Assembly: GCF_014281965.1 (NCBI RefSeq)
Contig: NZ_JACFTB010000007.1
Coordinates: forward strand, 1 to 64,000
Source of the DNA: Rhodococcus sp. BP22
GTDB lineage: Bacteria; Actinomycetota; Actinomycetes; Mycobacteriales; Mycobacteriaceae
Direction: 5' to 3'
DNA length: 64,000 nt
In this document: positions 1 to 64,000 of the stretch, in pieces
Layout of the letters: the number at the start of each line of letters is the position of its first letter
Position numbering within the stretch: the first letter of the stretch is position 1
Translations under genes and position numbers: made by a program
The notes under the pieces: generated by a model
Seen by the model: the letters and a program-made list of their open reading frames with translations, nothing else
Databases searched by the model: none
What the model was told of the DNA's origin: nothing

Positions 1-250
1 TTCGGCACTGACATTCATCGACACACTGTTGAGTTCTCAAAGAACACGCACACACCATCTCGTTCGCATTCGCGTTCGATCCGGGGCTTACACGCTCATA
101 CCCCGAACACGGCTAATAACTCTTGCCTTGTTCGGGATTGTCAGCTCGAACTTCGTCCAACCTCGTGTCCCGCACCTCTCGGTCCGGGTCGGTGTCCGTG
201 TCGCTCTGACTCGACAAAAGTTACGCCAACAAGAACGGTTGTGCAAATCG
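1..250 (-). promoter_or_regulatory. Leader and promoter region of an rRNA operon reading off the left edge
   Basis: Read on the minus strand, positions 45-33 give GTTCTTTGAGAAC, followed by TCAACAGTGTG. This is the boxA-type antitermination/processing element found in actinobacterial rRNA leaders and spacers. About 170 bases upstream (on this strand) lies a promoter-like pair: TTGCAC at 246-241 and TAACTT at 223-218, spacer 17. No coding frame on either strand is convincing. I infer that a 16S rRNA gene lies just left of the window; it is not visible here. The boxA could instead belong to a 16S-23S spacer, but the upstream promoter and the following protein gene argue for the operon leader. 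Confidence 0.6.
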
Positions 251-320
251 CCTGGTCAGCGACTCGCACTGGTTAATTGCAGACTCCACGCCGTCCGATC
301 GGACCGCATACGGTGGACGC

Positions 321-1472
321 ATGCTCCTGAATCCGCGCTATGGATCCGCATCGTTGGCCGATGTGGTGCCCTCGATACTTGCTCATCTCGGTGTCGCCGG
401 TGAGATGGATCGAATCGGTCTGGACTTGGACGGCGTTCGCCGAGTGTGTGTGCTCCTTGTCGACGGCCTGGGTTCGGAGCAACTCTCGGCCCACCCCAAG
501 GAAGCGCCGTTCCTCAACTCGCATTCGTCGCCAGCGATCACCGCAGGCTTCCCCACTACGACGGCAACCAGCCTGAGTTCTTTCGGTACCGGGCTACCGC
601 CTGGCTCGCACGGAATCATGGGGTATCTCGTCGCCGCTCCCGGCCATAAGCGATTGATGAACAGCCTGCAATGGAAACTCGTCGGTGCCGGGAGGTCCGA
701 AGCGCTTCCGGTCGACCTCGTTCCCGAGACCTTTCAGCCCACCCCGACGGCCTTCGAGCGTGGCCTCGAAGCCGGTGTGAGGGTGGCGCATATCGGACCA
801 TCGATGCAGAACGGTTCGGGACTTACCCGCGCTGCGCTGCGTGGGCCGTCGTTTCACCCGTCGGTCTCCATCGGAGATCTAGGAGCCCAGGTCGGTGACA
901 TCTTCGATTCAGCTGGTCCGACATTGGTCTACGCCTACTACGGAGATCTCGACCTGGTCGGTCATGTTCGTGGTCCGCAGTCGCTGGCGTGGCGGCTGGA
1001 GCTCGGTCACGTCGACGATCTCGCGCAGGCGATCGCCGAGCGCCTTCCAGATGACGGCGCGTTGATAGTGGTGGCAGATCACGGGATGGTCGAAGTCGAG
1101 GACAGAATCGACTACGACACCTCCGTCGAACTACAGCGGGGAATTCGCCTTGTAGGTGGAGAGCCGCGGATGCGCTACCTGTATCCCCGCGAAGGAGCCG
1201 GTGACGACGTAGCTGCGACGTGGCACGAGCACCTCGGCGCCGGCTTTCGCGTCCTATCGAGGGACGAGGCCATCGATCTCGGATGGTTCGGCCCCACTGT
1301 CTCTACGGACGCCTACGGACGAATTGGCGACCTTCTGGTGCTGGCGAACGATCGGTCCGTCGTGATTCGGAGTCGGACGGAAGTGTCGGCATCGGCTCTC
1401 CGCGGACACCATGGGTCGTTGACGTCGGCTGAACTCATGATTCCGGCCCTGGTCATCCGCGGGAAGAGCTGA
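321..1472 (+). CDS. Alkaline phosphatase superfamily protein (nucleotide pyrophosphatase/phosphodiesterase type)
   Basis: A 383-residue cytoplasmic-looking protein of the alkaline phosphatase superfamily, with no signal peptide. The metal and nucleophile motifs are in the usual order: LLVDGLG with the metal-binding Asp48, a Thr triplet at 80-82 in the position of the nucleophile (FPTTTATS), DLDLVGH at 209-215 (metal Asp and His), VVADHGM at 250-256, and a C-terminal HHGSL. Family members hydrolyse phosphodiester or pyrophosphate bonds of nucleotides or small phospho-compounds; the substrate cannot be told from sequence. The ATG is preceded by TACGGT six bases upstream, which fits leaderless transcription, while no clear ribosome-binding site is seen. 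It stands alone between the rRNA leader and a TY-Chap-like gene. Confidence 0.85.
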   Translation: MLLNPRYGSASLADVVPSILAHLGVAGEMDRIGLDLDGVRRVCVLLVDGLGSEQLSAHPKEAPFLNSHSSPAITAGFPTTTATSLSSFGTGLPPGSHGIMGYLVAAPGHKRLMNSLQWKLVGAGRSEALPVDLVPETFQPTPTAFERGLEAGVRVAHIGPSMQNGSGLTRAALRGPSFHPSVSIGDLGAQVGDIFDSAGPTLVYAYYGDLDLVGHVRGPQSLAWRLELGHVDDLAQAIAERLPDDGALIVVADHGMVEVEDRIDYDTSVELQRGIRLVGGEPRMRYLYPREGAGDDVAATWHEHLGAGFRVLSRDEAIDLGWFGPTVSTDAYGRIGDLLVLANDRSVVIRSRTEVSASALRGHHGSLTSAELMIPALVIRGKS

Positions 1473-1550
1473 TGCGAGCGATCAGTGTCGGTATCCCCCG
1501 CTAGGTTTCTCCCCGTTCGAGAAGTTCGCGGTTGATGACGGGGAGAGACA

Positions 1551-2741
1551 ATGTCGACGTTCGAGGTTCGAGAACTGGATAGCTCGACGGAGAAGGATTG
1601 GCGACGCTTCGCTGCACAACTGGGCGATCGGCTGGCATCCGGTGAATGCACCGCAGATTGGTCGCTGTCGCCGGCATTCCGGCCCGAGGGTGCTGACAAA
1701 CTCGAGATGCGCCTGCGGACGACTATGCGCAGAACCCTCGTGTGCGTGTCGTCGGGACTGTCGAATCCACCTTCGCCTTGGCGCCAATCCGGTGTTTCCG
1801 ATATTCATGTGCTGGAAGAGCCAGTCTTGTGTGCAGATCGGTTCGCATCGACGGTTGTCACACAGCTTCGTCGCACGTGGAACATTCCGCACCCAAGCTT
1901 CCTGGTGGGTTCGCAGGACGGGAGCACCGTCGAGGGTGTCTTCGGAGTGAAACTGGTCGGCGACGCCGGACAGGTCTTCGAGCCGACGACCTCCTCGATC
2001 CATGCTGACGAGGAAGCTCTCTCGAGGGCAGCGCGAAGGGCATTGCAGGCGCTCCCCGGGCCGGAAATACACATGGCGGCGGACGGAAGCTTCACCGTTC
2101 CGTTGGGAAAGATAACTGCTCACGTCTATGTCGCTGCTCTCGACGAGGTACGCGTCGATGCTCTGATCGTCGAAAGAATCGGCGGTCGAACACGCGCTGC
2201 CGAAGTGGTGGCAGATCTCAATCGTCGCCATCCGCGGTTGACGTTTCTCCTCATCGGCGACCGCGTTCACCTCACCTCGAGCATCGACGCACGGCCCTTC
2301 GTACCCCAGCACTTGATGGATGCGGTCACCCGTCTCGCAGATTTCGTCACCCGAGTCGATGATGATTTCGCAACCGATCTCGGTGGTCGGCTCTCGACAT
2401 TGCCACTTGCTGCTGGTCCCGGGGATGACCCGGAAGACGCAACCGAGGACGAGGTACCCACGCAGTTGATGACGTTGCTCGAACTCGACGCGGAGTTGGG
2501 CGGGACTATCGACGCCGAAGATGTTGTGTCGGTGTGTGGGCGAGACCAGATGAAAATTTCTCGCTACGAGAGGTTCTGCGTCGAGCAGTCACAGTCCTGG
2601 AAGGAATGTGCGCGTGAGGCCCGTCTTCGCGGCGAGTCCGCCGCTGCATCGGAATGCGCGGAGGAGGCAGTTCCTTGGGACCGTGTGATCGAGGCGCTGC
2701 GGTCGGCGCTCCGCACTGTCGGGTTTTACGACAACGCCTGA
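1551..2741 (+). CDS. TY-Chap-like protein (T3SS-chaperone/YbjN-like fold), first paralogue
   Basis: A 396-residue soluble protein with no membrane segment. It is clearly homologous to the protein at 30896-32182. The shared blocks are a TW/VWN-PHPSFL segment near residues 105-115, an HPRLTFLLIGDRVHL segment near 225-240 followed by ID-R-F-PQ, a 'DFATDLGGR' segment, and a helical C-terminal third ending in W--V-E-LR. This pattern matches the actinobacterial family annotated as T3SS (YopN, CesT) and YbjN peptide-binding chaperone; the name describes a fold and does not imply type III secretion. The molecular role is unknown. The ATG lies about 80 bases after the phosphatase gene. No close operon partner is seen; the next gene starts 264 bases downstream, across an IclR relic. 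Confidence 0.7.
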   Translation: MSTFEVRELDSSTEKDWRRFAAQLGDRLASGECTADWSLSPAFRPEGADKLEMRLRTTMRRTLVCVSSGLSNPPSPWRQSGVSDIHVLEEPVLCADRFASTVVTQLRRTWNIPHPSFLVGSQDGSTVEGVFGVKLVGDAGQVFEPTTSSIHADEEALSRAARRALQALPGPEIHMAADGSFTVPLGKITAHVYVAALDEVRVDALIVERIGGRTRAAEVVADLNRRHPRLTFLLIGDRVHLTSSIDARPFVPQHLMDAVTRLADFVTRVDDDFATDLGGRLSTLPLAAGPGDDPEDATEDEVPTQLMTLLELDAELGGTIDAEDVVSVCGRDQMKISRYERFCVEQSQSWKECAREARLRGESAAASECAEEAVPWDRVIEALRSALRTVGFYDNA

Positions 2742-2756
2742 AGCCGCCGGCCCCGA

Positions 2757-2966
2757 TCGGGTCGAGCAGACGATCTCGACGAGCATCTCTTCGTTGAGCG
2801 GCATGTCGGGAACTGCCATCTCTACTGCAGCGACCGCAGACCCGGTACCGTCGCGGATGAGCACTCCGATGCAGTTCACGAAAGACTCGTGTTGGTTGCG
2901 GCACTCCGTTCAGCACTGTTCAGCAACCAAATCGAGCTCGTAAAGGTACTGATCGTCGCCATCGAG
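2757..2966 (-). pseudogene. Relic of the C-terminal domain of an IclR-family regulator
   Basis: On the minus strand the frame reads DGDDQYLYELDLVAEQC, a TGA stop (2912-2910), then TECRNQHESFVNCIGVLIRDGTGSAVAA and about 25 more residues. This follows the end of an IclR effector-binding domain (L--EL--V---Gy---e-E---G--CIG-PIRD--G-VVAA), with one in-frame stop and no DNA-binding domain upstream. The upstream part would lie under the start of the amino-acid deaminase gene, which reads the other way. IclR regulators often accompany D-amino-acid deaminase genes, so this is probably the gene's former regulator. Not translated as a protein, as far as can be seen. Confidence 0.6.
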
Positions 2967-3005
2967 CGCCAAGTATGCATGAGCCAGCGCCCTGGAGGTT
3001 TCGTC

Positions 3006-4277
3006 TTGATCGACTCGAAAGCTGTGAACGCCCTCCGAGCGAAGACGCTCGGCCCCGAACACAAGTCCTTCCCCCCGAGTGCGTGGGGACAGTCCGTCGA
3101 GCAGTTCATCGGCACCGATCCAAGACTGGCGGACTTCCAAACGCCATTGCTCACGTTGGATCGCGGGCGCATGCAGCACAACATTGCAGTCATGGCCCAG
3201 TGGGCGCAGCACGCCGGAGTGCGGATCGCACCGCACGGCAAGACGACGATGGCCCCGGCACTGTGGCAACTCCAGCTCGAATCAGGCGCCTGGGCAATAA
3301 CTTTGGCCACGATCTGGCAGGTGCAGCTCGCACGAGCGTTCGGCGTCGAGCGAATACTCCTCGCCAATGCCCTCGTCGATCCGATAGGACTGGCCTGGCT
3401 TGCATCCGAACTGGAATCTCATCCGGAATTCGAATTCTATTGCTGGGCAGATGGTCTCGAGACCGTGGCAGCAATGAATACTGTCCTCGATTCTTCGGTT
3501 GGCGCTCGTCGGGTCAACGTAATCGTCGAACTCGGTGGAGAACATGGGCGAACCGGCGCACGAACGACAGAAACTGCACGCGCAGTCGCTGACGCGGTCG
3601 TCGCATCACCATCACTGGCACTCGCCGGGGTCGGTGGGTACGAGGGAGCACTGAGCCATGACCGCTCAGCGGCCGGTCTGGCTGCTGTCCGCACGTACTT
3701 GGACACCGTCGGCGCCCTGCATCGGGAACTACTCGATGACGATCTCTACGACACTCATGCCATCGTGACGGCCGGTGGCAGCGCCTATCAGGACCTAGTG
3801 ATCGAGCGATTGTCCGTCATAGCGGACGAGAAGGGTGAGCGCGGCGTCACCACGTCGGTGGTACTGCGCTCGGGCGCCTACATCATCCACGACGACGGAT
3901 TCTATTCACAGATTTCGCCGATGAATGCGGCTCGCTCCGACAACCCGTTGAGATCGGCGATGCACGGCTGGGCACGCGTTGTGTCCACGCCAGAGCCCGG
4001 GTTGACATTGCTGGACGCTGGGAAGCGCGATCTGCCGTTCGACGAAGGACTCCCGGTACCACAGAACGTCGAGCACGCCGAGGTCACTGCACTAAATGAT
4101 CAGCACGCGTTCCTGCGTATCCCCGAAAACTCTGCCCCTCTGCCGGTCGGAACCGTCGTACGCCTGGGTCTTTCACATCCGTGCACTGCATTCGACAAAT
4201 GGCGAGTCATCCCTGTGATCGACGACGCCGACTCCGACAATCCCCTCGTTGTGGACCTCGTCCACACCTTCTTCTGA
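3006..4277 (+). CDS. PLP-dependent amino acid deaminase (D-serine dehydratase / D-threonine aldolase family)
   Basis: About 423 residues with an alanine-racemase-type fold III barrel. The PLP lysine lies in APHGKTTMAP (Lys79 from the TTG start), and the C-terminal half has the D-serine dehydratase-like domain ending in SHPCTAFDKW, which in this family carries the metal-binding His and Cys. Such enzymes deaminate or cleave D-hydroxy amino acids; the actinobacterial members are usually annotated amino acid deaminase. I chose TTG at 3006 because GGAGG lies seven bases before it and family members begin shortly before the LP--AWG segment; ATG at 2979 is the alternative. The upstream DNA carries the remains of an IclR gene, so local regulation appears to be lost. 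Confidence 0.85.
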   Translation: MIDSKAVNALRAKTLGPEHKSFPPSAWGQSVEQFIGTDPRLADFQTPLLTLDRGRMQHNIAVMAQWAQHAGVRIAPHGKTTMAPALWQLQLESGAWAITLATIWQVQLARAFGVERILLANALVDPIGLAWLASELESHPEFEFYCWADGLETVAAMNTVLDSSVGARRVNVIVELGGEHGRTGARTTETARAVADAVVASPSLALAGVGGYEGALSHDRSAAGLAAVRTYLDTVGALHRELLDDDLYDTHAIVTAGGSAYQDLVIERLSVIADEKGERGVTTSVVLRSGAYIIHDDGFYSQISPMNAARSDNPLRSAMHGWARVVSTPEPGLTLLDAGKRDLPFDEGLPVPQNVEHAEVTALNDQHAFLRIPENSAPLPVGTVVRLGLSHPCTAFDKWRVIPVIDDADSDNPLVVDLVHTFF

Positions 4278-4353
4278 GACATAGTCCTGACCGACGTTCT
4301 CATCGAGCGTGCGACCCCCGCGCAAGGCGAACTTTCCCGCGGAACCTCGGCCA

Positions 4354-5448
4354 CTATGTGATCTGGTCACCGACGAAATGTGTGTTGTCGGCGGACAGTT
4401 CGCGATTTCCTGCGCGGGATACCAGAGCGTCGATTCTGTTGTCGAGGCTGTGTGCTTTCTGCACGACGTTCATCGCAGAATGGTCGCCCTCGGATCGTGT
4501 AACCAGGTCCGCGACCCTGACCAACGCGGCAACCCTGTCGATCAGTTGCGTCCATACCGACTCGAGCACAGCACGGCGGGTGGCGACCTGGACTCGAGTG
4601 GCGTCGTCGAGCATCGCCCCGGCGATGTCGTCGAGTTCGGTGCTGATGTCCTGCAGGGAGTTGGTGTCGACGGCGACCTGAGTGAGTTCCTCGGCAAGGT
4701 CGAGTTGAGTGCGCTGGACGAGAAAGTGCTCGGATCTCCACGCCGGTGAGAAATTCACGCGATCGTACGACGTGCCGGCGATGAAAAGTAGAGTCTCGTA
4801 TCGGTCGGCGAACACATCGTCCTTTTGATCTGCGACCTGAGCCATCACTGCTGATGCGCGGTCCCCCGCATTTTCGAACCGAGTGTTCTTCGATGCCTCG
4901 GCCACGCGATCAGCGGCAACGTCGAGTACCGACAGCCCGGTTCTAACGGCGAGACCGCCGATGTGCTGCTTCGGGACGGGGGTATGTAGCAGCGCATCGA
5001 AGAGTGCGTCGCGCTGGTCGAGATCCAAGTGAATTCCGTCTCGGCGCTCACGTCGAACGGCGCGGACGCCGTGTGCATAGTGGTCGGTCGACATCACCAC
5101 GATCGTTCGAAGGTGATCGAGGCGCTTGGTCAATTCGGTGGCTCGCATCCGATAGACCAGCGCGGATCCCGGCTTGTTCTTCGTATCCTTGGCCAACCAT
5201 CGTGATCGCTCCTCGGCGAGGGTTCTCGCAGTAGCAAAGCCTCCGATCGAGGGCACCGACCTTCCTGCTCTACGACGCGCGGCAAGTATTTCCCGGGTGG
5301 GGCCATCCAACCGGCCTGCAGCGATCGCCACCGAGGACGCGTCGGACAGCATCGGCCATCTTCCGTCCACTCGCGCACGCTCGCACCAACTGCGAACCTG
5401 CTCTTCGACGCGTTCTCGGCTGGTACCGATTTCTGTGTGCTCGAACAT
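4354..5448 (-). CDS. Hypothetical protein, largely helical, 364 aa
   Basis: I do not recognise a domain. The protein is soluble and rich in charged residues, with long predicted helices in the middle and C-terminal parts (DLAEELTQVAVDTNSLQDI and following, then a run with many Val, Arg and Asp). There is no signal peptide or membrane segment. The ATG at 5448 is supported by GAGGAG six bases upstream; a longer reading to 5511 has no such signal. It converges with the deaminase gene (77-base gap) and lies 101 bases after the start-distal end of the flavoprotein gene on the same strand, so it may share its transcript. Confidence 0.6.
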   Translation of the reverse strand: MFEHTEIGTSRERVEEQVRSWCERARVDGRWPMLSDASSVAIAAGRLDGPTREILAARRRAGRSVPSIGGFATARTLAEERSRWLAKDTKNKPGSALVYRMRATELTKRLDHLRTIVVMSTDHYAHGVRAVRRERRDGIHLDLDQRDALFDALLHTPVPKQHIGGLAVRTGLSVLDVAADRVAEASKNTRFENAGDRASAVMAQVADQKDDVFADRYETLLFIAGTSYDRVNFSPAWRSEHFLVQRTQLDLAEELTQVAVDTNSLQDISTELDDIAGAMLDDATRVQVATRRAVLESVWTQLIDRVAALVRVADLVTRSEGDHSAMNVVQKAHSLDNRIDALVSRAGNRELSADNTHFVGDQIT

Positions 5449-5549
5449 GTCAGCTCCTCGTGGCGTACGACCAGAACCCACTGTTCCAGAATTCTCGCCA
5501 CGTTGACGCACGGCCGGTCCAGAACCGACCTCGCGGGCATCAGGATTAG

Positions 5550-6707
5550 TCAGGGACGGCCGGCCTTCTCCTTACCGAGAAGTGCCTTGGCCTCGTCGAG
5601 GCCTTCCCACACGTTCCACATGAGTACACCTCGCACCTTGTCGCCTTCGAGGTAGTAGACGACGCCTTCTTTGGGCTCGATCTTCCATTCCTCCACGGCA
5701 CGCAGTGATGTATCGATGGTTCCCACGGCCTGGTAGCCGTCGTCGAAGACGTCCGAATAGAAGTACGGCGTGTAGGTGTACGGCTCGGTACCTCCTGCCA
5801 TGATGCGGCCGACAGCCTTACCCATCTCGATTGCGTTGTCTACGTGTTCGATGCGTCGACGGCCCAGTATCGCGTCGGGATAGTTCGCGACGTCGCCTGC
5901 CGCATAGATATGCCGATCGTCGGTACGAAGGTATTCGTCGACGACGATGCCGTTGTCGACGGCCAATCCACTGGCTTCGGCAAGGTCGACGTTGGGGCGA
6001 ACACCGAGGCCGAAGACGACCCCATCTGCTTCGACACTCGAGCCGTCGTCGAGTTGCAGTTGCACTCGGGCCGAGGCCTCGGCAGCAGTCGTCACCTTGA
6101 CTGCCCGCCGAATCGTGACGCCATGTTCACTGAACCCTGCCTCGAATGCAGCCGCGAGAGAGGCTGGGAACATGTGACCACCGACGACGTCGTCGCTGGT
6201 GATCAGCGTGACATCGACGCCGTTGAGTGCGAGAGCCGACGCAATTTCGGTACCGATGTATCCACCTCCGACGACGGCGATGTGCGAAGCCGTCTTGGTC
6301 AGGTCCCGCAACGCGCGATAGTCGGCGAACGTACGAAAATAGATGACTCTCGGACTGGGAGCGATGTCGAGTTGGACCGGTGATGCTCCGGTCGCCACCA
6401 GCAAGTCTCCGTACTCGAATACGTCTTCGGACTCGGTCGTCACGGTTTTGTTTTCGCGATCGACCGACCGGACTCGTGTATTGGTGAGCACTTCGGCACC
6501 GGTGTCGGATGCAGTATTCAGCGGAACCTGATCGCGACCGAAGTCCTTGTCCGTCCACAACTTTTTGGACAAAGCCGGTCGGGTGTAAGGCTCGTCGCTG
6601 TCGGCCCCCAGAATGCCGATTGTTCCTGAGGTGTCCTTCTCGCGGATGCCGCGGGCTGCGGCGTCGGCGACCATGCCGCCACCGACGATGAGGTAGTCAT
6701 AGCGCAC
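5550..6707 (-). CDS. FAD/NAD(P)-dependent oxidoreductase of the ferredoxin reductase / AIF type
   Basis: 385 residues with the pyridine nucleotide-disulfide oxidoreductase layout: an N-terminal FAD dinucleotide fold (IVGGGMVADAAARG, 7-20), R-ALSK at 44-49, ATGA-P near 105-110, an NAD(P) fold (VVGGGYIGTEIA, 145-156), and IYAAGDVANYPD near 270. The C-terminal part (VVYYLEGDKVRGVLMWNVWEG) resembles the dimerisation domain of apoptosis-inducing-factor-like and ferredoxin reductases. It would pass electrons from NAD(P)H through FAD to a ferredoxin or other acceptor. No ferredoxin, P450 or dioxygenase gene is adjacent, so the partner is unknown. No CxxC redox pair is seen, which argues against a disulfide reductase. 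Confidence 0.85.
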   Translation of the reverse strand: MRYDYLIVGGGMVADAAARGIREKDTSGTIGILGADSDEPYTRPALSKKLWTDKDFGRDQVPLNTASDTGAEVLTNTRVRSVDRENKTVTTESEDVFEYGDLLVATGASPVQLDIAPSPRVIYFRTFADYRALRDLTKTASHIAVVGGGYIGTEIASALALNGVDVTLITSDDVVGGHMFPASLAAAFEAGFSEHGVTIRRAVKVTTAAEASARVQLQLDDGSSVEADGVVFGLGVRPNVDLAEASGLAVDNGIVVDEYLRTDDRHIYAAGDVANYPDAILGRRRIEHVDNAIEMGKAVGRIMAGGTEPYTYTPYFYSDVFDDGYQAVGTIDTSLRAVEEWKIEPKEGVVYYLEGDKVRGVLMWNVWEGLDEAKALLGKEKAGRP

Positions 6708-6872
6708 GATGAACTCCTTGCGGTTGTCGTTGTCGAACGACTACCCCGAAATCCGAACCGACAATCCCGAAATCCGAACGGACGATTACTATGCCGATCG
6801 ACAAGTGTCACCCGAATCGAGGATTCTTCTTGCACGAGCAGTACCAGCGACGTCCCGCTACGAATAGTTGAT

Positions 6873-7016
6873 ATGACGTCGAACGCTCTACGCCAGTTGG
6901 CTACTGACGCCGCGTTGGAGGGTCGCTACTGGACCCAGGTGTCGAATCAGACGGTGTCGACCTCGATTGTTGCCAGCATCACAGCCCGAAAGCCTTGGCC
7001 CCCGCCTGATTACTAG
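6873..7016 (+). CDS. Possible small protein, 47 aa
   Basis: This ATG-started frame fills part of a 416-base gap between two divergent genes. It encodes a 47-residue peptide beginning MTSNALRQL and ending PWPPPDY. There is no clear ribosome-binding site; GAATAGT lies just upstream and could serve as a -10 for a leaderless start. Nothing identifies a function. The rest of the gap holds promoter-like sequence for the chorismate-mutase-like gene, including TTGACA at 7045-7050. Confidence 0.3.
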   Translation: MTSNALRQLATDAALEGRYWTQVSNQTVSTSIVASITARKPWPPPDY

Positions 7017-7123
7017 GCATGTTGGTGCAGGGTACGAAACATCGTTGACACATAGAACTAACGTGTAACAGTTCCGAGGATCCGAACGACTCACTCCTCA
7101 GGACGCGAACAAAAGGAGACGAT

Positions 7124-7390
7124 GTGACATTGCAGATCGATTCGCTCGCCATCAGCGCCAACGGAGCACAAACAGACGAAGTCAAGATCGACCAGCTCGA
7201 TGAGCAGCTAGTCATGCTCGACGCCGATATTCTCGGCGCCATCGAACGCCGCACCGAATTGGCGCGCACGCTCGCCGCTGCCAAGGGCGAAGCAGCAGTT
7301 CCAGCTGAATCGACTACTTTCGATGCCCTCGGGTCGGACGGCTCGGTGTTCTCTCGGATGCTTGCACGCATTGCATCGAGCACACGCTAA
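7124..7390 (+). CDS. Chorismate mutase-like protein (AroQ fold), 88 aa
   Basis: A short helical protein whose N-terminal half has the AroQ pattern ID-LDE-LV-LDADIL-AIERRTELA. Chorismate mutases convert chorismate to prephenate for Phe and Tyr synthesis. After the first helix the similarity fades: the usual R-K---G----Y---RE of the active site is replaced by AAAKGEAAVPAESTTFD, so several substrate-binding residues are missing or moved. It may be a regulatory or inactive relative. The GTG start is preceded by AAAAGGAG, a strong ribosome-binding site. A strong stem-loop follows the gene. Confidence 0.65.
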   Translation: MTLQIDSLAISANGAQTDEVKIDQLDEQLVMLDADILGAIERRTELARTLAAAKGEAAVPAESTTFDALGSDGSVFSRMLARIASSTR

Positions 7391-7419
7391 GGAGTTACGT
7401 CCCCGGTCATTCGCTTTCA

Positions 7420-7459
7420 GTGGCCCCGCACAAAGCCGACAGGCTTGGTGCGGGGTCAC
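7420..7459. terminator. Bidirectional stem-loop between convergent genes
   Basis: An 18-bp stem (7420-7437 with 7442-7459) has one mismatch, one G-U pair and a GACA loop. It lies 30 bases after the chorismate-mutase-like gene and 57 bases after the SDR gene, which converge here. No long T tract follows, as is common for actinobacterial intrinsic terminators. Confidence 0.7.
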
Positions 7460-7516
7460 CTGCGTTCAGTCGGCCCGAGTTGGTCAGAGGTACCAGCGCT
7501 CACAATGCTCCGGTAC

Positions 7517-8254
7517 TCACAGGGCTCGCAGCGCCCCGCCGTCGACGGTGACCGTCGAACCCGTGATGTACGACGCGGCAGGCGAGGACAGAAACGCGAC
7601 AACTCTTCCGAATTCGTCAGGGTCACCGATCCGCCCGAGAGGTATGCGAGCCAAGTCCTCGTCGCCGACGGCTCCACCCCGAGTTGTATCGAATCGACCT
7701 GGCAGGACGCTGACGATGCGAATTCCTCGTGCACCCAGCTCGTCGGCCATATCCTTGGCGACCATTGCCAGCCCTGGTCGAAGACCGTTCGAGATTCCGA
7801 GGCCCGTCAACGGCGACTTCACCGAACTCGACAGCACCAGGACAACTGCGCCGCCTTCGGTCATCGATGCTGCTGCCGCTCTGACCAGCCGTACTGTTCC
7901 GAGAAAGATCGTGTGAAACGCATCTTCCCACTGCTCGTCCGTGGCTTCCAATGCCGTGCCGCGCGGTGGTCCGCCAACGCTGACAACGAGACCGTCGATT
8001 TTGCCCCAGTGCGCAAGGGCAGCCTCGACGACAAGTTCTGCGCTGCTCGGGTGGCCATTGTCGGCGACCATTCCGTTCACAGCGTTCGGGCGATGAGCGC
8101 CGAGCTCTGTCACCGCGTCGTCGACTTTCTCCTGAGAGCGAGACGACACAGTCACCTTCGCGCCCTCGCGTAGCAACTCGCGAGCACTGGCCAGACCGAG
8201 TCCTTCGGTTCCACCAGTGACGATGAACGACTTACCGGACAGTCCCAAATCCAT
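7517..8254 (-). CDS. Atypical short-chain dehydrogenase/reductase (SDR)
   Basis: 245 residues with a Rossmann fold. The cofactor motif TGGTEGLG (13-20) and the final TGSTVTVDGG are normal for SDR enzymes, and the active-site serine region LVLSSSV is present (141-145). The usual YxxxK is absent: the segment reads ISNGLRPGLAMVAKD, putting Ser and Arg where Tyr and Lys should be. This matches the atypical SDR subgroup that resembles FabG but may not reduce carbonyls by the classical route. The ATG at 8254 follows GAGGAGAATTC, a good ribosome-binding site. The gene lies alone downstream of the sigma-factor gene. Confidence 0.8.
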   Translation of the reverse strand: MDLGLSGKSFIVTGGTEGLGLASARELLREGAKVTVSSRSQEKVDDAVTELGAHRPNAVNGMVADNGHPSSAELVVEAALAHWGKIDGLVVSVGGPPRGTALEATDEQWEDAFHTIFLGTVRLVRAAAASMTEGGAVVLVLSSSVKSPLTGLGISNGLRPGLAMVAKDMADELGARGIRIVSVLPGRFDTTRGGAVGDEDLARIPLGRIGDPDEFGRVVAFLSSPAASYITGSTVTVDGGALRAL

Positions 8255-8409
8255 GAATTCTCCTCTTCGACGAAACAGCGGGAACGCGCTATCAGCTCGT
8301 TCCCGCGGACCCATCTTGCTACAGAGCTGCGCACCAGAGACAAGCCGGTCGCTTCATGGCCCTGCGGATCAGCGCCGGGCGGATGCTGTTCGCCGACGCT
8401 CGCAACCGG

Positions 8410-9384
8410 TCACAGGTGTGCGGGCAGACCGAATCTCTCGAAAAGTGTCAGATCGAAGAAGGACGCCACATGTACGACGCGATTGGCTCGGAAATCGAGA
8501 ACGTGTAACTGAAAAGCGACATGTCGGCCCAACTCGTCTCGCATGTACAGCCCGTACGCCGGCCGGCCGTTGGCAGCGGTGGGCAGCATGCGCATGTCCC
8601 CGGGCCCACGGGCAGGGCAATTGCCTCGAATGAGCGCTCCGATATTTTTCCCGCCCTGGTACCACCCGACGAACGGCGGCATTTCCCACACCGCGTCCGT
8701 GGTGAACAGCTCGACGAGCTGACCGATGTCGTAACGCTCGAAACTGTCGACATACTTTTCCAACAGTTCCTGGATCTCCGCCGACGAGGGCTCGCCGACT
8801 CCGTCCGCGGAGGGGGTGATCGAGTCCAGTTGCGCTCGTGCGCGCTGTACGAGGCTGTTGACTGCTGTCGTGGTCGTTGCCAGCGCTTCGGCTACCTCCG
8901 AGGCTTTCCATTGCAAGACCTCACGCATCAGTAGCGCAGCACGCTGTCGCGGCGAAAGATATTGCAGGGCAGCGATGAATGCCAGGCGGATCGATTCTCG
9001 CCCGACGACAATGCTCGCTGGATCGCCCGAATCGCTCAACTCCGAATCTGCGATCGGCTCCAGCCAGGAAATTTCGTGACGCTCGATCAGATCATCCGTC
9101 GGATCCGAGCTGGGTGCCCCGAGACCGGTTGGCAACGGACGCCTCGAGCGTCCTTCCAACGCCGTCAAGCAGGTATTGGTGGCGATGCGATACAGCCAAG
9201 TCCGCATGGACGATCTGCCCTCGAACTTTCCGTAACCTTTCCAGGCCCGGATGTACGTCTCCTGAACGAGGTCCTCGGCGTCGTGAATGGACCCGGTCAT
9301 GCGGTAGCAATGAGCCAGTAGCTCACGCCGGTACGGGTCGAACTGCGTAACGAATTCGTCGCCCTCTGCGACCGTGGTCGTCAT
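8410..9384 (-). CDS. ECF sigma factor with C-terminal SnoaL-like domain (SigG-like)
   Basis: 324 residues. Region 2 (DPYRRELLAHCYRMTGSIHDAEDLVQET, then RTWLYRIATN) binds core polymerase and the -10 element; region 4 (LSPRQRAALLMREVLQWKASEVAEAL) reads the -35. The last 115 residues form a SnoaL/NTF2-like domain (ELLEKYVDSFERYDIGQLVELFTTDAVWEMPP), which in such sigma factors replaces a separate anti-sigma factor and adjusts activity. The architecture is that of mycobacterial SigG-like factors. The start is taken at ATG 9384, where family similarity begins; GTG at 9432 is possible. It is divergent from the RelA/SpoT-domain gene 149 bases away. Confidence 0.85.
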   Translation of the reverse strand: MTTTVAEGDEFVTQFDPYRRELLAHCYRMTGSIHDAEDLVQETYIRAWKGYGKFEGRSSMRTWLYRIATNTCLTALEGRSRRPLPTGLGAPSSDPTDDLIERHEISWLEPIADSELSDSGDPASIVVGRESIRLAFIAALQYLSPRQRAALLMREVLQWKASEVAEALATTTTAVNSLVQRARAQLDSITPSADGVGEPSSAEIQELLEKYVDSFERYDIGQLVELFTTDAVWEMPPFVGWYQGGKNIGALIRGNCPARGPGDMRMLPTAANGRPAYGLYMRDELGRHVAFQLHVLDFRANRVVHVASFFDLTLFERFGLPAHL

Positions 9385-9533
9385 TTCTTCGACAATAGTG
9401 CCCTCCCCCGACAGATGCGCGGTACTTCTCACACCCGATGCACGACGTACCGCGGCAGAGGTCGGCGGCCGCGCATCCCTGCGCTAGCCTTCGGTGCACC
9501 AAGGCCGAAGTTCATCGATCGAAAGCAGCCCCC

Positions 9534-10535
9534 ATGACAACATCGACGAGCATCGATGACCTCGTCGAGGAGGTGTATCTGCAGCGTGGTCGCGCTTGGC
9601 AAGCAGCGCTGGTCACCACGCAGAACTTTCTCGAAACAATTGCCGACGAGATTCTCGACAATGTCGATCGCGATCGCCTCAACGCCCAGTCTGCGCGAAT
9701 CAAGGACCCCGCCCGGGCCGCGGACAAGTTGCGTCGCAAGATCGCCGAAGGCCGGATCACCGAGCCCAACACGGTGGATGAGGTCGTCGATGCCCTCGGT
9801 GACCTCATCGGAATCAAAGTCCTGTGCAAGAGCCCCCGCGATCTGCACGCGTTCGTCGAGGCATTGGAGTTGGCTTGTCGGGATCCCGAGTGCTCAGTGC
9901 GCTTCGCAAAGGACCCGATGAATTACGTGGCGTTTCCCAAACCGAGCGGCTATCGGGCGTACCACGCGGTGCTTCTCGTTAGGGTTGCAACGCACCAGGG
10001 CGACATGGATGTCAAGGTGGAGGTTCAGGTGAAAACCCGGCTGCAAGACGCCTGGGGCGAGCTGACCCACGAGGACATGTACAAGCCCGGTGAGGCACTC
10101 AAGCCGTCGAAGACTCATGAGAATCAAGCTCGCCATATGGCCGATCTGCTGTTGCAGGTCGATCTGATGGCAGACGATCTCGCGGCACAACTCGATTCAC
10201 AGACCACAGCTGCCAAAGATGTTGCCGCCGAACCGACTCCGGTGCCGAAGGATTCCGCGATCATCAGCGCGCGCGTGACCAGGACCGGTCCGCGCTACGC
10301 GTTGGCCGTGGGCCCCGACGGTCGACGCGGGCTCATCCCCGCCAGGTCGGTGAAGGCCGTCATCGGAGCCACGGACCGTATCGATGTCGACGACTACCTC
10401 GAAGTCGGGGATGTCGTTCAGGTCGTCGTCGAGGATTCCGAAGATGCGCTGTACTACCATCTTTCGTCTCAACCACCGTCCCGTCGCTCCAGGCGCCGCC
10501 GACGCGGGAAAGTGGGAGCGGAGCCTGCGGAGTGA
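9534..10535 (+). CDS. RelA/SpoT-domain protein with C-terminal S1/OB-like domain
   Basis: 333 residues. Residues 50-215 show the (p)ppGpp synthetase fold: ARIKDPARAADKLRRKI (54-70), DLIGIKVLC (90-98), KPSGYRAYHAV (136-146) and VEVQVKTRLQDAWGELTHEDMYKP (162-185), the last matching the catalytic E-Q-R-T---W---H--YK block. Residues 242-310 (ISARVTRTGPRYALAVGPDGRRGLIPARS...VGDVVQVVV) look like an S1-type RNA-binding fold, followed by a basic tail. There is no HD hydrolase domain. It could make alarmone or act as an RNA-binding relative; Lys replaces Arg in the QVKT motif. The last codons and the stop lie inside a 34-bp tandem repeat array. Confidence 0.75.
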   Translation: MTTSTSIDDLVEEVYLQRGRAWQAALVTTQNFLETIADEILDNVDRDRLNAQSARIKDPARAADKLRRKIAEGRITEPNTVDEVVDALGDLIGIKVLCKSPRDLHAFVEALELACRDPECSVRFAKDPMNYVAFPKPSGYRAYHAVLLVRVATHQGDMDVKVEVQVKTRLQDAWGELTHEDMYKPGEALKPSKTHENQARHMADLLLQVDLMADDLAAQLDSQTTAAKDVAAEPTPVPKDSAIISARVTRTGPRYALAVGPDGRRGLIPARSVKAVIGATDRIDVDDYLEVGDVVQVVVEDSEDALYYHLSSQPPSRRSRRRRRGKVGAEPAE

Positions 10536-10640
10536 GCAGGGAAGGTCGGGAGCGGAGCCTGCGGAGTGAGCAGGGAAGGTCGGGAGCGGAGCCTGCGGAG
10601 TGAGCATGGAAGGGCTGGAGCGGAGCCTGCGGAGTGAGTT
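10514..10640 (+). repeat. 34-bp tandem repeat array overlapping the stop codon of the preceding gene
   Basis: Copies: 10514-10547 and 10548-10581 (identical), 10582-10615 (two changes), and a partial copy from about 10616 to 10639. The unit begins GGGAGCGGAGCCTGCGGAGT and continues for 14 more bases. The TGA stop of the RelA/SpoT-domain gene (10533-10535) is inside the first copy, so its last residues (GAEPAE) are repeat-encoded. There are no spacers between copies. I saw no other copy in the window. Confidence 0.9.
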
Positions 10641-10651
10641 GGTTCGAGGTG

Positions 10652-10879
10652 TCAGGACTGTTCGCGTCGGGAGGTCTGTCTGGTGGGTTCGCGTCCGTCG
10701 AAGTATCGAAGGAGCGTTTCGTCCTGCGCGTCGGGGTACCAGCCTGGCGCAATTCTGGTCTTTTTTCGACGGCTTGGGGAGCGGCGTTCGCTGCTGACCA
10801 CGGTGGCGCCGATTCCGGCGAGCACGGCGCACGACCCGATTGCCAAGAATGCGATCACGGCTATCTGAAACAGATCCAT
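10652..10879 (-). CDS. Small membrane protein with DUF2510 domain, 75 aa
   Basis: One N-terminal membrane segment (residues 3-27, FQIAVIAFLAIGSCAVLAGI) is followed by a basic linker (RRSPSRRKKTR) and a short DUF2510 motif, APGWYPDAQDETLLRYFDGREPT. DUF2510 is an actinobacterial motif of membrane-linked proteins with unknown function. I chose the ATG at 10879 because the membrane segment follows directly; longer readings only add a low-complexity basic stretch. Its 3' end abuts the tandem repeat array, and its upstream region holds a long palindrome. Confidence 0.65.
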   Translation of the reverse strand: MDLFQIAVIAFLAIGSCAVLAGIGATVVSSERRSPSRRKKTRIAPGWYPDAQDETLLRYFDGREPTRQTSRREQS

Positions 10880-10972
10880 GTGTTCGGTTCCCCGCCCCCT
10901 GCGAACTCGTCGAACTGTCGTCATCCCGGTTTGGCCGCGCCACCGACCGGATTCGTTCAGCGATGATACTGA

Positions 10973-11001
10973 CACATGTTCCACCGAAGGTGGAACATGT
11001 G
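10973..11001. promoter_or_regulatory. Perfect 13-bp inverted repeat (29-bp palindrome) between divergent genes
   Basis: CACATGTTCCACC at 10973-10985, three bases GAA, then its exact reverse complement at 10989-11001. It lies 94 bases before the DUF2510 gene and 93 bases before the DUF2079 gene, which diverge. No T tract follows on either strand, so an operator is more likely than a terminator. A -10-like GATACT lies next to it at 10965-10970. Confidence 0.6.
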
Positions 11002-11093
11002 GGTGCTCTACGACCACGCTGCCTCAGCAGCCGGCTTGTTTCACCTGGGCTTCTCAGGTTTGTCCTATGTGGGTCGGGTAGACCTCTCTTCCT

Positions 11094-12560
11094 GTGTCAG
11101 CCACCGATTTTTCTCCCACTCCTATGGCAGTAGTTGCCGAGGTACCGGCGATCGGGCGCGGCCGGTTGGGCGCAGAGAGTGTCATCCCGGTTGCGGCGTT
11201 CCTCGTCCTGGCACCTCTGTATGCGACGCTTTCCGTCCTGGGGCATCGCCAACTCCGCACGTCCGGATTCGATCTGGGAATCTTCGTTCAGCAGATTTCG
11301 TCGTATGCGAATCTGCGTGCACCGACGTCGGATCTACTTGGAACCGGTTACAACACCCTCGGGGATCACTTCTCTCCGATTACTGCGCTTCTCGCGCCTG
11401 TTTACCGACTTTTTCCTTCGGCTGAGACGCTGCTCGTGGCCCAGGCCCTGTTGTTTGCGGCCGCTGTCATTCCGCTGGCGCGCTGGGCGGTTCGAGAATT
11501 CGGCGCGCTCATCGGTGTCGTCGTCGCGTCGGCGTACGGGTTGTCCTGGGGCGTGCAGGCGGCGCTGAATTTCGATTTTCACGAGATCGCTTTCGCGATG
11601 CCGTTGCTGGCGATGTCGCTGGTTTCCCTTGGTACACGGCGCTGGATATCCGCGCTGGTCTGGGCCTTACCTCTTGTTTTCGTGAAGGAAGACATGGGCT
11701 TGACCGTTGCCGCTATTGGGCTTCTCGTCGCACTGTGGACTGCGGGGAGGACCCGACTTTACGGATTTCTGACTGCACTGTGGGGTCTCGGATGGGTGGT
11801 GCTCGCGGTCAAGGTGATCATTCCGCTGATGAGTGCGAACGACTCCTACGGACAGGGGTCGAAGATGCCGCCGCTCGGGGCTGGCATTGCCGACACCGCC
11901 CACGGGCTCGTCGAAGGAGATTCACGGGCCGCAACTGCATTCCTCCTGCTCGCAGTGTCAGGGTTCGCCGCGATCCGATCTCCCCTGCTGCTGGTCGCTC
12001 TCCCGACCGTGGCCTGGCGGTTCCTGAGCGACAATTCAAACTTCTGGAAGCCGATCTTTCATTACAACGCCATCTTGATGGTGATCGTGTTCGCTGCTCT
12101 CATCGACGCGGTGGTGCGTAGTCGACGTCATGGACAACTCACCGAGCGGGGCGTTCGGACGATAGCGGTCGCGGTTGCTGTTTTCGCGGTGGTTGCCTTG
12201 CCTTTTCTTCCGCTGGCTCGACTGGCCGGTGCAGACGGTTGGCGTGTCGACCCGCAAACGACGGCAGCGCGTGTGATCTCGGATTCGATCCCCCGCGACG
12301 AGCGGATCGCGGCCTCGAACAATCTGGTTCCTCAGTTCGTCGCCACCCATGACGTTTCGGTCTTCCCCCAGCGTCCGACCGACACCACGACACCAGATTG
12401 GATCGTCGTCAACCGATCCGATCCAGCAGGCTGGCCGGCGGACGAAGAGGGCGACTCGAAGGCGCTCTTCGTGGCTTTGAACTCGGGATACGAGGTTCGG
12501 TACGAGGCGAACGGCATCGAAGTTCTTCAGCGAACACCTCTGGGCAGGGATGCCGGGTGA
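11094..12560 (+). CDS. Polytopic membrane protein, DUF2079 family
   Basis: 488 residues with about ten hydrophobic segments. The N-terminal region has the family pattern LG---LRTSGFDLGIFVQ-ISSYANLRAP, N-LGDHFSPI, then FDFHEIAFAMPLLA and KEDMGLTV. The C-terminal soluble part (VPQFVATHDVSVFPQRP...DWIVV) lies outside the membrane core. DUF2079 proteins resemble the membrane part of GT-C glycosyltransferases; activity is not established. The start is uncertain: GTG at 11094 or ATG at 11124. It is followed 70 bases later by a reductase gene. Confidence 0.8.
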   Translation: MSATDFSPTPMAVVAEVPAIGRGRLGAESVIPVAAFLVLAPLYATLSVLGHRQLRTSGFDLGIFVQQISSYANLRAPTSDLLGTGYNTLGDHFSPITALLAPVYRLFPSAETLLVAQALLFAAAVIPLARWAVREFGALIGVVVASAYGLSWGVQAALNFDFHEIAFAMPLLAMSLVSLGTRRWISALVWALPLVFVKEDMGLTVAAIGLLVALWTAGRTRLYGFLTALWGLGWVVLAVKVIIPLMSANDSYGQGSKMPPLGAGIADTAHGLVEGDSRAATAFLLLAVSGFAAIRSPLLLVALPTVAWRFLSDNSNFWKPIFHYNAILMVIVFAALIDAVVRSRRHGQLTERGVRTIAVAVAVFAVVALPFLPLARLAGADGWRVDPQTTAARVISDSIPRDERIAASNNLVPQFVATHDVSVFPQRPTDTTTPDWIVVNRSDPAGWPADEEGDSKALFVALNSGYEVRYEANGIEVLQRTPLGRDAG

Positions 12561-12630
12561 TGCTCGACTCTGCGACAATCCCCTCGCAGCGGAACCGAAA
12601 TCCGGACTGGGCGGCCTATACTTCCCCGTC

Positions 12631-13941
12631 ATGGAATCGGGGACACCAGCTACGACGGAGCGGGAGGCGGGTCGCGATATCGACGCACCACTAGAAGGAC
12701 TCAGTGATTCGGGCACGACCGACGGTGTGGACCGCGTCGTCGAACGCGGGGAACGGGATGCGGCACCACTGTCGACGAAGACCAAACCTGCCGCATTGAA
12801 ACCCTCACCGAAGCGCACTCCGTGGAATCGCAAGAACCCGTATCAGGCCACCGTGCTGACCAACCGTGTTCTGTCCGGCCCAGGTTCGTCGAAGGAAGTC
12901 CGTCACTATGCCTTCGCTCTGGGCGACAGCGGTCTCGTGTACGAGCCAGGAGACGGGCTCGGAATCCGGCCGATCAACAATCCCGAAGTTGTCGATGCGC
13001 TGATCGGTCGGCTCGGTGTTTCCCCGGACACCACCGTCACGCTCAAGGGATCCGAGCAGCGACTCGACGAGCTCCTCACGCACTCGTTCGAGATCGGCGT
13101 GCCGTCGATGGACCTCATCGAGGCCGTGGCCGAGCGAACCGGAGACGACGAGCTGGGGCATGTCCTCTCCACCGGTGATCGCGACTCTATCGACGCGTGG
13201 ATCTGGGGCAAGGACGCCCTCGACGTTCTCTCGATCGATCCGAAACTCGGCATGGAACCATCCGAGCTCCTCGATTTGTTGCGGCCCTTGCAGCACCGCG
13301 TCTACTCGATTGCCTCGTCGCCGCTGGCACACGAGGGGACAGTGCACGTCACCGTTGCGAGCGTGCGGTATAGGTCTTCGGAACGTAATCACGGAGGTGT
13401 CTGTTCGACGTACCTCGCGGATCGGGTAGGCGAAGGCGAGAGTGCTGGCGTCTTCCTCTCCCCCAACAAGTCGTTCCGGCTGCCCTCCGACGACGATGTG
13501 CCGGTCGTGATGATCGGCCCTGGTACAGGTATCGCCCCGTTCCGCTCATTTCTGCACGAGCGTCGGGCGCGCGGAGCGTCGGGACGGAACTGGCTGTTCT
13601 TCGGAGACCAACATCGAAGTAGCGACTTCGCCTACGAGGACGAGTTGACCGGGTTGTCGCGCGACGGTGTTCTGAACCGGCTCGATCTGGCGTTTTCTCG
13701 TGATCAGACGGACAAGATCTACGTCCAGCATCGGATGCGCGAAAGCGGCAAAGAGCTTTACAGCTGGCTCGAGGAGGGGGCGCATCTGTACGTGTGCGGC
13801 GATGCGACACGAATGGCCAAAGACGTCGATGTGGCGCTGCACGACATCGTCGCCGAACACGGCAGTTGCTCTTCGGATCAAGCCGAGGACTACATATCGA
13901 AGCTCAAGCGCGACAAGCGCTACCTACGCGACGTCTACTGA
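12631..13941 (+). CDS. CysJ-like NADPH reductase (FAD and NADPH modules, no flavodoxin module)
   Basis: About 436 residues. After a low-complexity N-terminus of some 65 residues come the FAD-binding region (RVYSIASSP, 223-231; GGVCSTYL, 255-262) and the NADPH-binding region (IGPGTGIAPFRSFLHER, 295-311; YVCGDATRMAKDV near 395; C-terminal YLRDVY). This is the diflavin reductase layout of sulfite reductase alpha or P450 reductase without the FMN flavodoxin part. It probably feeds electrons from NADPH to a ferredoxin or sulfite/nitrite reductase elsewhere. The ATG at 12631 has TATACT eight bases upstream, suggesting leaderless transcription. The stop lies in a stem-loop shared with recD. Confidence 0.8.
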   Translation: MESGTPATTEREAGRDIDAPLEGLSDSGTTDGVDRVVERGERDAAPLSTKTKPAALKPSPKRTPWNRKNPYQATVLTNRVLSGPGSSKEVRHYAFALGDSGLVYEPGDGLGIRPINNPEVVDALIGRLGVSPDTTVTLKGSEQRLDELLTHSFEIGVPSMDLIEAVAERTGDDELGHVLSTGDRDSIDAWIWGKDALDVLSIDPKLGMEPSELLDLLRPLQHRVYSIASSPLAHEGTVHVTVASVRYRSSERNHGGVCSTYLADRVGEGESAGVFLSPNKSFRLPSDDDVPVVMIGPGTGIAPFRSFLHERRARGASGRNWLFFGDQHRSSDFAYEDELTGLSRDGVLNRLDLAFSRDQTDKIYVQHRMRESGKELYSWLEEGAHLYVCGDATRMAKDVDVALHDIVAEHGSCSSDQAEDYISKLKRDKRYLRDVY

Positions 13942-13962
13942 CCGGAGGAATCAGGTCAGTAG
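13935..13962. terminator. Short bidirectional stem-loop at convergent stop codons
   Basis: CTACTGACC (13935-13943) pairs with GGTCAGTAG (13954-13962). It contains the stop codon of the reductase gene and the end of recD, which converge with a nine-base gap. No T tract is visible. Confidence 0.45.
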
Positions 13963-15816
13963 GGTGCGTCGCAAGCCACTCGCTCGTAACACCTGACGCT
14001 CGACGCCTGCGCGTACCGCGGCTTCGGTCCCAATAATCCGAACATGCACACGAGCGCGAGTTATCGCGGTGTACAGCAGTTCCCGGGTCAGCAGCGACGA
14101 CGCCTCGGCCGGCAACATCACCGAGACTGTGTCGTACTGACTCCCCTGGCTTCGGTGGATGGTCATCGCGTAGACCGTCTGCACCGACGACAAGACATTC
14201 GGATGAACCAACAACGGCTCCGATCCGCGCTGAAATGCTGCCATCAGCGCGCCGTCACCGGTGTCGATGACCACGCCGGTATCGCCGTTGTAGATCCGCG
14301 CTTCGTGATCGTTCGCCGTCACCAGCAACGGTTGGCCGGGATACCACTGCGACGGATCGAGGTAGACACCGGACGATTCCGCCACCCACTCCATTGCCTG
14401 CCGCGCCCACCGCTGCACTCCGTAGGGTCCCTGCCTGTGCGCGCACAGCAACCGGTGGGCTTCCAACCCACCCAGAGCGGCGGTGGCGTCACCGGCCCTG
14501 GCAGCAGTGGTCACAGCGTCGGCAGTCCGAAGGATGTCGGTCCGCAGTGCTGACAGGTCAGCGGGCGCATGGAAGGACAGCTCCTCGCGATCGTCGTTCA
14601 ACAGGCGCATCACCTCTTCGGACCTACCGTCTCGAACTGCCACTGCCAGTTCTGCTATCGCGCCGCCGAAGCGCCTACCTCGGCTCAGCCGTACAACGCC
14701 ACTTCGAAGTCGGTCGCGTTCCCCTCCCGACAGCGCGGCCTCGTCAGGATCGTCGACGGCGTCCACGTCACGGCCGATCAATGCATCCAGTTCGGGGTCG
14801 GCTTCACCATGAACAGGTCTTGCCACGAGATCCGCCAACACGGCTCCGGCATCGACCGAGGTCAATTGATCCGGATCGCCGACAAGTATCAAACGGGTAT
14901 CCGATCTGACGGCTTCGAGCAGCCGACTCATCATTGTCAGCGACACCATCGACGTCTCATCGATCACAATGACGTCGAAGGGCAGTTTGTTCGAGGCATT
15001 GTGGCGAAATCGACTCTTGCTTCCACGTTGCCAACCGAGCAGGCGATGCAGGGTCATCGCGGTGAGAGTGTCGGGTAGACCGAGCTGTTCCGATTGCTCG
15101 GTCACCGATTCCTGCAGTCGCGCAGCCGCTTTGCCGGTGGGGGCTGCCAACCCGATGCGGATCGAAGGTCCGTACTGGCGGACGAACATCGCCAGCACAC
15201 GCGCGACGGTATGAGTCTTGCCCGTACCTGGTCCGCCCGCGACCACAGCTGTCCACGACGTCGCGGCAAGAGCAGCAGCGATGCGTTGCCGATCGGGCGC
15301 GGCAGTGGGCTCGCCGTGTTCGTCCACGAAGAGCGTGTCCAGCAGAGTCCTGATCTGATCGGAGTCGACGACCGGACGTGACTCGTCGCGTCCGGCGAGA
15401 ACCTCGCGGATTGTTCGCTCCTGCAGGTAGTACCGATCGAGGTACAGAAGCTCACCCTCGTCGGTAGCGACGAGGCGAAGAGGCTTCAGTGGACCGCGAT
15501 CTCCGCCGCGTACCAACGGACTCACACGGAGCGCCGAGGTGATGTCTGCCAGCTCAGGCCATGGAAGGGCATCGAGGTCGACATCCGATTCCTCGTCCAC
15601 GGTGACCTCGCGAAACCGGTTCAGGTCCAGACATACCGAACCGGACCGGACAGCTCGAACCGCGAGGGCAGCCGCGAACAGTACGTGCTCCGACGGCTCA
15701 CCGCCGAGCGCGCCCAACCGCAGAGCGACGTGCACGTCTGCTGCCGCCAGGACGCCCGCCGAATTGAATGTGCGGAGGATACCGGTGGCTCGTTGAACCA
15801 GTTGGGCGTCGGTCAT
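13951..15816 (-). CDS. recD: Exonuclease V (RecBCD) alpha subunit RecD
   Basis: 621 residues; SF1B 5'-3' helicase of the RecBCD double-strand-break repair complex. An N-terminal domain is followed by Walker A (VVAGGPGTGKTHTV, 191-204), Walker B (DVIVIDETSMVS, near 300), LVGDPDQLTSVDAGAVLADL, and a C-terminal helicase part with MTIHRSQGSQYDTV and LLYTAITRARVHVRI. The ATG at 15816 overlaps the recB stop in an ATGA, so translation is coupled to recB. It is the last gene of recC-recB-recD. Length and motifs are normal. Confidence 0.95.
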   Translation of the reverse strand: MTDAQLVQRATGILRTFNSAGVLAAADVHVALRLGALGGEPSEHVLFAAALAVRAVRSGSVCLDLNRFREVTVDEESDVDLDALPWPELADITSALRVSPLVRGGDRGPLKPLRLVATDEGELLYLDRYYLQERTIREVLAGRDESRPVVDSDQIRTLLDTLFVDEHGEPTAAPDRQRIAAALAATSWTAVVAGGPGTGKTHTVARVLAMFVRQYGPSIRIGLAAPTGKAAARLQESVTEQSEQLGLPDTLTAMTLHRLLGWQRGSKSRFRHNASNKLPFDVIVIDETSMVSLTMMSRLLEAVRSDTRLILVGDPDQLTSVDAGAVLADLVARPVHGEADPELDALIGRDVDAVDDPDEAALSGGERDRLRSGVVRLSRGRRFGGAIAELAVAVRDGRSEEVMRLLNDDREELSFHAPADLSALRTDILRTADAVTTAARAGDATAALGGLEAHRLLCAHRQGPYGVQRWARQAMEWVAESSGVYLDPSQWYPGQPLLVTANDHEARIYNGDTGVVIDTGDGALMAAFQRGSEPLLVHPNVLSSVQTVYAMTIHRSQGSQYDTVSVMLPAEASSLLTRELLYTAITRARVHVRIIGTEAAVRAGVERQVLRASGLRRTLLT

Positions 15817-18800
15817 GATACGGCTGATCCTGCCAGGAGATCGGACACGGACGTAACCAGTTCGGCAGGAGGATTCCAGTCGAACACCCCACACCCCGAC
15901 GGTGTTTCGGGCCCGACCATGCCGCGTACGAAGTGGTACTGCACCCCACCGAGGTGGACCTCGGGATCGTACCCGGGCTGGCGCCACCGCAGATATCGAT
16001 GCAGCGCCACCGCGTACAGCAGCGCCTGCAGCGGATAGTGCGAACGCAGCATCTCCTGAGCCATTCGTTCTCTGGTGAAATGCATGACGGTCAGATCACC
16101 GCGGGACAGCCTGTTCGTCTTGTAGTCGACGATGACGTACTTGGGCCCGGGTATTCGGAGGACGGAGTCGATGCTGCCGGTGAGATAGCCACGCAGCGGC
16201 TTCGATTCGAGAACTTCGAGTTGGTCCGCGTATGCGGCAAGCGCGTCGTCCGCGGGCAAATAAGTGCGCAGCAGTCGCGAAATCCCCCGCAGAGTCACGT
16301 TCGTTGTCCCGGGATCGTCGCCACCGTTCAGCGGCATCTCGAAGTCGAGTTCAGCCAGATGGTCACGAGGAGCTATGTCCGCGAGCGTCCCGAAGCCGAG
16401 GGGAGTTCGCAGGACCGGCATCAACGCTGCAGCAAGTGCTGACGGGTCGATCTCGGCCGACCTCTCGGCAACCGCTTCGTTGCATCGAAGAAGCACTTCG
16501 GCGTCGAGATCGACCGCTGAGGTATCGACGTGTTCGAGGATCTCGTGCACAAGTGTGCCGAAGTCAGCTCCCGCAGGCATACCGTTCATCGGAGACGGAA
16601 TCCCCTCCAGCACTTCGTCGATAGACCGCGCGTCTGCTGGCTCATCGTCCTTCTCTGGTTGCTCGGGTTCGCTCGAAACCCCCGACACTTCGTGCGCTGC
16701 GGCGGTCAACGCGGAGTAGGAAGTACGACGCCACAGCATGTCGAGACCACGGGTGAACGTCGCGGCCGCAAGCTCTTCGGTCGTATGTTTCACCGCGCTC
16801 CACGTTGGGACTGCACTGCGCCGGCCTACTGTCTCGATGGAAATCCGGCCGCCCGCTTTACCGGCCCAGGACTCGAGCCTGCCCGCCACCGCAACGTCTT
16901 CGGGTACCTTGGCCTTCTCCTCGGGCTCGGCCACTCCTGACACCCGGGCGAAGATCAACCGATGCAACGGCGACGCTGCGGTGGAAAATGCCGGCGCCCA
17001 CCATAGGACGACCTGGCACTGAGCTCTGGTGAGCGCGACGTAGAGCAGCCGAAGTTCTTCGCCCGCTTCTTCCTTGTCTCGAATCAGTTTGCGAGCGGCG
17101 TACCCGCGACCGGTACGGCCTCCGACATCGAGGACACGCTTGCCGCTCTCGTCGTGCAGAAGGAGCGTGCTGGGATATGGATTCTTCGACGCATCCCACG
17201 CATACGGGATGTAGACGACGGGGAATTCCAGTCCCTTGCTCGCATGCACTGTGGCGATCTGTACCGCTGCTGCGTCGCTGTCGAGACGTCTGCTGCGGTC
17301 GGCGATGCTGCCCGATGTCGGATCGTCGATCCTGTCGGTGAGCCAGCGGGTCAGTGCACTCGGTCCCAAAGAGCCCTCGACGGCAGCACGATTGAGCAGT
17401 TGGGCTACATGACGAAGGTCGGTGAGGTGCCGTTCACCGGCTCGGAGTGCGAGTAATCGGCCTTCCAACCGTGTTTCGGAAGCGAGCTTTTCGAATACGG
17501 CGGCAAAACCTGCATGCGCGAACAACACTGCGAATTCCCGCAATCGAGCACTGACGTCGGATACGGCGTCGTCGCCTCCACGGTCCAGCTTCTCCGCGGT
17601 CCATCCGAACAGCGGAGTGAGTGCGGCGAGGCGAACACGATCGGCACGGTGTGGCTGTTCGAGCGCCTGCAGAAACCACAACCAATGGCTTGCGCTGAGC
17701 GTGTCGAACACACTGGACCCGCCGGCCAGTACCGAGGGCACGCCGACGCGATCGAGCGCATCACGCACCAGTGCGATCTGTGAGCGAGTCCGCACCAGTA
17801 CCGCGATGTCTCCCGGAGCGACAGTATCTCCGCGCCGCGGCAGCGAAAGCGGGGTCGCGGACTGGAGGAGCTCGACGATGTCGGACGCGACGTCATCGGC
17901 GACACGGTCACGAAGCACGCCGACCGCTGGAAACCCCGCTTTGTTGAGCGGGCCCGCACCTGTCCGAGAGAGGTAGCGAAGGCGCAGCGGCGGTACACCG
18001 GACATCCGAGAACCGTCGTGTGTCGAGCCCACGGGGTGAGCGATGATGTCGCCATGACCGAGAGCTGCTCCAGCATAAATATTTTCGAGCGCACCGAGCA
18101 GACCGGAATCGCTTCGCCAGTTTCTCGTCAGTTCGAGGTGTCGATCGGCGAGGCCGACAGCATCGAGGTAACTGAGCACCTCAGCGCCGCGGAAGGCGTA
18201 GATGGCCTGCTTGGGATCGCCCACCAGTAGCAGAGTCGACCTGCCGTGGAATGCTCGGCGAAGAATGTCCCACTGCAGCGGGTCGGTGTCCTGAAACTCG
18301 TCGACGAGCACTACCCGAAATCGTTCCCGCACCCTCGCACACGCGGCTTCACCATGCTCGGGATCGACGAGAACACGGTGGAGCAAACTCAGTAGATCGT
18401 CGAAATCTCTTATCCCGGCTAGCTTCTTGCGACGATGCACTTCTGCACGCGCCTCTTCCGCGAAAATGACGCGATGGCCCGCTTCGGTGTCTTCATCACG
18501 CCCCGGGACCAGCTGGGCTTGTCTGTCCCGAACCGCTTCTCGAGCCACTTGACGAGCATCGGCCGGCCCGATAGGCGGATCGAAGTCTGCACGACTGTAT
18601 CGCCGCAGGTAGATATCGTCGACCACCTCGCTCGTCAGGTCGTCGACTGCCTCGACAAGAATCGCTTCCGGTTCACGTTCTCCGGTGATGCCCAACCCGT
18701 CGAGCATGCGCTGACAGAAGCTGTGGGTCGTCGCGATGGTTCCCGAGTCGAATTCGGACAATGCACGAAGCAACCGTGTGCGACGCAGGGAGACTTCTTC

Positions 18801-19082
18801 TTTCGTCCCCTCGGCCAGATGACGGACGAGGGAGTCGCTGCTTGTCGATGAACTGTCCAGACCTGCGGCGACCTCGGCAAATCGGTTGCGCGTTCTTTCA
18901 CGCAACTCCTGAGTTGCGGCCCTACTGAAGGTGACGAGCAGCAACTGCGAGATATCTGCCAGGCCCTCGGCGATGTACCGGGTCGCGAGACCGACGATAG
19001 CGAACGTCTTGCCTGTTCCTGCACTGGCCTCGAGGACAGTGGTCCCCTCGGGGAGTGGACCGAGGAGGTCGAAGTCGGTCAT
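15813..19082 (-). CDS. recB: Exonuclease V (RecBCD) beta subunit RecB
   Basis: 1089 residues; 3'-5' SF1A helicase and nuclease of RecBCD. Walker A is EASAGTGKTFAI (18-29); other helicase motifs include VVLVDEFQDTDPLQWDIL, TLLLVGDPKQAIYAFRGAE, LTRNWRSD and TVHASKGLEFPVVYIP with LLYVALTRAQ. The C-terminal nuclease domain keeps YVIVDYKTNRL, with the metal-binding Asp and catalytic Lys. The ATG at 19082 overlaps the recC stop (ATGA). No disruption is seen. Confidence 0.95.
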   Translation of the reverse strand: MTDFDLLGPLPEGTTVLEASAGTGKTFAIVGLATRYIAEGLADISQLLLVTFSRAATQELRERTRNRFAEVAAGLDSSSTSSDSLVRHLAEGTKEEVSLRRTRLLRALSEFDSGTIATTHSFCQRMLDGLGITGEREPEAILVEAVDDLTSEVVDDIYLRRYSRADFDPPIGPADARQVAREAVRDRQAQLVPGRDEDTEAGHRVIFAEEARAEVHRRKKLAGIRDFDDLLSLLHRVLVDPEHGEAACARVRERFRVVLVDEFQDTDPLQWDILRRAFHGRSTLLLVGDPKQAIYAFRGAEVLSYLDAVGLADRHLELTRNWRSDSGLLGALENIYAGAALGHGDIIAHPVGSTHDGSRMSGVPPLRLRYLSRTGAGPLNKAGFPAVGVLRDRVADDVASDIVELLQSATPLSLPRRGDTVAPGDIAVLVRTRSQIALVRDALDRVGVPSVLAGGSSVFDTLSASHWLWFLQALEQPHRADRVRLAALTPLFGWTAEKLDRGGDDAVSDVSARLREFAVLFAHAGFAAVFEKLASETRLEGRLLALRAGERHLTDLRHVAQLLNRAAVEGSLGPSALTRWLTDRIDDPTSGSIADRSRRLDSDAAAVQIATVHASKGLEFPVVYIPYAWDASKNPYPSTLLLHDESGKRVLDVGGRTGRGYAARKLIRDKEEAGEELRLLYVALTRAQCQVVLWWAPAFSTAASPLHRLIFARVSGVAEPEEKAKVPEDVAVAGRLESWAGKAGGRISIETVGRRSAVPTWSAVKHTTEELAAATFTRGLDMLWRRTSYSALTAAAHEVSGVSSEPEQPEKDDEPADARSIDEVLEGIPSPMNGMPAGADFGTLVHEILEHVDTSAVDLDAEVLLRCNEAVAERSAEIDPSALAAALMPVLRTPLGFGTLADIAPRDHLAELDFEMPLNGGDDPGTTNVTLRGISRLLRTYLPADDALAAYADQLEVLESKPLRGYLTGSIDSVLRIPGPKYVIVDYKTNRLSRGDLTVMHFTRERMAQEMLRSHYPLQALLYAVALHRYLRWRQPGYDPEVHLGGVQYHFVRGMVGPETPSGCGVFDWNPPAELVTSVSDLLAGSAVS

Positions 19083-22000
19083 GGCTGGCCCTCCTTTTCC
19101 GCGTCGAGCAATGGACACCACAATCGGCGCGCAAGAACTCCGAAGAGCGTCGATTCCTCACCCCAATGAGGATCTTCGGATCGCACCGGCGTCGACGTCA
19201 ATACCTCCAACGAGGCGCCGGCGCCGTACAAGTAAGCGATACTTCGGTCTTTTGCATCACCGAATTTGTCGGACCAGGTCTTCTCGGCCGCCGCGATGGC
19301 GTCGTCCACCGATGCACCGCGAAACCGCCGCTCTGCGTATACCGACGAAGCCCCCGGCGCGATCGGAAGCGGTGAGGACAAACCGAGGTCCCGTAGGGCC
19401 ACGAGCAGTTCCAGTTGCGCGAGTGCGTCCACGGGTGCCGTGATCGTCGATCGCCACGCCGCTCGGTTCCCCGGACCGCGGCCCGTCGTGACGGCCTGCC
19501 ACGGTCGCGAATCATCCTGTGCTGCAACGACGAGGAGTCGAACCCATGCCGCCAGACGATGCTTCGGCGCTAGACGCGAGTACGACGTCCTGGCAATGGT
19601 GTCTCCGTGAATTCCGGTGACCGTCCCGCTCAGTCGTCGACCGGACAGGAGTTCGATGGATATGTCGAGTGCGCCTGCGTCACCGGCATGAACTTCTTGG
19701 GAAACATCCACCAGCGCGTCCACTGCGCGGGTGATGTCCTGCAATTGCTTTTCGCCGAGATGAAACGGCGGGAGGGTTCCGCGCCGCCATTCTGCAGCAC
19801 GGAAGTCCGCGACTTCGGTGCCTGAAAGACGCTCGGCGAGCATGCGATCACCGATGTCCCACTTCTGCAGTCCGTCCAATTCGACGGTGAGTGAATCGGA
19901 CAGATCGTCTTCGATCTCAGGCACGCGAATGCCCATGCGCTGTTTGAGAAATGCAGCAATGGGATGCTCGAGGAAGGCGACAAGATCGCCTAGAGCCACG
20001 TCACCGTCGCCTCGCGTCGGGAGCACCGAGGCGAGAAAGGGTGGTGGCGCGACGGTTTCGCGTTGACTCGCTCGCGCTCCGTCGAGCGAGGACTTGTCGT
20101 AGCTCAACGGATTCCGCCGATCGAAGTTTCGAGAGTCGAAGGGTTGCAGGGGATGTCGAGTGACTACATCGGCTCCTGCAGTTGCCGTGACCACGTCGAG
20201 AAGTTCGGTGAGCGGGATTGCCGGTGGCTTCACCGAACCGGACACCGGGTCTGCACCCGTGTAGAACAACAGCAGCTTCTCCCCTGCCGACATCACTGCG
20301 TCGAGCAATAGTTGACGGTCCTCGCTACGGACGTCACGCTCGCCGGGGGCCGGGTCACGAGAAAGAACGTTGTCGCCATCGACACTGCCCGCTCGTGGGA
20401 ACACTTCGTCGTCGAGGCCGAGTAGCACCACGATCCGATGCGGAACAGATCTCATCGGAACCATGGTGCAAACCGTCAGCTCGCCGGTACGGAAGTTGGC
20501 TCGCGAAGGCCGACCGGCAAGAGCCCGAGTAAGCATTGCTCGCACGTCGGCCAACCGGATGACCGAATTTTCGCCGTGCTCGGTGGACTCGGTGAGTTCG
20601 CGAAGTGCTTGCGCGCGCTGCCACGCGTCGGAGGGAGCAACATCCGCGAGCAGGTCGAGCGCTCGAACGAGTGCGTGGCGCCATTCTGCCGTCGGCTGAG
20701 GTCCTTGTAGGTCACGCAGCGTCACCGCAAGACGATCGATGAACTCCGCGAATCGACCGGTCAGGTCGATATCGTTGCCGTCTACGTCATCGACCGGCAG
20801 TGCCAGATCGAGCCACTCGTGAGCGGTTTCGTCGGCAGCTACACCCAACAGCAGACGGTCGACCGCACTGTTGAACGTGTTCTGCCGGAAGCCGCCGAGG
20901 CCGAAACTTTCGCGTTGACGCGAGTTGATTCCCCACCGAGCTCCCGATACCTGCGTCCATTCACGGAGACGTTCCACATCGTCATCCGAGAAGCCGAACC
21001 GAAGGCGAACCGGGTCGGCAGCGACGAGGTCGAGAAGCTGACTGGCCGTCACTCGACCCACAGCAAGGTCGAGCAAGGTCGCGATCACAGCGAGAAGCGG
21101 ATTGGTCTGCCGTAGCCCCCGGTCGGCCAGCCGGACGCGAAGTGTGTGTCCGGGATGTGCCAGCCCACCCTGTCCGAAAGTCGCTCTGATCAGCGGCGCA
21201 TAGGTCTCGACGTCGGGGCACATGACCAGCACGTCGCGAGGTTCGAGCGTCGAATCTTCGTCGAACAGGTGCAGCAGGGTTTCCCGTAATACCTCGACTT
21301 GACGTGGAGCACCGTGACACGCGTGGACGGCGACGGTGCCGTCCGGTTCGGCGGTCCTGGTCGGGGTCCTGTTGTTCGCGATATCGTGCTGCACTCGGCC
21401 CAGCAACGTGTCGGGAAAGCCTGCACTGGGTTCGACCGTATCGACGAGGTCACCGCCGAGCCCGAGGAGTCGCATCTGCAGTTCACGTACGTCTCGGGCA
21501 AGGCCGGCGAGCAGTGGATGCTCGATCGTCACCGCCGAGCGGTCCTCGGATCGCCTGCTGACGCGTTGCTGGTCGACGCGCTGTGTCCACATTCGATCGC
21601 TGGGATGCGGCAGCCACACGTGCACGTCGCGATGTTCGGCGATCGCAGCTATCACCTGCAGTTGATCGGTTGTCAGTCTCGTGGGACCGAAAATCGACAC
21701 CCGTTCGGGGAGGTCGAGTATCGACCGGTCGGCGCGAATTGCTGCACACGCATCGTCGAGAAGTTCGGCAGGACTCGCGTGTCCGATGCGGGCGCGTACC
21801 GCACGCCACAGTTCGGCCTGCCAGCGCAGGTCCTCGGCCAAAGTGCCGCCGACGCCGTCACTGTCGATACCTGCCGACCAGTCGACGATCATCGACGGAC
21901 GGTCCGCGGCGTAAGTCCGGAAGAGCTCGGACAAGTGGGCTGCCGTGGACCATCTACGTCCGGCCCGGTGCTCGTCCGTTCCGTTACCGAGGTGTTTGGC

Positions 22001-22351
22001 GAGCACCGCGCACCACTGTTCGGCCAGCGAGCCGTCGATGACGTCGAGCGTCGTCCACAGGACGCGTCCGCGTGACCACGGTTCCAGGTGGGGATCGCGT
22101 CCGAGGGCCGCTGACCGCGCGTCCTCGACGAGGCGGGTCGGCGAGGGAAACTCGATATTGGCGCCGATGCCGTCGGCCGATGCCCCACCCAGCGACATCG
22201 ACAGACGCTGAGTCAGCCAACGCTCGACGCCCTTCGCCGGAACTGAAATCACCTCGGCTGCAAATGGATCGGCCAGAGGGCTGGACATCACCTCAGCCAG
22301 TGCCGTTGCGAGCGAATCCCCGCGGGTGGCGCGATAAAGCCTCAGCACCAC
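19079..22351 (-). CDS. recC: Exonuclease V (RecBCD) gamma subunit RecC
   Basis: 1090 residues; the Chi-recognition and scaffold subunit, with a degenerate helicase fold. Family segments include the N-terminal LRLYRATRGDSLATAL, VPAKGVERWLTQRLSMSLG, HACHGAPRQVEVLRETLLHLF, DVLVMCPDVETYAPLI and PMRSVPHRIVVLLGLDDEVFPR. The GTG start has AAGGAG nine bases upstream. It is the first gene of the operon; the promoter must lie in the 257-base divergent region before the gene at 22609. Confidence 0.93.
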   Translation of the reverse strand: MVLRLYRATRGDSLATALAEVMSSPLADPFAAEVISVPAKGVERWLTQRLSMSLGGASADGIGANIEFPSPTRLVEDARSAALGRDPHLEPWSRGRVLWTTLDVIDGSLAEQWCAVLAKHLGNGTDEHRAGRRWSTAAHLSELFRTYAADRPSMIVDWSAGIDSDGVGGTLAEDLRWQAELWRAVRARIGHASPAELLDDACAAIRADRSILDLPERVSIFGPTRLTTDQLQVIAAIAEHRDVHVWLPHPSDRMWTQRVDQQRVSRRSEDRSAVTIEHPLLAGLARDVRELQMRLLGLGGDLVDTVEPSAGFPDTLLGRVQHDIANNRTPTRTAEPDGTVAVHACHGAPRQVEVLRETLLHLFDEDSTLEPRDVLVMCPDVETYAPLIRATFGQGGLAHPGHTLRVRLADRGLRQTNPLLAVIATLLDLAVGRVTASQLLDLVAADPVRLRFGFSDDDVERLREWTQVSGARWGINSRQRESFGLGGFRQNTFNSAVDRLLLGVAADETAHEWLDLALPVDDVDGNDIDLTGRFAEFIDRLAVTLRDLQGPQPTAEWRHALVRALDLLADVAPSDAWQRAQALRELTESTEHGENSVIRLADVRAMLTRALAGRPSRANFRTGELTVCTMVPMRSVPHRIVVLLGLDDEVFPRAGSVDGDNVLSRDPAPGERDVRSEDRQLLLDAVMSAGEKLLLFYTGADPVSGSVKPPAIPLTELLDVVTATAGADVVTRHPLQPFDSRNFDRRNPLSYDKSSLDGARASQRETVAPPPFLASVLPTRGDGDVALGDLVAFLEHPIAAFLKQRMGIRVPEIEDDLSDSLTVELDGLQKWDIGDRMLAERLSGTEVADFRAAEWRRGTLPPFHLGEKQLQDITRAVDALVDVSQEVHAGDAGALDISIELLSGRRLSGTVTGIHGDTIARTSYSRLAPKHRLAAWVRLLVVAAQDDSRPWQAVTTGRGPGNRAAWRSTITAPVDALAQLELLVALRDLGLSSPLPIAPGASSVYAERRFRGASVDDAIAAAEKTWSDKFGDAKDRSIAYLYGAGASLEVLTSTPVRSEDPHWGEESTLFGVLARRLWCPLLDAEKEGQP

Positions 22352-22518
22352 TGAAATGTCTCCTTCTGCGATCGCTCACTGCACGGACGGTTACTCGACC
22401 CTACTCGAGCCGACCGACATACTTCGGTTTCGACATCGACCTGCACGGCACCGACCCGATGAGCGGCTCGACGACCTGAATATGTGGACCACTGCGCTGA
22501 GGTCGCTACAGTTGGACG

Positions 22519-22608
22519 GTGACCGACTCCGCGGAACCCGACCGATCGACCGAACGCGACTCGACGCTGCGCATCACCGCACCCGACAACGGCAGTCGGG
22601 TGAAATAA
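22519..22608 (+). CDS. Short leaderless frame, 29 codons, in frame with the next gene
   Basis: GTG at 22519 is preceded by TACAGT (22507-22512) at six bases, the spacing expected for a leaderless start. The frame runs 29 codons (ending ITAPDNGSRVK), stops at TAA 22606-22608, and the next gene's GTG follows at once in the same frame. It is either the true N-terminus of the following protein cut by a nonsense codon, or a translated leader. I cannot decide between them. Confidence 0.4.
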   Translation: MTDSAEPDRSTERDSTLRITAPDNGSRVK

Positions 22609-23400
22609 GTGATTCCGAGATTGCTCCGGGGACTGTGCGACGACGCTACCCTTCTCCAGTCCGGCGACACTCCGCTCGATTCTGCTGTTCAGCAACATCT
22701 TTCGTATAGAGACGCCGCATTCTCGGACCTCGTCGGCCCGTTGATGATCCCTATCCCCCGTCTCGACGAACTCACCTACGTGACCGAACCACTGTCGATA
22801 TCGCTGATCGCGTCGGGTGGCCCCGCCACAGTCGAGGCCGCGCTCGATCGGATGTATGCGAAGTCGAATCTGACCGTCGCCACGATCGAGGTGGCGCTGC
22901 CGGACGGGACCGACATCACCGCACTGGGTGCCGTCGACCCTGCCATCGACGTCTACGTCGAGATCCCGCGCGGACAACATCGAGCCGAGGTGTTCGACGC
23001 CGTGGACGAGCGTGGCTACCACGCCACGTTCCGTACCGGCGGCGTGACCGCGGACGCATATCCTGGCGAGGAGGAACTGGCCGCTGCCATCCACGAGGCT
23101 GCGCGACGTGAAATCTCCTTCAAGGCTGTCGCGGGACTCGACCACGCGATTCGAAATACCAACACTGACACAGGGTTCGAACAGCACGGCTACCTCAACG
23201 TCCTACTGGCCGCACAGGCTGCGCACAGCGGCGCCAAGGCCTCGGATCTGGCTACCATCCTCGCGTTGCGTGACCCCGAGGTGCTGGCCCAGCACGTCGC
23301 CGCGATCGAGACCGAGCGCGCTTTCCTCTCGTTCGACACCGGCAACATACGACAGTTGCTGGACGATTTGATTTCATTGGGTCTCTTACCCCCGATGTAG
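22609..23400 (+). CDS. Conserved hypothetical actinobacterial protein, 263 aa
   Basis: I recognise the general type (IPRLLRGLCDDATL... ending in a helical C-terminus) but no characterised domain. It is soluble, without membrane segments or obvious catalytic motifs. Notable segments are PLDSAVQQHLSYRDAAFSDLVGPL near 20-45, FRTGGVTADAYPGEEELAAAIHEA near 143-166, FKAVAGLDHAIRN near 172-184, and GYLNVLLAAQAA. These resemble a barrel or phosphosugar-binding fold, but that is a guess. The annotated GTG has no ribosome-binding site; the in-frame codons upstream suggest that the original start was at 22519, before an in-frame TAA. Divergent from recC. Confidence 0.6.
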   Translation: MIPRLLRGLCDDATLLQSGDTPLDSAVQQHLSYRDAAFSDLVGPLMIPIPRLDELTYVTEPLSISLIASGGPATVEAALDRMYAKSNLTVATIEVALPDGTDITALGAVDPAIDVYVEIPRGQHRAEVFDAVDERGYHATFRTGGVTADAYPGEEELAAAIHEAARREISFKAVAGLDHAIRNTNTDTGFEQHGYLNVLLAAQAAHSGAKASDLATILALRDPEVLAQHVAAIETERAFLSFDTGNIRQLLDDLISLGLLPPM

Positions 23401-23539
23401 CAACGAACAAAAGCCGCCAGTAGCAGGACCTCATCCGTTGAGCATGAGGTCCGTGGAGAACGGCATATCGGTGCCCGAGCAGTCGCCATACCGACTCTCG
23501 GCCAGGGAGAACCGACTGTGCGGCGGTGTGGGCGCACCT

Positions 23540-24106
23540 GGACTGACCGACAGCTACGACGCCGAACGCCGCCCAGTCGGCGAAGAGGTCGTCGGGATGA
23601 CGGTCCGAAACGCTCGCGAGGGAATCGATGCAGGCGAAAGCTCCGTTGAGATGGCGAAGCGCAAGCAAGCTCAACTCCTGATCTCGTAGACAGGAAGCCC
23701 GTTGGTCTCCGAGTCCGACCCGACAGCAGCCGTCGTACAGCCCGGAGAACGCGCCCCCGATGCGCGGGGACTGACCCGTGACATGGTCGCGTTCCCCATC
23801 CGCCTGTTCGAACTCTTCGGTGGCGTCGGCCACACGCTCCTGTTGTAGTCGGACGGTGAGATCGAAAAATTCGAAGAGCTTGCCGCTGCAACCGTCGACG
23901 CCGCGCACGGACTTCTCGACGTCTATCTGGTGGCGGCGAGCCACGTGACCTCCGTGCTCCCGGTCGTTGTAGATTCCGCGAGCGAATTTTGCAGCACATA
24001 CGATGTCACCGGTCCGACTGCGTTCGTCATCCGCCCCGACGGGTACCTCGGCCATCGGGGTCTCGAGGGAGTGATCGAGAACCTGACGAAGACATTCGCG
24101 CGATGA
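23540..24106 (+). pseudogene. Remains of a PheA/TfdB-type FAD-dependent monooxygenase (C-terminal part)
   Basis: One plus-strand frame reads LTDSYDAERRPVGEEVVGMTVRNAREG, the end of the FAD-binding domain of aromatic hydroxylases. After QAQLLIS comes a TAG (23687-23689) where relatives have Tyr, then PGERAPDARGL and FELFGGVGHTLLL followed by a second TAG, again at a usual Tyr. The frame continues through a thioredoxin-like C-terminal domain (GPTAFVIRPDGYLGHRGLEGVIENL) to TGA at 24106. The N-terminal two thirds are missing. Two nonsense codons plus the deletion mark it as a relic. Such enzymes hydroxylate phenols or polyketides. Confidence 0.8.
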
Positions 24107-24309
24107 GCTGTCCGGCGTAAAAATCGAGCCAAAGGGCATAGAGTCAGGCGAGATCGTCGTGAAAAGTACTCGCAGGAGAACAATTCCCCGTCCCGACTGC
24201 ATCTTTCGACACCGGTGAATTATCCGCTGGCGACCGTATTTGTTGGGCTCACATCCACTGCGTCAGAGAAACTTTCGTACGCAATCAGGCGTGCGTACAC
24301 ACGACTGGC

Positions 24310-24333
24310 TTTTATTTTCTTTTGGGCTACAGT
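24310..24333 (+). promoter_or_regulatory. T-rich promoter-like element, copy 1
   Basis: TTTTATTTTCTTTTGGGCTA is followed by CAGT, so that TACAGT (24328-24333) can act as -10. The same block, with one indel, occurs at 25549-25571. The downstream GTG is at 24370, with GAAGGAG nine bases before it. The element stands out in otherwise GC-rich DNA. Confidence 0.5.
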
Positions 24334-24369
24334 TTATAGAACTGATTGAACCGAAGGAGTGAGTCTACC

Positions 24370-24804
24370 GTGAAAGCGGTTATGATGGAATTTAATTTTC
24401 GGGTATGCGCCTCACCCGAACGACTTCGACAATTTCTGGAGCAGGGGGAAATTGCTCTTGATACAGCATGCCCGTTCCGCGTACAGCGTGAACGCACCGT
24501 TGACGAGGTGATTTCACCCCTCCTGTCACGGCAATGGGACCGACTCAATGTCTCCGGGTTGTTTCCTCAACCGCAAGTGTGGGAGATCGGGTATGGCTTC
24601 TCCGACCCGACAGGTCGGCTGACCGGTGACAAACTCGAATCGATGTCGAAAGACGTCACAGCCGATCTGCAGCACTCTCGCGCCGATAATTTCAGCGAAT
24701 CCGCCCCCTGGATTCTGACGCTGGCGACCGATACCGACCGTGCGACGCGCCAGACGATCATCAGCCGCTATCGAACGCTGGAGCTGGCCCGCTCGTCCCC
24801 CTGA
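24370..24804 (+). CDS. Hypothetical protein, 144 aa
   Basis: I do not recognise it. The protein starts VKAVMMEFNFRVCASPERLRQFLEQG, is soluble and mixed alpha/beta, and has no membrane segment. GTG at 24370 is chosen because GAAGGAG precedes it at nine bases and a promoter-like element lies 37 bases upstream. The 5' part is clearly richer in A and T than the neighbouring operons, which may point to acquisition. It is followed 70 bases later by another unknown gene. Confidence 0.5.
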   Translation: MKAVMMEFNFRVCASPERLRQFLEQGEIALDTACPFRVQRERTVDEVISPLLSRQWDRLNVSGLFPQPQVWEIGYGFSDPTGRLTGDKLESMSKDVTADLQHSRADNFSESAPWILTLATDTDRATRQTIISRYRTLELARSSP

Positions 24805-24874
24805 GGCGCCGTGAGTGTCGTTGTGTCGACTCCCCCCGGTACCTCGATTCACCACAGCAACAAAGAGGTCGATC

Positions 24875-25498
24875 GTGAATATGGCTCTCGTCGAGATCAG
24901 TACGCCACCGCTGTCCGCTTGTCCAACGGACAATCCGCGAGCGGGAACCACGGCCGTTGCACTTGTCATCGGACGGCCCATTTCGCTTCACCAAGACCTG
25001 CACAGCGGGCTCGTCGACCAGGGCGTCGAGGTGACTGTTCGTAGTCCTGACGTGAGTGCCGACCAGCTCGGTGGTACCACGCATGCCCACCCGTCAGCGC
25101 CGAACGATGTTTTCGTCGACGGTCAGGTGACGGCAGAAACCATCATCGTCACCACCGAGTTTTTGTCGGAAGGCCGCGGACTGGTCGCCCGCTGGCGCGA
25201 GCGCGCCGCGCAGTCCGAGGAGAACAACAGAATTGCTGCCGCAGCTGTCGATGCGTCGTCGGACTACAGCACGTGCCGGCTCCTTGTTTTGTGCGATGGC
25301 AGAGCCGTCTCCCACGCTGGGCCGGAGGTCCACAACGCGAAGCGACTGGCTCAGCGGTTGAAGTACGAAATCGAAGTCGACGGAACACCCGTCGTATCCA
25401 GCTCGTACCTCGTCGTCGGCACCACCTCACCGCTACCCGAGGCAATCGAGGCGATCGCGCGATGGTGTCGGCGGGAGACTGCGCCGATCCCGAAGTGA
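24875..25498 (+). CDS. Hypothetical protein, 207 aa
   Basis: I do not recognise it. It is a soluble protein with beta-rich stretches (TAVALVIGRPISL, ETIIVTTEFLSEG, CRLLVLCDGRAV) and an amphipathic C-terminus. GTG at 24875 has AAAGAGG just upstream. The first residues (VNMALVEI) resemble the starts at 24370 and 25602 weakly. It lies between two copies of the T-rich promoter-like element and shares its strand with the genes on either side. Confidence 0.5.
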   Translation: MNMALVEISTPPLSACPTDNPRAGTTAVALVIGRPISLHQDLHSGLVDQGVEVTVRSPDVSADQLGGTTHAHPSAPNDVFVDGQVTAETIIVTTEFLSEGRGLVARWRERAAQSEENNRIAAAAVDASSDYSTCRLLVLCDGRAVSHAGPEVHNAKRLAQRLKYEIEVDGTPVVSSSYLVVGTTSPLPEAIEAIARWCRRETAPIPK

Positions 25499-25548
25499 CC
25501 ACGCACGTGTCGGCGCGCTGAAAGTGGCCGAAACTGCTGTGACTGGAG

Positions 25549-25571
25549 TTTTATTTTTTTCGGGCTACAGT
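25549..25571 (+). promoter_or_regulatory. T-rich promoter-like element, copy 2
   Basis: TTTTATTTTTTTCGGGCTAC followed by AGT repeats the element at 24310-24333, including GGGCTACAGT. It precedes a 22-codon GTG frame at 25602 with AAGAAGG before it. The remaining 320 bases up to the Gre-like gene hold no gene I can support. Confidence 0.5.
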
Positions 25572-25601
25572 CAGAGAAAGACACGCGATGCGAAAGAAGG
25601 T

Positions 25602-25670
25602 GTGAACGCTGTGATTCCTATTGTTGTAGAGCTACGCGGTTGTTTGTTCACCGCTCCGCCAGGGCACTAG
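25602..25670 (+). other. 22-codon frame resembling the start of the gene at 24370
   Basis: The frame reads VNAVIPIVVELRGCLFTAPPGH. It matches VKAVMMEFNFRVCASPERL in register (V-AV, then R-C----P) and sits 53 bases behind the same promoter-like element (60 bases at 24370). It may be a decayed duplicate of that gene's 5' end or a leader peptide. Confidence 0.3.
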
Positions 25671-25991
25671 ACTGTTCCACCTGAATTCGTCGATGCACCG
25701 AAAAACTACGCTGCACCTTTCGCCGTCGTGCCGGTGTTTTTACCGCCACACCACTGATACCAGCTTTCGATTCACTGTTTGTGAACAAAGAACACTGCGC
25801 GATTGCAGCCCTTCGTAACGACTGTTGGTCGGCGATACATCTCTGAACGCCGAAAAAGCGGGCATCGACTCGGTGCCACATTTTTTGTTTACTGCACCTG
25901 ACGTGTCGAGCACTGCTCGCCGCGTCGATACCTGTATTTCCACGACCTCGGAATGGGACGACCGCCGAGTTTTAGTGCAAGGAGAAACTCC

Positions 25992-26501
25992 ATGACAATC
26001 GCTGAACTTATCGTGAACCCAGGTGCCGCAACAGACGAAGCCGCCGAACTGTCTGCCTTGCACACCAGGCGTGCTGAAGTCGCAGCCGATGTAATCGAGT
26101 TCCGCAACATGGGCGATCTCGAGAACAACGATTCCTACCATCGCTCTCGCGAGGAATTGTCGAGCATCGACCGCCGCATCGCGGAGGTCCAGGAATTGGT
26201 GTCTGCTGCATCTACGGTGACCGACGACGGCACCGTGCGGCCGTTCTCGCTTGTCACCGTGATGTTCGATCACGACCCCGACGACGTCGAGACGTTCGTG
26301 TTGACTGCGGCCACGGGCAACTCCGCGGACGAAATAGCGACATGTTCGCCGTTGTCACCGCTCGGCAGAGCACTGATGGGGTGCCGCGTCGAGGATGAGC
26401 GCACCTACGTACTCCCAACAGGCGCAGAGAGCACCGTTACCGTTCTCTCGATTGCCGCAGGTCTCGAACGACGACTACTGGAATCTCGGACAGTCGAATA
26501 G
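25992..26501 (+). CDS. Divergent GreA/GreB-family transcription factor, 169 aa
   Basis: The N-terminal coiled coil has RNMGDLENNDSYHRSREELSSIDRRIAEVQELV (38-70), as in Gre factors, and the C-terminal domain has LSPLGRALMGCRVEDERTYVLPTG (121-144) followed by a final strand. Gre factors enter the polymerase secondary channel and stimulate cleavage of backtracked RNA using two acidic tip residues in GDLxEN. Here the tip reads GDLENN: the first Asp is kept, but the second acid is replaced by Asn with a Glu one position earlier. It may therefore bind polymerase without normal cleavage activity. AAGGAG nine bases upstream supports the ATG. A strong terminator follows. Confidence 0.75.
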   Translation: MTIAELIVNPGAATDEAAELSALHTRRAEVAADVIEFRNMGDLENNDSYHRSREELSSIDRRIAEVQELVSAASTVTDDGTVRPFSLVTVMFDHDPDDVETFVLTAATGNSADEIATCSPLSPLGRALMGCRVEDERTYVLPTGAESTVTVLSIAAGLERRLLESRTVE

Positions 26502-26520
26502 TCTGCGAGTATCCGATCGG

Positions 26521-26552
26521 ATTGCCCCGTGCAGGTCACTGCACGGGGCAAT
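26521..26552. terminator. Perfect 14-bp stem-loop between convergent genes
   Basis: ATTGCCCCGTGCAG (26521-26534), loop GTCA, then the exact complement (26539-26552), followed by TTTC. It serves the Gre-like gene (plus) and gdhA (minus). Confidence 0.85.
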
Positions 26553-26564
26553 TTCAGCGATGGC

Positions 26565-27917
<1,353 letters not shown>

Positions 27918-28124
27918 CTACCTGTTTCGCAATAATTCGACGTCATCACGGCAGCAACCATGCGATGGTGCCGTAGGCAGTCGCGGTTTCGACAACGACT
28001 GCGCATCGCAGCTTACGGCAGTAAGATGCACGAGAATCACGACCCAGCCCGCCGATCCCGTAGATACGCAGGTCAGGTATCATTTGGGACTCTTCCCGGG
28101 CTCTATTGAGGGTAGTTCGGCTCG

Positions 28125-28562
28125 CTATTCTTCCGATGGGTCGTCGAATATCGGCAATTCGATTGTCGGCCCCAAGCGCCGAAGTTCATCCCGGTGCATC
28201 GCGCCCAGTCGCACGAGTGTCAGTTCACCGTCGCTGGTGAGCTCGACTCTGACCGTTCTGGCGTCGGACGGATCAGCTGCCCGCTGAACCAGGCCTTGTT
28301 TCTGTGCGCGATCGACAAGTTCGACCACACTGTGATGACGCAACTGCAGTCGCTCTGCCAGCTCCCGCATCGCAGCCCACTCACGGCCCGGAAAACCCTT
28401 CAGTGCCAGCAGCAGCTGATACTGCTGCGGGGTGAGTCCGTAGGACCGCACGGTCTCCTCACTGAAGCGAAGGTAACGACGGATTCCAAATCTGAAACGC
28501 GCCAACGATTCGAATTCTCGTTTTGTCAACGGCACCGGTTCCTGTGGTTCATCGGTAGACAC
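28125..28562 (-). CDS. MarR-family transcriptional regulator
   Basis: 145 residues with the MarR winged-helix layout: an N-terminal helix with RFRFGIRRYLRFSEE, then GLTPQQYQLLLALKG, the recognition part MRELAERLQLRHHSVVELVDRAQKQGLV, and the wing DPSDARTVRVELTSDGE. MarR proteins bind short palindromes and usually respond to small molecules. It lies 94 bases behind the carbonic anhydrase gene on the same strand and may be cotranscribed. Its target is unknown; the 15-bp palindrome upstream of the carbonic anhydrase gene is a candidate. Confidence 0.9.
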   Translation of the reverse strand: MSTDEPQEPVPLTKREFESLARFRFGIRRYLRFSEETVRSYGLTPQQYQLLLALKGFPGREWAAMRELAERLQLRHHSVVELVDRAQKQGLVQRAADPSDARTVRVELTSDGELTLVRLGAMHRDELRRLGPTIELPIFDDPSEE

Positions 28563-28656
28563 AGTGAAAACCTCCCTGTTCGATGAGTTCCGTTGATGTA
28601 GAACGAGAATGACAAGTGCGGGACTCGCTGTTCACCGCCTGCGTGATGAGCGAGCG

Positions 28657-29484
28657 CTAGGCAACACCCTCGCTATTGTTCTCGATCCAAGCAATCGTCA
28701 CGGGATCTTCGCTGTCGAGGCGTTGCATTTCTTCGTGTCCGTCGCAGCTGCACAGGGCCACCGTTGCCTTCGTGGCAGTGCGCGATACCAGTTGCCACGT
28801 GCCGCCGCAGTCGGTCCAACGGGTCAACGTCGCAATGACGTCACCCTCGACGTCACCGCCCACGTCACCGAGCGAGCTATGTAGTACGACCCGCCCCATC
28901 TCGAGACGGTAGGTCAACCCGATGACCGCCAGTGCACCGCGCTCGATTCGGTCGGCAATGAGCCTGCTTCGATCGGTGATCAGCTGCACGGTCTCCTCGA
29001 CATGGCGCGCCTCGAATTCGTCGATTCGACTGAGTCCTGTTCGGCGTCCGGCGAGAATACTCGGCGTGACACGCTCGACGATGTCGCGGATGTAGCCGCC
29101 CGGCATCGCGACACCGTCCACAGCGTCGACGCTCGCTCTGACGCCGCCACAACTGTCGTGGCCGAGGACGGCGATGAGTGGCACATCGAGAATGTCGACC
29201 GCGTACTCGATCGAACCCAACACCGATGCGTCGACGACGTGCCCGGCGGTTCTGACGACGAACAGGTCTCCAAGGCCCTGGTCGAATATGATCTCTGCCG
29301 CCACACGTGAATCAGAGCACCCGAACACCACCGCCTTCGGGCGCTGGACGTCGACCAACCGAGTTCGGTCGTCGATTCCTTGGCGGGGATGCCGGCATTC
29401 GCCTGAGACGAAGCGCTCGTTTCCGGCGCGAAGTTCACTCCACGCCTGTGCTGGAGTCGGAGACAGTGCATTGATCGGGTCCAT
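28657..29484 (-). CDS. Beta-class carbonic anhydrase with extra C-terminal domain
   Basis: 275 residues. Residues 10-205 are a beta-carbonic anhydrase with zinc ligands Cys56, His109 and Cys112 and the Asp58-Arg60 dyad (GCSDSR; GHDSCGG), interconverting CO2 and bicarbonate. After a linker with three GDV repeats (206-216) comes a 55-residue domain (TRWTDCGGTWQLVSRTATKATVALCSCDGHEEMQRLDSEDP) that resembles small free-standing actinobacterial proteins. The fusion is continuous in frame. The ATG at 29484 follows AGGAAGGGG; the longer reading to 29547 is less likely. Possibly cotranscribed with the MarR gene. Confidence 0.88.
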   Translation of the reverse strand: MDPINALSPTPAQAWSELRAGNERFVSGECRHPRQGIDDRTRLVDVQRPKAVVFGCSDSRVAAEIIFDQGLGDLFVVRTAGHVVDASVLGSIEYAVDILDVPLIAVLGHDSCGGVRASVDAVDGVAMPGGYIRDIVERVTPSILAGRRTGLSRIDEFEARHVEETVQLITDRSRLIADRIERGALAVIGLTYRLEMGRVVLHSSLGDVGGDVEGDVIATLTRWTDCGGTWQLVSRTATKATVALCSCDGHEEMQRLDSEDPVTIAWIENNSEGVA

Positions 29485-29576
29485 CGGAGCCCCTTCCTGG
29501 TGTCGGCCATATTTGCCGAGACGGTCCGAGTGGAGGTCCCTGGACATACGAGCCGCGTGAACCTCCGCACCAACTA

Positions 29577-29591
29577 TATCGTGAGACGATA
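29577..29591. promoter_or_regulatory. 15-bp palindrome in a divergent intergenic region
   Basis: TATCGT (29577-29582), GAG, ACGATA (29586-29591) is a perfect inverted repeat. It lies 93 bases before the carbonic anhydrase gene and 70 before the gene at 29662, which diverge. It has the size of a MarR, TetR or GntR operator. Confidence 0.4.
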
Positions 29592-29661
29592 CAAATGAAA
29601 CCTGCGGCTTGTGGGCAACTGGTCCGACCCGACCGCAGTGAGGCCCGTTAGGCTATCGGCC

Positions 29662-30771
29662 ATGGGATCCAAAGGGCCGGCAAGCCGAGGCCAGAAGCGA
29701 GCAGCAAAAACCAAGGCTCGGCAGAAACGGCAGAACCCTGCGGGCACTCAGCCCGCATCGATCCCCACTGATCTGCTCGACGATTTCGCCACTTGGCTCG
29801 AGCAAGGCGAGATGGCCGAACACGCCGAACGAGTAGCAGGACTCACCGGCACCACCCTCACTCAGATGGCCAAGGCCAACCCAGCCTTCTCCGTCACCGC
29901 CTGGACGCCGAGCGACGCGCACTACCTAGTCGATGCCGCCGAACGGGTCGAGGACTCCGACCCCGACAATGGGCATGCAGCCGCGCTCAACATCGTCCTC
30001 TGCGTACTCGAGTTCCTGGCGTTCCTCGACGAGACCGACGCCTGGACGGGTTCGGAGGACGACTTCGCGCACTGCATGGAAGACCTCAACGACTTCGTGT
30101 ACAACGATCCCGACGTGCTGGAACCCGATGACATCGAACTGCCCGAGATCACTGCAGAGGAGGAGTCTGCAGCGCTGGCGATACTGCCCCTGATCTCAGG
30201 TGTCGATGCTCTGGTGGCACGCGTCGGTTCCTCGATCGCCCTCGCCGACATTCCCGACTTGTCGGCTGCACTGGCGAATGCGGACGATGCGACGGACGAT
30301 CCGGCCGCGGACCTCACCGAATTGGACTACTGGGCGGCAGCCATCGCGTCGGAGGTGCTCGAGGTCGAGGGCAGTAACGTGGTGCCGGGTAAGAATGTGG
30401 ACGCCTTCGGATCGCGCACGGTCGACGCGCTCCGAGATGTGCTGACACACCACATCCGCCATCAGCTCACTTCGGTCGAGGACGATGTGTCGATGGCTCT
30501 GTCGAACACATTCGCAATTCAGACGCTCCTCGCGGCGATGACAGACGACCTCCCCATCGACAATGCCGAAGAAGATTACGAGGGACTCGAGGGTGAGGAT
30601 CTGCGTACCGCACAGTTGATCGACTATCGCGTGCGTTCCCTCCAAGACCAAGGAATTCTCGTCACAGCCGAAGATGCCCTCGCGGTACCGGCTGCGCTGC
30701 GACCTGCAGTTCTACAAGGCATTCGCCTCGCCGAGCCCTTCGGTGAGCACGATCCGATGGAATCGTCCTGA
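29662..30771 (+). CDS. Hypothetical acidic protein with basic N-terminus, 369 aa
   Basis: I recognise no characterised domain. The first 25 residues are strongly basic (GSKGPASRGQKRAAKTKARQKRQ), like a nucleic-acid-binding tail; the rest is very acidic and helical, with many Asp and Glu (for example DDIELPEITAEEESAALAIL). There is no signal peptide or membrane segment. TAGGCT lies shortly before the ATG, fitting leaderless transcription. It is followed by a perfect hairpin and then the second TY-Chap-like gene on the same strand. Confidence 0.6.
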   Translation: MGSKGPASRGQKRAAKTKARQKRQNPAGTQPASIPTDLLDDFATWLEQGEMAEHAERVAGLTGTTLTQMAKANPAFSVTAWTPSDAHYLVDAAERVEDSDPDNGHAAALNIVLCVLEFLAFLDETDAWTGSEDDFAHCMEDLNDFVYNDPDVLEPDDIELPEITAEEESAALAILPLISGVDALVARVGSSIALADIPDLSAALANADDATDDPAADLTELDYWAAAIASEVLEVEGSNVVPGKNVDAFGSRTVDALRDVLTHHIRHQLTSVEDDVSMALSNTFAIQTLLAAMTDDLPIDNAEEDYEGLEGEDLRTAQLIDYRVRSLQDQGILVTAEDALAVPAALRPAVLQGIRLAEPFGEHDPMESS

Positions 30772-30850
30772 TCGGCAGGTAACGAAGAGACGCTGACACG
30801 AGGGCGGTTCGGGACTGCCGTTCGTGTCGGACCCCATCGTTACTGTCCTT

Positions 30851-30880
30851 CTCGTCAGGCGGATTCGGCCGCCTGACGAG
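30851..30880 (+). terminator. Perfect 12-bp hairpin between two genes on the same strand
   Basis: CTCGTCAGGCGG, loop ATTCGG, then the exact complement. It lies 79 bases after the acidic protein gene and 15 bases before the GTG of the next gene. No T tract follows. It may end the upstream transcript or shape the leader of the downstream one. Confidence 0.6.
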
Positions 30881-30895
30881 AGGGAAGGCGTCATC

Positions 30896-32182
30896 GTGTC
30901 GGACAATCGCAAGATCGACCTTCAGGACTCCATCGACGAAGCGTGGTCGTCGTACGCCCAAGATCTGATGTCATTCGTATCGGACATGACACGCCGTGAA
31001 ACCCTAACGCTCACTGCAGAATCCGGACTCGATCGCGGTGACGGGGACAGCCCCTGGATCGCGCTTCAGGCAGAACACGACGGCACCATCGACTGCACTG
31101 CCGTTCTCGACAGCTATCTCTACGAGGATGTGGAACCGCCTGCCGGTGACGACGCCGCGCTGTTCGCTCTGGGGTGGGTCACTCCGGCGACACAGACCGA
31201 GGTCGGCCAGCTCGTCAGCCGTTCGATGATCGGTCATCGCGACAACGCCGAAGAGCTGTCTCGTTCGATAGTCCGCGCGTTTCGCGAGGTCTGGAACGTC
31301 GCCCATCCGGCGTTTCTGTCGGCTGTAACAGAAGGCGGAAGTGGTCGACAGTTCCGAACTGCCGTCGATTGCCGCACAGTCGATGCCACAGCAGTGATCC
31401 CCCTCGACCTCGATCATCTACGTGCCCTCATCGTCCAGACTGTCGATGTCCACTTCGATCTTGCTCGAGAACCGAATGGAGACATTCGTATAGACGGGTT
31501 CGCACTCCCCGTGCACGTCTGCTTCGATCACGACGCGACGTCGGTCCGCATACATGCGCCGCTGGTGACCGGAGTGTCACAATCTGCGACGCTGTCGCGG
31601 ATGATGTCCTCGCTCACCAGCAGATGGAAGAACATCACCTTCGTCGTGGCCGGCGATCAACTGTTCGCGGGTATTTCGATCGATACGCGGACTTTCATCC
31701 CCCGTCAATTGACTGTGCAGCTCTATCGATTCGGCCACTTCCTCGAAGGTATCGACGAGCCGTTCGCCCATCGTGTCGGTGGGACGATCTTCGATCCGAC
31801 TCATCGCCACGAAGATCCACATCCACCCGTGTCGTGGTCCGATGACGGAGGAACGCTCGGCACACTCCGGGCAGCATGCGAATTGACCGGCGGCCCAGTA
31901 GATTCCGTCACAGTCGACACCCTGTGCCGACGCCAGGATGTCGAGGAGCTGACCCGACGCGCACTGTGGACGGCCCAGCGCTTCCGCGATCACGCACATC
32001 GACTCGGAGACGATCGACGCGTACGTGCAGCCGTCCTATGCGACTCGTTCGCGCTGAGCTGGACCGATGTTGCCGAGAGCCTGCGCCGGACGAATCGGCC
32101 TGCGCGACTCCTCACTCCGCGGCCCGAGCAGATTCAACTCTTCGATTCGCTCGAAGAACCTGGACTGTTCGATATGCAGTAG
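30896..32182 (+). CDS. TY-Chap-like protein, second paralogue
   Basis: 428 residues. It is homologous to the protein at 1551-2741 along most of its length: REVWNVAHPAFL, KNITFVVAGDQLFAGISIDTRTFIPRQL, EPFAHRVGGTIF and the helical C-terminus with CELTGGPVDSVTVDTLCRRQD all align with counterparts there. The family is annotated as a T3SS-chaperone/YbjN-like peptide-binding fold; its function in actinobacteria is unclear. I place the start at GTG 30896, preceded by GAGGGAAGG, because the longer frame from 30824 would begin inside or before the hairpin at 30851-30880. The last ten residues (SLEEPGLFDMQ) are acidic and hydrophobic. Confidence 0.7.
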   Translation: MSDNRKIDLQDSIDEAWSSYAQDLMSFVSDMTRRETLTLTAESGLDRGDGDSPWIALQAEHDGTIDCTAVLDSYLYEDVEPPAGDDAALFALGWVTPATQTEVGQLVSRSMIGHRDNAEELSRSIVRAFREVWNVAHPAFLSAVTEGGSGRQFRTAVDCRTVDATAVIPLDLDHLRALIVQTVDVHFDLAREPNGDIRIDGFALPVHVCFDHDATSVRIHAPLVTGVSQSATLSRMMSSLTSRWKNITFVVAGDQLFAGISIDTRTFIPRQLTVQLYRFGHFLEGIDEPFAHRVGGTIFDPTHRHEDPHPPVSWSDDGGTLGTLRAACELTGGPVDSVTVDTLCRRQDVEELTRRALWTAQRFRDHAHRLGDDRRVRAAVLCDSFALSWTDVAESLRRTNRPARLLTPRPEQIQLFDSLEEPGLFDMQ

Positions 32183-32192
32183 CCCAGCAAGG

Positions 32193-32212
32193 ATAACTCA
32201 ATAGTGCGCTAA
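32193..32212 (+). promoter_or_regulatory. Candidate NrtR operator before nrtR
   Basis: ATAACTCA, four bases, TGCGCTAA. The right arm equals the arm of the perfect palindrome at 34395-34414 and the left arm matches it at five of eight positions. It ends nine bases before the nrtR GTG and overlaps a possible -10, as expected for autorepression. Confidence 0.5.
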
Positions 32213-32221
32213 CCTGGACGG

Positions 32222-32896
32222 GTGGCTACCGAAGATCACCCCGATACCCCGTTGACAGATTATCCGCGGCCGTCGGTTGCCGTGGATGTCGCAGTGCTGA
32301 CGGTACGAGACAACACGCTGTGCGTCGTCGTCGTACCTTCACCGAGGGGTCGCGCACTACCCGGAACCTTCCTGCATCCGGGCGAGAGATTGGCGGACGC
32401 AGCCGAACGCGCCCTTCGCATCAAAGCGAGTATCAGTGGCCTGTCGTTTCATCAGATCGGGATGTTCGACGAGCCGAACCGAGACGATCGTGGCTGGGTG
32501 TTGTCCATGGCGCACGGCGCTGCAGTGGCCTATGAAAAACTGGGCACCGCAGTCGATCTCGTCGAGATTCACAACGGATCGCCGACCTCTGAACTCGCGT
32601 TCGATCATAACGCGATGGCGGCGCTGTCGGTGGTAGATCTGCGCGAGCGATACGGTTCGAAGGTGGACCCGGCCCACCTGCTCGGATCCACCTTCACCTT
32701 GCTCGAGCTCAGGAGACTCTATGAGGTCATCTACGACAAGGAGATTCCCAAAGACACCTTCAGGCGGCATGTCGCGGGTGCGCTGATCGGCACCGGCGAT
32801 TCGTCGATCGCGGGCGCCGGCAGGCCGGCCGAGCTGTACCGCAGAAACCCTGACGCTCGGCTGTCCGAGTCCGCTGCGGCCCTCTTCAAGAGCTGA
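32222..32896 (+). CDS. nrtR: NrtR-type regulator (NUDIX domain plus winged helix)
   Basis: 224 residues. The N-terminal 140 residues have a NUDIX fold (VAVDVAVLTVRDNTLCVVVV...ALPGTFLHPGERLADAAERAL), but the catalytic GX5EX7REUXEEXGU box is degenerate, as in NrtR regulators, which sense ADP-ribose-type metabolites instead of hydrolysing them. The C-terminal 60 residues form a winged helix (FTLLELRRLYEVIYDKEIPKDTFRRHV) that binds DNA. NrtR family members repress NAD metabolism genes. Here the neighbours are two ADP-ribose enzymes. The GTG start is probably leaderless. The gene symbol reflects family assignment, not proven function. Confidence 0.8.
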   Translation: MATEDHPDTPLTDYPRPSVAVDVAVLTVRDNTLCVVVVPSPRGRALPGTFLHPGERLADAAERALRIKASISGLSFHQIGMFDEPNRDDRGWVLSMAHGAAVAYEKLGTAVDLVEIHNGSPTSELAFDHNAMAALSVVDLRERYGSKVDPAHLLGSTFTLLELRRLYEVIYDKEIPKDTFRRHVAGALIGTGDSSIAGAGRPAELYRRNPDARLSESAAALFKS

Positions 32897-32910
32897 GGCC
32901 CGGCGCGGGG

Positions 32911-33420
32911 TTAGCTCAGCAACCGGGTTGTCAGCTTTGCTCCCCGTGCGGAAAAGGCCACCACCGACACCACCTCGACTCGAGTGTATGCACCGACGAT
33001 CGCTGCAAGCTGTTGCGTTATAGCATCTTCCAGCGGCCAACCGTACGATCCCCCGGAGATCAACGGAAAGGCCACAGTTCGCGCACCGAGCGAATCAGCG
33101 ACTGCGAGACTACGTATGTACGCAGCCCGCAAGATGCCGGAGCGATCCTCGTGCGCCGAATAGCGCGGACCCACCGCGTGAATTACCCACTTGGCTGGCA
33201 AGAGACCTGCCGTCGTCGCGACTGCCCCACCGGCTGCAAGACCGTTGGGTAGGGACGTATTCCGCAGAACCTTGCACTCGGCAAGCACGTCCGGCCCACC
33301 TGCTCGGTGGATGGCCCCGTCCACGCCTCCCCCACCGAGCAGCGCCGAGTTCGCCGCATTGACAATGGCGTCTACGCGCACTCTGGTGATATCGCCTTCG
33401 ATGACATCGATGATTGTCAT
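32911..33420 (-). CDS. Macrodomain protein (O-acetyl-ADP-ribose deacetylase type)
   Basis: 169 residues, a single macrodomain. Conserved elements: GDIT at 9-12, VDAIVNAANSALLGGGGVDGAIHRAGG (16-42) with the catalytic-site Asn and Asp, and the phosphate loop FPLISGGSYGWP near 118-130. Such proteins deacetylate O-acetyl-ADP-ribose or remove ADP-ribose from acidic residues. The ATG at 33420 overlaps the stop of the upstream ADP-ribosylglycohydrolase in an ATGA, so the two are translationally coupled. It converges with nrtR at a 14-base gap. Confidence 0.9.
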   Translation of the reverse strand: MTIIDVIEGDITRVRVDAIVNAANSALLGGGGVDGAIHRAGGPDVLAECKVLRNTSLPNGLAAGGAVATTAGLLPAKWVIHAVGPRYSAHEDRSGILRAAYIRSLAVADSLGARTVAFPLISGGSYGWPLEDAITQQLAAIVGAYTRVEVVSVVAFSARGAKLTTRLLS

Positions 33421-34361
33421 GGCGTGCCTCCTGAATTGGCTACGATATCGTCGGCAATCGCGACGAGATCGTCAGCGGTGAGTTGCGGATATCCATGGAG
33501 CATCGTCCGCCAACGCGTCGGCACAGCCGACGCGCCCCATCTGGCACCTAGCAGTCCGCCCGCAATCGCTGCAGTCGTGTCGGTGTCGCCACCTGCAAGA
33601 ACACACAATTCGAGGGCTTGGACAAGGTGCTGTGGTCCGCCCTGGTCTGCTCTCACAATCGCCCACCATGCAGTCTGCAGCGCGTGGACGACCCAGCCGT
33701 TGTTCGGAAAGTCCGACGGTTCACCATGCTCCGCCTCGTCGAGCAGAGGCCCCCAAAATGCTGCCGATTCCGCAGAGTCGACCCATAGCCGAATGCCGTC
33801 GAAGCTTCCCTCGAGCACGGCATGGCGGATCGCGAACGACCACATCTGACACGCTTGGGCGGCGCGAGGGTCGGAGTGTGTCAGAGCGCTGATTGCGGCG
33901 GCGGCCTCGACACACTTCGTTGCACTGTCGAGGTAGCGGAGTGCGACTGGGGCTGTCCGCATCAACGAGCCGTTTCCACCTGTCCTGCCGGTGAGTGCAC
34001 CTGCACACCTGGTCATCTCGGCGGCACTTGCACTACGGCGTCGCAGCACAGCCCGCGTTTGGTTGCCGATATCTGCTGGTTTCGTGTCGTACCAGGCGAG
34101 AAAGTTCGCGGCGACGGCGTCGAGGCCGTCGCCGGTGCCGACGTCTGCGCCCTCTCGTGACGCCAGAGCGATGGCAGCGGCCATCGACGTGTCGTCGGTC
34201 CATTCCCCCGGGGCCCAATGGAATGTTCCGCCCCCGACCATGTCGATGGCGGTACCCGGTGCCGGGTGAGTGAACTCGTACCCAGCGCCGAGCGCATCTC
34301 CTGCGGCGGTGCCCAGCAGCACGCCTGCGGCGCGATCGGCCTGTAGTGGCGTAACTTTCAC
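33417..34361 (-). CDS. ADP-ribosylglycohydrolase (ARH/DraG family)
   Basis: 314 residues. Metal-binding motifs are intact: GTAAGDALG (17-25), EWTDDTSM (53-60) and, near the C-terminus, CVLAGGDTDTTAAIAGGLLGA, whose Asp residues complete the binuclear magnesium site. These enzymes remove ADP-ribose from arginine or other acceptors. GTG at 34361 is chosen because AAAGGAG lies six bases before it; TTG at 34367 would touch that signal. It is the first gene of a two-gene operon with the macrodomain gene and has a palindromic operator 34 bases upstream. Confidence 0.9.
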   Translation of the reverse strand: MKVTPLQADRAAGVLLGTAAGDALGAGYEFTHPAPGTAIDMVGGGTFHWAPGEWTDDTSMAAAIALASREGADVGTGDGLDAVAANFLAWYDTKPADIGNQTRAVLRRRSASAAEMTRCAGALTGRTGGNGSLMRTAPVALRYLDSATKCVEAAAAISALTHSDPRAAQACQMWSFAIRHAVLEGSFDGIRLWVDSAESAAFWGPLLDEAEHGEPSDFPNNGWVVHALQTAWWAIVRADQGGPQHLVQALELCVLAGGDTDTTAAIAGGLLGARWGASAVPTRWRTMLHGYPQLTADDLVAIADDIVANSGGTP

Positions 34362-34384
34362 GTGCAACTCCTTTAGCTCGATTC

Positions 34385-34414
34385 TGCGCTTACTTTAGCG
34401 CACAAATGCGCTAA
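34385..34414. promoter_or_regulatory. Candidate NrtR operator, perfect palindrome
   Basis: TTAGCGCA (34395-34402), CAAA, TGCGCTAA (34407-34414). A third half-site, TGCGCTTA, lies at 34385-34392. Located between the divergent ADP-ribosylglycohydrolase and AurF-type genes. The arm TGCGCTAA recurs before nrtR at 32205-32212. Confidence 0.65.
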
Positions 34415-34487
34415 ATACTAATTGGAGTAACGCCCCGGGCAGCAGTGACAGCAAGTCGACGAGGGCGCTTCCATTTACTGATACAGC

Positions 34488-34502
34488 GAGTTACATTAAC
34501 TC
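34488..34502. promoter_or_regulatory. 15-bp palindrome before the AurF-type gene
   Basis: GAGTTA, CAT, TAACTC is a perfect inverted repeat 28 bases before the ATG of the diiron protein gene. It is unrelated in sequence to the NrtR-type sites and suggests a separate regulator. Confidence 0.4.
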
Positions 34503-34530
34503 CCACCTTCGAATCAACCAGGGAGCAGCG

Positions 34531-35547
34531 ATGACACTTTCGTCAGCACCGCGCACGCGATCGGCCGTCACCGACGCGGAGGCCGAGCAGTACAACGAGA
34601 CGCTCCGACTCCTGTCCGAAGGATCAGTGGACAAGCATTTCGATCCGTACGTGGACATCGACTGGGATTCTCGCGAGTTCGAAGTTAGCAAGGACGACCG
34701 CCGATGGATACTCCCGGCGACAACCGACCCGCTCGGCGGCCATGCCTGGTATCAGGCGCTACCGGAAGACCGTCAGATCGCTATTGGTATGTGGCGCCAA
34801 GCCAATATCGCCAAAGTCGGATTGCAGTTCGAGAACATCCTCATTCGCGGGATGATGCAGTACGTATTCTCACTGCCGAACAACTCAGCCGAGGCTCGCT
34901 ATTGCACCCACGAGTCGATCGAGGAGTGCAATCACACCCTCATGTTCCAAGAGATGGTCAACCGCATCGATGCAGACGTGCCAGGTATGAACCGTCAGAT
35001 GAAGTTGATCTCCCCGATCATTCCATTGTTCTCGACGCTGCTGCCCGAGCTGTTCTTCGTCGGGGTCCTCGCCGGCGAGGAGCCGATCGACCACATCCAA
35101 AAGGCGTTTCTACGATCGGGTGAAAAAATTCATCCGATCATGCAGAGCGTCATGGTCATTCACGTCGCGGAAGAAGCGCGTCACATTTCGTTCGCGCACC
35201 AGCTGTTGCGCCGCCGGGTGCCGCAGATGTCCAGGCTCGGACGCTTCTTGTTGTCGTTGGCATTCCCCATCACCATGCGAATCCTATGCGATGTCATCGC
35301 CATTCCACCGAAGAAGTTCTGGCAGAAGTTCGACATCCCGAAGTACGTCAAGGACGACTTGTTCTGGGGCACCGAACAATCCCAGCACAGGTTGCAGGAC
35401 TATTTCGGCGACGTTCGCATGCTGGCGACAGACACCGGCATGATGAATCGCTCGGCAAAACTACTGTGGAAGGCGTGCGGAATCGACGGCAGAGCGTCGC
35501 GCTACCGCAGCGAACCCGATCGCAGCTCCGGCCACTTCGCAGCTTGA
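34531..35547 (+). CDS. AurF-family diiron oxygenase
   Basis: 338 residues, soluble and helical. Iron-ligand candidates appear in the order of the AurF (p-aminobenzoate N-oxygenase) family: Glu101 in FENILIRGMMQY, Glu132 and His135 in HESIEECNHTLMF, and HVAEEARHISFAHQ at 211-223 with His211, Glu215 and His218. Such proteins use O2 for N-oxygenation or hydroxylation and need an electron donor. The next gene on the same strand, 48 bases on, is a ferredoxin-containing reductase and is the likely donor. The substrate is unknown. AGGGAG before the ATG serves as ribosome-binding site. Confidence 0.85.
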   Translation: MTLSSAPRTRSAVTDAEAEQYNETLRLLSEGSVDKHFDPYVDIDWDSREFEVSKDDRRWILPATTDPLGGHAWYQALPEDRQIAIGMWRQANIAKVGLQFENILIRGMMQYVFSLPNNSAEARYCTHESIEECNHTLMFQEMVNRIDADVPGMNRQMKLISPIIPLFSTLLPELFFVGVLAGEEPIDHIQKAFLRSGEKIHPIMQSVMVIHVAEEARHISFAHQLLRRRVPQMSRLGRFLLSLAFPITMRILCDVIAIPPKKFWQKFDIPKYVKDDLFWGTEQSQHRLQDYFGDVRMLATDTGMMNRSAKLLWKACGIDGRASRYRSEPDRSSGHFAA

Positions 35548-35595
35548 GCCTCGGGTTCATCTCTCTCCACCGCCGGGTCGCAAGTCAGGAAGTTC

Positions 35596-37146
35596 ATGCC
35601 CCACATCGTTACTCAGTCATGCTGCAGTGATGCGTCATGCGTCTACGCATGCCCTGTCAACTGCATTCATCCGACGCCGGATGAGCCTGACTTCCTGACG
35701 GCCGAGATGCTGCATATCGACCCGTCGTCGTGTGTCGACTGTGGTGCCTGCGTCTCGGCGTGTCCGGTGGACGCGATCGTGCCGAAAGCCAAGCTCACCG
35801 AGGCGCAGTTACCGTTCTTGCAGATCAATGCCGACTTCTACAAGCAGGATCGGCCTGCGCGTCCGTTGCTTGCGCCGGTCTCACCGGCTCCGACCGTCGC
35901 CAGGGAGCGCCAGCCGCTTCGCGTGGCTATCGTCGGGTCGGGACCTTCGGCGATGTATGCGGCCGACGAACTTCTCACCCAACCTGGAGTGAAGGTCGAC
36001 GTCTACGACCGACTGACCAAACCGCACGGTCTGGCACGGTTGGGCGTAGCGCCGGACCACGAAAAGACCCGTCAGGTATCTCGGCTGTTCGACACAATCG
36101 CTGAGCAGCCTGGATTCCGATTCCATCTCGGTATCGAGGTGGGAGTGGACATTACGCATCAGCAGCTGCTGGATCAGCATCATGCCGTGATCTACGCAGT
36201 AGGTGCATCGTCGGATCGGGAGTTGACGATTCCTGGTGCGAGACTTCCCGGTCGGGGGTCGGCCACTGACTTCGTCGCCTGGTACAACGGTCACCCCGAC
36301 CATGCCGAGCGCCACTACGACCTGTCCCACAAACGGGCGATCGTCATCGGTAATGGCAACGTGGCCCTCGACGTGGCCCGAATCCTGACGATCGATCCCG
36401 AACGTCTGGTCGGCACGAACGTGCCCCTACACGTACTGAAAGCGTTGCGGGAGTCCAGCATCGAAGAGGTACTGGTGGTCGGCCGGCGCGGCGTCGCACA
36501 ATCGGCCTTCACAGTTCCGGAGTTCGCCGGTCTGCTCGGCACCTCGGGGGTGGAGGTTTCTACTCACCGCGACGAGATCGTGCTCGACGCAGCCACGATC
36601 GCCTTGATCGAAACCGACGAGCTCCCGCATGCAGTAGTTCAGAAGTTGCGCCTGCTGCAGAGATTGGAGGACTCGGAAAGTAGAGGCGGTAAGCGAATCA
36701 TGCTGCGCTATCTCCTCTCCCCCAGGCGAATTCTCGGTGATGCGGCCGTGACCGGTGTCGAGTTCGATCGCATGGCACTCGATACCGGCATCGACGGCAC
36801 GGTTCGTAGCGTCGCGACGGGTGAAGTCGAGACCATCGACACCGGGCTGGTATTGACGTCGATCGGCTACCGTGGCGTGGCGATAGAAGGTGTGCCGTTC
36901 GACGAACAAGCAGGAATCATTCCCAACGACGACGGCCGTGTCCTCGAATCGGCCTGCGGTGCACAGTTTCCCGGAACCTATGTCACCGGCTGGATCAAAC
37001 GCGGGCCGTCGGGATTCATCGGTACCAACAAATCCTGTGCACAGAGAACTGTGTCCAATCTAGTTGCCGACTTCAACAGCGGCAAGCTTGCAGACATCGA
37101 CTTTTCCGCGCCTGTGAAGCGACGCAGTTGGCTGCGCCGCCTCTGA
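35596..37146 (+). CDS. fprB: Ferredoxin-fused NADP reductase, FprB-type
   Basis: 516 residues. The N-terminal 65 residues are a bacterial ferredoxin with two clusters: Cys9/10, 15, 19, 23 and Cys46, 49, 52, 56 (SSCVDCGACVSACPVDAI). From about 108 follows an adrenodoxin-reductase-type flavoprotein: FAD fold VAIVGSGPSAMYAADEL, GLARLGVAPDH, NADP fold AIVIGNGNVALDVARIL, VVGRRG, and a C-terminal GWIKRGPSGFIGTNKSCA. This is the architecture of mycobacterial FprB. It moves electrons between NADPH and iron-sulfur or diiron partners, here probably the AurF-type protein. The Cys pattern of the first cluster allows a 3Fe-4S or 4Fe-4S cluster. Confidence 0.9.
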   Translation: MPHIVTQSCCSDASCVYACPVNCIHPTPDEPDFLTAEMLHIDPSSCVDCGACVSACPVDAIVPKAKLTEAQLPFLQINADFYKQDRPARPLLAPVSPAPTVARERQPLRVAIVGSGPSAMYAADELLTQPGVKVDVYDRLTKPHGLARLGVAPDHEKTRQVSRLFDTIAEQPGFRFHLGIEVGVDITHQQLLDQHHAVIYAVGASSDRELTIPGARLPGRGSATDFVAWYNGHPDHAERHYDLSHKRAIVIGNGNVALDVARILTIDPERLVGTNVPLHVLKALRESSIEEVLVVGRRGVAQSAFTVPEFAGLLGTSGVEVSTHRDEIVLDAATIALIETDELPHAVVQKLRLLQRLEDSESRGGKRIMLRYLLSPRRILGDAAVTGVEFDRMALDTGIDGTVRSVATGEVETIDTGLVLTSIGYRGVAIEGVPFDEQAGIIPNDDGRVLESACGAQFPGTYVTGWIKRGPSGFIGTNKSCAQRTVSNLVADFNSGKLADIDFSAPVKRRSWLRRL

Positions 37147-37158
37147 CCGGACGGTGTT

Positions 37159-38007
37159 TCAGTCGGGGATCATGTCGAACGTGTCCGGGTTCGGTCCGGT
37201 ACGCCCATCTTCGCCACGATCGAGAGCGGTGATCGCATCCATATCGGCGTCACCGAGTTCGAAGTCGAAGATGTCGAAGTTCGCCCTGACACGGTCAGGC
37301 GTCACCGACTTGGGAAAGATGATGTCGCCGCGCTGTACATGCCAGCGCAGCACAACCTGCGCAGTCGATTTGCCGGTCGACGACGCGATCGACTCGAGCA
37401 CCGGATCATCGAGAACCTTGCCTTGGGCGATTGGCGACCAGGCCTCGGTCGCGATGCCATGCTCACGGCCGTAGCGTCGAACATCCTCGTTCACCAGGTA
37501 GGGATGCACCTCGACCTGGTTGACTGCCGGAACGGTATCTGTTTCCGTCGCCAGCCGCTCGAGGTGCGCCGGCTGGAAATTGGAAACACCGATGCTGCGT
37601 GCGCGGCCGTCTTTGGCGAATTCTTCGAGTGTCTTCCACGTCGAAACGAAATCTCCGTCGTACCGCGTCGGTAGCGGCCAGTGAATCAGAAACAAGTCGA
37701 CGTAGTCGGTACCGAGGTCGGAGAGCGTCTTGTCGAATGCCTTGCGTGCATCGTCCGGGCGGTGATATCCGTTGTTCAGCTTGCTCGTCACGAAGACGTC
37801 GCGGCGGCTCAGGCCGGACTCCTGTATCCCCTGCCCGACCTGCTTTTCGTTACCGTACATCTGGGCTGTGTCGATGTGGCGGTAGCCGATATCGAGGGCT
37901 GTCTTCACTGCCTCGGCTGTCTTGTCCGGTTCGATCTGAAACACACCGAAACCCAGTTGAGGAATGGTGTGTCCGTCGTTCAGCGTGATGGTGGGTATAG
38001 CGCTCAC
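37159..38007 (-). CDS. Aldo/keto reductase
   Basis: 282 residues, a TIM-barrel NADPH-dependent carbonyl reductase. The catalytic tetrad is complete: Asp46 and Tyr51 (HIDTAQMYGNE), Lys76 (VTSKLNN) and His109 (LIHWPLP). The C-terminal cofactor site reads IIFPKSVTPDRVRANFDIFDF. Close in type to mycobacterial AKR5-like enzymes acting on small dicarbonyls. It lies downstream of the 2OG-Fe(II) oxygenase gene on the same strand, separated by a hairpin, and converges with fprB. Confidence 0.92.
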   Translation of the reverse strand: MSAIPTITLNDGHTIPQLGFGVFQIEPDKTAEAVKTALDIGYRHIDTAQMYGNEKQVGQGIQESGLSRRDVFVTSKLNNGYHRPDDARKAFDKTLSDLGTDYVDLFLIHWPLPTRYDGDFVSTWKTLEEFAKDGRARSIGVSNFQPAHLERLATETDTVPAVNQVEVHPYLVNEDVRRYGREHGIATEAWSPIAQGKVLDDPVLESIASSTGKSTAQVVLRWHVQRGDIIFPKSVTPDRVRANFDIFDFELGDADMDAITALDRGEDGRTGPNPDTFDMIPD

Positions 38008-38072
38008 GAGTGTTTCATCTCCGTTCGCAATCGAGTACTGCAGTCGGGTACCCGCAGATGCAAGATCTACAC

Positions 38073-38106
38073 GGATCGGGTTTTAGGTGAGAAACCTAAC
38101 CGATCC
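38073..38106 (-). terminator. Stem-loop at the end of the oxygenase gene
   Basis: GGATCGG pairs with CCGATCC and, after a three-base bulge, TTAGG pairs with CCTAA around a TGAGAAA loop. The TAG stop of the 2OG-Fe(II) oxygenase lies inside the stem. It separates that gene from the aldo/keto reductase gene. Confidence 0.55.
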
Positions 38107-39064
38107 CGTGATGCAGTTCCGCGACGTCGGGGTGCGCTCGCGTACGCGACTTCCAGGCATTGGCACCGTAGGTGTCGAAGATCGGATTGTTCGGATCCGT
38201 CTCGACCCCTTTGGAATTCGCCGCCAGCTCTTCGGGCAAGGACACGGTCGGAATGACGGCGTCCAGTGCGGGGCTGAGAAAGAACGGGATCGAAACTCGA
38301 TCAGCGCCCGCTTCGGGTGCCTGCACTCGATGTCGCGTCGCACGCAGATATCCTTGCGTCGCAACTTCGAGAAGCTCGCCGATGTTGACGATGAATGCGC
38401 CGTCGACGGGAGGTACGTCGATCCACTCGCCCGCCTCGATTTCGACCTGCAACCCCGCCGAGTCCGGTTCTACGAGGAGGAGAGTAAGGACGCCGGAATC
38501 CTTGTGCGCGCCGACGCCCTGTGGATTGTCGGTGCTTCCGGGGTACCGGACGATCTTGATCAACGACGCTGGACTGTCTGCGAACGCGTCGTCGAACAGG
38601 TCTTCGGAAGCTCCGAGTGCCAACGCCCAATGCCGCAGGACCCGCAACCCGAGCTGGGACATGGTCGCTTCCCAGGATTCGAAGGCGGGCTCGAGAGCTG
38701 GGAGTGCAGAGGGCCAGAGGTTCGGTCCCTGGAGATTCCAGTAGCCCTCGGCGCCGTCGATGACGGGCCGTTCGGGGCCGATGTCTATCTGCTCACGCCA
38801 GTCGACTTCTCCGTTGGTCAGCTCGCCCCCGAGTCGTGAGTAACCGCGAAAATGTGGGCTCTTCAGCTGTGAGATCTCGTCTTTCTCCTCCGGTTCGAGG
38901 GCGAAGAACGAGCGAGCGAGCCGAAGGACTTCCTCGCTGCGAGCGGTCGGCACACCGTGGCCAACCAGGTAGAAGAAGCCGAATCGGTGTGCAGCATCCA
39001 GCAGGGCGGCCCGGAAGCCGTCCGGATCGGTGTCGGCGAGTGACATATCGAGAACAGGAAGCAT
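38096..39064 (-). CDS. 2-oxoglutarate/Fe(II)-dependent oxygenase (isopenicillin N synthase-like family)
   Basis: 322 residues with the DIOX_N and jelly-roll domains. N-terminal segment FGFFYLVGHGVP (28-39); iron ligands His187, Asp189 (GAHKDSG) and His245 (ATRHRV); RVS at 256-258 as the 2-oxoglutarate carboxylate site. It would hydroxylate or otherwise oxidise an unknown small molecule. The ATG at 39064 is chosen because similarity begins there; the open frame continues upstream only under the monooxygenase gene, which ends 32 bases before on the same strand. Probably cotranscribed with that gene. Confidence 0.88.
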   Translation of the reverse strand: MLPVLDMSLADTDPDGFRAALLDAAHRFGFFYLVGHGVPTARSEEVLRLARSFFALEPEEKDEISQLKSPHFRGYSRLGGELTNGEVDWREQIDIGPERPVIDGAEGYWNLQGPNLWPSALPALEPAFESWEATMSQLGLRVLRHWALALGASEDLFDDAFADSPASLIKIVRYPGSTDNPQGVGAHKDSGVLTLLLVEPDSAGLQVEIEAGEWIDVPPVDGAFIVNIGELLEVATQGYLRATRHRVQAPEAGADRVSIPFFLSPALDAVIPTVSLPEELAANSKGVETDPNNPIFDTYGANAWKSRTRAHPDVAELHHGIG

Positions 39065-39096
39065 GCATTCCAGTATCGACGCGTCCGCCCGCTCTG

Positions 39097-41004
39097 TCAC
39101 ACGCTCGATGCCTCCCGCGCCTCTTCGACGAGAAAGTCGCCCATGTCGGCGCTGTGGGTCATCTCCCAGTAGTCGACGATCCGCCAGGGCAGTGTCGACA
39201 CCACCCGTCCAGCGTCGTTTCGGTACCAGTTGTCCATGCCCGGGTGCGTCCAGATCATGCGCGAGTGCGCCTCGTCGTGACGTCGCACGTAGTCTTCTTC
39301 GACTTCGGGCTTGCACTCGACAGCGCCGATGCGGTTGTCCGACATGAGCTTCAGGACATCCACGATGTAGCGGACCTGACATTCCGCGATGGTGATGTAA
39401 CTGCCACCGTGCCCGAGGACGGTTCCGGGCCCGCAGGTCAGAAAGAGGTTGGGGAAGTCCGGCACGGTGATGCCGAGGTGCGCATGAGCGTCCTCGGGAC
39501 CCCACCCGTCGCGGATCGATCTACCAGAGCGGCCACGAACGTCGATGGGCGTCAACAACTTGTGCGTCTCGAAGCCGGTTGCCAGTATCACGACATCGAC
39601 CTCGACCTCGGTCCCCTTCTGTCCCCGCACGGTGTCGGCACCGATCGAGGCGACACCCTCGGCCACGAGGGTGACATTGTCACGGCGAAGGGCAGCGAAC
39701 CACCCGTTGTCCAGCAACATGCGCTTACCGAACGGGGGGTAGTCCGGCAGCGACTTCTCGATCAGATCCGGCCTGCCTTCGAGCGCGTTCTCCAGGTATC
39801 GGGTGAACACTCGGCGGTGCGCGTCGTTGATTGCGTTGACCGACCGTGCGGGGTTCTCCCACTCCGGATCGACCTGCAGCGACGGGTGGACGCGGTCGTT
39901 GAAGTTCCATGCGAGCCGCGCTCGGTACCAGAGCCGATACAGCGGAACCGTCTCCATCAGGTAGCTGACGTCGTCATCGATGGGGGCGAAATAGACGTCG
40001 CTCGACGCGACCCACTGTGGCGAGCGCTGGAACACCGTCGCGTGCTCCACCGTCGACGCGATAGCGGGAAGTACCTGCATGGCGCTGGCGCCGGTACCGA
40101 TGATGGCCACGCGCTTGCCGGTCAGATCGAGCCCTTCGGGCCACTCTGCAGTGTGGAAGATCGGTCCACGGAATGCGTCGAGTCCCGGTATCGGGGGAAC
40201 CTTCGGCCGATTGAGTTGGCCGGTAGCGGTGATCACCACATCTGCGGTCAGGACTTCGCCGCTCGTCGTGGTGACAGTCCATCGTTGCCGCTCCGCGTCG
40301 TATACGGAGGTGGAGACCTCGGTGTCGAACCGGATTCGGTCCCGGAGATCGTGGTCGGTGGCCACATCGCTGAGGTACTGCCAGACCTCATCACGCTTGC
40401 CGAAATGTGTGCTCCAGGACCGTGGGGCAAAGGAATAGGAGTAGAGGTGGCTGGGCGTGTCGACGCCCGCCCCTGGGTAGGTGTTCTCGAACCAGCCGCC
40501 CCCCACGTCGGAATTCTTTTCCAGCACAACGTGATCGATTCCGGCTTCACGTAGTTTGATGGCCGCGAGCATGCCCGAAACGCCTGCCCCGATGACGATG
40601 ACCGACAAGGCACTGGCGGTGACTGCCTGCGCGTCGGCAGCGACGAATCCCATGTCCTCGGCGATCATCGAGGCAAATTCCGGTGGCACCGACTCGCCCA
40701 CCGCGGCGCTGATCATCTCTACGAGTTGCCCATTGGACGGCGACGGGATTGCTGGCGGCGTACCGTTCGCCCACTCGGAGATGGCGGCGAGAGCGGCCGC
40801 CCTGATCGTCTGCGCGACTTCGGGTGCAAACCCGCCGGCATCGTTGTCGTCCATGCCACGGCTGCGGGTCGGCAGGTAGGGGGCCTCGAGCCAGACATGG
40901 TCGCCGGTGAGTTGGTAGAGCACCGCGACCAGGCTCGGCATGTTTGCCGAGTCGAGCGCCCGAGCCAGCCGGTCGCGGTCGACAGTATTCACAGATGCAG
41001 ACAT
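39097..41004 (-). CDS. Type I Baeyer-Villiger monooxygenase with long N-terminal extension (HAPMO-like)
   Basis: 635 residues. After an extension of about 130 residues, as in 4-hydroxyacetophenone monooxygenase, come the FAD fold (VIGAGVSGMLAAIKL), the BVMO fingerprint FRGPIFHTAEWP (278-289), the NADP fold (AIIGTGASAMQ, 300-310) and DVVILATGFETHKL. Such enzymes insert oxygen next to a ketone to give an ester or lactone using NADPH and O2. The first gene of a minus-strand unit with the 2OG-Fe(II)-type gene, it diverges from a nitroreductase, acyl-CoA synthetase, TetR and serine hydrolase operon. The hydrolase could cleave its ester product. Confidence 0.9.
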   Translation of the reverse strand: MSASVNTVDRDRLARALDSANMPSLVAVLYQLTGDHVWLEAPYLPTRSRGMDDNDAGGFAPEVAQTIRAAALAAISEWANGTPPAIPSPSNGQLVEMISAAVGESVPPEFASMIAEDMGFVAADAQAVTASALSVIVIGAGVSGMLAAIKLREAGIDHVVLEKNSDVGGGWFENTYPGAGVDTPSHLYSYSFAPRSWSTHFGKRDEVWQYLSDVATDHDLRDRIRFDTEVSTSVYDAERQRWTVTTTSGEVLTADVVITATGQLNRPKVPPIPGLDAFRGPIFHTAEWPEGLDLTGKRVAIIGTGASAMQVLPAIASTVEHATVFQRSPQWVASSDVYFAPIDDDVSYLMETVPLYRLWYRARLAWNFNDRVHPSLQVDPEWENPARSVNAINDAHRRVFTRYLENALEGRPDLIEKSLPDYPPFGKRMLLDNGWFAALRRDNVTLVAEGVASIGADTVRGQKGTEVEVDVVILATGFETHKLLTPIDVRGRSGRSIRDGWGPEDAHAHLGITVPDFPNLFLTCGPGTVLGHGGSYITIAECQVRYIVDVLKLMSDNRIGAVECKPEVEEDYVRRHDEAHSRMIWTHPGMDNWYRNDAGRVVSTLPWRIVDYWEMTHSADMGDFLVEEAREASSV

Positions 41005-41048
41005 GAAGAACCTCTTTCAGCGCCCGAGAAAAGCGAACTCCCTAAAAA

Positions 41049-41165
41049 CTAACCACAGTTAGGCAAATATTCGCAAGCACTTCAGCGAATCCGCACTAGG
41101 TGCAAAGTTTCCACTTGACAATGTGGCATACACCACACGATGCTTCAGGCACTACCTAACAGTGG
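41049..41165. promoter_or_regulatory. Divergent promoter region with inverted 11-bp repeats
   Basis: CCACAGTTAGG (41053-41063) and CCTAACAGTGG (41155-41165) are inverted copies differing at one position. The left one also forms CTAAC-CACA-GTTAG (41049-41062). TTGACA occurs at 41115-41120. The pair brackets the 180-base region between the monooxygenase and nitroreductase genes and is a candidate for the TetR regulator encoded at 43436. Confidence 0.45.
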
Positions 41166-41184
41166 ACAGGCGAAGGGATTCAAC

Positions 41185-41844
41185 ATGGAGCTCACCGAGG
41201 CAATGCGCACGACCGGTACCTGCCGGCGATACCTCAGCGATCCGGTCCCCGACGAGGTGTTCAGAAAGGCCTTCGACGTCGCCCGCTTCGGACCCCAAGG
41301 TGGCAATCGTCAGCCGGTGCGATGGATCGTTGTCCGCGAGCAAGCCCGCAAGCAGGCACTCGCCGACCTGTATCTGCCGATGTGGGATGCCTACTTCGCC
41401 GGCATCACCGGCGGGACAGTAGCCGTCGGCGCCCTCCCGAAAACAGTGCAGGACGCCGACTTCTTCGCCCGACACCTGGCCGAAGTACCCGCAATCGTCG
41501 TCGTCTGCGCGGCAGTGGACGGACTGCACCCCACCGATCACGAACTCGGCAGACTCTCCGTCGTCGGTGGCGCTTCGATCTACCCGACTGTGCAGAACCT
41601 GTGCCTGACCTTGCGAGATCAAGGCGTGGCCACCGCGGTGACCACACTGTTGTGCGCAGAAGAACCCAAGGTACGCGAACTGCTGGAAATCCCCGAGGGT
41701 TACATCACCGCCGCTCACATCGCCGTCGGATACCCTGAGCGGCCGTTTCCCAAGAAGCTCACCCGCGATCCCGTCGACCAGATCGTCGCCCTCGAAACGT
41801 TCACCCAGCCGATGTTCGACGCCACCCTGTCCCCCGCGCTCTGA
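41185..41844 (+). CDS. Nitroreductase-family flavoprotein
   Basis: 219 residues with the FMN-binding nitroreductase fold: RRYLSDPVPDEVFRKAFDVARFGPQGGNRQPVRWIVV near the N-terminus (arginine pair and QP-W for FMN), and GYITAAHIAVGYPERPFPKK near the C-terminus. Members reduce nitro groups, quinones or enones with NAD(P)H; some are dehydrogenases. The ATG at 41185 follows GAAGGGA. The acyl-CoA synthetase gene follows after 29 bases on the same strand. Its role in this locus is not clear. Confidence 0.85.
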   Translation: MELTEAMRTTGTCRRYLSDPVPDEVFRKAFDVARFGPQGGNRQPVRWIVVREQARKQALADLYLPMWDAYFAGITGGTVAVGALPKTVQDADFFARHLAEVPAIVVVCAAVDGLHPTDHELGRLSVVGGASIYPTVQNLCLTLRDQGVATAVTTLLCAEEPKVRELLEIPEGYITAAHIAVGYPERPFPKKLTRDPVDQIVALETFTQPMFDATLSPAL

Positions 41845-41873
41845 GCCGACCGAACATCTTCAGGAGAGACATA

Positions 41874-43439
41874 GTGACCGGCACTGCCCAGCATCACCGT
41901 TCGTTGATCGGCCGCGCCACCATCGGCGATCAACTTCGTCGACACGCGCGAACGCAGCCGAACAAGACCGCGTTCATCAGCTACCGATCCGACGGCACGC
42001 GCCTGGTCACCACATACGGAGAGCTCGACGCGCACGCGAATCGATTCGCCAATCTCCTCCTCGATCTCGGGGTACGACACGGTGACCGAGTCGCGTCGAT
42101 GGCGCGCAACAGTGTCGACGTGGTCATCGCGTACTACGGCACACTCAAGATCGGCGCCGCGTTCACCGGCATCAACGTCATGTACCGCTCAGAAGAAGTG
42201 CGGCACCAGCTCGAACACGCAGAACCAACAGTGGTCGTCGCCGATGCCGAATTCGCCGATACGGTCGCCGGCGTCAAACCGGAGTCGACGACGCTCGTCA
42301 CGTTCGGTGCATACTACGAGGAGCTGACGGCCCAGACGCCGTCGTCCGAACCCGAAGTCGACATGGATGAGAACGACGTCGCCATGGTCATCTACACCTC
42401 CGGCACCGAGGCCGCACCGAAAGGTGTGATGATTCCGCATCGCAACTTCCTCATCTCCACGGCACCTGCGTGGAGTTGGGGTCTGCAAACAGGTCCCGAG
42501 GACACCTGGCTGTTCGTCATGCCGTTCCACACCATCGCAGGCCTCGGATCGATGACCACCCTGACACTGATGGGTGCCACGCTCGTGCTGCCGGCCACGG
42601 TCGACCCGGCGCAGTCACTCCGGATCATCGCCGAAGAGAAGATCTCGGTCATCGCCCAAACCCCGACGTTCTACTTGGCGCTCGCACGCGATTCCGCTTT
42701 CGGCGGCCCCTCCGTCGGGCAGGTCCGGCGCTGCCTCACCTACGGTGGCCAGGTCTCACCGCACACCATCGAGGCGTGGGCGAGTGCGGCACCAGAGGCG
42801 ATCTGGGGCACGTATTGGGGACAGTCCGAACTTTCCCAACTGGGATCGGTCGGCTGGTTCTCCACCCTCGACGACATTCCCGGCGGGGACGCGTCATGGA
42901 TCGGAAAGCCGGTCACGCACTTGGAAGTAAAGGTCGTCGACGCTGAGGGCAACGACGCCGAGATCGGCGAATTAGTTTGTCGCACTCCGTCGGTCATGCT
43001 CGGATACTTCAAGGACGAGAAAAGAACCGCCGAAGTTTTTCGTGGCGGCTGGGTCCATACAGGCGATATCGTGCGCGTCGACGCAGACGGAAATCTGTTC
43101 TTCTACGATCGTATGAAGGACATGATCAAGACTGGGGGAATGAATGTATCTTCACAAGAAGTCGAACGCGCCATTCACGCACACCCGGAGGTGCTGCGTG
43201 CCGCCGTCGTCGGAGTGCCTGATCCTTATTGGTCCGAGGCAGTGACTGCATTCGTAATCGCGCGCGAGGGGTGCACCCCCGATCCGCAGGCCATCATCGA
43301 ACACTGCCGGATCGAATTGGCAACCTACAAGGCTCCGAAATCTGTACATATCGTCGAAGAATTACCCGTCGATGCGCAGGGCAAAATCCTCAAGAGGAAT
43401 CTTCGGTCCATTGCCATCACGGCGGAGGAGCCCGCATGA
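41874..43439 (+). CDS. AMP-forming acyl-CoA synthetase
   Basis: 521 residues of the ANL superfamily. The P-loop reads YTSGTEAAPKGVMIPH (174-189), with EA where most members have TG. Other motifs: WGTYWGQSELSQLG (adenine-binding region), GWVHTGDIVRVDADGNLFFYDRMKDMIKTGGMNVSSQEVE (hinge) and DAQGKILKRNLR with the C-terminal catalytic lysine. It activates a carboxylic acid as CoA thioester. In this locus the acid may come from hydrolysis of a Baeyer-Villiger ester. The GTG start is preceded by AGGAGAG. The stop overlaps the TetR start (ATGA). Confidence 0.9.
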   Translation: MTGTAQHHRSLIGRATIGDQLRRHARTQPNKTAFISYRSDGTRLVTTYGELDAHANRFANLLLDLGVRHGDRVASMARNSVDVVIAYYGTLKIGAAFTGINVMYRSEEVRHQLEHAEPTVVVADAEFADTVAGVKPESTTLVTFGAYYEELTAQTPSSEPEVDMDENDVAMVIYTSGTEAAPKGVMIPHRNFLISTAPAWSWGLQTGPEDTWLFVMPFHTIAGLGSMTTLTLMGATLVLPATVDPAQSLRIIAEEKISVIAQTPTFYLALARDSAFGGPSVGQVRRCLTYGGQVSPHTIEAWASAAPEAIWGTYWGQSELSQLGSVGWFSTLDDIPGGDASWIGKPVTHLEVKVVDAEGNDAEIGELVCRTPSVMLGYFKDEKRTAEVFRGGWVHTGDIVRVDADGNLFFYDRMKDMIKTGGMNVSSQEVERAIHAHPEVLRAAVVGVPDPYWSEAVTAFVIAREGCTPDPQAIIEHCRIELATYKAPKSVHIVEELPVDAQGKILKRNLRSIAITAEEPA

Positions 43440-44062
43440 CCGCGCCCGATCGAGAAGCCCTTGTCCCCCGCCAGATCCGAACGCAGCGCCGCCGCGAGGA
43501 CATTGCTGCGAAAGCGGCAGAGATCTTCGCGCGCGACGGGTACGCCAACGTCGGCATGCGTGACATCGCCGACGCTGTCGGGATACGCGGAGCGAGTCTG
43601 TACCATCACTTTCCCTCCAAGGAGGACATCCTCTTCGCGGTCTGCCTAACTGTCACCGAGGAACCGTCCGAAGAGAACCTGCCGTTGCTCGACGCACCGG
43701 GTACGCCCACACAAAGGTTGGCGTCGCTCGTGCGGGCGCATCTCGTTCATCTCAACCTCCGACGCGTCGAGTACATCGTCGGGCTCCACGAGTTGGCGTC
43801 GCTGACGCCGGAACACCGAGCCACGATCGAGGACTATCGACGTCGCTACCAACGACGCGTGCGCGAGGTCATTGCCGCCGGTATGAACACCGGGGAGTTC
43901 ACGGTATCCGATGCCCGTGTGGCGGCCTTCGCGGTGACGGACATGCTGAACGGAATCAGCAACTGGTTCCATGACGGCGGGGATCTGAGCATCGAAGGTG
44001 TCGCAGACACCTACGTCGACCTCGCCGTGCACCGACTTCTCGGTGCGCCGGGCAATGATTGA
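43436..44062 (+). CDS. TetR-family transcriptional regulator
   Basis: 208 residues. Helix-turn-helix: IAAKAAEIFARDGYANVGMRDIADAVGIRGASLYHHFPSKEDILFAV (about 23-69). The C-terminal domain resembles the KstR2/FadR-like TetR ligand domain (NLRRVEYIVGLHELASLTPEHRATIEDYRRRYQRRVREVIAAGMNTGEF), which in characterised relatives binds acyl-CoAs. Start and stop overlap the neighbours, so it is coupled to the synthetase and the hydrolase. It is the natural candidate to control this operon and the divergent monooxygenase. Confidence 0.9.
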   Translation: MTAPDREALVPRQIRTQRRREDIAAKAAEIFARDGYANVGMRDIADAVGIRGASLYHHFPSKEDILFAVCLTVTEEPSEENLPLLDAPGTPTQRLASLVRAHLVHLNLRRVEYIVGLHELASLTPEHRATIEDYRRRYQRRVREVIAAGMNTGEFTVSDARVAAFAVTDMLNGISNWFHDGGDLSIEGVADTYVDLAVHRLLGAPGND

Positions 44063-45194
44063 CGGCGACTGGGACCCGAGCTTCCGTCAGGTTCGCGATG
44101 CGTTGGCGGACGGCATCGAGTCGGGTGCGGAACTCGGCGCCTCGATCGTCGTAGATATCGACGGTCACCGCGTCGTCGACATCTGGGGTGGCCACTGCGA
44201 TTCCGCTCGCACCCGTCCGTGGGTTCGAGACACGATCACCAATGTCTGGTCGACGACCAAAACGGTCACCAACCTCGCCGCATTGATGCTGATGGATCGC
44301 GGACTGCTGGACCCCTATGCACCGGTTGCCAAGTACTGGCCGGAGTTCGAGGCCAACGGCAAACACGACATCGAGGTCCGGCACCTGCTGTCGCATACAT
44401 CGGGAGTCTCGGGCTGGGACGCACCGTTCACCACCGAGAACATGTACGACTGGAAGTTCGCCACCACGCGATTGGCCGCGCAGGCGCCGTGGTGGGATTC
44501 GCGCACCACGTCCGGGTATCACGCCGCGACACAAGGGCATCTCGTCGGTGAGCTCGTGCGCCGCACAGCGGGTAAGACGTTGGCACAATTCGTCGCCGAA
44601 GATATCGCTCGCCCCCTCGGCGCCGACTTCCAGATCGGCGCGCTCGAGCAGGACTGGGGCCGCATCGCCACCGTCGTGCCGCCACCCGTTAGCGCTTCGC
44701 CGAAGATTGCCGACCCGTCGAAAGTGCGACGCCGCACGTTCCTGGGCCCGTCGATCGACGCCGAGTCCGCGAATACCGCGCCCTGGCGCCGCGCCGAGCT
44801 GGGTGCGCTCAACGGTCACGGTAATGCTCGCTCCGTCGCAACGATCTTGTCCGCACTCTCACTCGGCGGAACAGTCGACGGCGTGCGCCTGCTCGGACGC
44901 GACGCGGTGGAGCTTGCGTTCGACGAGCAGAGCAGCGGAGTCGATTTGGCCTTGGGTGTGCCGCTTCGGTTCGGCATCGGATTCGCGCTGCCCCAGATGG
45001 AGACGGTTCCTTACATTCCTGACGAGAAAATATGTTTCTGGGGAGGATGGGGTGGGTCACTGATCGTCATGCATCCTGAGAGTGGAATGACCTTCTCCTA
45101 CATGATGAATAGCATGGGTGAGGGGATCATCGGGTCCGATCGAGCCGAGCATTGTCTACAGGCCACGTACGCTGCGATGAGCGCAAGCTCATGA
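44055..45194 (+). CDS. Serine hydrolase (beta-lactamase/esterase EstB type)
   Basis: 379 residues with the class C beta-lactamase-like fold used by many esterases. Nucleophile motif Ser66-Thr-Thr-Lys69 (NVWSTTKTV), a Tyr155-x-Ala motif (SGYHAAT), and WGGWGGSLIVMHPESG near the C-terminus, which stands for KTG. No signal peptide, so cytoplasmic and more likely an esterase than a lactamase. Placed after the acyl-CoA synthetase and TetR genes with an eight-base overlap, it could hydrolyse the ester made by the divergent Baeyer-Villiger enzyme. ATG at 44055. Confidence 0.85.
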   Translation: MIDGDWDPSFRQVRDALADGIESGAELGASIVVDIDGHRVVDIWGGHCDSARTRPWVRDTITNVWSTTKTVTNLAALMLMDRGLLDPYAPVAKYWPEFEANGKHDIEVRHLLSHTSGVSGWDAPFTTENMYDWKFATTRLAAQAPWWDSRTTSGYHAATQGHLVGELVRRTAGKTLAQFVAEDIARPLGADFQIGALEQDWGRIATVVPPPVSASPKIADPSKVRRRTFLGPSIDAESANTAPWRRAELGALNGHGNARSVATILSALSLGGTVDGVRLLGRDAVELAFDEQSSGVDLALGVPLRFGIGFALPQMETVPYIPDEKICFWGGWGGSLIVMHPESGMTFSYMMNSMGEGIIGSDRAEHCLQATYAAMSASS

Positions 45195-45230
45195 CAAGAA
45201 ACTCGACCCTCGAGAACAAAAGGAGACGCG

Positions 45231-45728
45231 ATGACCGTCATCAGCACCGACAGGGATGAGACAAACCTCGTCTTCACGATCGTGGCCGAGTTCGACGCGA
45301 AAATCGAACGCGTCTGGCAGATCTGGGCAGACCCACGCATGCTCGAACTATGGTGGTCTCCAACTACTTCGCCGGCGACGTTCGAGACCCATGAGTTCGA
45401 ACCAGGCGGAGTGGCCCACTACTACACACTCGGTTCCCACGGGCAGAAAGTTCGGGGCCGGTGGTCAATCACAGCAATCGATGCTCCGCGAACCTTGTCC
45501 TTCGACGACGGGTTTGCCGACGCGAATTGGGATTCCATAGAAGACATGGGCACTGCGCATGCCGTCGTAGGACTGACGGACATCGGCGGTCGGACCCGGA
45601 TGACGACGACGATGACCTTCGATACCGCGGATCAAATGCAACCGATGGCCGAGATGAAGATGGATGAGGGCCTACGGGCAGCAATGTGCCAAATCGACGA
45701 AATCCTTGTAGGACCGGCCCTCTCGTAG
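45231..45728 (+). CDS. SRPBCC/AHSA1-domain protein
   Basis: 165 residues. The START-like ligand-binding fold is seen in FDAKIERVWQIWADPRMLELWWSPTTSPAT, THEFEPGGVAHYY and VRGRWSITAIDAPRTLSFDDGF. Such AHSA1-type proteins are often found beside ArsR regulators or act as lipid or polyketide binding proteins; no ArsR gene is adjacent here. AAAAGGAG precedes the ATG by seven bases. It lies 36 bases after the serine hydrolase gene and may extend that operon. Confidence 0.85.
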   Translation: MTVISTDRDETNLVFTIVAEFDAKIERVWQIWADPRMLELWWSPTTSPATFETHEFEPGGVAHYYTLGSHGQKVRGRWSITAIDAPRTLSFDDGFADANWDSIEDMGTAHAVVGLTDIGGRTRMTTTMTFDTADQMQPMAEMKMDEGLRAAMCQIDEILVGPALS

Positions 45729-45759
45729 ATCGCCGGGTGGGCATGTGAGAATCTCCACC

Positions 45760-46116
45760 ATGACCGAGAACGTGCATCACCGACTGAACTATATCGAGTT
45801 TTCCGTGACCGATCTGCCTGGTGCCCAAGCGTTCTACCGCACCGCATTCGGCTGGGATTTCAATAACTACGGCCCTGGGTATGCAGGGATTGTCGGTGCT
45901 GACGGCGATGAAGTGGGGGGCCTGGCCCTGGTGGACGAACCTGCACCGCGGGGCGGCCCACTGGTACTTCTGTATTCCGATGACCTCGATGCAACGTTGG
46001 AGTCCGTGCGTACAGCCGGCGGCACCCTGCTGAAGGACCCCTACGAGTTTCCCGGCGGTCGACGCTTCCACTTCACCGATCCCAGCGGCAACGAACTCGG
46101 AGTCTGGGGCCCATGA
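45760..46116 (+). CDS. VOC-family (glyoxalase/bleomycin resistance-like) protein
   Basis: 118 residues, one vicinal-oxygen-chelate module pair: RLNYIEFSVTDLPGAQAFYRTAFGWDF at the start and PGGRRFHFTDPSGNELGVWGP at the end, with a metal-ligand Glu in each half. Function cannot be assigned beyond the fold. It is 31 bases after the SRPBCC gene on the same strand and converges with the kinase gene. Confidence 0.85.
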   Translation: MTENVHHRLNYIEFSVTDLPGAQAFYRTAFGWDFNNYGPGYAGIVGADGDEVGGLALVDEPAPRGGPLVLLYSDDLDATLESVRTAGGTLLKDPYEFPGGRRFHFTDPSGNELGVWGP

Positions 46117-46128
46117 CGCACATCGAGG

Positions 46129-46809
46129 CTATCCGCGGTATGAATTCGGATCCTCTGGCACTGCAAAGACCAGATCGGCTCGCTCACGCGCCCCTGCAAC
46201 GATATTGGAGTTGGGAAGATCCACTCGTTCGGTCCAAGTACGTGCATCGGCGAGCGCTTTTCCGTGACGACGTTGTCGGCTGATCAATCGTTCGGTGAGA
46301 ATGTTCCGCGCAACGTCGAGATACCACACTTCATCGAGTGCCGGTCGAACACGCTGCCATCCCCCGTTCGAGGACAGCAGGTAATTTCCTTCGGTGATGA
46401 TCAAGGCGGTGCTGCGCAGAATCGGCACTGCTGATCCGACCGATTCCTCCAATCCGCGATCGAATCGGGGTGCGTAGAGCACCTCGGAGTCCTGCTTCCG
46501 TAGCCGCCCGAGCAATGCGACGTACCCGTCCACATCGAACGTGTCGGGTGCCCCTTTGCGGTCGCGTCTGGAGAGCCTGGTCAACTCACTGTTCGCAAGG
46601 TGGAATCCGTCCATTTCGACGATCGCGGCCCTGGCTCCGAGCACCTCGCCGAGAGCCTTACAGACCGTCGACTTTCCTGAGCCGGGAGGACCGGTGATGC
46701 CAAGAATCTTTCGTTCGCCCGAGCTGATCGAGTCGTGAGTTCGCTCGACCATGTACTCGAGCATCCGATCGAACGACTCCGCGCGATACACCGGGGGTTG
46801 TTTGCTCAC
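46129..46809 (-). CDS. P-loop nucleoside/sugar kinase-like protein (FrcK/PanK-like)
   Basis: 226 residues with a P-loop kinase fold: GITGPPGSGKSTVCKAL as Walker A, VEMDGFHLAN, RKGAPDTFDVDGYVALL and ITEGNYLL, the pattern of the family around fructose-transport kinase FrcK and pantothenate or uridine kinases. Substrate unknown. GTG at 46809 overlaps the stop of the EamA gene in a GTGA, so it is cotranslated with the exporter; the longer reading from 46836 is less likely. Confidence 0.85.
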   Translation of the reverse strand: MSKQPPVYRAESFDRMLEYMVERTHDSISSGERKILGITGPPGSGKSTVCKALGEVLGARAAIVEMDGFHLANSELTRLSRRDRKGAPDTFDVDGYVALLGRLRKQDSEVLYAPRFDRGLEESVGSAVPILRSTALIITEGNYLLSSNGGWQRVRPALDEVWYLDVARNILTERLISRQRRHGKALADARTWTERVDLPNSNIVAGARERADLVFAVPEDPNSYRG

Positions 46810-47828
46810 TCCAGAACTTTCCTCTCGGGCGCGCATGCCACCGGCGAAACACCACCCATATATCCATCATGCCCTGCACCGCCAGGACCACCTTTCGGCT
46901 CCCCGAGTTTGACGATCACAACTCCGAGCAGAATGAGGCCGCCGCCGCACACCTGAACGGGCCGCGGTGTCTCACCGAGCAAAAGCCAGGCGAACACGAG
47001 AGCGGACAGGACCTCGGTGAGCCCGACGAACGAGGCGAGGCGCGAGCCGAGTCTGCGGATCGCAGCGATTCCGCAGACGTAAGCGAGCGCGGCGGTGACC
47101 ACACCCAGCAAGGCGACCGACACCCACCACGGCACGGTTGCACCGGCAAGGATCACGTTCGAGGTGGTGGCCGCAAACGGCACGATCCCGATCAGCCCCG
47201 CCAACATCAGGATCACTCCGCCGAACAACAACCCGCCGGCTGCGAGCGCCAACGGCGGTAGCCCGTGCCCTTCTTCGGCCGACATGATCCAGTAGACGGC
47301 TGCTCCGGCCATCGCACCGAGAGCCCACAGAACTCCGATCGGGTCGATCGATGCACCCGAGATCAAGTCGAGCACGAACACCAGACCGACTGCCGCCACT
47401 GCCGCACCGAAGACGGTCTTGCCCGTCGGACGTTGCTTGTGGCGCAACCACATCCAGCCGATGACTGCGACGGGCGAGGTGAATTCGATCAACAATGCAA
47501 CACCTACCGGCATATAACCGACAGCGTTGAAGAACGCGAGCTGACATCCCGCTACCGCTAGGGCGCCGTACGCCACGATGGTGCCCAGACTGCGGGGTAC
47601 GAGATTCCACCGACCCCGCATCGCCAACGCACCGGGGAGAGCAAGGACCGCGGCCGCGATCAGAACTCGCGCGGTCACCGCAGCCCCAGCAGTCCAACCG
47701 GCGTCGAGGAGCCCTTTTGCGAGTGGCCCGGAGAGACCGAATGCCGCCGAGGACACCGCGGCCAAGCCAAGTCCCGAGGCCAGCCGGGAGGTTGGCCGAA
47801 CGCGAATGTCATCGGTCAAACTCGTCAT
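46806..47828 (-). CDS. EamA-family (DMT) transporter
   Basis: 340 residues with ten hydrophobic segments in two EamA repeats (first about residues 18-135, second about 150-300), a typical drug/metabolite exporter of the inner membrane. The C-terminal 40 residues (GGPGGAGHDGYMGGVSPVACAPERKVLE) form an unusual glycine-rich soluble tail. It is divergent from a CGNR-type gene across 38 bases that contain an inverted repeat, suggesting that the regulator controls it. The kinase gene follows with an overlap. Confidence 0.88.
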   Translation of the reverse strand: MTSLTDDIRVRPTSRLASGLGLAAVSSAAFGLSGPLAKGLLDAGWTAGAAVTARVLIAAAVLALPGALAMRGRWNLVPRSLGTIVAYGALAVAGCQLAFFNAVGYMPVGVALLIEFTSPVAVIGWMWLRHKQRPTGKTVFGAAVAAVGLVFVLDLISGASIDPIGVLWALGAMAGAAVYWIMSAEEGHGLPPLALAAGGLLFGGVILMLAGLIGIVPFAATTSNVILAGATVPWWVSVALLGVVTAALAYVCGIAAIRRLGSRLASFVGLTEVLSALVFAWLLLGETPRPVQVCGGGLILLGVVIVKLGEPKGGPGGAGHDGYMGGVSPVACAPERKVLE

Positions 47829-47830
47829 GG

Positions 47831-47861
47831 CACCTTACGCTAAGGATCACGATGTAAGGTG
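47831..47861. promoter_or_regulatory. Inverted repeat in a 38-bp divergent promoter
   Basis: CACCTTAC (47831-47838) and GTAAGGTG (47854-47861) are exact inverted copies spaced 15 bases. TAAGGT in the right arm has the spacing of a -10 for leaderless expression of the CGNR gene. Candidate operator for that regulator. Confidence 0.55.
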
Positions 47862-47866
47862 TCAAC

Positions 47867-48400
47867 ATGATTTTTGCTCATGACACCGCCGGGGCAATGC
47901 TGTCCGCTGTCGTCTTGGTGAACTCGGCGGAGGATCCGGACACGATGACGACGCTCGAGCAACTGTCGGCGTTCTTCGTCGAGCAGGGCTACACCGGCCG
48001 ATTCGATGGTGATCTCGCCGAGCTAGACGCAGTCCGAGCACTGCGGCCACGGCTGCGAGCACTGCTCATCAGCGACCGCGACGGTGCCGTGGAGATGGTC
48101 AACCAGATCCTCGCCGACGCCGAAGCACTGCCGCGGTTGGTCCGACATGGAGACATGGACTGGCATCTGCATGCGGTGAGCGACGACAGGCCCCTGGCCG
48201 ACAGGATCGCCGTCGAGACGGCCATGGCGATGATCGACGTGATTCGTGCCGACGAACTCTCACGGCTCGACGTCTGCGCGGCCGACTGCGGCGGCATAGT
48301 GTTCGACCTTTCCCGCAACCGTTCCCGAAAGTTTTGCTCCTCTTCCTGCGGAAACAGGACTGCGGTCGCGGCATATCGCGCCAGGCAAGGCAGTTCGTGA
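47867..48400 (+). CDS. CGNR zinc-finger (ABATE-domain) regulator
   Basis: 177 residues. The N-terminal ABATE region (LSAVVLVNSAEDPDTMTTLEQLSAFFVEQGYTGRFDGDLAEL) is followed by a C-terminal CGNR zinc finger: CAADCGGIVFDLSRNRSRKFCSSSCGNRTAVAAYR, with four Cys. This actinobacterial family is thought to act as transcriptional regulators. It faces the EamA exporter gene across a short palindromic region, the usual setting for a local repressor. ATG probably leaderless. Confidence 0.88.
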   Translation: MIFAHDTAGAMLSAVVLVNSAEDPDTMTTLEQLSAFFVEQGYTGRFDGDLAELDAVRALRPRLRALLISDRDGAVEMVNQILADAEALPRLVRHGDMDWHLHAVSDDRPLADRIAVETAMAMIDVIRADELSRLDVCAADCGGIVFDLSRNRSRKFCSSSCGNRTAVAAYRARQGSS

Positions 48401-48527
48401 CGGTGGTTCGAGCCCGAGTCTTCTCTCGAGTAGATTTCTTTTCGGCTGATGTCGATCGATTCTCGACCCGTTCGACGTATAGGTAGAGGGATCGAACAGG
48501 ACGTCCCCGCAGCGGAGGAGAACCGAA

Positions 48528-48959
48528 ATGAAATACATGTTGATCATGCGCACCACCGACCAGGCCGTCGAAGCAGCAAAGGACATGGACTTCGCCGAGA
48601 TCATCAACGCCATGGGCGCGTACAACGAGTCGCTCCTGAAGGCAGGAGTCCTCCTAGCCGGTGAGGGGTTGGCGGGACCGGAAGAAGGCTTCATCGTCGA
48701 CTTCGATGCCGAGGCACCGGTCATCTCCGACGGGCCGTACGGAGAGACCAAGGAGTTGTTCTCAGGATTCTGGATCATCCAGACCTCATCGAAGGACGAG
48801 GCAGTCGAATGGGCCAAGCGCTGCCCGCTCGGCCCCGGCGTGAAGCTCGAGGTCCGTCGCGTCACCGAGATGGAAGAGTTCGATCAGAGCAACGAATACG
48901 TTCGCAAGGAAGCCGGTTGGCGCGAAGAACTTGGGACCGATCGACCTGTTTCTTCCTGA
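48528..48959 (+). CDS. YciI/DGPF-domain protein
   Basis: 143 residues. The YCII-related fold starts MKYMLIMRTTDQAVE and carries SDGPYGETKELFSGFWII (67-84); most members read DGPF here. These proteins are encoded next to ECF42 sigma factors across actinobacteria, as here: the sigma gene starts five bases after this stop. The AGGAG at 48518-48522 supports the ATG. The pair is thought to work together although the role of the DGPF protein is not settled. Confidence 0.9.
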   Translation: MKYMLIMRTTDQAVEAAKDMDFAEIINAMGAYNESLLKAGVLLAGEGLAGPEEGFIVDFDAEAPVISDGPYGETKELFSGFWIIQTSSKDEAVEWAKRCPLGPGVKLEVRRVTEMEEFDQSNEYVRKEAGWREELGTDRPVSS

Positions 48960-48963
48960 CGCT

Positions 48964-50310
48964 ATGAACGAAGATGTTCGACGCGAGGTCGAGGCCGTGT
49001 GGCGGATCGAGTCGGTGAAAATTCTTGCAACCCTGACCCGAACTGTCGGCGATCTCGATCTTGCCGAGGATCTTGCCGGACAGGCCCTACTCGAAGCCGT
49101 GGAGCAGTGGCCAACCTCGGGCGTTCCCCGCAACCCGGCTGCATGGCTGACATCGGTCGCGAGAAGGCGGGGGATCGACGGATGGCGCCGCAAAGATCGA
49201 CTCGACGAGCGATATGCGCATTTTGCCCGCGAGTTGCAGAACGGAGCCTCGATTGTCGAAAGCGAACCGTGGGATCCTGATCGTATCGACGACGACATCC
49301 TGCGGTTGATCTTCATTGCGTGCCACCCGGTTCTCAATCGAAAAGCGCAGGTGGCGTTGACACTTCGAATAGTCGGTGGGCTGACGACCGAGGAAATCGC
49401 GAAGGCGCTTCTGATATCGACAGCGACCGTTCAGCAGCGCATCGTGCGGGCCAAGAAGACGCTCACCGCAGCGAAGGTGGCCTTCGAGGTTCCCGAGCGC
49501 GAGGAGTTTGCCCGCAGGCTCGGCGGGGTCCTCAGCGTTGTGTATCTGGTGTTCAACGAGGGATACGCGGCCAGTTCGGGTGAGGAGTGGATGCGCACCG
49601 ACCTCAGCAACGAAGCGCTGCGGTTGGCACGCATTCTGGCCGAACTGGTTCCGCAAGAACCCGAAGTGCATGGCCTGGTCGCGCTTATGGAATTGACTGC
49701 GTCACGGTTCGGTGCCCGCACCGACCCCGATGGTGTGCCGATTCTGTTGTCCGAGCAGAACCGCACCAGGTGGGATCGCGGGCAGATCACCAGAGGCCTG
49801 GCGTCGTACTTCGCGCTGACGTGGACTCAAGCCGACATCGGGCAGTTGCGGGTCGCCGTCGATCGCCGCTGCCCAATCGGTGGTGACGACCTTGCACGCG
49901 CCGACGCTATCGGGCGTGGTCGCGGCCCATACGGCCTGCAGGCAGGGATCGCGGAATGCCACGCCGTCGCAGCGACTTTCGCCGATACCGACTGGAATCG
50001 AATCGTGTTGCTGTACGAGGCATTACAGCAGCTGGCACCCTCGCCGGTCGTCGATCTCAATCTTGCGGCAGCTGTCTCGATGGCCTACGGCCCGGTCATC
50101 GGCCTGGAGTACGTCGACAAGCTCGTCAGTGCGGGGACGCTCTCCGGTTACCATTTGCTGCCGAGTGTGCGAGGAGAGCTTCTTGCCCAAGTCGGTCGAA
50201 TCGACGAAGCACGCATCGAATTGCTCGAAGCCGCAAGGTTGGCGGGCAACGAGCGTGAGCGGGCGGTGCTGATCGCTAAGGCCGCCCGACTTGGAAGTAC
50301 TCAGCGGTGA
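48964..50310 (+). CDS. ECF42-type RNA polymerase sigma factor with C-terminal TPR-like extension
   Basis: 448 residues. Region 2 (VWRIESVKILATLTRTVGDLDLAEDLAGQALLEAVEQWP...WLTSVARRRGIDGWRR) and region 4 (AQVALTLRIVGGLTTEEIAKALLISTATVQQRIVRAKKTL) are followed by about 250 residues of helical repeats (DUF6596-type; LVFNEGYAASSG, then DWNRIVLLYEALQQLAPSPVVDLNLAAAVSMAYG). In ECF42 factors this extension is needed for activity and there is no anti-sigma factor. It is coupled to the YciI gene. ATG at 48964 is preferred over TTG at 48931. Confidence 0.9.
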   Translation: MNEDVRREVEAVWRIESVKILATLTRTVGDLDLAEDLAGQALLEAVEQWPTSGVPRNPAAWLTSVARRRGIDGWRRKDRLDERYAHFARELQNGASIVESEPWDPDRIDDDILRLIFIACHPVLNRKAQVALTLRIVGGLTTEEIAKALLISTATVQQRIVRAKKTLTAAKVAFEVPEREEFARRLGGVLSVVYLVFNEGYAASSGEEWMRTDLSNEALRLARILAELVPQEPEVHGLVALMELTASRFGARTDPDGVPILLSEQNRTRWDRGQITRGLASYFALTWTQADIGQLRVAVDRRCPIGGDDLARADAIGRGRGPYGLQAGIAECHAVAATFADTDWNRIVLLYEALQQLAPSPVVDLNLAAAVSMAYGPVIGLEYVDKLVSAGTLSGYHLLPSVRGELLAQVGRIDEARIELLEAARLAGNERERAVLIAKAARLGSTQR

Positions 50311-50353
50311 TGGGGCGGGCGCCGGCACCACGACATGGAGATTTCAGCTCGGA

Positions 50354-50375
50354 TACTATGGCGCACAGCATAGTA
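50354..50375. promoter_or_regulatory. Palindrome before the thioesterase gene
   Basis: TACTATG (50354-50360) and CATAGTA (50369-50375) are exact inverted copies spaced eight bases, 24 bases before the ATG. It may be an operator that covers a promoter. Confidence 0.45.
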
Positions 50376-50398
50376 CTGAACACACTTCTGGGAGCCCC

Positions 50399-51199
50399 AT
50401 GACCGACCCGCACCCCTTCGACGACGCGTTGACACTGGAAGCCGTCCGCGACGGCGTCGTTCGAGGTCACACGTCCACTGCATACAAAAACATGGTCGGA
50501 CCGTTCGGTGGTCTCACCGCGGCTACGTTGATGCGTGCTGTCGAAGAACATCCCGATCGGCTCGGCGAACCGATTTCGATCACGATCAACTTCGCCGGCC
50601 CCGTTTCCGACGGCGCATTCGAGATTTCCACTCGTGCCGTGCGCACCAACCGCAGCAATCAGCATTGGTATCTGGAACTTTCACAGGACGGCGTGGTCGC
50701 CACCACCGCAACGGCCGTGTTTGGGACGCGTCGGGAAACCTGGAACGACGTCGAGGCATCTCTCCCGGCTGCACCGGCACCGTCCGATCTCGAAGCCGGC
50801 GGTTTTCCGGACTTCATCGCCTGGGCCAAGAACTACGAGATGCATTTCGCTGCAGGCAAACTCAGCGAGGACGAAATGACCGACTCGACGGCGACATTGT
50901 GGGTGCGCGATGCTCCCCCGCGGCCGCTCGATTTCGCGTCACTGACCTCGATGTGCGACATCTTCTACCCGCGCGTATTTCAGCGGCGCGGCAAATTCGT
51001 TCCGGCGGGGACGATTACACTCACCATCCATTACTTCGCGACGGCCGCAGATCTCGCGACGCAGGCCGAAGGCCATCTGCTCGGCACGGCGCATTCGCGA
51101 CGGTTCAACCAGGGGTATTTCGATCAGTCGGCCGAACTCTGGGGTACCGACGGCAACCTGCTCGCGACCAGCCATCAGGTCGTCTACTACAAGGACTGA
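50399..51199 (+). CDS. Acyl-CoA thioesterase family protein (double hot-dog)
   Basis: 266 residues resembling TesB-like thioesterases: an N-terminal hot-dog half with YKNMVGPFGGLTAATLMRAVEEHP and SITINFAGPVSDGAFEI, and a C-terminal half with PLDFASLTSMCDIFYPR, AGTITLTIHYFATAADL and FDQSAELWGTDGNLLATSHQVVYY. Hydrolyses acyl-CoA; chain specificity unknown. ATG at 50399 is chosen because a palindrome lies in the 88 bases upstream and similarity begins at DALTLEAV. Converges with the ABC-F gene. Confidence 0.8.
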   Translation: MTDPHPFDDALTLEAVRDGVVRGHTSTAYKNMVGPFGGLTAATLMRAVEEHPDRLGEPISITINFAGPVSDGAFEISTRAVRTNRSNQHWYLELSQDGVVATTATAVFGTRRETWNDVEASLPAAPAPSDLEAGGFPDFIAWAKNYEMHFAAGKLSEDEMTDSTATLWVRDAPPRPLDFASLTSMCDIFYPRVFQRRGKFVPAGTITLTIHYFATAADLATQAEGHLLGTAHSRRFNQGYFDQSAELWGTDGNLLATSHQVVYYKD

Positions 51200-51217
51200 C
51201 CGCGCTGCAGGTGCCTA

Positions 51218-52813
<1,596 letters not shown>

Positions 52814-52844
52814 CGAAAAAACAACTCCTGGGGATACGGGGTCC

Positions 52845-52883
52845 GGTTCAGTGTTGAACCAGCCCGCCCACTGTACCGGGCGG
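52845..52883 (-). promoter_or_regulatory. Two small hairpins in the ABC-F leader
   Basis: On the minus strand CCGCCC/GGGCGG (52883-52864, eight-base loop) is followed by GGTTCA/TGAACC (52860-52845, four-base loop), then a T6 run just before the start codon. ABC-F genes are often controlled by leader attenuation; this is only a candidate. Confidence 0.3.
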
Positions 52884-52926
52884 AGCGCAGTGAGCTGCTG
52901 CGACGTCGGCGCTGGTCTCCGTTCTG

Positions 52927-53275
52927 TCAGACTTTCTCTGCCACGATCCGGAAGCCTGCTCGTTCGAGGGCCGCACACACATCTGCCGGGTACATGGAGT
53001 GAGTCGCTGCAAGCGTGGGCATCGAGCTCGTCCTTCTTGAAGAACGGTCAGACTGATTGGCCGGAGAAGCAGCCGTCGAAGGACTCGGACTCGTAGTCGA
53101 GAGGCTTGTGGTGGTCTCCGAATTTGAAATGCAGCCGATCGCTGATGCCACATCGGGCCGCCCATTCGTCGGCATTTTCGAGCTGATTGGGATCGATGTT
53201 GTAGCCCGAGACCTGCCCTCCGGTCAGCGTCGCCAGGTGGTGCGCGATTCGACCGCGACCACACCCCTTCTGGCA
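52927..53275 (-). pseudogene. Relic of a sterol C-methyltransferase-type SAM methyltransferase
   Basis: The minus strand reads GCGRGRIAHHLATLTG (SAM motif I), GYNIDPNQLENADEWAARCG, KFGDHHKPLDY and FDGCFSGQSV, then a TGA where the family has Trp, and PFFKKDELDAHA. After a frame change the family sequence resumes at PTLAATHSMYPADVCAALERAGF and then jumps to IVAEKV and a stop at 52927. The parts before motif I, between DAHA and PTLAA, and before IVAEK are deleted. This is a decayed gene of the sterol 24-C-methyltransferase-like family squeezed between the ABC-F and amidase genes. Confidence 0.7.
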
Positions 53276-53285
53276 GATGTCCGCC

Positions 53286-54587
53286 CTATGCCGGCGGGGT
53301 CGCCAGATGCCAGTCGGTGCTCTGTTGGTAGCGCGTGCCCACCTCGAAGAGTTGGCGTTCGTGATGCGCTGCGGCCGTGAGTTGAGCGCCGATCGGCATT
53401 CCCGAAGTACTGTGAAATCCAACGGGCACAGCCAGTGTCGGCCCATTGTGAAGTGACCACGGGTAACTGAACTGACCCATCCTTCGTGACTGCGCAACGA
53501 CGTCGTCTCCACCGGCGATGAACGGCACGTCGACGGGCATCGTCGGGGTCAGCACGACGTCCACTTCGTCGAATACCGACTCGAGACCACGACGGTATTC
53601 GACGCAACCCGCATGCGCCGAATCTCGTTGTGCATCGGTAATGTTCAGACCCAGCGAAATGCGCTCGAGTGTTGCGGGCTGAAACAGTTCCGGCGCCTGT
53701 CGGATCCGATCGCGGTGCTCGCGGGCGAGGTCGGAGTAGATCAAGGTGTACACGATGTCCTGGGCTTCTGCGGCGCCGTGGATATCGATGGGAACCAAGT
53801 CGTAGCCGAGTGCAGACAGTTCCCGGGCAGCGGCGTCGACAGCCTCGGAAATGGAAGGGTCGACGTCGTCGGTGATGAACACCCTCGGTACTCCGATCCG
53901 GCGGACAGGTCGCGAAGTCGAGGGTGTGTCCGTAGTGAGCACGTCGAAGATCCGCGCGACGTCGGCAACAGATCTCGCCATCGGCCCGACGGTGTCGAAC
54001 CCCGCACTGACGGGGAAGACGCCGACGTTGCTGATCGAGCCCCAGGTGGGCCTCAGTCCGGTGACCCCACAGGCGGACGCGGGAAGGCGAACCGATCCGC
54101 CGGTATCGGTTCCCAGAGAAGCATCCACCAGCCCGGCTGCCACTGCTGAACCGGAGCCTCCGCTCGACCCGCCTGGCACTCGATCGAGATTCCACGGGTT
54201 GCGGGGGGCCGCGGCGGCGGAGTTCTGGGAGGTGACTCCTACCGCGAACTCCGCCATGTTCAGCTTGGCGGTCACCTGGGCGCCGGCGCCGAGCAGCCTG
54301 GCGACCACGTCGGAATTCGACTTCGCCACAGCGTGTTCGAAGAAGCGCGAAGCGCACGTTGTCGCTATTCCAGCGACATCGATGTTGTCCTTGACCCCGA
54401 TTCGCATACCCGCCAGTGGGCCCTTACGCGGAGCATCGGTCTGATCGATCCACGTGATGACACTGGCGAGTGTGCGGTCGAGGTCACGCGGGGACAGGGC
54501 ACGAGGTTCCGTGCCCTGTCCCCCACTGCGTGTCAGGCGGCACTCCCCGCGCGCAAGGATGCAGTCGCGTCCTCGTCGACGGTCCAA
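53286..54587 (-). CDS. Amidase (amidase signature family)
   Basis: About 433 residues in the longest reading. The Ser-cisSer-Lys triad is present: Lys in VKDNIDVAG (about 66), the cis-Ser and nucleophile in PGGSSGGSGSAVAAGLVDASLGTDTGGSVRLPAS. The N-terminus is short, like allophanate hydrolase-type amidases. It hydrolyses a carboxamide to acid and ammonia. The start is uncertain: TTG at 54587 overlaps hyuB by 55 bases and the frame then runs through a 14-bp hairpin at 54490-54523; the first in-frame ATG is 54407. Third gene after hyuA and hyuB. Confidence 0.85.
   Translation of the reverse strand: MDRRRGRDCILARGECRLTRSGGQGTEPRALSPRDLDRTLASVITWIDQTDAPRKGPLAGMRIGVKDNIDVAGIATTCASRFFEHAVAKSNSDVVARLLGAGAQVTAKLNMAEFAVGVTSQNSAAAAPRNPWNLDRVPGGSSGGSGSAVAAGLVDASLGTDTGGSVRLPASACGVTGLRPTWGSISNVGVFPVSAGFDTVGPMARSVADVARIFDVLTTDTPSTSRPVRRIGVPRVFITDDVDPSISEAVDAAARELSALGYDLVPIDIHGAAEAQDIVYTLIYSDLAREHRDRIRQAPELFQPATLERISLGLNITDAQRDSAHAGCVEYRRGLESVFDEVDVVLTPTMPVDVPFIAGGDDVVAQSRRMGQFSYPWSLHNGPTLAVPVGFHSTSGMPIGAQLTAAAHHERQLFEVGTRYQQSTDWHLATPPA
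54490..54523 (-). terminator. Perfect 14-bp hairpin just after hyuB
   Basis: GGGGACAGGGCACG (54490-54503), six-base loop, then the exact complement (54510-54523). It starts ten bases after the hyuB stop on the minus strand and lies within the 5' part of the amidase reading. It may reduce read-through from hyuAB into the amidase gene or stabilise the hyuAB transcript. Confidence 0.65.
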
Positions 54588-56350
54588 GCCTCGGTGTTCA
54601 CGATGACACCGTAGTCGCGTCGGGCGTCTTCAGCGGTGAGGTACTCGTCCCACACATCACTGAGCACCTGAAACGGATCACGCTTGAACGGGTCGCCGAA
54701 TCCGCCGCCGGAAGGCACCTTGATCTCGAGGGTCTCACCGGCTCGGATGGTCTCCTGAGTGACCTTGGAGTACAACACTTCTTCCCGATCGGTACCCACG
54801 TTACGTGTGAACGAGCCCGAGACTCCGTCGTGTCCGCCGAGCGCGCCTGCAGGCGGATCCGAGCGGTTGTCCGCCTCGGAGCCGAGGAAGGTATCGGTCT
54901 CCATCAGCCATTTGCGCACACTGCCTATACCGCCGCGCCACTGGCCCGGTGCGGGCGCTTCGTCGCGAAGTTCGTAGCGCAACGCCCGCATTGCGTGGTT
55001 GAGTTCGAGTTCCTCGATGGGATTGTTGCGGGTGTTGGCCATCAACGCGTCGACGGCGTCCATCCCGTCCTTGCCGTTGCGTCCACCGTACGAGCCCTCG
55101 TTGATCTCGATGTACACCCAGTAGGACTCACCGTCCGGCGCGATACCCGAGTACGCGATGGCACACAACGCTGCCGAAGAGCCCGCGATCGCGCGGTCGG
55201 GAAGTACCGGCGCGAGAGCAAGGTTGATCGAGTCGAAAATTCGATTCACCTGGGAGAAACGCGCAAAGCACGAGGCCGGGAAGTCGGGATTGAAGATCGT
55301 TCCCTCCGGCGCGTACGCCTTCACCGGCCGGAAACATCCATCGTTCTGCGGAACGAATTCCTCGGTGAGGTCCTCATCGAGAAGAATCGTACGAATGGCC
55401 GATACCGCGACCGGCAAAACCGATCCCTCGAACGGCACGTTGAACGCTGTCGGGACCTGACTGTTGGAGCCGGTGAGGTCGATGAGGATGTCCTCGCCCT
55501 CGACCTGTACGCGCACGGCTACCGCCAACGGCTCCCCACGATTCTTGCCGTCGTCGTCGAGATATCCGACGGGAGCCTCGTAACTACCGTCGGGGATCTC
55601 ACGAATCTTGCTGCGCAGCATATTCTCCGAGTAATCCATCCAGCGCTCACCCGCACTCATCACGGTATCGAGGCCGTACTTCTCGAGCAGTTCGGTGAAA
55701 CGCTTCTCCCCGATTCGAGAGCATGCGATCAGAGCCTCTAGGTCGCCGCGATTCTGTTCCGGCGTACGAACGTTGTCGAGAATGTGCTGAATGAGGTATT
55801 CGTTGCGGACGCCCGCTTCGTAGATCTTCATCGAGTCCATGAGCTTGCCCTCGGCCCACACGTCGACGACGTCCATGCACAGGCCCGGGAAGTTGCCGCC
55901 TACGTCGGAGACGTGGCCGGTGCACCCTGCAAAGCCGATGTGCTCGCCCTGCCAGAAGATCGGAATGATGACGCCGTAATCCGGTGAGTGTGCCGCGCCG
56001 TGGTACGGGTGGTTGTGCAGAACAACGTCGCCGGGCTTGTACGTGCCGGCGAGCCGACGATTGACGCCGCGAATGTAGGCGGGGATCGAACCACAGTGCA
56101 TCGGTGTGGAATCGGATTCACACAGTTCTCGTCCATTGACGTCGAAGATGCCTGCACCGAGGTCCTCGGACTCGCGAATGAGGCTGGAGTACGCCATGCG
56201 GTAGAGCACCTGCGCCATTTCCTTGGCCATCGACTGCAGTGCACCGCCGATGACCCGCAGCGTGATCGGATCGACATCGACGTCGTTCCAGGTACGGTTC
56301 GCCTCGCCTGCGAGAGACACTCCGGTTTTGGGCATCAGTGTCTTGCTCAT
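54533..56350 (-). CDS. Hydantoinase B/oxoprolinase family subunit (HyuB-like)
   Basis: 605 residues. The family pattern is clear: DPITLRVIGGALQSMAKEMAQVLYRMAYSSLIRESEDLGAGIFD, GELC-S---PMHCGSIPA, GDVVLHNHPYHGAAHSPDYGVIIP, GCTGHVSDVGG, and the C-terminal KVPSGGGFGDPFKRDP. With HyuA it forms an ATP-dependent amidohydrolase or carboxylase; characterised relatives open N-methylhydantoin, 5-oxoproline and caprolactam, or carboxylate acetophenone. The metal-binding His and Asp of HNHPYHGAAHSPD are kept. ATG overlaps the hyuA stop (ATGA). Confidence 0.92.
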   Translation of the reverse strand: MSKTLMPKTGVSLAGEANRTWNDVDVDPITLRVIGGALQSMAKEMAQVLYRMAYSSLIRESEDLGAGIFDVNGRELCESDSTPMHCGSIPAYIRGVNRRLAGTYKPGDVVLHNHPYHGAAHSPDYGVIIPIFWQGEHIGFAGCTGHVSDVGGNFPGLCMDVVDVWAEGKLMDSMKIYEAGVRNEYLIQHILDNVRTPEQNRGDLEALIACSRIGEKRFTELLEKYGLDTVMSAGERWMDYSENMLRSKIREIPDGSYEAPVGYLDDDGKNRGEPLAVAVRVQVEGEDILIDLTGSNSQVPTAFNVPFEGSVLPVAVSAIRTILLDEDLTEEFVPQNDGCFRPVKAYAPEGTIFNPDFPASCFARFSQVNRIFDSINLALAPVLPDRAIAGSSAALCAIAYSGIAPDGESYWVYIEINEGSYGGRNGKDGMDAVDALMANTRNNPIEELELNHAMRALRYELRDEAPAPGQWRGGIGSVRKWLMETDTFLGSEADNRSDPPAGALGGHDGVSGSFTRNVGTDREEVLYSKVTQETIRAGETLEIKVPSGGGFGDPFKRDPFQVLSDVWDEYLTAEDARRDYGVIVNTEAWTVDEDATASLRAGSAA

Positions 56351-58428
56351 GCGGGATTCCTCTCGATGATGATGTGGCCGACTGCGTCGACGGTGGCGTG
56401 CTGATTCATGCCGATGATGGTCGTCGAATCGAACTGTTCGACAATGGCAGGTCCAGCGAACTTGTTACCAGCCAGCAGAAGTGACCGCTCGTAGACAGGC
56501 GTCTCGATCCACTCCGGCTTCGCCGTTTCGTCTTTCCAGAAGAGTGCCTGCGTGGTCGTCTTCACCGCAGCCGAAGCGTCGGCACTGCCCTTCTCGATCT
56601 CCGCGATGCGTACGTGCGGCACCGCACCAACACCCGTGACACGGATATTGATCAGCTGAACTGGTTTGTCGTCGAATCGCTGCGAGTACGTGCGTCCGTG
56701 GGCCTCGTGAAATGCCTCTGCCGTCGCTTTGACCCACACATCGTCGATCGGACCGTCGGGTGCCGAGACACGAAGCTCGTATCCCTGACCGACATACCGG
56801 CAATCCGCGCTGCGCTCCAACCTGATGTCCTCCGCGGCAACACCATCGGCTTCGAGCTGTGCGGATGCTTCCCTCGAAAGACGTTCCATCTGCTCACTGA
56901 TCAACTCCACGTCGGGATCAGCGGAGGACGTCCACACCGTCGTCGGCACTTCGTAGCGAATGTCGGTCGTGAGCAAACCCACGGCCGAAGTGATGCCGGG
57001 ATGACCGGGAACGATCACGCGCGGGATACCGAGTTGGTCGGCAATCTGCCACGCGAAGAGTGGCCCTGCGCCGCCTTCGGCGATCAGTGAGAAGTCTCGT
57101 GGGTCGTAGCCTTTTCGGACCGAATGCAGACTGATTGCCTCGGTCATCGAATGGGCCAAGATCTTGAAGATTCCCATCGCGGCCTCGTCGAGCGGGCTGT
57201 TCAGCTTGTCCGCGATATGGGTTTGGATGGCCTCGCGGGCCAGTTCCGGCTTCACTTCCATGGTTCCGGACAGGAAACTGTTTTCTCGCAGCCACCCCAT
57301 CATCACCATCGCATCGGTGGAGGTCGGTTCGGTACCGCCATTGTCGTAACACGCGGGTCCCGGTACGGCGCCTGCACTTCGCGGTCCGACACGGAACATT
57401 CCGCCGTCGTCGACGACCGCGATCGATCCACCACCGGCACCGATGGTGTCGACCTCGGCCATCGGAACCATGGCGTGATAGTCGCCGATTCGAGTATCGA
57501 GTAGATGCTTCATGCGCAGCGCACCATCAGGGGCAACTCCCACATCTGCCGACGTGCCACCGACGTCGAGTGTGATGACGCTGGGGAATCCCGATGCCTT
57601 ACCGATCGCGCATCCGCCCAGAAGTCCGGCTACGACACCGCTGGTCAGCAGGGATATCGGGATCTCACTGGCGCTGCGCGAAGTGACGAGTCCGCCGGAC
57701 GAAGTCATCAAATGAACGTCCTCGCCGACCTGTGCCGCACTGGCCTTCTGCGCGAGGTTCTCGATGTACTTCGATGTCTTGGGTCCGATGAAAGCGTTGA
57801 GGGCAGCCGTCGAGAAGCGCTCGTACTCGCGATATTGCGGAGCCACTTCACTCGAAAGGGAGATGAAGACCTCGGGGAACTCCTCGAGGATGATTGCCTT
57901 CACACGACGCTCGTGTGTCGGATTCCGATACGAGTGGAGGAACGCGACCGCGATTGCTTGCACTCCGCGCTCCTTGAGCAGACGAACCTGTTCACGGACC
58001 GCATCTTCGTCGAGTGGGGTCAGGACGTTTCCTGCGGCATCGATACGCTCGGGCACTACGCGTCGGTTCCGTCGGGGCACCAACTGCCACTTCTGCCACG
58101 GAAGGTCCTGGTAGTTCGAGTAATTCAGCGGACGCTTCTTGCGAGCAATGTGCAGAAGGTCGCGGAAACCTTCGGTGGTGATCATGCCGACGTCGCAGCC
58201 GTTGTGTTCGAGGACGATGTTCGTCGCCACCGTGGTTCCGTGGAAGAACATGTCGATCTCGGCGGGGTCGATGCCGGCGCGCTTGGCAAGCACCTCGATG
58301 CCTGCCATCGTTCCGATCGACGGGTCATGGTTGGTCGACGGCGTCTTGTGCACGTCGACCGTGCCGTCGTCGTCCCACAACACCAGGTCGGTGAACGTAC
58401 CGCCGACGTCGACTCCAATTCGTTTCAT
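56347..58428 (-). CDS. Hydantoinase A/oxoprolinase family subunit (HyuA-like)
   Basis: 693 residues. ATP-binding acetate-kinase-like fold with GVDVGGTFTDLV (5-16), HGTTVATNIVLEHNG, TTEGFRDLLHIARKKRP, VTLDVGGTSADVG, IGAGGGSIAVVD and GPGPACYDNGGTEPTSTDAMV. This subunit phosphorylates the amide or enol substrate, and HyuB completes hydrolysis. ATG at 58428 follows GGAAGC and starts at the conserved KRIGVDVGG. First gene of hyuA-hyuB-amidase; its upstream region carries two operator-like sites next to the divergent GntR gene. Confidence 0.92.
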   Translation of the reverse strand: MKRIGVDVGGTFTDLVLWDDDGTVDVHKTPSTNHDPSIGTMAGIEVLAKRAGIDPAEIDMFFHGTTVATNIVLEHNGCDVGMITTEGFRDLLHIARKKRPLNYSNYQDLPWQKWQLVPRRNRRVVPERIDAAGNVLTPLDEDAVREQVRLLKERGVQAIAVAFLHSYRNPTHERRVKAIILEEFPEVFISLSSEVAPQYREYERFSTAALNAFIGPKTSKYIENLAQKASAAQVGEDVHLMTSSGGLVTSRSASEIPISLLTSGVVAGLLGGCAIGKASGFPSVITLDVGGTSADVGVAPDGALRMKHLLDTRIGDYHAMVPMAEVDTIGAGGGSIAVVDDGGMFRVGPRSAGAVPGPACYDNGGTEPTSTDAMVMMGWLRENSFLSGTMEVKPELAREAIQTHIADKLNSPLDEAAMGIFKILAHSMTEAISLHSVRKGYDPRDFSLIAEGGAGPLFAWQIADQLGIPRVIVPGHPGITSAVGLLTTDIRYEVPTTVWTSSADPDVELISEQMERLSREASAQLEADGVAAEDIRLERSADCRYVGQGYELRVSAPDGPIDDVWVKATAEAFHEAHGRTYSQRFDDKPVQLINIRVTGVGAVPHVRIAEIEKGSADASAAVKTTTQALFWKDETAKPEWIETPVYERSLLLAGNKFAGPAIVEQFDSTTIIGMNQHATVDAVGHIIIERNPA

Positions 58429-58566
58429 CAAGCTTCCATTTCTGTGGGCGCCCACGAAGGAGCGGAAAGGGACGACCGGGGCGAATCGCCATCTTGCGAA
58501 AAGTTCTAATAGCCAACCGATCAAGGTGACAGGAGTCATAGTGCTTGAGGACCGCCAGAATTGCAA

Positions 58567-58653
58567 TACCTCTGATGTTTAAAGCCAAAATTGGCCCGAT
58601 CGCTTCGTCAGGCGTACGAGACCGAGCGGTTTTTACCCTAAAGAGCGGATGTA
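58567..58653. promoter_or_regulatory. Two operator-like sites between hyuA and the GntR gene
   Basis: Site c: TACCTCTGATGTTTAAAG (58567-58584). Site d, on the minus strand: ACATCCGCTCTTTAG (58652-58638). Both match AACATCTGMTSTTTAAG, the consensus of the two sites after the GntR gene. In addition GTTAGG (58705-58710) and CCTAAC (58719-58724) form an inverted repeat close to the GntR start. The 329-base gap holds no gene. Confidence 0.6.
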
Positions 58654-58757
58654 TACCGATCCAGTGCTCCCACTCGAGCATCCGGGCCGCTCGCCGTGGG
58701 GCACGTTAGGCTCAGTCTCCTAACACCCCACCGACGCACGACGAAGGACGACGAACC

Positions 58758-59492
58758 GTGACCGATTCGACGCCGAGTGACGCCTCCAACAAGAGCTCGC
58801 CGGCCTACGCGGTACTGGCAGCCAACCTTCGCCGACGAATCCTGTCCGGCGAGCTCCAACCCGGCACGAGACTCCCCGGGGAGGCGGAGTTGACCGCCGA
58901 GTACAGCGTGGGCCGAAGCACTATTCGCGAAGCTCTACGCTCTCTGGCCAGCCAAAACCTCATCAATACAACACGGGGCGTCACCGGCGGAAGCTTCGTG
59001 GCCACCCCAAGCGTCGGACACATCAGCGCACACCTCGAAACAGGCGTTGCGTTGATGGCTGCGGCTGAGACAGTCACAGTCGACCAATTGATGGAGGTGC
59101 GCAACTTGATGGAGGTGCCGGCGGCCGGTATTGCCGCCTACCGGCGCACCGAGCTGCACCTCGAACAACTTCGAGCGGCGATCTTCGATCCCGAAGGCGC
59201 TGAGGGACCCGAGACCTACACGAAGAATCAAGAATTTCACCTGGTGCTACTGCGCGCTACCCAGAATCCACTGCTCGAACTCATCACCGCTCCGGTATTC
59301 CGCGTCTTGTCCAGCAGATTTGGACGTGACCACGCGCCGAAGGGCTTCTGGCAATGCGTCGACCACGACCATCGCGCGATTCTCGACGTCGTTTCGGCAG
59401 GTGATTCGATGACCGCGATGGACCTGATGCGCACACACCTGGACCATCTCGGTGATTCCTACCGCCAGATGGACCGGCTGCGCACCGACTGA
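58758..59492 (+). CDS. GntR-family regulator, FadR/FCD subfamily
   Basis: 244 residues. The N-terminal winged helix reads AANLRRRILSGELQPGTRLPGEAELTAEYSVGRSTIREALRSLASQNLINTTRGVTGGSFV (about 19-77). The C-terminal FCD domain is helical, with QLMEVRNLMEVPAAGIAAYRRTE, QEFHLVLLRATQNPLLE and DHDHRAILDVVSAGDSMTAMDLMRTHLDHL, including the Asp and His residues that usually hold a metal and carboxylate ligand. GTG start. It stands between two divergent catabolic operons with related operator-like sites on both sides, so it very likely controls both. Confidence 0.92.
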   Translation: MTDSTPSDASNKSSPAYAVLAANLRRRILSGELQPGTRLPGEAELTAEYSVGRSTIREALRSLASQNLINTTRGVTGGSFVATPSVGHISAHLETGVALMAAAETVTVDQLMEVRNLMEVPAAGIAAYRRTELHLEQLRAAIFDPEGAEGPETYTKNQEFHLVLLRATQNPLLELITAPVFRVLSSRFGRDHAPKGFWQCVDHDHRAILDVVSAGDSMTAMDLMRTHLDHLGDSYRQMDRLRTD

Positions 59493-59497
59493 GCCTA

Positions 59498-59588
59498 AAC
59501 ATCTGCTCTTTAAGCCCTTCACTTCGATAGCCATGCTGTTATACCTCAAGAATTCGCCTCTTGACTCCTGAAACATCTGATGTTTAAG
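59498..59588. promoter_or_regulatory. Two operator-like sites before the MaoC operon
   Basis: Site a: AACATCTGCTCTTTAAG (59498-59514). Site b: AACATCTGATGTTTAAG (59572-59588), which contains the perfect palindrome AACATC-T-GATGTT. They share 15 of 17 bases with each other. Site b ends 41 bases before the MaoC start. Confidence 0.65.
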
Positions 59589-59629
59589 TTCAGGTGCAGG
59601 CAATTGCCGAACAAACATGAGGAGACGCG

Positions 59630-60178
59630 ATGGCAACCCATCCGGCCGTTCTTGGGCGCTTTTTCGAGGACTACGTCGTGGGCGACGTGTATCAGCATCC
59701 CCTCGGCCGCACGATCTCCGAGGCCGACAACACGTGGATCACGCTGTTGTCGATGAATACGAACCAGAATCACTTCAACGCGCACGCCGCGTCGCAGAAC
59801 CCGATAACCGGTGGCCGCATCCTCGTGAACTCCGGGTTGACCGTCGCAGTGATACTCGGCATTTCGGTTCTGGACATGAGCCAGAATGCGATTTCGAATC
59901 TGTCGTTCACCGACATCGAGATGTCGAACCCTGTCTATGTGGGCGACACGCTCTACGCGGAAAGCATCTGCACCGCACTTCGCCTTTCCAAATCACGCCC
60001 GTACGCAGGCATCGTCTCGATGATCACACGGGGTCTGAATCAGGATGGCGTTCAGGTCATTTCGTGGAAGCGTTCGGTGATGGTCGCGACCAGAGACAGC
60101 GGCATCGGCCAGAACTACTTCCCCGAAGCGACGAGCGGCCCGCTCGAACTACCGGCCACGAAAGGCATCGAGGCATGA
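59630..60178 (+). CDS. MaoC-family acyl-CoA hydratase
   Basis: 182 residues with the hot-dog hydratase fold. It resembles the mesaconyl-CoA/itaconyl-CoA hydratase-type MaoC proteins: GRFFEDYVVGDVYQHPLGRTISEADNTWITLLSMNTNQNHFNAHAA, then TGGRILVNSGLT and DIEMSNPVYVGDTLYAESI. It would add water to an enoyl-CoA-type double bond. GAGGAGACGCG precedes the ATG. The stop overlaps the CoA-transferase start (ATGA). First gene of a five-gene plus-strand operon. Confidence 0.88.
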   Translation: MATHPAVLGRFFEDYVVGDVYQHPLGRTISEADNTWITLLSMNTNQNHFNAHAASQNPITGGRILVNSGLTVAVILGISVLDMSQNAISNLSFTDIEMSNPVYVGDTLYAESICTALRLSKSRPYAGIVSMITRGLNQDGVQVISWKRSVMVATRDSGIGQNYFPEATSGPLELPATKGIEA

Positions 60179-61392
60179 GACCACTCGAAGACGTACGCAT
60201 CATCTCGCTCGAGCAGTACGGCGCAGGCCCGTTCGGAAGCCTGCATCTGGCGGACCTGGGTGCCGATGTCATCAAGATCGAGGACCCCAGAGTCGGTGGC
60301 GACGTCGGCCGCTATGTCCCGCCGTACAACGAAGGCGAGGACTCGTTGTTCTTCGAGACCTTCAACCGGAACAAGCGCAGCCTTTCCCTCGACCTCTCGA
60401 CTCCGTCCGGTCGAAGTGTGTTCGAGGATCTCGTACGAACCAGTGACGCGGTGTACTCCAACCTCCGCGGAGATGTTCCGGCAAAGATCGGCATCACGTA
60501 CGACGATCTGAAACATCTCAACCCAGCCATCGTATGCTGCAGCCTCACTGGCTTCGGCATGACCGGACCGCGCGCGAAAGAGCCTGGCTACGACTACATT
60601 CTGCAAGGTCTTGCCGGATGGATGAGTGTCACCGGCGACCCGGATGGGCCTCCGACGAAGTCGGGTCTTTCCCTCGTGGACTACTCGGGCGGATTCGTCG
60701 CGGCCATCTCATTGTTGGCGGGCCTGCATGCAGCGCGGCGCGACGGGGTCGGTGGAGACTGCGACGTGTCGCTGTACGACACCGCGATGTCCCTGCTGAC
60801 CTACCCGGCGACATGGCATCTCAACGCCGGATTCGAACCCGTGCGTACCAAGAACTCCGCACATCCCTCATTGGTCCCGTTCCAAGCTTTCCAGGCCAGC
60901 GACGGGTGGCTCGTCGTGGGATGCGCGAAGGAGAAGTTCTGGGAGAGATTGGTTGTTGCAATCGGCCGGCCCGAACTCGGCACCGACCCCCGGTTCACGA
61001 ATTTCGCGCTACGCGGCACGAACCAGTCCGAATTGCTCCCGATACTCGAGGAGGTGTTCGTGAGCCGCACAGTCGATCACTGGCTATCCTTGCTCGGACC
61101 GGCAGGCGTGCCATCGGGACCGATCAACGACGTCGCCCAGGCTCTCACCGAACCACACACTCTCGCAAGAAATCTCATCGTCGAGACGACCCATCCCGTC
61201 TACGACACGGTTCGCCAGGTCGCTTCACCGGTGAACTTCGGCTCCGAACCACCCCAGTATCGTCGTGCACCCACCCGCAACGAGCACTTCGACGAGGTCA
61301 TCCGCGAACAGCTCGGGTACGACGACGACCGTGTCGCGGAACTCAGCGCTTCGGGCGCTTTCGGCACTGCCGAACAGGCGGTACACCCGTGA
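60175..61392 (+). CDS. CaiB/BaiF (family III) CoA-transferase
   Basis: 405 residues. Family motifs: EQYGAGPFGSLHLADLGADVIKIEDP, NRNKRSLSLDLS, GFGMTGPRAKEPGYDYILQGLAGWMSVTG with the catalytic Asp140, and GPINDVAQALTEPH near the C-terminus. It moves CoA from a donor thioester onto a free acid, entering the acid into the CoA pathway encoded around it. Overlaps both neighbours by four bases (ATGA and GTGA), so translation is coupled. Confidence 0.93.
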   Translation: MRPLEDVRIISLEQYGAGPFGSLHLADLGADVIKIEDPRVGGDVGRYVPPYNEGEDSLFFETFNRNKRSLSLDLSTPSGRSVFEDLVRTSDAVYSNLRGDVPAKIGITYDDLKHLNPAIVCCSLTGFGMTGPRAKEPGYDYILQGLAGWMSVTGDPDGPPTKSGLSLVDYSGGFVAAISLLAGLHAARRDGVGGDCDVSLYDTAMSLLTYPATWHLNAGFEPVRTKNSAHPSLVPFQAFQASDGWLVVGCAKEKFWERLVVAIGRPELGTDPRFTNFALRGTNQSELLPILEEVFVSRTVDHWLSLLGPAGVPSGPINDVAQALTEPHTLARNLIVETTHPVYDTVRQVASPVNFGSEPPQYRRAPTRNEHFDEVIREQLGYDDDRVAELSASGAFGTAEQAVHP

Positions 61393-62756
61393 CCTCGGCG
61401 GTGCTGGCGTCGTGGGCGCACGGTCTCACCTTCTCGGATCTCCCCGAGACCGTCCGTCACGCCACTGCCCGCCACCTCCTCGATGGCGTCGGAAATGCAG
61501 TGGCTGCAGGACGACTCGGCTCCGGTGCCGCCGGTTGGGCCGTGGCCGACTCGCTCGGCGGGCCCGCTGAAGCAATTCCGTTGACTGGAACACGCAGCTT
61601 GTCCGCACCTGCCGCTGCAATGGCGACAGCGGTGCGAGTACATGCCTTGGACTTTGATGACACACATGCCGGCGCCCTCGTGCACCCCACCGTCGTGTCG
61701 TTGCCTGCGGCGTTCGCAGTCGGTCAGCAGGTGGGTGCTTCGGGATCGGAGATACTGACCGCTGCCACCATCGGTCTGGAAAGTGCATGCAGATTGGGCG
61801 CGGTCAGTCCACATGGATTCCATGCACGCGGGCTCCACGCCACTGGTGTCGTGGGACCACTGTCCTCTGCGCTGGTCGCCGGATACCTGTACAAACTCCC
61901 CGTTCCGCAATTGGTCGACGCTCTGGGGATCGCCGGGTCGTCCAGTTCGGGACTACTCGAGTTTCTCGACACCGACGCAGACACCAAGGCATTGCATCCG
62001 GGATCGGCGAGCTTCAACGGAATCCTCGCGGCGCGACTAGCAGCGGCCGGCGCAAGCGGTCCGTCCTCGGTACTCGAAGGCAAACGTGGCCTCTATGCTG
62101 CAATGTCTGCTCGCGCAGCCGATTTCACAGCATTGACCGATCAACTCGGCGATCACTGGGAAGCGACACGCATCGGTATCAAGCCATACCCCAGTTGCCA
62201 GCTCATGCACGTGACACTCGACGCCGTCTCCGCAGCACTCGGTACCAAGGTAGACCCGACCCGCATCCGCGATATCGAGGTGTACGTGCACCCGGATTCC
62301 ATTCCGATCGTGTGCGGCCCGAACGCTGGAACCGCGGCTCCGCGTAGCACCTACGACGGTAAGTTCGATCTTCCCTGGAGCGTCGCCGCTCTGATACACG
62401 ACGGCGCAGTCACCGTGGAGACATACACCCCCGAATCGATCGCCCGGCCTGCCGTGCTGGACACCGCACGCATCGTGCGTGTCACCGAAGTCGTGTCCGA
62501 CGGTCCCGCCGCGTCGGCACCAGGTCGTGCCGTGATCACGCTCGAAGACGGCAGGGTCCTCGACGGCCAGGTTGCCGGCAGTCGAGGTTCCATCGCGCTA
62601 CCCCTGGACGACAGCGAGCTTGTCGCCAAGTTCGCCGGCAACTGCGGCGAACACCCGCAATCGCGGGAGCTTGCCGACCGACTCCTCGGTCTCGCCGACG
62701 AACCGAACCTCTCCACCGTGCTCGCCCTTGCCGCTCGTGTTGCACAACCGAACTAA
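61389..62756 (+). CDS. MmgE/PrpD family protein
   Basis: 455 residues. Family signature segments: ATARHLLDGVGNAVAAG, VRVHALDFDDTHAGALVHPTVVSLPAAFAVG, LHATGVVGPLSSALVAGYL, IAGSSSSGLLEFLDTDADTKALHPGSASFNGILAARLA and GIKPYPSCQLMH. Characterised members are 2-methylcitrate dehydratase, cis-aconitate decarboxylase and iminodisuccinate epimerase; which reaction occurs here cannot be read from sequence. GTG start overlaps the preceding stop. The pathway context suggests a tricarboxylate or branched dicarboxylate. Confidence 0.9.
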   Translation: MTSAVLASWAHGLTFSDLPETVRHATARHLLDGVGNAVAAGRLGSGAAGWAVADSLGGPAEAIPLTGTRSLSAPAAAMATAVRVHALDFDDTHAGALVHPTVVSLPAAFAVGQQVGASGSEILTAATIGLESACRLGAVSPHGFHARGLHATGVVGPLSSALVAGYLYKLPVPQLVDALGIAGSSSSGLLEFLDTDADTKALHPGSASFNGILAARLAAAGASGPSSVLEGKRGLYAAMSARAADFTALTDQLGDHWEATRIGIKPYPSCQLMHVTLDAVSAALGTKVDPTRIRDIEVYVHPDSIPIVCGPNAGTAAPRSTYDGKFDLPWSVAALIHDGAVTVETYTPESIARPAVLDTARIVRVTEVVSDGPAASAPGRAVITLEDGRVLDGQVAGSRGSIALPLDDSELVAKFAGNCGEHPQSRELADRLLGLADEPNLSTVLALAARVAQPN

Positions 62757-62775
62757 AAGCCCCTTAGGAGCCATC

Positions 62776-63939
62776 GTGGATTTCACGTACAACGAACAAC
62801 AGCTCGATTTCCGTAAAGCACTGCGCCACTTCGTCGACAAAGAAATCATCCCCGTCGCGAACGAGTGGGAGAAGACCGGCCGCTACCCCACCGAAATCGT
62901 CGAGCACATGAAGGCAATGGGACTGTTCGGAATCACGACCCCCGAAGAATACGGTGGTATCGACCTCGACAAGGTGTCGTTCACCCTCGTCTACGAGGAA
63001 CTTGCTCGCGGCTGGATGGGCGTCGCAGGCATCCTCGGCAGCCATAATCTCTCGTGCTGGATGATCAACAAGCACGGCACCGAAGAGCAGAAGCGAGCGT
63101 TGCTCCCCAAGCTGGCGAGCGGTGAGTACCGCACCGGTGTCGGCCTCACCGAGCCCGGCGCAGGCACCGACCTACAGGGAATCAAGACCACCGCCAAACG
63201 CGACGGTGACCACTACATCGTCAACGGTGCCAAAACCTGGATCACCAACGCTCGCCATGCCAACGTGCTGCCGGTACTCGTCAAAACCGACACGAGCACC
63301 ACGCCTGCCCATAAGGGCATGAGCCTGTTGTTGATCGATACGGACACCGATGGTTTCGAGGTCCAGCGGGATATGGGCAAACTCGGCTACAAGGGCACCG
63401 AATCGTGCGAGATTGCACTGACCGACGTACGGGTGCCGGTCGACGCCTTGCTCGGCGGCGTCGAAGGCCGTGGGTTGCAGCAGGCATTGTCCGGACTGGA
63501 AATCGGGCGCCTCAACATCGCCGGCCGAAGCGTCGGTATCGCGCAAGCCGCATACGATGCAGCGCTTGCATACGCCAAGGAACGCACCGCTTTCGGTCAG
63601 CCCATTGCCGAGTTCCAGGCCATTCAGCTCAAGATCGCCGATATCGCCACACAACTACAAGCTGCAAGGCTCATGACGTATTGGGCTGCATCACAAGCCG
63701 ATTCGGGCAAGCGAGTCGACATGGAGGCCGGCATGGCCAAGTACTTCGCGTCCGAAACAGCCATCACTGCCAGCTTGGAGGCCATGCGCATACACGGTGG
63801 ATACGGATACTCCACCGAATTCGTCGTCGAGCGTTTGTACCGCGATGCACCGCTGATGGCGATCGGTGAAGGCACCAACGACATCATGCGGACAGTCATC
63901 GCCAAGTCCCTGGTTGCCGGAACGGGAGTCATCGGGTGA
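62776..63939 (+). CDS. Acyl-CoA dehydrogenase
   Basis: 387 residues, full length. FAD-binding and substrate motifs: TGVGLTEPGAGTDLQGIKTTA, YIVNGAKTWITNARHANV, EIGRLNIAGRSVGIAQAAYDAALAYAKERTAFGQPI, IHGGYGYSTEFVVERLYRDAPLMAIGEGTNDI with the likely catalytic base Glu365. It introduces an alpha,beta double bond into an acyl-CoA and passes electrons to ETF. GTG at 62776 follows TAGGAG at five bases. The stop overlaps the next start (GTGA). Confidence 0.95.
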   Translation: MDFTYNEQQLDFRKALRHFVDKEIIPVANEWEKTGRYPTEIVEHMKAMGLFGITTPEEYGGIDLDKVSFTLVYEELARGWMGVAGILGSHNLSCWMINKHGTEEQKRALLPKLASGEYRTGVGLTEPGAGTDLQGIKTTAKRDGDHYIVNGAKTWITNARHANVLPVLVKTDTSTTPAHKGMSLLLIDTDTDGFEVQRDMGKLGYKGTESCEIALTDVRVPVDALLGGVEGRGLQQALSGLEIGRLNIAGRSVGIAQAAYDAALAYAKERTAFGQPIAEFQAIQLKIADIATQLQAARLMTYWAASQADSGKRVDMEAGMAKYFASETAITASLEAMRIHGGYGYSTEFVVERLYRDAPLMAIGEGTNDIMRTVIAKSLVAGTGVIG

Positions 63940-64000
63940 CCACCGCGCTGACGTACCTGTACGTTCCTGGCGATGTACCGAGTCGCTTCGACAAGGCCCT
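63936..64000 (+). CDS. HpcH/HpaI or CitE-like CoA-ester lyase, 5' end only
   Basis: The window ends after 21 codons: VTTALTYLYVPGDVPSRFDKA. This is the start of CitE-like proteins (LYVPGD-P-RF-KA), which cleave citramalyl-CoA, malyl-CoA or similar beta-hydroxyacyl-CoA, giving pyruvate or glyoxylate plus a shorter acyl-CoA. The GTG overlaps the acyl-CoA dehydrogenase stop, so it is the fifth gene of the operon. Confidence 0.75.
   Translation, partial: MTTALTYLYVPGDVPSRFDKA

Follow-up and report, generated by a model that had tools for sequence, protein, structure and literature searches.

A GreA-family paralogue with a conserved, altered tip is linked to a small gene cassette and a private promoter-like element in Rhodococcus sp. 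BP22 and its relatives

Within a 64,000-nucleotide stretch of the Rhodococcus sp. BP22 genome (the window), we identified a gene for a GreA-family paralogue (Table 1) that carries the same type of altered catalytic tip in every relative aligned, is under purifying selection in the window's own group, and is linked to two proteins without a known family (X and Y) and to a private 31-bp promoter-like element. On sequence grounds we propose, with moderate confidence, that its product is a conditional GreA-type factor of the RNA polymerase secondary channel, probably metal-binding, with altered cleavage activity and under private control.

Table 1. Positions in the window of the paralogue gene and associated features.
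Feature	Position	Strand	Remarks
31-bp promoter-like element before X	24303..24333	+	one of two matches in the genome
X, 144-aa protein without known family	24370..24804	+	GTG start presumed; conserved next to the Gre paralogue or in its vicinity
Y, ~205-aa protein without known family, perhaps Rossmann-like	24881..25498	+	start not certain
31-bp promoter-like element before the Gre leader	25541..25571	+	the other of two matches in the genome
Untranslated Gre leader, 420 nt	25572..25991	+	between element and ATG
Possible leader peptide, GTG..TAG, 19 codons (VIPIVVELRGCLFTAPPGH)	25611..25670	+	ribosome binding site-like AAGAAGG upstream; putative
Terminator-like hairpin and T tract in leader	25861..25886	+	kept in 4/4 close genomes
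GreA-family paralogue gene	25992..26501	+	169 aa; PF03449 and PF01272 over cut-off; tip GDLENNDSYH
Codons for the altered tip (residues 41-50)	26112..26141	+	pattern match and alignment

The reading frame is exact, running from an ATG at 25992 to a stop codon at 26499-26501, with a ribosome binding site-like AAGGAG directly upstream. Its product exceeded the Pfam cut-offs for both the N-terminal coiled-coil domain (PF03449, 39.2 bits against 24.5) and the C-terminal domain (PF01272, 41.8 bits against 26.9) of GreA/GreB. Scores lay below the cut-offs of the NCBIfam GreA models NF001262 (101.9 bits against 161) and TIGR01462 (69.5 against 139), of the GreB models (37 against 188 and 30.9 against 171) and of NF004548 (56.1 against 126), whose members we take to be of the Rv3788 type; the score of 101.9 bits, being lower than the GreA equivalog cut-off of 161, counts against a GreA-type reading. 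No protein in the host genome exceeded the NF004548 cut-off, and the only further protein matching the N-terminal Gre domain was the main GreA (tip GDLKENGGYH), which is encoded on contig C23, the window lying on contig C32. An initial sequence-only reading was thus right that the paralogue does not lie at the housekeeping greA place. Its placement of the gene in an AT-richer accessory segment is weak, and the neighbours are more than unknown genes: the gene itself is only slightly AT-rich (59.4% GC, against 61.3% for the window, with ~16% of 510-bp tiles lower), the AT-rich stretch being the untranslated leader before it (52.9% GC), and X and Y, although of no known family, form part of a cassette that is conserved and has its own private promoter-like element.

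Elsewhere in the window, genes for an NrtR-type winged-helix regulator, a Macro-domain protein and an ADP-ribosylglycohydrolase adjoin one another as an NAD/ADP-ribose gene group (32222-34367). A RelA/SpoT-domain protein with a weak, below-cut-off S1-like match in its C-terminal part is encoded at 9438-10535, two TY-Chap (YbjN/CesT-like chaperone domain) proteins at 30824-32182 and 1551-2741, and an AurF-type N-oxygenase at 34531-35547, followed by an open reading frame at 35596 that looks ferredoxin reductase-like by eye.

At the tip, the paralogue aligns with GreA without gaps. Measured against the D41-x-x-E44 pair of E. coli GreA, Asn stands at the E44 position and Glu at 43, just as had been read from the letters alone, and alignment with the genome's main GreA, the check proposed at that stage, set GDLENNDSYH against GDLKENGGYH. 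A tip of the form GDL[DE]NNDxYH, with Asp at 41 and Asp or Glu at 43, was found in 16/16 distinct paralogue rows from three genera; main GreAs read GDL[KR]ENGGYH in 35/35 rows. These rows are the fetched loci minus duplicates, not all matches, and 15 of the 16 paralogue rows were fetched through overall similarity, the remaining one (locus L058 in genome G121) through the tip pattern; its gene was also reached by the X search (as L095). The script named groups by their tips, and the tree described below splits the same rows by whole sequence; assignment by alignment placed L009 with the paralogues and L034, L044 and L047 with the main GreAs. Because all 16 paralogue rows carry it, the altered tip is neither an oddity of one strain nor a product of chance, and a normal tip in close orthologues, the outcome that was to have counted against the initial reading, was not seen.

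Like GreA of the MtbGre (Rv1080c) type, the paralogue has both Pfam domains, the Asp, Asn and Tyr of the tip, and the SPLG-loop Ser (this residue, preceding PLG, did not vary in an alignment of 16 rows), so that equivalents of MtbGre D43, Asn47, Tyr50 and S127 are all retained. It differs from that type in having Asn in place of Glu (E46), an acid in place of the preceding Lys/Arg, a private element and a cassette; the D-x-x-E-N motif of GreA proper is replaced by GDLENN here and by GDL[DE]NN throughout the 16 rows. Gfh1 of Thermus/Deinococcus likewise has an altered acidic tip on a Gre fold, but its Asp-rich tip aligns as SSDDYDDSG, whereas the paralogue keeps GDL..N...YH and matches Gfh1 more weakly than it matches GreA (2e-5 versus 5e-8). 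In proteins over the NF004548 cut-off the tip reads GD[HR]GDAAxAx (4/4), without the Asn and Tyr that the paralogue retains. Rv3788 of M. tuberculosis offers a parallel as a second Gre-type protein in an actinobacterium (excerpts of PMC3132773 and PMC4598747).

Distribution was surveyed in samples of the host's family (Mycobacteriaceae), order (Mycobacteriales) and phylum (Actinomycetota). A match at the level of the main GreA was present in 37/37 genomes of the genus searched and the paralogue in 7/37, namely the host's own, three at 89-91% identity, one at 63% and two at 48-51%; identity was 91% in Rhodococcus sp. H36-A4 and 89% in Rhodococcus sp. 1168. Fourteen of 401 family genomes contained the paralogue at E 1e-23 or better. 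A fifteenth, G121, was found via the tip pattern, which indicates that this threshold can miss diverged paralogues; the 15 genomes are spread over three genera. As DNA patterns, which need exact letters and were applied to samples of which the host's family is just a part, the strict tip GDL[DE]NNDxYH matched in 3/397 genomes of the order, all three in that family, and the wider GDLxNNxxYH in 1/296 phylum genomes, the window's own.

In a phylogenetic tree, 35 main GreAs formed one clade (support 99/92). The paralogues, ~35-42% identical to main GreAs, fell outside it in two clades of 7 rows (95/83) and 9 rows (86/95), the union of which was unresolved, and the NF004548 proteins stood far off and separate from the paralogue, with a warning of long branches from the tree program. 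Given its position outside the main clade, the paralogue seems not to have arisen by recent duplication of the local GreA. Models of anti-phage defence gave no match for the paralogue, X, Y or the gene divergent from X described below, PHROGs gave none below E 0.02, and viral contigs gave none for the Gre subfamily, X or the 31-bp element. Among plasmids and phages, the paralogue as query returned only GreA-like matches with identities no higher than 40% (19 and 4 records, respectively) and X returned no match. In open-licence literature on Gre factors, no such GreA paralogue was described among the matches listed.

The cassette was found by comparing the window with 14 further 14-kb surroundings. 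X comprises ~144-165 residues with 34 invariant columns in an alignment of 13 sequences; Y, of ~200-215 residues, changes faster. Neither had a convincing sequence match in Pfam or the PDB. Matches judged to be chance were, for X, Pox_G5 (E 0.003, in 1/13 X proteins), DpdD (0.02) and one PDB chain (0.036) and, for Y, five Pfam families at E values of at least 0.015, each with one Y protein, and twelve PDB chains, the best being RDE-4, a tail protein and an ATP-grasp protein (0.03-0.07). The second half of Y perhaps resembles a degenerate short-chain dehydrogenase; matches of Y to Rossmann-type PDB proteins occurred from 0.5 up only. In two other genera the order is X-Gre-Y on a single strand, with genes overlapping or nearly touching (locus L073 is without Y), and in one of them a dehydrogenase gene (Pfam ELFV_dehydrog), presumably for glutamate dehydrogenase, often follows. 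The window has the order X-Y-leader-Gre, with the ELFV_dehydrog gene convergent.

X is present in 24/401 family genomes and in 3/397 genomes of the order, all three in the host's family. Its frequency among paralogue genomes is 13/15, which is higher than that in the family overall with a Fisher p of 3e-16, a value not corrected for kinship. The linkage is incomplete in both directions. Among 26 X loci, 14 have an intact paralogue adjoining, 3 an internally deleted Gre fragment, and 9 no Gre in their flanks; none was found at these nine in the wider 9.4-15 kb either, and 7/9 are also without Y. Conversely, two genomes (G003 and G007) have the paralogue without X. Deletion at 3 and absence nearby at 9 of 26 X loci identify Gre as a dispensable member of the cassette, and these loci, together with G003 and G007, count against the reading proposed at the outset. 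At the deleted loci (L112, L113 and L114, at about 7119-7560) the tip has been removed and the gre remnant runs into Y, which in L113 is itself broken up over two frames.

Such remnants and absences are what would be expected if a once useful GreA copy in the X-Y cassette had become nearly neutral and were being lost. We consider gene loss unlikely: the paralogue has a dN/dS of 0.06-0.20 in comparisons of the four close genomes (X has 0.09-0.18, and the dehydrogenase gene next to the cassette 0.02-0.03), the same tip type is found across genera, and in the Rhodococcus group Gre has an element of its own, even in the two genomes without X. The compact X-Gre-Y arrangement in the other genera, and, in the Rhodococcus group, the presence of the 31-bp element upstream of both X and Gre, could also point to a complex in which X, Gre and Y act jointly on RNA polymerase, with Gre entering the channel. 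This we regard as very improbable, as X occurs without Gre at 9/26 loci and Gre without X in two genomes; structures of X and Y, predicted from three near-identical sequences, were of low confidence (mean pLDDT 45 and 34, respectively).

Upstream of X, the 31-bp element consists of GACTGG, 15 mostly T residues, and GGGCTA[CG]AGT. A search pattern derived from both copies in the window and allowing up to 3 mismatches had exactly 2 matches in the 4.48-Mb genome, with 0 for the reversed pattern in the genome and 0 in 100 shuffles of the window. With a looser pattern and up to 2 mismatches, the element was detected in 24/26 genomes having X or the paralogue and in 0/8 having neither, the reversed-pattern control giving 0 in all 34; the two misses, G031 and G072, have a more diverged version before X. 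By position, the 43 matches stand before X, a divergent gene or Gre; the single exception lies in G092, ahead of a solitary Y homologue from which a short open reading frame separates it. The element ends 30-49 nt before the presumed GTG start of X and contains a TAnnGT box; a sigma-70 consensus was looked for there and not found. Because the alignment search fixed the letters CTGG, GCTA and GT, invariance at those letters is no evidence. Behind the same element and divergent from X lie genes for a basic protein of 37-38 residues (MAEKNSSSKKRRQ...) and then a protein of 145-164 residues with no Pfam match (L065 7809-8453, L070 8346-8972, and others).

We infer that the element acts as a promoter. 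Its reader is probably something other than X or the paralogue, since each of these is missing in some element-bearing genomes, so that neither would serve in every genome; Y was not seen near the element, as judged from neighbourhoods, in several genomes that keep it. Speculatively, and we think this rather doubtful, the element could be a private promoter recognised by a dedicated initiation factor encoded elsewhere, with the paralogue and its re-set metal site as the small regulon's specialised escape or cleavage factor alongside X and Y, and with the short open reading frame and terminator-like hairpin of the leader sensing elongation or translation.

The distance from the element to the ATG is 411-420 nt in 4/4 close genomes, and 270 and 286 nt, respectively, to the start of the open reading frame used in G003 and G007. 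The possible leader peptide is near-identical in three close genomes and shorter in G003 and G007 (VIPDGAEVR and VIPDVAQVG). The hairpin and T tract lie 111-114 nt before the ATG in all four close genomes (dG -10.4, -9.0, -5.8 and -5.9), and a terminator scan found five sites, against 2.3 expected. Since shuffled leaders reach equally low values (-10 to -16, best of 30 each), the hairpin as a terminator is suggestive only. Rfam had no match in 24100-26100. Derivation of the leader (25572-25991) from X by decay was rejected, the X profile giving a best E of 0.2 with likeness confined to the first codons. For E. coli greA, a terminator within the leader, autoregulation and GraL are described (excerpt of PMC6829880), which makes leader control of the paralogue worth considering. 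In both cases a gre-type gene stands behind a leader with a terminator-like structure; the leader here differs in being 420 nt long with a possible short open reading frame.

The sequence-only reading held that the protein probably enters the polymerase channel and may not promote normal RNA cleavage. On the nature of the protein, which is a true paralogue of GreA whose tip is altered throughout the relatives aligned, that reading stands; the step from loss of the second acid to loss of cleavage is unsecured, as MtbGre E46R, altered at the same position, keeps cleavage. In the excerpt of PMC3132773, D43N and S127E abolish cleavage by MtbGre and E46R retains it, a printed mutant primer establishing that E46 is the E of GDLREN; Rv3788 is described there as non-cleaving though both acids are present, which is ascribed to its absent Asn47 and Tyr50. 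In E. coli GreA, changes at D41 and E44 as a rule weaken or abolish cleavage and leave binding intact (excerpt of PMC3078854), and contact of both residues with a magnesium ion is called essential (excerpt of PMC7527559). Published data therefore allow either outcome, cleaving or non-cleaving, for the paralogue.

A non-cleaving competitor resembling Gfh1 or Rv3788, which when induced would fill the secondary channel and block GreA or slow RNA synthesis, is a possible but tentative explanation. The Asn at the second acid position in 16/16 rows would fit it, as would the usual effect of E44 changes in E. coli; moreover, Gfh1 and Rv3788, described as inhibitors in the excerpt of PMC4598747, inhibit despite the acids at their tips (also PMC3132773, in excerpt). 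A mere plug, however, would not need Asp41, Asn45, Tyr48 and the Ser equivalent together with an acid at 43, the E46R result runs counter to it, and the nearest solved relative is not Gfh1, E. coli GreA and a GreA/Gfh1 chimera scoring higher. Retention of the acid at 43 in all 16 rows favours a re-set metal site over a plug. For retained cleavage, then, speak the active E46R protein and the kept D41, acid at 43, Asn, Tyr and Ser; against it speak the E. coli results for D41 and E44.

Under the preferred reading of a conditional, cleavage-altered GreA-type factor, firing of the 31-bp element would lead to production of X, Y and the paralogue. The SPLG loop retained in the C-terminal domain of the paralogue would be its docking site for RNA polymerase, and the coiled coil would place the tip at the active centre, where the Asp kept at the D41 position and the acid moved to 43 could still hold the second magnesium ion, and Asn45 and Tyr48 could touch backtracked RNA. 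The paralogue would most likely still stimulate cleavage, though at a changed strength or specificity, and would compete with the main GreA.

The paralogue amounts to a natural experiment on the tip residues required by a Gre factor: its second acid has shifted by one position, the change is kept across genera, and laboratory results for that acid in E. coli and in M. tuberculosis do not agree. The setting of the paralogue is of more interest than the tip alone: a small cassette of proteins without known family, from which the regulator is repeatedly missing, has a promoter-like element of its own and is linked to a regulator of RNA polymerase.
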